Positions 1 to 14,383 of a stretch of 14,383 nucleotides of DNA are shown in pieces. Position 1 is the stretch's first letter. Each line of letters begins with the position of its first letter. Both the position numbers and the translations under genes were made by a program. Source of the stretch: a bacterium (lineage in GTDB: Bacteria > ARS69); contig JALGZO010000061.1 in NCBI GenBank assembly GCA_025774865.1, positions 1 through 14,383 of the forward strand, written 5' to 3'. The notes below the pieces were generated by a model. That model did not search any database, was not told the DNA's origin, and saw nothing but the letters and a program-made list of their open reading frames with translations.

Positions 1-96
1 CCTGTCGACACCGGCTGGGAGAAGCTCGTCCCGGAGATTGCGAGATTCGCGCGGAAGGAAGAGCCGACCGGGCGCGCGGGAGCATCTCGCCACTAG
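1..96 (+). CDS. C-terminal fragment of an unidentified protein (5' end outside window)
   Basis: Frame 1 is open from the first base and ends with TAG at 94-96, giving 31 residues that begin PVDTGWEKLVPEIARFARKE and end in a polar, basic tail. The stretch looks like a final amphipathic helix followed by a disordered tail, which is a plausible protein end. The fragment is too short to assign a family. The gene reads in the same direction as the LVIVD-repeat gene that starts 90 bp downstream, with no obvious terminator between them, so co-transcription is possible. That it is coding at all is an inference from the open frame and amino-acid composition. Confidence 0.5.
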   Translation, partial: PVDTGWEKLVPEIARFARKEEPTGRAGASRH

Positions 97-173
97 GACG
101 ACACTGCGAGCAGCCGCCCCGGTTGAAGCCACCGCCCGGCATCTGAGAGAATAAACGGTGCGCCCCACCCCGC

Positions 174-179
174 GAGGGA
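174..179 (+). promoter_or_regulatory. Shine-Dalgarno sequence of the LVIVD-repeat gene
   Basis: GAGGGA lies six bases before the ATG at 186. It supports that start, which also begins a good signal peptide. Confidence 0.6.
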
Positions 180-185
180 ACGACG

Positions 186-2522
186 ATGCGCTCGATCCTC
201 GCCGCCGCAGTCATTCTCGTCAGCGTCCCGCCGGCCTCCCTTCCCGCGGCCCCGTGCACCGATTACGGGAACACGATCCGCTGGGTTCGGGGGCTGACGT
301 TCGGCCCCCCGCATCCGAACAGCCATTACGTCCGCGGGCTGGAGATCGCGGACGACACCGCGTACCTGGCCGCCACCTACTCCGGTCTGCTGGTCTTCAG
401 CCTCGCGGATCCCTTTCGACCGGTACAAGTGACCGGTCGCGGACATGCGGGTGCCGTGCTCGACGTCCGACGCAGCGGAGATCTGCTTGCGCTCGCGGTC
501 TGGGGAGATCGGGACTCGATCGTCCTCTACGATATCTCGGATCCCGGATCTCCCCGGCGGCAAGGGTCGGTCTCGTTCCCGAGCGCCTACGGCGTCACGG
601 TGCTCGGGTTCGACGGCGATCGCATGGTCGTGAACGGCCGGCGCGACGGAATCCACGTCCTGGACGTTTCGAATCCGCTCGCTCCCGTCGATCTGGGTCT
701 CCTCGATCCCTCGAGCCACTTCACCGATTTCGTCTTCGTGTCGCATGCTCCGTCGCGCGTGGCGTACGCGGCATCATGGGATCACGGGATCGCGATCTAC
801 GATTTCTCCACGCCCTTCCCGACGCGGCGCGGAGAGCTCGCCGGCCCCTGGACGCACGTGACCCGCGAGCCGGGCGCGGACCACGCCTTCGCCGCGGGGG
901 TCACGGAGGAAGGGGACGTCTTCGTGTCGTCGCTCGACATCTCGGACCCGCTTCGTCCCCGCGTCATCGACACGGTCAAGCCGGGCTGTGCGAGATCGCG
1001 GTGCGTTCACAGGGGGGGTTGGCCCTTCGTCAAGGGCATCACGGCGGCGGCGGACCGCGTCATCGTGAACACGTACGGTGGCTACGTGCTCGTGGACGCG
1101 TCGAATCCGGCGGCGCTCGAGCGCCGCGGCGCGTTCGCCGGACCGCAAGGCGCGGTGGAACTCGAGTTGCACGGAGACGTTATCTACGCCGCAGAGGACA
1201 TCCGCGGACTGCACGTCTACGCGATCGACTCGTTCGAGACGCCCGAGCCGCTCGGACGTCTTCTCGTCGACGACACCGTCGGCGATCCCGATATCCGCCT
1301 CGAGGACATCGAGGTCATCGGGAATCTCGCGTTCCTGGCCGAGTACGTCACTGAGGGGGACTACTACGACTTCCGTGCGTGGTGGCAGCTCGAGGTCGTC
1401 GATCTGTCGACGCCCCACGACCCGACGTCGATCAACGTGATCGAGACGAAGGAGCCCTTCCCGATCGCGAAGCTGCACGAGGTCGACGGCGCTCTCTACG
1501 CGTCCTGGGCGCACCGGGTCCACTCGATGTCGCTCGAGGATCCCCGCCGGCCGGAGCCGCTCGGCACCGTGTCTATCTCGGGGCCGCAGCGCCCGACCAT
1601 CACCGATCTCGCGGTCGTCGGTGCCCGCGTCTTTGCCTCCGGGCGACGAACTCCCACGGGGGCGCTCGTCGAGTTCGATTTCTCGGATCCGACCGCGCCC
1701 GAGTTCGTCGGCATGACACCGATTCCGGGCCGTGCCCTCGCTATCGCGGTGAGCGGGGACTACGCGTATCTCGCGTCCGCTGAAATCGGAATCACGATGA
1801 TGGATCTGACCGTGTCGCCCCCCGCGCTGATCGGCTACGTGGGCACGGGTGGGGTGGCCAGCGATATCGAGATCCAGGGCGACGTGGCGTACGTCGCGCT
1901 GGGCGTGGACTCGGGGCGGATCGGGAGAGCCGAGGTCGCCGTACTGGATCTGGGTGATCCCGCCTGGCCCACGGTCCGCCGACTCGTGGCCGTTCCCCAC
2001 GCGGCCGTGGATCTCGAGTTACATGGAGACTATCTCTACGTCGCCGCGGAGCGGGACGGCCTGATCGTGTTGGATGCGCGAGATCCCTTTGCCTCGATCG
2101 TGAGAGGGGGCATCGCGACCGGAACTTCGCCCTCGCTCGTTCGTCTGTCCGGGGGACATCTCGTCGCGGCCTCGAGCGCCGGCTTCGACGTGCTCGCGGT
2201 CGAGTGCGCCGCCCGGCGCGTCTCGGTCCCAGCGCCGGGGCCGCCCGAGCCGGAACCGGTGACGTTGTTCGCGCAGCCAACCCGGGATGGCGCCGAGCTC
2301 GCGTTCCGACTCTCGTCGGAGGAGGTCGCGACGCTCACGGTGTACGACGTCACGGGCCGCCGCGTCCGGGACCTGCAACGGGCGCGATTGTCGCCCGGCG
2401 ACCATCGGCTCACCTGGGACGGCCGTGACGACGGAGGGCGCCGGGTCGCGGCCGGGGTCTACTTCCTCCGGCTCCGAACCGAACGGCGCGCCACCACGGC
2501 GAAGGTCGTCGTCAGCCGCTGA
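186..2522 (+). CDS. Secreted LVIVD-repeat protein with FlgD-like/T9SS-type C-terminal domain
   Basis: The 778-residue protein starts with a signal peptide (MRS, hydrophobic core AAAVILVSV, probable cleavage after an Ala near residues 20-23). The bulk, roughly residues 30-680, is about 13 imperfect repeats of some 45 residues, each carrying a strand-turn unit such as GIHVLDVSNPLAP, SIVLYDISDPGSP or EVAVLDLGDPAWP. These match the LVIVD repeat family, which is thought to fold as a beta-propeller and occurs on bacterial surface proteins. Residues 687-778 form a FlgD-Ig-like domain (LTVYDVTGRRVRDL, then WDGRDDGGRRVAAGVYFLRL), the type used as a C-terminal sorting or anchoring domain in type IX-like secreted proteins. 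The role is unknown; extracellular binding or adhesion is an inference. The Cys pair in GCARSRC (near residue 265) could form a disulfide. The gene converges on addA with an 18-bp gap. Confidence 0.85.
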   Translation: MRSILAAAVILVSVPPASLPAAPCTDYGNTIRWVRGLTFGPPHPNSHYVRGLEIADDTAYLAATYSGLLVFSLADPFRPVQVTGRGHAGAVLDVRRSGDLLALAVWGDRDSIVLYDISDPGSPRRQGSVSFPSAYGVTVLGFDGDRMVVNGRRDGIHVLDVSNPLAPVDLGLLDPSSHFTDFVFVSHAPSRVAYAASWDHGIAIYDFSTPFPTRRGELAGPWTHVTREPGADHAFAAGVTEEGDVFVSSLDISDPLRPRVIDTVKPGCARSRCVHRGGWPFVKGITAAADRVIVNTYGGYVLVDASNPAALERRGAFAGPQGAVELELHGDVIYAAEDIRGLHVYAIDSFETPEPLGRLLVDDTVGDPDIRLEDIEVIGNLAFLAEYVTEGDYYDFRAWWQLEVVDLSTPHDPTSINVIETKEPFPIAKLHEVDGALYASWAHRVHSMSLEDPRRPEPLGTVSISGPQRPTITDLAVVGARVFASGRRTPTGALVEFDFSDPTAPEFVGMTPIPGRALAIAVSGDYAYLASAEIGITMMDLTVSPPALIGYVGTGGVASDIEIQGDVAYVALGVDSGRIGRAEVAVLDLGDPAWPTVRRLVAVPHAAVDLELHGDYLYVAAERDGLIVLDARDPFASIVRGGIATGTSPSLVRLSGGHLVAASSAGFDVLAVECAARRVSVPAPGPPEPEPVTLFAQPTRDGAELAFRLSSEEVATLTVYDVTGRRVRDLQRARLSPGDHRLTWDGRDDGGRRVAAGVYFLRLRTERRATTAKVVVSR

Positions 2523-2540
2523 GAAATCCGCGCCCCTCTT

Positions 2541-5500
2541 CTACACACTCATCAGGATCGCGGTGACCTCGCTCTCGGTCGCGGCCGCGATGACTTCAGC
2601 ATAGATTCCGACCTGCCGCCGATACACCGGCAGCTCGCGCTCAAGCTCCCGGTCGGTCTTGAAGTCGACGACGGTCCAGCGCTCGCCGTCGCGGAACGCG
2701 AGATCCACGACTCCGTCCACGATCGTGCCGTCGCTTTCCTGGAACGTGACCGGAGTTTCGCGCCGGCAGTCGCCCCGCGCCTCGGCCTCGCTCGCGCGCA
2801 CCATCAGCGGATGCGCGAAGGCCTTCTCCACCGTGCGCCGTGCGGCCTCGATCTCGTCCGGCGCTGCACCGAGGATGCGGCCCTGCAGCTCCGTCGTGCG
2901 GCGGATTCCGCCCGCATCGGCGTCGAGGGGAGCGGTCGCGAGCACCGCGTGAACGAGCCCACCGAAGCGAGGGCCGACGGGACGTCCGGCGTCGCGCGGC
3001 AGCTCGACCACTTCGACCGCGGGACCGTCGGAATCCTTGCGAAGGATCGCGCGCTCGGTCGCCGTCTGCACTCGCAGGCTCGGAGTGGACGCGCGGGCGA
3101 TCGACTCGGCCCGACGGGCCGCCCAGGTCTCGTGACGTTTCACGTCGGTCTCGACGTCGTCCTTCTTCGCCTCCTTGCTCATGAGTTGCTCCTGTCGGAC
3201 GCCGAAGAGCGGCGGCGCGTCGAGCCGGATCGTCCGCGGATCCCACCACACGACGTTTCCGTGGCGCCCCGGTCGCACGGACGAGAAACCGCCGGCCTCG
3301 TGCGGGCGATCGAGCGTGCTGTCCTTTCCGAACGGCGGGCACCCGGGCGCCTCTTCGGCTTCCGCCCACCTTTCGTGGGGTGGGTAGATCGCGTCGTTCA
3401 ACGGCGCGACCCAGCCGACGGGGGAGACGCGGCCGGATTCTTCCTCGCGGGTCTCGCCGAAGCGCTGGTCGCCGACCGCGGGCACCACCAGGAGGTCGCG
3501 GGCGCGAGTGGCCGCGACGTAGGCGACCCGGATCCCCTCCGCGCGATCGCGACGAACCTCTTCCTCCTGGGCATCCAGGAGCTCGGCCGGTGACCAGCCG
3601 GCGATGCGGACTGCGGCAAGCTCGGTCTCCGGTTCGATCATGCGGGTCGCCGTGTTGCGTGCGAGGTCCGCCGTCATGTCGGCGAGAATCACGATGGGGA
3701 ACTCGAGCCCCTTCGCCTTGTGCACCGTCATGATGCGGACGCCTTCGCTCCCCTCTTCGAGGATCGGCGCCTCGCCCGCCTTGCGTCCGTCGGCGTCCTC
3801 GATCAGCCGTTCGATGAATCCGCGAAACGAGATTCCGCCTCCGCTCTCGTAGCCACGTGCTTGCTCCGCTACGTGGAGGACGTTGGCCAGCGCTTGTTCT
3901 CCGGAAGGGCGGAGCGCGAAGCCCGCGTGCGCCCGAGTCTTCTCGAGCAACAGATTGATCGTCTCGGCGATCGGCCGGCGGTTCCGCCGTCGATGCAAGT
4001 CCCCGAGGATCTCCAGCGCTTCCCAAATCGGCGCGAGGTGCTCGGGCAGGTCGTCCTTCGGCCGGCGGAAGGGGTGAACTCGTTTGAAGCGGTGCCGGTA
4101 CTCGAGAAGCGCCTCGTCCCCGACGGCGAAGAGCGAACCCTTCAAGGTGGCGAAGACGGAGAGTTCGTCGTCGGGCCACTCGATCGCAGAGAGCGCGGTA
4201 CGGATCGTCTCGACCTCTTCACGCTCGTGAAATGACCGCCCGCCGACGAGCAGGTGCCGGACCCCGCGCGCCTCGAGCGCCTGGACGTACGAGCGCGTGA
4301 CGTCGCCGGCGAAGAAACTGTCGAATCGCCGGAAGAGGAGGCAGACGTGACGCGCGTTAACCGGGACGCGTTCCTCCGGGTTCTCGCGCTCGGTGACGGT
4401 CCACCCGCTCTCGTTCAGGAGCCACTCGACGAACGCGCCGACGGCGTCCGGCAGCGAGCGCTCGATCGCGCTCTTCGTGACGTTGCGATAGCCGTACGGG
4501 CGCGGCACCGGCAGTGCGACGAGCGCAGGCTGATCGACGCTCGGCTCACGAAACGGCGAGAGCGCAACGTATTCCGCCTGGTGCGACTCGACGTCCCCAT
4601 CCATGAGGTCGGGGAACACGTCGTTGACCGCTGCCTGGATCTCCGGGACGGCGCGGAAGCTCGTTGTGAGGTGCACGTGTCGCGCGCCACGCGCCAGGAG
4701 CATCTCCTTGACCTCCAGGTAGATGCTCACGTCGGCGCGCCGGAATCGGTAGATCGACTGCTTCGGGTCCGCGACGAGGAAGAGCTTGCCGGGAGTCGGC
4801 TCGACTTCGCGCCAGTCGCGCGCGCCCTCGTCGGTGGCGACGAGAAGCAGGAGAATTTCCGCCTGCAGCGGATCCGTGTCCTGGAACTCGTCGACGAACA
4901 GGTGGGTGAAGCGCCGCTGAAAATCGGCGCGCACGTCCCGGTTGTCGCGGATCAGGTCTCGAGCCCGGATGAGCAGGTCGACGAAATCGAGGCGGCCGGT
5001 CCGCCGCTTCAGCTGGTCGTACCGGTCGATCGTCTCGAAGAGCTCCCGCTGCAGGAGGGCGGCCAGGTCGGCGTCCGCGTCACGGGAGAAGACGCGAAGC
5101 GCCTCGTGGAGCTCGCGATGGGCGGCGTGCGCCTGCTCGCGCGGGACCCCCTTCCCGTACGACTTGCCGTAACCCTTCCGCACGCGTCCGAACTTCCAGC
5201 CACCGAGGTCGATGAGCGACGCTTCCACCCCGTCGTAGTCGCGAGGCCGCACGGTCTCGGCGGTGCGGAGCTCTCGACTGAGGCGCCGCGCACGCTCAGT
5301 GTCCTTGTAGAAGTTGTCACTCCCCTTGGTCGGCTGATCCGTGAGATCCGAGAACTCGTGGAGTCTCTCGACGAGCTCGTCGATGCGGGTCTCGCGCGGG
5401 AAGTCGCGGCGCCGCCAGGGCGCCGGGAAGTCGCGCCAATCGCACAGAGTCCACCCGGCGAGGCGAAGCCGCCCGACCGGTCCGTCGTCAGACTGCGAGT

Positions 5501-6023
5501 GAGAGATGCGACGGAGCGAGCGCCGTACGCCCTCCGGAGGGTCTTCGAGCTTCTCCTGCAGCCAGAAATGAAACGCCTCGGAGTAGAGACGCTCAGCCTC
5601 GCCGTCCGTCATCGTCTCGAACTTCGGGTCGACCTCCGCCTCGATCGACCGCTCGCGAAGGAGATCCGCGCAGAATCCGTGGATCGTTCCTACCCGAGCC
5701 TCCTCCAACCGCGCCAGAGCCTTCTCGAGGCGATCGTGGCGGTCGCGGTCGACCGAAGCCTCCTGCCGCGCCTTCTCGAGGCCGGCCCGCATCCGAAGCT
5801 TCAGCTCGCCCGCCGCCTTTTCGGTGAACGTCACCGCGACGATGCTGTCGACTCGAGCCCGCCCTTCCGCGAGGACCGCAACGATGCGGTTCACGAGCTC
5901 GGTCGTCTTTCCGGTACCGGCCGCCGCCTCCACGAGGAGGTTGTCGTCGAGCTCGCGGGCGATGACCGTGCGCGCGTCGGCGTCGGCGAGTGCGGGAGCG
6001 GGCCCCGCGGCGGTCTTCGTCAC
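2541..6023 (-). CDS. addA: AddA-like ATP-dependent helicase/exonuclease subunit
   Basis: This is a superfamily 1 (UvrD/RecB-type) 3'-5' helicase fused to a RecB-family nuclease, the motor subunit of AddAB, which unwinds and resects DNA double-strand ends for RecA loading. Counting from the GTG start (1160 residues): Walker A AAAGTGKT 33-40, motif Ia TFTEKAAGEL 65-74, Walker B DEFQDTD 378-384, motif III LVADPKQSIYRFR 416-428, motif IV TSFR 454-457, motif V TVHKAKGLEFP 766-776, motif VI YVAATRARD 835-843. The nuclease has GGLVH 1021-1025, D1107, DFKTD 1120-1124 and Q1137xxxY1141, so it appears catalytically complete. Length is close to the roughly 1230 residues of Bacillus AddA. The GTG start was chosen because GAGGGGA precedes it by five bases and its first bases form a GTGA overlap with the addB stop. 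A longer reading to 6131 would overlap addB by 37 codons. Confidence 0.93.
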   Translation of the reverse strand: MTKTAAGPAPALADADARTVIARELDDNLLVEAAAGTGKTTELVNRIVAVLAEGRARVDSIVAVTFTEKAAGELKLRMRAGLEKARQEASVDRDRHDRLEKALARLEEARVGTIHGFCADLLRERSIEAEVDPKFETMTDGEAERLYSEAFHFWLQEKLEDPPEGVRRSLRRISHSQSDDGPVGRLRLAGWTLCDWRDFPAPWRRRDFPRETRIDELVERLHEFSDLTDQPTKGSDNFYKDTERARRLSRELRTAETVRPRDYDGVEASLIDLGGWKFGRVRKGYGKSYGKGVPREQAHAAHRELHEALRVFSRDADADLAALLQRELFETIDRYDQLKRRTGRLDFVDLLIRARDLIRDNRDVRADFQRRFTHLFVDEFQDTDPLQAEILLLLVATDEGARDWREVEPTPGKLFLVADPKQSIYRFRRADVSIYLEVKEMLLARGARHVHLTTSFRAVPEIQAAVNDVFPDLMDGDVESHQAEYVALSPFREPSVDQPALVALPVPRPYGYRNVTKSAIERSLPDAVGAFVEWLLNESGWTVTERENPEERVPVNARHVCLLFRRFDSFFAGDVTRSYVQALEARGVRHLLVGGRSFHEREEVETIRTALSAIEWPDDELSVFATLKGSLFAVGDEALLEYRHRFKRVHPFRRPKDDLPEHLAPIWEALEILGDLHRRRNRRPIAETINLLLEKTRAHAGFALRPSGEQALANVLHVAEQARGYESGGGISFRGFIERLIEDADGRKAGEAPILEEGSEGVRIMTVHKAKGLEFPIVILADMTADLARNTATRMIEPETELAAVRIAGWSPAELLDAQEEEVRRDRAEGIRVAYVAATRARDLLVVPAVGDQRFGETREEESGRVSPVGWVAPLNDAIYPPHERWAEAEEAPGCPPFGKDSTLDRPHEAGGFSSVRPGRHGNVVWWDPRTIRLDAPPLFGVRQEQLMSKEAKKDDVETDVKRHETWAARRAESIARASTPSLRVQTATERAILRKDSDGPAVEVVELPRDAGRPVGPRFGGLVHAVLATAPLDADAGGIRRTTELQGRILGAAPDEIEAARRTVEKAFAHPLMVRASEAEARGDCRRETPVTFQESDGTIVDGVVDLAFRDGERWTVVDFKTDRELERELPVYRRQVGIYAEVIAAATESEVTAILMSV
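6020..6023 (-). other. 4-bp stop/start overlap coupling addB and addA
   Basis: On the minus strand the bases read GTGA: GTG starts addA and TGA ends addB. The addA ribosome site GAGGGGA lies inside the last addB codons. Such overlaps usually give coupled translation and near-equal subunit amounts, as expected for a heterodimer. Confidence 0.8.
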
Positions 6024-9000
6024 GGTAGTCCCCTCAACGCCCGCAGGTCTTCGATCAGCGCCGGGGCCTTGCGCCCGGCGCGGATTTCCTCGCTCGGCCC
6101 GCACACGGCGCGGAAGTCGCACCAGGCGCACGCGTTCTTGCGCGGGGCCGGAGGCAACGTGCCGCTCTCGACTGCGCGGTCCACGATCTCCATCACCTGA
6201 TTGGCGTAATGACGCGCGAAGTCGTGCAGGGGGATGTTCACTTCCGTGAAGCGCCCGCGCGACGTGCAGAAGAAGAGACGCGCCGACTCGACAGTGCCGG
6301 GCAGCGCCTTCTCGACCGCGAGACTGTAGAGGGCGGGTTGAAGGATCTCGCCGCCGCCCACGATCGTCCCCTCACTCGGTGGGTGCGCACCCGTCTTGTG
6401 ATCGGTGACGCGGAGGTGACCGTCTCCGGGGCGCCGTTCGATCAGATCCACGGCGCCACGGAGCTTCCAGCCTCCGGGCAGAATGACGGGGTCTGGGAGT
6501 GAGTCCGCAGCGTCGAACCGGTCTCGCAGTCCGAACGCGAACTCGAAGTGCTCGGGTACCCAATCTTCGTCTTCGGACATCATCTTTAACCAGACGCGAA
6601 GGTCGCCGCGGATGGCGCCGACCTCGTCCTGCCACACGCGGAGAATCGCGGGCGCGAGATCCTCCCGGTACTTCGTCTCGACCACGTCCAGCGTATCGTC
6701 GAGGACGGCCGTAGCGTCAGCGAGTCCGCCGGGACGAACCGGTAGCGCGTTCGCGTCCTTCAGGGCGCGTAATGTCTCCGCCTGGATCTCGTGCACCATG
6801 CTTCCCCTCGTCAGCGGATCGAGCTGCACGAGAGCGACCGCTTCGCGCCGCGGTTCGAGCCGGTGGATCGCCGCGAGCAGGAACTGGTAGGGACACGCGG
6901 CGTACCGTTGCAGAGCGGTGACCGAGTAGGGCCGCTCGCTCGGACGCTGGGACGCGAGCGCGGGGGCCGTCCGTTCGGTCGTTCGAACGAGGCCGTCCTC
7001 GGGCGCCCACGCCTTGGCGCGCCATCGGATCCAGCGCGAGCGCAGCGAGCGCGCGAGGTGATCGTTCATCTCGAGCAAGTAACGAGCGCGCCCCTTCACG
7101 TTCGAGGGCCGTGATTCGTCGAGGAGCTTGCGGAGGGTCGACAGATCGTGTTCCACGGCGTCGATTGCGTCCGCCGGCGCGGGCGGCGCCGGCCAGGCCA
7201 GGCGCGCGTTCGTGACCGAGTCGGCCTCGCGCTCGAGCTCCTCGTGGTCGGGGAGGTGGCCGCGCGTGGCGCGGGCGACGTCCAGACCGTAGAAAGAGGG
7301 GACGCGTGGTCGCGCCTCCACCACGTCGACGCGCGGGTACGAGAGAACGACCCGATCCTCGGCGGCGCCGACGGCGAGTTGCAGCAGCATTCGTTCCTCG
7401 TGGCCGCGGCCGATCTGCGTGCGCAACCCGTCCGAGAGAGAGAGACGTCGCGCGTCGAGGAGTAGCGGATCCTCGCGCGGACGGCGCGGAAACACGCGCT
7501 CGGCGAGGCCGGGCACGAACACGACCCGGAAGCTCCGGCCGCGCGCAGCGTCGGGCGTGGCCACGTACACGCGACCGAAGCGGCTTGCCGGCTGCTCCTT
7601 CTCGAGAGTCGAGAGCCGTTCGGCGAGGACTGAGCTCACCTCCTCGATGGTCAGCGGACCGACCGCCGCCATCGGGTGCATCTCGGCGAGGACGCCGAGG
7701 ACGCGATCGGGTCGTCGCAGGACGCTCGGCGCCAGATCCGAGAGGATGCGAAGCCACTCTCCCCAGGTGGCCCGGTCCGGGAAATCGTCGAGCGCGTCGA
7801 TGATCGGCAGCGCGAAACGCTCGAGGTGTCCGAGGTTCGTGATCTCGCGCTCGAAGGCGGGGATGCGAGGCGACTCGGGCTCTTCCGCGGCGAGGCGTTC
7901 GAGCTTCATCTTCAGCTCGTTCTCGAGTCCTGCGAGCCGTCGCCGCCAACGGTCCCTCCCGCCGATGACGGCCGCCTCCACGAGATACTCCTCCCACTTC
8001 CACGGGGCACGGAGGGTTCCTGCGACCTGCGGCCCGTCGTCGGCGGGGGCGGCCGCGGTCGCCTCCGTCGGCTCCTTCGGGAAGAGCGCGAGCTGGACGA
8101 TGTTCGCCGCCGCCCCGAGGCTCTCCTCGTCCGAACCGACCCAGGTCTCGCGACCCGCCGGTGGCGCTCCATCGGGTTCGAGATCCGGCACCTGGCTGAA
8201 CGACAGGTACTCCGAGAAGCGCTTGGCCGAGAGCCCCTCCGTCTTGCACGCCAGGAGCGCGAGAAACGCACGCCCGGAGGGGTCGGGGCGCTTCGTACCG
8301 CGGGCGAAGTAGGCGGGGATTCCCGCGCGACGGAACGCGGTCTCCAGGTGGGCCGAATAGAGCTCCGGAGCCCGGAGGAAGACCGCGATCTCGTCGAACG
8401 CGACCTCGTTCCTCGTCGCGCGGACGATCTGTCGCGCGATCTCGACGCATTCGCGCGCCTCACCCGGCGCGGAAAAGAACCGCACGCTCTCGTCGAGTTC
8501 GCGTTGCGGAGGTTTGTCGTCCGAAAACAGGAACGATTGAAGACGCGAGAGGCTCGTGACGCGACGCGATTTCGAATCGCGCGCGAAGGGCTCGACCGGG
8601 CCGATCGCATCGAGCGCGGTCACGGTCTCGCGGTCGCCGGCGGGCACGGTAGCGAAGACGGCTTTCGATCTCGCGAGCAGGTTGCCGAGGAACTCGCGCT
8701 CCAAGGCGGATCCGATCGCGACATCGAGCAGCAGGACCGGTGCGGTACGAAGGTCGCGCAGCTCGTCGAGGCCGCGGATCGCGAGACGCAGCATCGCCGG
8801 CCGATCGGCGATCGACGCCTTCCCGAGCTCTTCCTCAAACAGGCCGTGGAGCAGGGCCAGGTCGCGCGGCTCGCGGGCTCCGTCCGCGGCACCGCTTCCG
8901 TCAGCGTCGCCCGTGGCCGCCGAGTCGAGACCCGCCAACCGCAGCTCCCCGACGGTGGAGGCGAGCGCCCGGGCGAATCCGGGGAACTCGGCGGCCTTCT

Positions 9001-9334
9001 CGAGGTGCGGCAGGGCGGCCCGATGCACTCCTTCGAACGTAGCGCGGGCCGCGACGGCTTCCACTCCGAGAGGCGTCGCCGGGGTCTGCTCGTTCCGCGC
9101 AAGCTCACTCGTCGCGAGACGCGCGACGAGTTGCATGAAGCTGAAGCGGTGAAGACCGAATGTCGCGCCGCGTCCGGCGAGTCGCCTCACCGAGAGACCG
9201 CGCACGAAGTCGTCCACGGCCGGCCGGCTCGCCCCGACGATCAGTACTTCGGACGCGGGAGGACAGGAGCGCACGAAGGTGCCGGCGGCGGTCAGGCGTT
9301 CGCGACTGGAGCTGGATTCGAAGAGCTGGATCAT
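6020..9334 (-). CDS. addB: AddB-like nuclease subunit (inactivated helicase plus PD-(D/E)XK nuclease with Fe-S cluster)
   Basis: This is the partner of AddA in the end-resection complex, 1104 residues from the preferred ATG. The N-terminus (VLIVGASRPAVDDFVR, about 30-45) sits where helicases carry Walker A but lacks GKT, so no ATP hydrolysis is expected. Later helicase-like remnants remain (VYVATPDAARGRSFRVVFVPGL; MLLQLAVGAAEDRVVLSYP). The C-terminal nuclease has GSMVH 844-848, D963, DHKTG 978-982 and Q999xxxY1003. C814 (in YAACPYQF) together with C1069, C1072 and C1078 (CX2CX5C) gives the four ligands of the AddB-type 4Fe-4S cluster. The start at 9334 has GAGG six bases upstream and a possible promoter at 9364-9391. 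The frame stays open back to a GTG at 9430, but that extension is low-complexity Arg/Pro sequence without a ribosome site. The gene is first in the operon; its TGA overlaps the addA GTG. Confidence 0.9.
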   Translation of the reverse strand: MIQLFESSSSRERLTAAGTFVRSCPPASEVLIVGASRPAVDDFVRGLSVRRLAGRGATFGLHRFSFMQLVARLATSELARNEQTPATPLGVEAVAARATFEGVHRAALPHLEKAAEFPGFARALASTVGELRLAGLDSAATGDADGSGAADGAREPRDLALLHGLFEEELGKASIADRPAMLRLAIRGLDELRDLRTAPVLLLDVAIGSALEREFLGNLLARSKAVFATVPAGDRETVTALDAIGPVEPFARDSKSRRVTSLSRLQSFLFSDDKPPQRELDESVRFFSAPGEARECVEIARQIVRATRNEVAFDEIAVFLRAPELYSAHLETAFRRAGIPAYFARGTKRPDPSGRAFLALLACKTEGLSAKRFSEYLSFSQVPDLEPDGAPPAGRETWVGSDEESLGAAANIVQLALFPKEPTEATAAAPADDGPQVAGTLRAPWKWEEYLVEAAVIGGRDRWRRRLAGLENELKMKLERLAAEEPESPRIPAFEREITNLGHLERFALPIIDALDDFPDRATWGEWLRILSDLAPSVLRRPDRVLGVLAEMHPMAAVGPLTIEEVSSVLAERLSTLEKEQPASRFGRVYVATPDAARGRSFRVVFVPGLAERVFPRRPREDPLLLDARRLSLSDGLRTQIGRGHEERMLLQLAVGAAEDRVVLSYPRVDVVEARPRVPSFYGLDVARATRGHLPDHEELEREADSVTNARLAWPAPPAPADAIDAVEHDLSTLRKLLDESRPSNVKGRARYLLEMNDHLARSLRSRWIRWRAKAWAPEDGLVRTTERTAPALASQRPSERPYSVTALQRYAACPYQFLLAAIHRLEPRREAVALVQLDPLTRGSMVHEIQAETLRALKDANALPVRPGGLADATAVLDDTLDVVETKYREDLAPAILRVWQDEVGAIRGDLRVWLKMMSEDEDWVPEHFEFAFGLRDRFDAADSLPDPVILPGGWKLRGAVDLIERRPGDGHLRVTDHKTGAHPPSEGTIVGGGEILQPALYSLAVEKALPGTVESARLFFCTSRGRFTEVNIPLHDFARHYANQVMEIVDRAVESGTLPPAPRKNACAWCDFRAVCGPSEEIRAGRKAPALIEDLRALRGLP

Positions 9335-9363
9335 CCGTCGCCTCGGGGGCCGAGCCTGGCTGG

Positions 9364-9391
9364 AGAGTAGCCGATTGCCCGGAGTCGGCAA
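9364..9391 (-). promoter_or_regulatory. Possible addB promoter
   Basis: On the minus strand TTGCCG (9391-9386) is followed, after 16 bp, by TACTCT (9369-9364). These match the consensus hexamers at four and three of six positions. Transcription would start near 9357, about 23 bases before the chosen ATG. This is a weak match and the family of sigma factor is unknown. Confidence 0.3.
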
Positions 9392-9426
9392 GCGGGATTG
9401 CCGCGTGACGGTCGGGCACGAGCGAA

Positions 9427-9443
9427 GCACGATCGGTTCGTGC
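9427..9443 (+). promoter_or_regulatory. Inverted repeat (possible operator) in the addB/GAF intergenic region
   Basis: GCACGA, five bases, then TCGTGC forms a perfect 6-bp inverted repeat at 9427-9432 and 9438-9443. A further direct copy of GCACGA lies at 9416-9421. The repeat abuts TAATCT (9444-9449), which with the preceding TGC could act as an extended -10 for the GAF gene. The leader would then be about 77 bases. Binding by a regulator is inferred from the geometry only. Confidence 0.35.
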
Positions 9444-9520
9444 TAATCTATGTGCGCGGGTCGCTCGGCGGCCGAGGAGCATCGTCGCGGCCGTGATCCG
9501 GAGAGACTCGTCCCCGGAGA

Positions 9521-9525
9521 GGAGG
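9521..9525 (+). promoter_or_regulatory. Shine-Dalgarno sequence of the GAF gene
   Basis: GGAGG lies seven bases before the ATG at 9533 and four bases before an alternative GTG at 9530. The spacing favours the ATG. Confidence 0.65.
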
Positions 9526-9532
9526 TTCCGTG

Positions 9533-10042
9533 ATGGGGGACCCTCGAGATGAGAAGACCCTGCTCTCGAAGCCGTCGGCTCCTTCCAATGAGTTCCCACG
9601 CCCCACCGTTCCCGAGGACAGGCTCGCCGAATGGCAAACGGCCGTGGACTCGATGGCCGAGCGGCTGGGAGTTCCGGTAGGGCTCATCAAGAAGGCCGAG
9701 TTCCAGCGGACGATCGTGCTGGTCGCGAACAAGGACGGCGATCACTCCTTCAAGAGAGGCGATGCGGCGCGCTTGGACTCGGGACTCTACTGCGAGACGG
9801 TGATGGGGCGGCGTCGAGAGCTGCTCGTACGGAATGCGCTCGAAGATCCTGAGTGGGCGGGCGGACGGGCCGTCAAGCTGGGCTTCGTCTCCTACCTCGG
9901 GTACCCGCTTCTCTGGCCCGACGGCGAGATCTTCGGGACGCTGTGCGTGCTCGACCGGGAAGAGCACTCGTTCAGCCCCGAGGCCCAGGAGTTAATGGTC
10001 GGGATCAAGGAGACGATCGAGCGCGACCTCGCCGGCCTTTGA
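9533..10042 (+). CDS. Stand-alone GAF-domain protein
   Basis: The 169-residue protein is one GAF domain (about residues 30-165) with a short, disordered N-terminal leader. It carries the hallmarks of the sensor-kinase GAF subgroup: YCETV at 86-90, ELLVRNALEDPEW at 96-108 and SYLGYPLLWPDGEIFGTLCVLD at 120-141. GAF domains bind small ligands (cyclic nucleotides, tetrapyrroles, others) or act as dimerisation modules. Here there is no kinase, cyclase or DNA-binding output domain, and no signal peptide or membrane segment, so it is probably a cytoplasmic sensor acting on a partner in trans. The ligand cannot be read from sequence. Cys87 and Cys138 are present but also belong to the common GAF consensus. 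It is divergent from addB and is followed by a GC-rich hairpin. Confidence 0.85.
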   Translation: MGDPRDEKTLLSKPSAPSNEFPRPTVPEDRLAEWQTAVDSMAERLGVPVGLIKKAEFQRTIVLVANKDGDHSFKRGDAARLDSGLYCETVMGRRRELLVRNALEDPEWAGGRAVKLGFVSYLGYPLLWPDGEIFGTLCVLDREEHSFSPEAQELMVGIKETIERDLAGL

Positions 10043-10064
10043 GCGGACCTCCCGCCCGAAGAGG

Positions 10065-10094
10065 AGGGCCCGGCCGTTGCGGCGACCGGGCCCT
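10065..10094. terminator. GC-rich hairpin between convergent genes (possible bidirectional terminator)
   Basis: AGGGCCCGG (10065-10073) pairs perfectly with CCGGGCCCT (10086-10094) across a 12-base loop. It starts 23 bases after the GAF stop and lies 28 bases beyond the stop of the minus-strand secreted-protein gene. The plus side has no real T-run (TTGG), while the minus side is followed by pyrimidine-rich CCTCTTC. The position suits a terminator for both convergent genes, but the sequence is not a classical Rho-independent one. Confidence 0.5.
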
Positions 10095-10121
10095 TGGGGA
10101 GAGCGGGGGGGTGATGCGGGA

Positions 10122-10391
10122 TTACTTCTCGTACTTTCTCATCTCGCGATCGACGAAACGGGTACCTGCGGCCAGATCGTACACGCCGAGCTCGCCGTCA
10201 ACGGTGTTCGTCAGGAAGTAAGCCCAGAGAGTGACGCGCCGGAGGCTCTCCGGGAGACCGCTGACGTCCGGTGCGCTCGCCACGAAGGAAGCGTTGGGCG
10301 ACTCCGGGGCGACCGCGGAATGCTTGTCGGCGGCGAAGGCCGACGTGCTCAGGATCATCAAGGCCACGAGTGAGAGGGCGACGGGTTTCAT
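10122..10391 (-). CDS. Small secreted protein of unknown function
   Basis: The 89-residue product begins with a clear signal peptide: MKPVALSLVALMILSTSAFA with cleavage expected at AFA|AD after residue 21 or close to it. The mature part is about 68 residues, with a Pro/Ser/Ala-rich stretch and then a more ordered, amphipathic segment (LRRVTLWAYFLTNTVDGELGVYDLAAG) and a charged C-terminus. It has no cysteines, so it is neither a lipoprotein nor disulfide-stabilised. The start at 10391 has GGAGGA seven bases upstream; an upstream in-frame TTG (10406) would place that ribosome site inside the coding region. I do not recognise the family. It is divergent from the large secreted protein at 10572 across 180 bp, so the two may share control, but nothing in the sequence proves it. 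Confidence 0.7.
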   Translation of the reverse strand: MKPVALSLVALMILSTSAFAADKHSAVAPESPNASFVASAPDVSGLPESLRRVTLWAYFLTNTVDGELGVYDLAAGTRFVDREMRKYEK

Positions 10392-10571
10392 TTCGGATTC
10401 CTCCAAGGGTTCGAGTTCCGACGGGGTTCATTTCCCGTCTCGCACCCTTGATCGAGATCGCCGTCGTTTTTCGGGGCCGGAGTCGCGACGCTCCCTCACT
10501 TTGTGTAGGATGAGGGTGGTCAGGGGCCCTGGACCCGTGAATCGGCACGTCGGCGTCGAGAGGAGTCCATC
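10392..10571. promoter_or_regulatory. Divergent intergenic region between two secreted-protein genes
   Basis: This 180-bp gap must hold promoters for both genes. For the plus gene, TAGGAT at 10506-10511 is the best -10-like hexamer, with no convincing -35 partner. Its start site would be near 10518. GTCAGGGGCCCTGGAC at 10517-10532 is nearly symmetric and lies in the predicted early transcript. No clear hexamer pair is visible for the minus gene. Confidence 0.3.
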
Positions 10572-12590
10572 ATGATGCGCCCCAATCTCGGTTCCCCCGC
10601 GTTCGTGGCCGCGGTACTCGTTGCGGCTCTACATGTTGTCCCGGGCCAGGCCCGCGCCAGATCCGCCCCCGATAATGATCTCACCGGCCCCCGGCCGCGC
10701 ACGGACGAGTTCGAGGGCTGGTTCCATGACGCCGGGCAGCTTCTACTCCACACTTCCAATCGCGGATACTTCGGGCGCCGTGGCTCTGACGCCACCAACC
10801 CCTCCGGGGAATGGCCGGCCGGGTCCGATCAGGAATACCTCTACGCTGCGGGGCTCTGGGTGGCGGGAGTCGGGGTCGATACGACGGCCACGAGCGGCTT
10901 CTTCCAGTTCGGTGAGTTCTGGAATCACGAGAACGAAGGCTGCGGCGATCCGATCCAGGGCATTTGCGTGACGCACCACGGGGCGCCATCCGGACTTCGC
11001 TTCATCGACGACGACCGGGACGGTCTGATCGACGAGGACGCCCTCGACGGCAAGGACAATGACTCAGACGCTCGCATCGACGAGGACTTCGCCGCGATCT
11101 CGGAGCAAATGTTCCGGGCCGTGTTCTACGACTCTTCGACGTTCTTCAATCAGTTTCACATCGATCCGCGCGACGACCACACGGCACTCGGCCTCACGGT
11201 GACGCAGGAGAGCTATGTTTGGAGCGATCCGGCGATCGACGACTTCGTCGGGATCGAGTACCGGATCGAGAACACGTCTGACTCGATCGACGGCGTCGGG
11301 TGGGAGATCCGCCGCGTGTACCTCGGGATGCTCACGGACTCGGATGTCGGCTACGATAACGACGACTGGAGTCCGTGGGTCGACGATCAGGGCGCCTACG
11401 TCGAGGTCGACACGACGGTGACGGACGGCCCCGGCGGACCATTCTCGGTCTCCCTCCGCATGGCCTACACTTACGATTCCCCCGGCAATGTCGAAGACGT
11501 GCCCGGCTACCTCGGAATGATGTTGCTCGGTCACACGGTAGACACGGAATCGCCTGATTTCGAGAGCTCGTTCGCGCCGAGGGAGGTCGGTGTGCACGCG
11601 TTCAGGCTCTGGTCCGCCGGTAGTGCCGATCCGCTCGACGACCTCGACCGCTATCACCTGCTCCGGGGCGTGAGCGACACCGCGCGGACCATCGATCCCC
11701 CCTCGACCCGCCCGGACGATTACCGCCACCTGACCTCGGCCGGCCCGTTCAACCACTTCCCGGTCGGGGCGGCCATCGTTCTGCAGGTGGCGTTCGTCTG
11801 CGGCGAGATGGTCGAGGTCTTCGATCTCGAGACCGGCGGATCCCAGAGGATCCCCGATCTCACGAACCCCATCCGCGCGCAGCGAGTCTTCGACGGTTAC
11901 CTCGATCCGGACACGGGTGAGCGAATTCACTGGGTGTTGGGTTCTCCGCCCGAGGCCGCGAGCGTCGCGGTGACCCCGGGCAACGGAATCGCGACCGTCG
12001 AATGGGACGAGTCTCCCGAGAGCGTTCCCGATCCCATCACGGGAGAGACCGACTTCGCCGGCTACCAGCTGGAACGGGCTGGTCCGATGCCGAGCCCGGG
12101 TCTTCCTCCAGACGATTTGTGGCGGGTTGTCGGGGCGTGGAACGCGGACGCGCTCTCAGACATCGACACCGGGAGCCCGGGAGTCGGCCGTTACCGCTAC
12201 GTGGATTCCGGACTGCGGAACTTCCAATCGTACTGGTACCGCGTTCGAACCCGGGACCGCGAGGGCTTGCTGTCGACGTCGACGGCCGGGGACCAGGTCC
12301 GGGTCGTGCCGCTCGCGGCCACGGCCGTCGCGCCCGAGCCCATCGTCGTCGTGACGAATCCGCAAACGTCGCGCTTCCGCTTCCTCAATCTGCCGGAGGG
12401 CTCGGCCGTCCGCATCTACACGGTCGCCGGGAAGCTGTTGACGAGCATCGCGCCCGATCGGGATGGGGCCACGGTAGGACAGGCTACCTGGCGGCCCGCG
12501 GCTCACGCGGCGGCGAGCGGGGTGTACTTCTACCGCATCTCGACCCCGGAGGGAGTGGCCCGGACCGGCAAGCTCGTGGTCCTGCGATAA
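10572..12590 (+). CDS. Large secreted protein with Asp-rich Ca-type loops, FnIII-like region and sorting-type tail
   Basis: The 672-residue protein has a signal peptide (MMRPNLGSPAFVAAVLVAAL, cleavage near residues 26-30). An N-terminal beta-rich region follows (WVAGVGVDTTATSGFFQFGEF). Two tandem Asp loops lie at 146-156 (DxDxDGxIDED) and 162-172 (DxDxDxxIDED), exactly 16 residues apart, resembling calcium loops of EF-hand or thrombospondin-3 type. Residues about 458-590 look like a fibronectin-III domain (ATVEWDESPE, FAGYQLERAG, YWYRVRTRDREGL). The last 78 residues (VRIYTVAGKLL, then SGVYFYRISTPEG and GKLVVLR) are a type IX/FlgD-Ig-like C-terminal domain, looser than that of the protein at 186. 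Proteins of this layout are familiar from GC-rich FCB-related genomes, but no function is known to me. AGGAG lies six bases before the ATG at 10572; an adjacent ATG at 10575 is equally usable. Confidence 0.83.
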   Translation: MMRPNLGSPAFVAAVLVAALHVVPGQARARSAPDNDLTGPRPRTDEFEGWFHDAGQLLLHTSNRGYFGRRGSDATNPSGEWPAGSDQEYLYAAGLWVAGVGVDTTATSGFFQFGEFWNHENEGCGDPIQGICVTHHGAPSGLRFIDDDRDGLIDEDALDGKDNDSDARIDEDFAAISEQMFRAVFYDSSTFFNQFHIDPRDDHTALGLTVTQESYVWSDPAIDDFVGIEYRIENTSDSIDGVGWEIRRVYLGMLTDSDVGYDNDDWSPWVDDQGAYVEVDTTVTDGPGGPFSVSLRMAYTYDSPGNVEDVPGYLGMMLLGHTVDTESPDFESSFAPREVGVHAFRLWSAGSADPLDDLDRYHLLRGVSDTARTIDPPSTRPDDYRHLTSAGPFNHFPVGAAIVLQVAFVCGEMVEVFDLETGGSQRIPDLTNPIRAQRVFDGYLDPDTGERIHWVLGSPPEAASVAVTPGNGIATVEWDESPESVPDPITGETDFAGYQLERAGPMPSPGLPPDDLWRVVGAWNADALSDIDTGSPGVGRYRYVDSGLRNFQSYWYRVRTRDREGLLSTSTAGDQVRVVPLAATAVAPEPIVVVTNPQTSRFRFLNLPEGSAVRIYTVAGKLLTSIAPDRDGATVGQATWRPAAHAAASGVYFYRISTPEGVARTGKLVVLR

Positions 12591-12609
12591 GCGGATCCTC
12601 CGGGCCCAC

Positions 12610-12639
12610 CGTTGCCGAGAGAGACACGGGCGGGCAACG
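12610..12639 (+). terminator. Weak hairpin downstream of the 672-residue secreted-protein gene
   Basis: CGTTGCC (12610-12616) pairs with GGCAACG (12633-12639) across a 16-base loop, 20 bases after the stop. There is no T-run after it. It lies immediately before the promoter of the radical SAM gene, where a terminator would be useful, but its strength is doubtful. Confidence 0.3.
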
Positions 12640-12644
12640 ACACC

Positions 12645-12674
12645 TTGAAAAACTAGACATGCGTCTAGTATTCT
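12645..12674 (+). promoter_or_regulatory. Promoter of the radical SAM gene, predicted to give a leaderless mRNA
   Basis: TTGAAA (12645-12650) and TATTCT (12669-12674) are separated by 18 bp in a conspicuously AT-rich patch. They match the sigma-70 hexamers at four of six positions each. With the last -10 base at position -7, the transcript starts at 12681, which is the A of the ATG. No Shine-Dalgarno sequence precedes that ATG, and an in-frame TAG at 12666-12668 rules out any upstream start codon of the usual kinds. Confidence 0.6.
12652..12669 (+). promoter_or_regulatory. Perfect 7-4-7 inverted repeat within the promoter spacer (operator)
   Basis: ACTAGAC (12652-12658), ATGC, then GTCTAGT (12663-12669) is a perfect inverted repeat that fills the -35/-10 spacer and touches the first base of the -10. 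A bound dimer would block RNA polymerase. The form fits TetR- or MarR-type operators; LexA-type sites in some phyla also have a 4-base centre. No regulator gene lies in the window. Confidence 0.65.
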
Positions 12675-12680
12675 ATCGGC

Positions 12681-13721
12681 ATGCCAGCCTCGTCTCCTTC
12701 CCGCTTGCGGCGCATTTGGAACCCGCCGAATCCGTACCTCTCCCGGCAGAGGGAGCTCCTCGGCGAGCCGCCGGTGGCGGACCTCGAGATCTACGAAGAT
12801 CGTTCTCGATCGATCCTCTCCGAGAACGACAGCCCCGACGTCGGCTTCCGCTGGAGCGTGAACCCGTACCGCGGCTGCTTCCACGCGTGCTCCTACTGCT
12901 ACGCGCGTCCGACTCACGAATACCTGGGATTGGGAGCCGGCACGGACTTCGAGCGCAAGATCTTCGTCAAGCCCCAGGCGCCGGCTCTTCTCGAGAAAGC
13001 GTTTCGGAGGAAGAGCTGGCGCGGCGAGCTCGTCGCGTTCTCGGGCGTGACCGACTGCTATCAACCGCTCGAGGCCGCGTGGAATCTGACGCGTCGCTGC
13101 CTGGAAGTGTGCGAGAGGTTCGCGAATCCCGTCGCCATCGTGACCAAGTCGCAGCTCATCCGCCGGGACGCGGACTTGCTGAAGCGCCTCGCGGATCTGA
13201 CCTACGTCAACGTCGCCATCAGCATCCCGTTTCTTCGCGAGGACGTGACCCGGAAGATGGAGCCCGGGGCGCCGTCGGTGAGAAGACGGTTCGAAACGAT
13301 GCGCGAATTGGCCGACGCCGGGATCCCCGTGGGGATCGCCGTCGCGCCGATCATCCCGGGGCTCAACGACACCGACATTCCGCGCCTGTTGCAGGAGGCA
13401 CATCGCTGTGGGGCGAGCTCGGCGTTCCGAGTGTTGCTCAGACTTCCCGGGAGCACGCGCGCGGTCTTTCTCCATCGTCTGGGCGAGCAGATGCCGTTGC
13501 GCGCCTCCCGCGTCGAGAACCGGATCCGCGACGTGCGAGACGGCAAACTCAACGACAGCCGTCTCGGTAAGCGAGGGCGAGGGGAGGGCGGTTACTGGGA
13601 GACGATCGAGCGAGTGTGGAGCCTCTGGACCCGCCGCCTCGACTTGCGCGACGGTGACGATTCTCGTGCAGTGGTCGCGGCGGAGAAACGCGCGCCCCGG
13701 CAGCAGGAGCTCCGCTGGTAG
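12681..13721 (+). CDS. SplB-like radical SAM protein, PA0069/Rv2578c type
   Basis: The 346-residue protein carries the radical SAM cluster motif CFHACSYC (CX3CX2C: C66, C70, C73) inside NPYRGC...YARPTHEYLG, a signature shared by spore photoproduct lyase-like proteins and the PA0069 family. Further family marks are ERKIFVKPQAP (91-101), FSGVTDCYQPLE (120-131), VAIVTKSQLIRRD (151-163) and the late-barrel IAVAPIIPGLND. The cluster should reductively cleave S-adenosylmethionine to a 5'-deoxyadenosyl radical; the substrate of this family is not established. C126, C140 and C144 are additional cysteines; whether any acts as a hydrogen donor, as in SplB, is unknown. Length is normal for the family. 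The conserved NPPNPYL segment begins at residue 14, so the start at 12681 is required even without a ribosome site. The gene converges on the transporter gene with a 9-bp gap. A DNA-repair or RNA/protein-modification role is only a guess. Confidence 0.88.
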   Translation: MPASSPSRLRRIWNPPNPYLSRQRELLGEPPVADLEIYEDRSRSILSENDSPDVGFRWSVNPYRGCFHACSYCYARPTHEYLGLGAGTDFERKIFVKPQAPALLEKAFRRKSWRGELVAFSGVTDCYQPLEAAWNLTRRCLEVCERFANPVAIVTKSQLIRRDADLLKRLADLTYVNVAISIPFLREDVTRKMEPGAPSVRRRFETMRELADAGIPVGIAVAPIIPGLNDTDIPRLLQEAHRCGASSAFRVLLRLPGSTRAVFLHRLGEQMPLRASRVENRIRDVRDGKLNDSRLGKRGRGEGGYWETIERVWSLWTRRLDLRDGDDSRAVVAAEKRAPRQQELRW

Positions 13722-13730
13722 TCGCCCAGT

Positions 13731-14383
13731 CTACAGTCTCATCATGAGGCTGCCGGCGAGAGCGAGAAAGACGTTCGCGAACGCGTAGGTGCCCACGTAG
13801 CCGAGCATCGGCGTGGAGCTCTTCGCCTGGTCGGTCACTTGCTGCAGCGCGGCGGTGCTCGTCATCGAGCCCGTGATCGCGCCGAGGAGGAGCGCCACGT
13901 TCATGCGCATGAGGAACCGTCCGACGACGAAGCAGGAAACGACGGGGACGATGGTGATGACTGCGCCGCCCAGAGCCAGCTCGAGACCCAGGGTCTGGAA
14001 GGTCTCCACGATCGTCTCACCCGCCGACACCGCGATGCCCGTCATGAAAAAGAGCAGCCCGAGCTCCATGAGTATGTAGCGGGCCCCCTCTGGCAGCTGG
14101 CCGAAGTAGGGCCGCGACGAAGTCAGCCATCCCATGGCGAGCCCGGCCAGGAGTACCCCGCCGGCCGTGCCGAGACCGATCTTCGTCATCCCCAGCGTGA
14201 TCGTCGGGATCCCGATCACGACCCCCAGGGCAATGCCGAACGCGAACGTGACGAGATCGGTCTGATAGGAACGGTGCTCCTGGTATCCGAGAAGCTCGGT
14301 GATCTGTTCGAGCTTCTCGTGCGCTCCGGTGAAGACCATCGTGTCGCCTCTCCGAATATGGAGGTCCGCCCTTCTCGGGAGCG
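13731..14383 (-). CDS. AspT/YidE-type transporter, C-terminal part (5' end outside window)
   Basis: The frame is open to the right edge, giving 216 residues and a TAG at 13733-13731. The first residues (LHIRRGDTMVFTGAHEKLEQITELLG) are the end of a TrkA-C regulatory domain, so the internal ATG at 14339 is not the true start. About five or six hydrophobic segments follow (for example LVTFAFGIALGVVIGI, GGVLLAGLAMGWL, LMELGLLFFMTGIAV, VITIVPVVSCFVVG, LGYVGTYAFANVFLALAG), with the loop GAITGSMTSTAAL typical of the second YidE/YbjL duplicated domain. Family members have about 550 residues with two such membrane domains around paired TrkA-C domains. The characterised member AspT exchanges aspartate for alanine; for most relatives, including this one, the substrate is unknown. 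Confidence 0.88.
   Translation of the reverse strand, partial: LPRRADLHIRRGDTMVFTGAHEKLEQITELLGYQEHRSYQTDLVTFAFGIALGVVIGIPTITLGMTKIGLGTAGGVLLAGLAMGWLTSSRPYFGQLPEGARYILMELGLLFFMTGIAVSAGETIVETFQTLGLELALGGAVITIVPVVSCFVVGRFLMRMNVALLLGAITGSMTSTAALQQVTDQAKSSTPMLGYVGTYAFANVFLALAGSLMMRL

Follow-up and report, generated by a model that had tools for sequence, protein, structure and literature searches.

Introduction

The LexA repressor holds SOS promoters closed until RecA triggers its self-cleavage and the promoters are released, a cycle that is well established. The DNA motif recognised by LexA varies between phyla, 17 motifs having been reported by 2021 (PMC8565304), and radical SAM genes, of COG1533 or otherwise, have been named among the targets of SOS control for Bacteroidetes and a number of further groups (PMC8565304), in alpha- and beta-Proteobacteria (PMC3323433), and in Gram-positives and Balneolaeota (PMC7739468). 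Leaderless, TA-led bacterial genes form the second group of relevance here, and are recognised by a TANNNT located some 12 nt 5' of the start codon together with the lack of a Shine-Dalgarno (SD) sequence (PMC3160421).

We analysed a promoter located in a 14,383-nt stretch of bacterial DNA (hereafter, the window), in front of a radical SAM gene. With known LexA/SOS regulons (lexA, imuA-imuB, dinB, splB/COG1533) the system shares LexA-type repressor genes in the sister genomes, a palindrome lying over the promoter spacer, and targets that include genes for translesion polymerases as well as a radical SAM gene of COG1533; it differs from them in that no box was seen near recA and in effector promoters that are nearly leaderless. 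The motif TAGACN4GTCTA is also unlike the literature LexA motifs with which it was compared, a set covering part of those known (e.g. TTACN3GTAA, GGTTN10AACC and GTTCN7GTTC). Leaderless TA-led genes (PMC3160421) likewise lack an SD and have a TANNNT that begins 12 nt 5' of the ATG, whereas in the present case the -10 directly adjoins a repressor box and leaderless starts appear to make up a minor class in the genomes concerned. The type of regulon is already well known, and what seems to be new is the DNA word used by the familiar repressor LexA, not the kind of system.

With a probability of roughly 0.85, we read the stretch as a promoter of the sigma70 type in which a palindrome for LexA binding takes up the spacer, and which would drive an SOS-induced, leaderless radical SAM gene. 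This would give a poorly known phylum, represented by five genomes, an SOS box open to testing, with the same motif in another phylum, would tie an uncharacterised radical SAM family once again to the DNA-damage response, and would offer a concrete gene set in which transcriptional repression and predicted leaderless translation are placed within the same 40 bp.

The radical SAM gene and its promoter

The anatomy of the promoter was read directly from the window, giving caccTTGAAAaACTAGACATGCGTCTAGTATTCTatcggcATGCCAGCC. The features are as follows.

12645 to 12650, forward strand: -35-like hexamer TTGAAA, 5 of 6 consensus matches
12651 to 12668: spacer of 18 nt between the -35-like and -10-like hexamers
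12652 to 12669, no strand: perfect dyad ACTAGAC-ATGC-GTCTAGT, with the core CTAGACN4GTCTAG at 12653 to 12668; predicted LexA/SOS box
12666 to 12668, forward strand: in-frame TAG, which rules out an upstream start
12669 to 12674, forward strand: -10-like hexamer TATTCT, 4 of 6 consensus matches; a TANNNT beginning 12 nt 5' of the ATG
12680 to 12682, forward strand: predicted transcription start, on or adjoining the A of the ATG, as placed by the usual 6-8 nt distance from the -10
12681 to 13721, forward strand: PA0069-family radical SAM protein of 346 aa, with CxxxCxxC at residues 66-73; NF033668, PF04055

The original prediction had placed TTGAAA, an 18-bp spacer and TATTCT in front of an ATG at 12681, and had taken the in-frame TAG to exclude an upstream start; the window sequence bears out the former and contains the latter as claimed. 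The dyad fills the spacer, its final T being the first T of the -10, and 6 nt (ATCGGC) stand between TATTCT and the ATG at 12681-12683. An inverted repeat, CGTTGCC...GGCAACG (12610-12639), separates the -35 from the preceding gene, with no T-run after it; it is perhaps the terminator of that gene.

The product scores 379.4 bits with NF033668 (PA0069 family), over the curated cut-off of 360, and matches PF04055. It carries the CxxxCxxC motif as do the PA0069 and Rv2578c families (NF033668 and NF038135), and it falls under the cut-off of the latter. The start codon at 12681 is supported by a 63%-identical orthologue in the sister genome G001, which aligns from residue 1. Spore photoproduct lyase (TIGR04070) was rejected as an identity, at 18.4 bits versus a cut-off of 400, and a search against solved structures returned weak and partial matches only, the best of them to NifB. 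As a member of the PA0069 radical SAM family (COG1533, 'splB'-type), the gene is of a type known among SOS targets, and its product probably acts in DNA repair or damage tolerance. A literature search returned no report linking PA0069 or Rv2578c with LexA.

The dyad in the window genome and its sister genomes

Five genomes (G000 to G004) represented the phylum, G000 being that of the window. The exact core was present in G000 before the radical SAM gene, before ImuA-like and ImuB-like genes (imuA-imuB), and also 5' of a third gene, which has an SD leader; the apparent counterparts of this third gene in G003 and G004, matched by position and sequence, directly precede lexA. An HHH_6 domain was found in these counterparts, and the G000 protein was without a Pfam match; the box-following gene codes for about 335-376 aa (L034, 3127-4134; L033, 988-2118; L035, 4660-5787, reverse strand). 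The gene for lexA itself was not found in the incomplete assembly of G000, where the contig of L034 ends before the position at which it would be expected. Core copies with one mismatch that were examined in G000 lacked promoter context and were treated as background.

Among the sister genomes, G002 has the box before lexA, with one mismatch, and in G003 (two mismatches) and G004 (exact, with a second site closer to lexA) it stands before the lexA operon. The regulators of these three genomes are LexA by TIGR00498, with about 219-226 bits versus a cut-off of 111. Furthermore, an exact box precedes imuAB in G004, a box with one mismatch precedes the dinB operon in G002, and one with three mismatches precedes the radical SAM orthologue in G001, where the -35 is poor and the dyad abuts the -10. 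The second site in G004 is weaker (CTAGACAAATGTCCAC; L033, 2221-2236) and lies between the box-bearing gene and lexA. A protein of 117 aa, which has no Pfam or NCBIfam match, is encoded between the SOS box and dinB in G002 (L041, 1532-1885), in a frame that reaches the start of dinB.

Examination of recA flanks revealed no box with fewer than three mismatches, and recA was therefore rejected as a box target. An operator at recA is not universal in SOS regulons, and its absence was not taken as excluding one.

The radical SAM gene had originally been regarded as an orphan. This description does not hold at the level of the regulon: the promoters of imuA, in both G000 and G004, and of the G002 dinB operon are likewise dyad-filled, their -10 lying 9 nt from the ATG, and the gene belongs to the SOS regulon, LexA binding and induction being predicted.

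The dyad in Omnitrophota

The closest orthologues found by name belong to Omnitrophota and are 66% identical, slightly closer than the orthologue of G001. In G098 and G099 the radical SAM promoter consists of a TTGAA(C/A) -35, a GTAGACN4GTCTAC box and TATAAT, followed after 10 nt by the ATG; in G100 it reads TTGACA-AGTAGACAGTTGTCTAG-TATCCT, with 8 nt to the ATG. Boxes with one mismatch were found in the lexA promoters of G099 and G100. In this small phylum, as in some Omnitrophota, the sequence (C/G)TAGACN4GTCTA(G/C) is best read as the predicted SOS box.

Conservation of the hexamers and of the lack of a leader among orthologues was a question raised with the original prediction. The dyad, the -10 and the 6-nt gap are kept in G001, and the three Omnitrophota orthologues retain the dyad, their gaps being of 8-10 nt. 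The G001 -35 is poor, and a wider survey showed distant Omnitrophota orthologues to be mostly without the box, which is thus not general in that phylum.

In a phylogenetic tree the box-bearing radical SAM proteins cluster with weak to modest support (the branches of L157 and L161, affected by a minus-strand reading problem, are meaningless), and because of this clustering it is possible that gene and promoter were transferred together between the phyla. Two Omnitrophota orthologues without a TAGAC box have TATAAT 6-7 nt 5' of the ATG (L158, 1390-1456; L162, 1350-1408), so that the near-leaderless arrangement may predate the operator.

Transcription start and translation

In the 20 nt 5' of the ATG at 12681 no SD is present, and neighbouring genes starting at 186, 9530 and 10572 have SDs of the GAGG/GGAG type, in agreement with what had been noticed originally. 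By the criterion of PMC3160421 the radical SAM gene is predicted to be leaderless: transcription would start at the A of the ATG or no more than one nucleotide away, and translation of the resulting leaderless mRNA would begin through direct AUG recognition.

It could be argued that LexA controls the gene from this box and that the true start lies elsewhere, in which case the mRNA would have a leader and its leaderlessness would be only apparent. The start site is indeed a predicted one, with a -10 that matches the consensus at just 4 of 6 positions, and the gaps at imuA and the dinB operon are of 9 nt. Against this, the orthologue in G001 preserves the gap of 6 nt, the spacer occupied by the box is that of this very promoter, and an SD is missing upstream of the ATG; we therefore consider a start elsewhere unlikely. 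Near-leaderless SOS genes recur, with gaps of 6 nt at the radical SAM gene and its orthologue and of 9 nt at imuA and the dinB operon. Gaps of 8-10 nt, as at imuA, the dinB operon and in Omnitrophota, imply short leaders of a few nucleotides and not their complete absence. In the lexA operons of G000, G003 and G004, by contrast, the first gene has a leader with an SD.

For comparison, 269 start codons with a nearby upstream stop were surveyed in G000, G002 and G003 (about 1.4 Mb of sequence). An SD was found at about 45% of them, versus 16-23% at a control position. A promoter matching at 9 of 12 positions and located 5-10 nt before the ATG occurred at two starts, one of which was the radical SAM gene, and TANNNT showed a small peak at the 6-nt gap, comprising six genes. 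In view of these two promoters and the small peak, leaderless genes appear to form a small minority here, one in which SOS effector genes are prominent.

A tentative generalisation, against which we would still set the odds, is that TAGACN4GTCTA is a new LexA motif which, in this phylum as well as in one branch of Omnitrophota, governs SOS promoters close to start codons. Its effectors (the radical SAM gene, imuA and the dinB operon) would be leaderless or near-leaderless and the lexA operon of the phylum SD-led, so that effectors and repressor would be translated by different routes during damage.

Identity of the operator

The operator-embedded leaderless promoter proposed originally is well supported by its position and by the orthologues; what the proposal lacked was a name for the operator, which is most likely a LexA box. 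The signal would therefore be DNA damage, and not the state of the ribosome; a special response to the latter, suggested originally as a possibility, gained no support from the analysis. LexA covering the whole spacer would keep RNA polymerase off the promoter; upon DNA damage, RecA would trigger the self-cleavage of LexA and release the promoter, and the radical SAM gene would be induced jointly with lexA, imuAB and dinB. The reported membership of radical SAM/COG1533 genes in the SOS regulons of several phyla fits the SOS reading.

Short dyads in promoter spacers are typical of many repressors, and lexA is not seen in the assembly of the window genome. The dyad might consequently be the operator of another repressor, for example of the TetR family, and the gene might answer a small molecule or a redox signal. 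We regard this as improbable, for the same dyad stands before the lexA operons, imuAB and the dinB operon of the sister genomes and before lexA in Omnitrophota; on account of this recurrence, TetR- and MerR-type operators were set aside.

As to LexA control and the level expected by chance, the window contains one sigma70-like site (0.6 +/- 0.8 in shuffles) and five N4 dyads with 7-bp arms (about three in random sequence); hexamers alone are at chance level and were dropped as stand-alone evidence, and a single dyad is unremarkable. The signal beyond chance comes instead from the genome-wide recurrence of the exact dyad: CTAGACN4GTCTAG has three copies in the 4.7-Mb genome G000 versus 0.011 expected under a second-order Markov model trained on sampled contigs, and its reversed control has none in the same genome. 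All three copies lie within promoter spacers, with flanking -35 and -10 hexamers matching the consensus at 8-10 of 12 positions. Chance hexamers around a fortuitous, functionless dyad, compatible with the window taken alone, are most improbable in view of these three promoters and of the conservation of the dyad at the orthologue and across phyla.

Additional observations

AddA-like and AddB-like helicase-nuclease genes are located in the same window (2541-9430, reverse strand), and the exact CTAGAC dyad was not found 5' of them. The radical SAM gene of G100 is interrupted by a large insert resembling an intein. In two Omnitrophota genomes, PA0069-family radical SAM frames of 688-708 aa (L052, L167 and L168) have their match broken at the CYARxTHEY region, a pattern that an intein would produce, similar to that of the intein-containing Rv2578c family.
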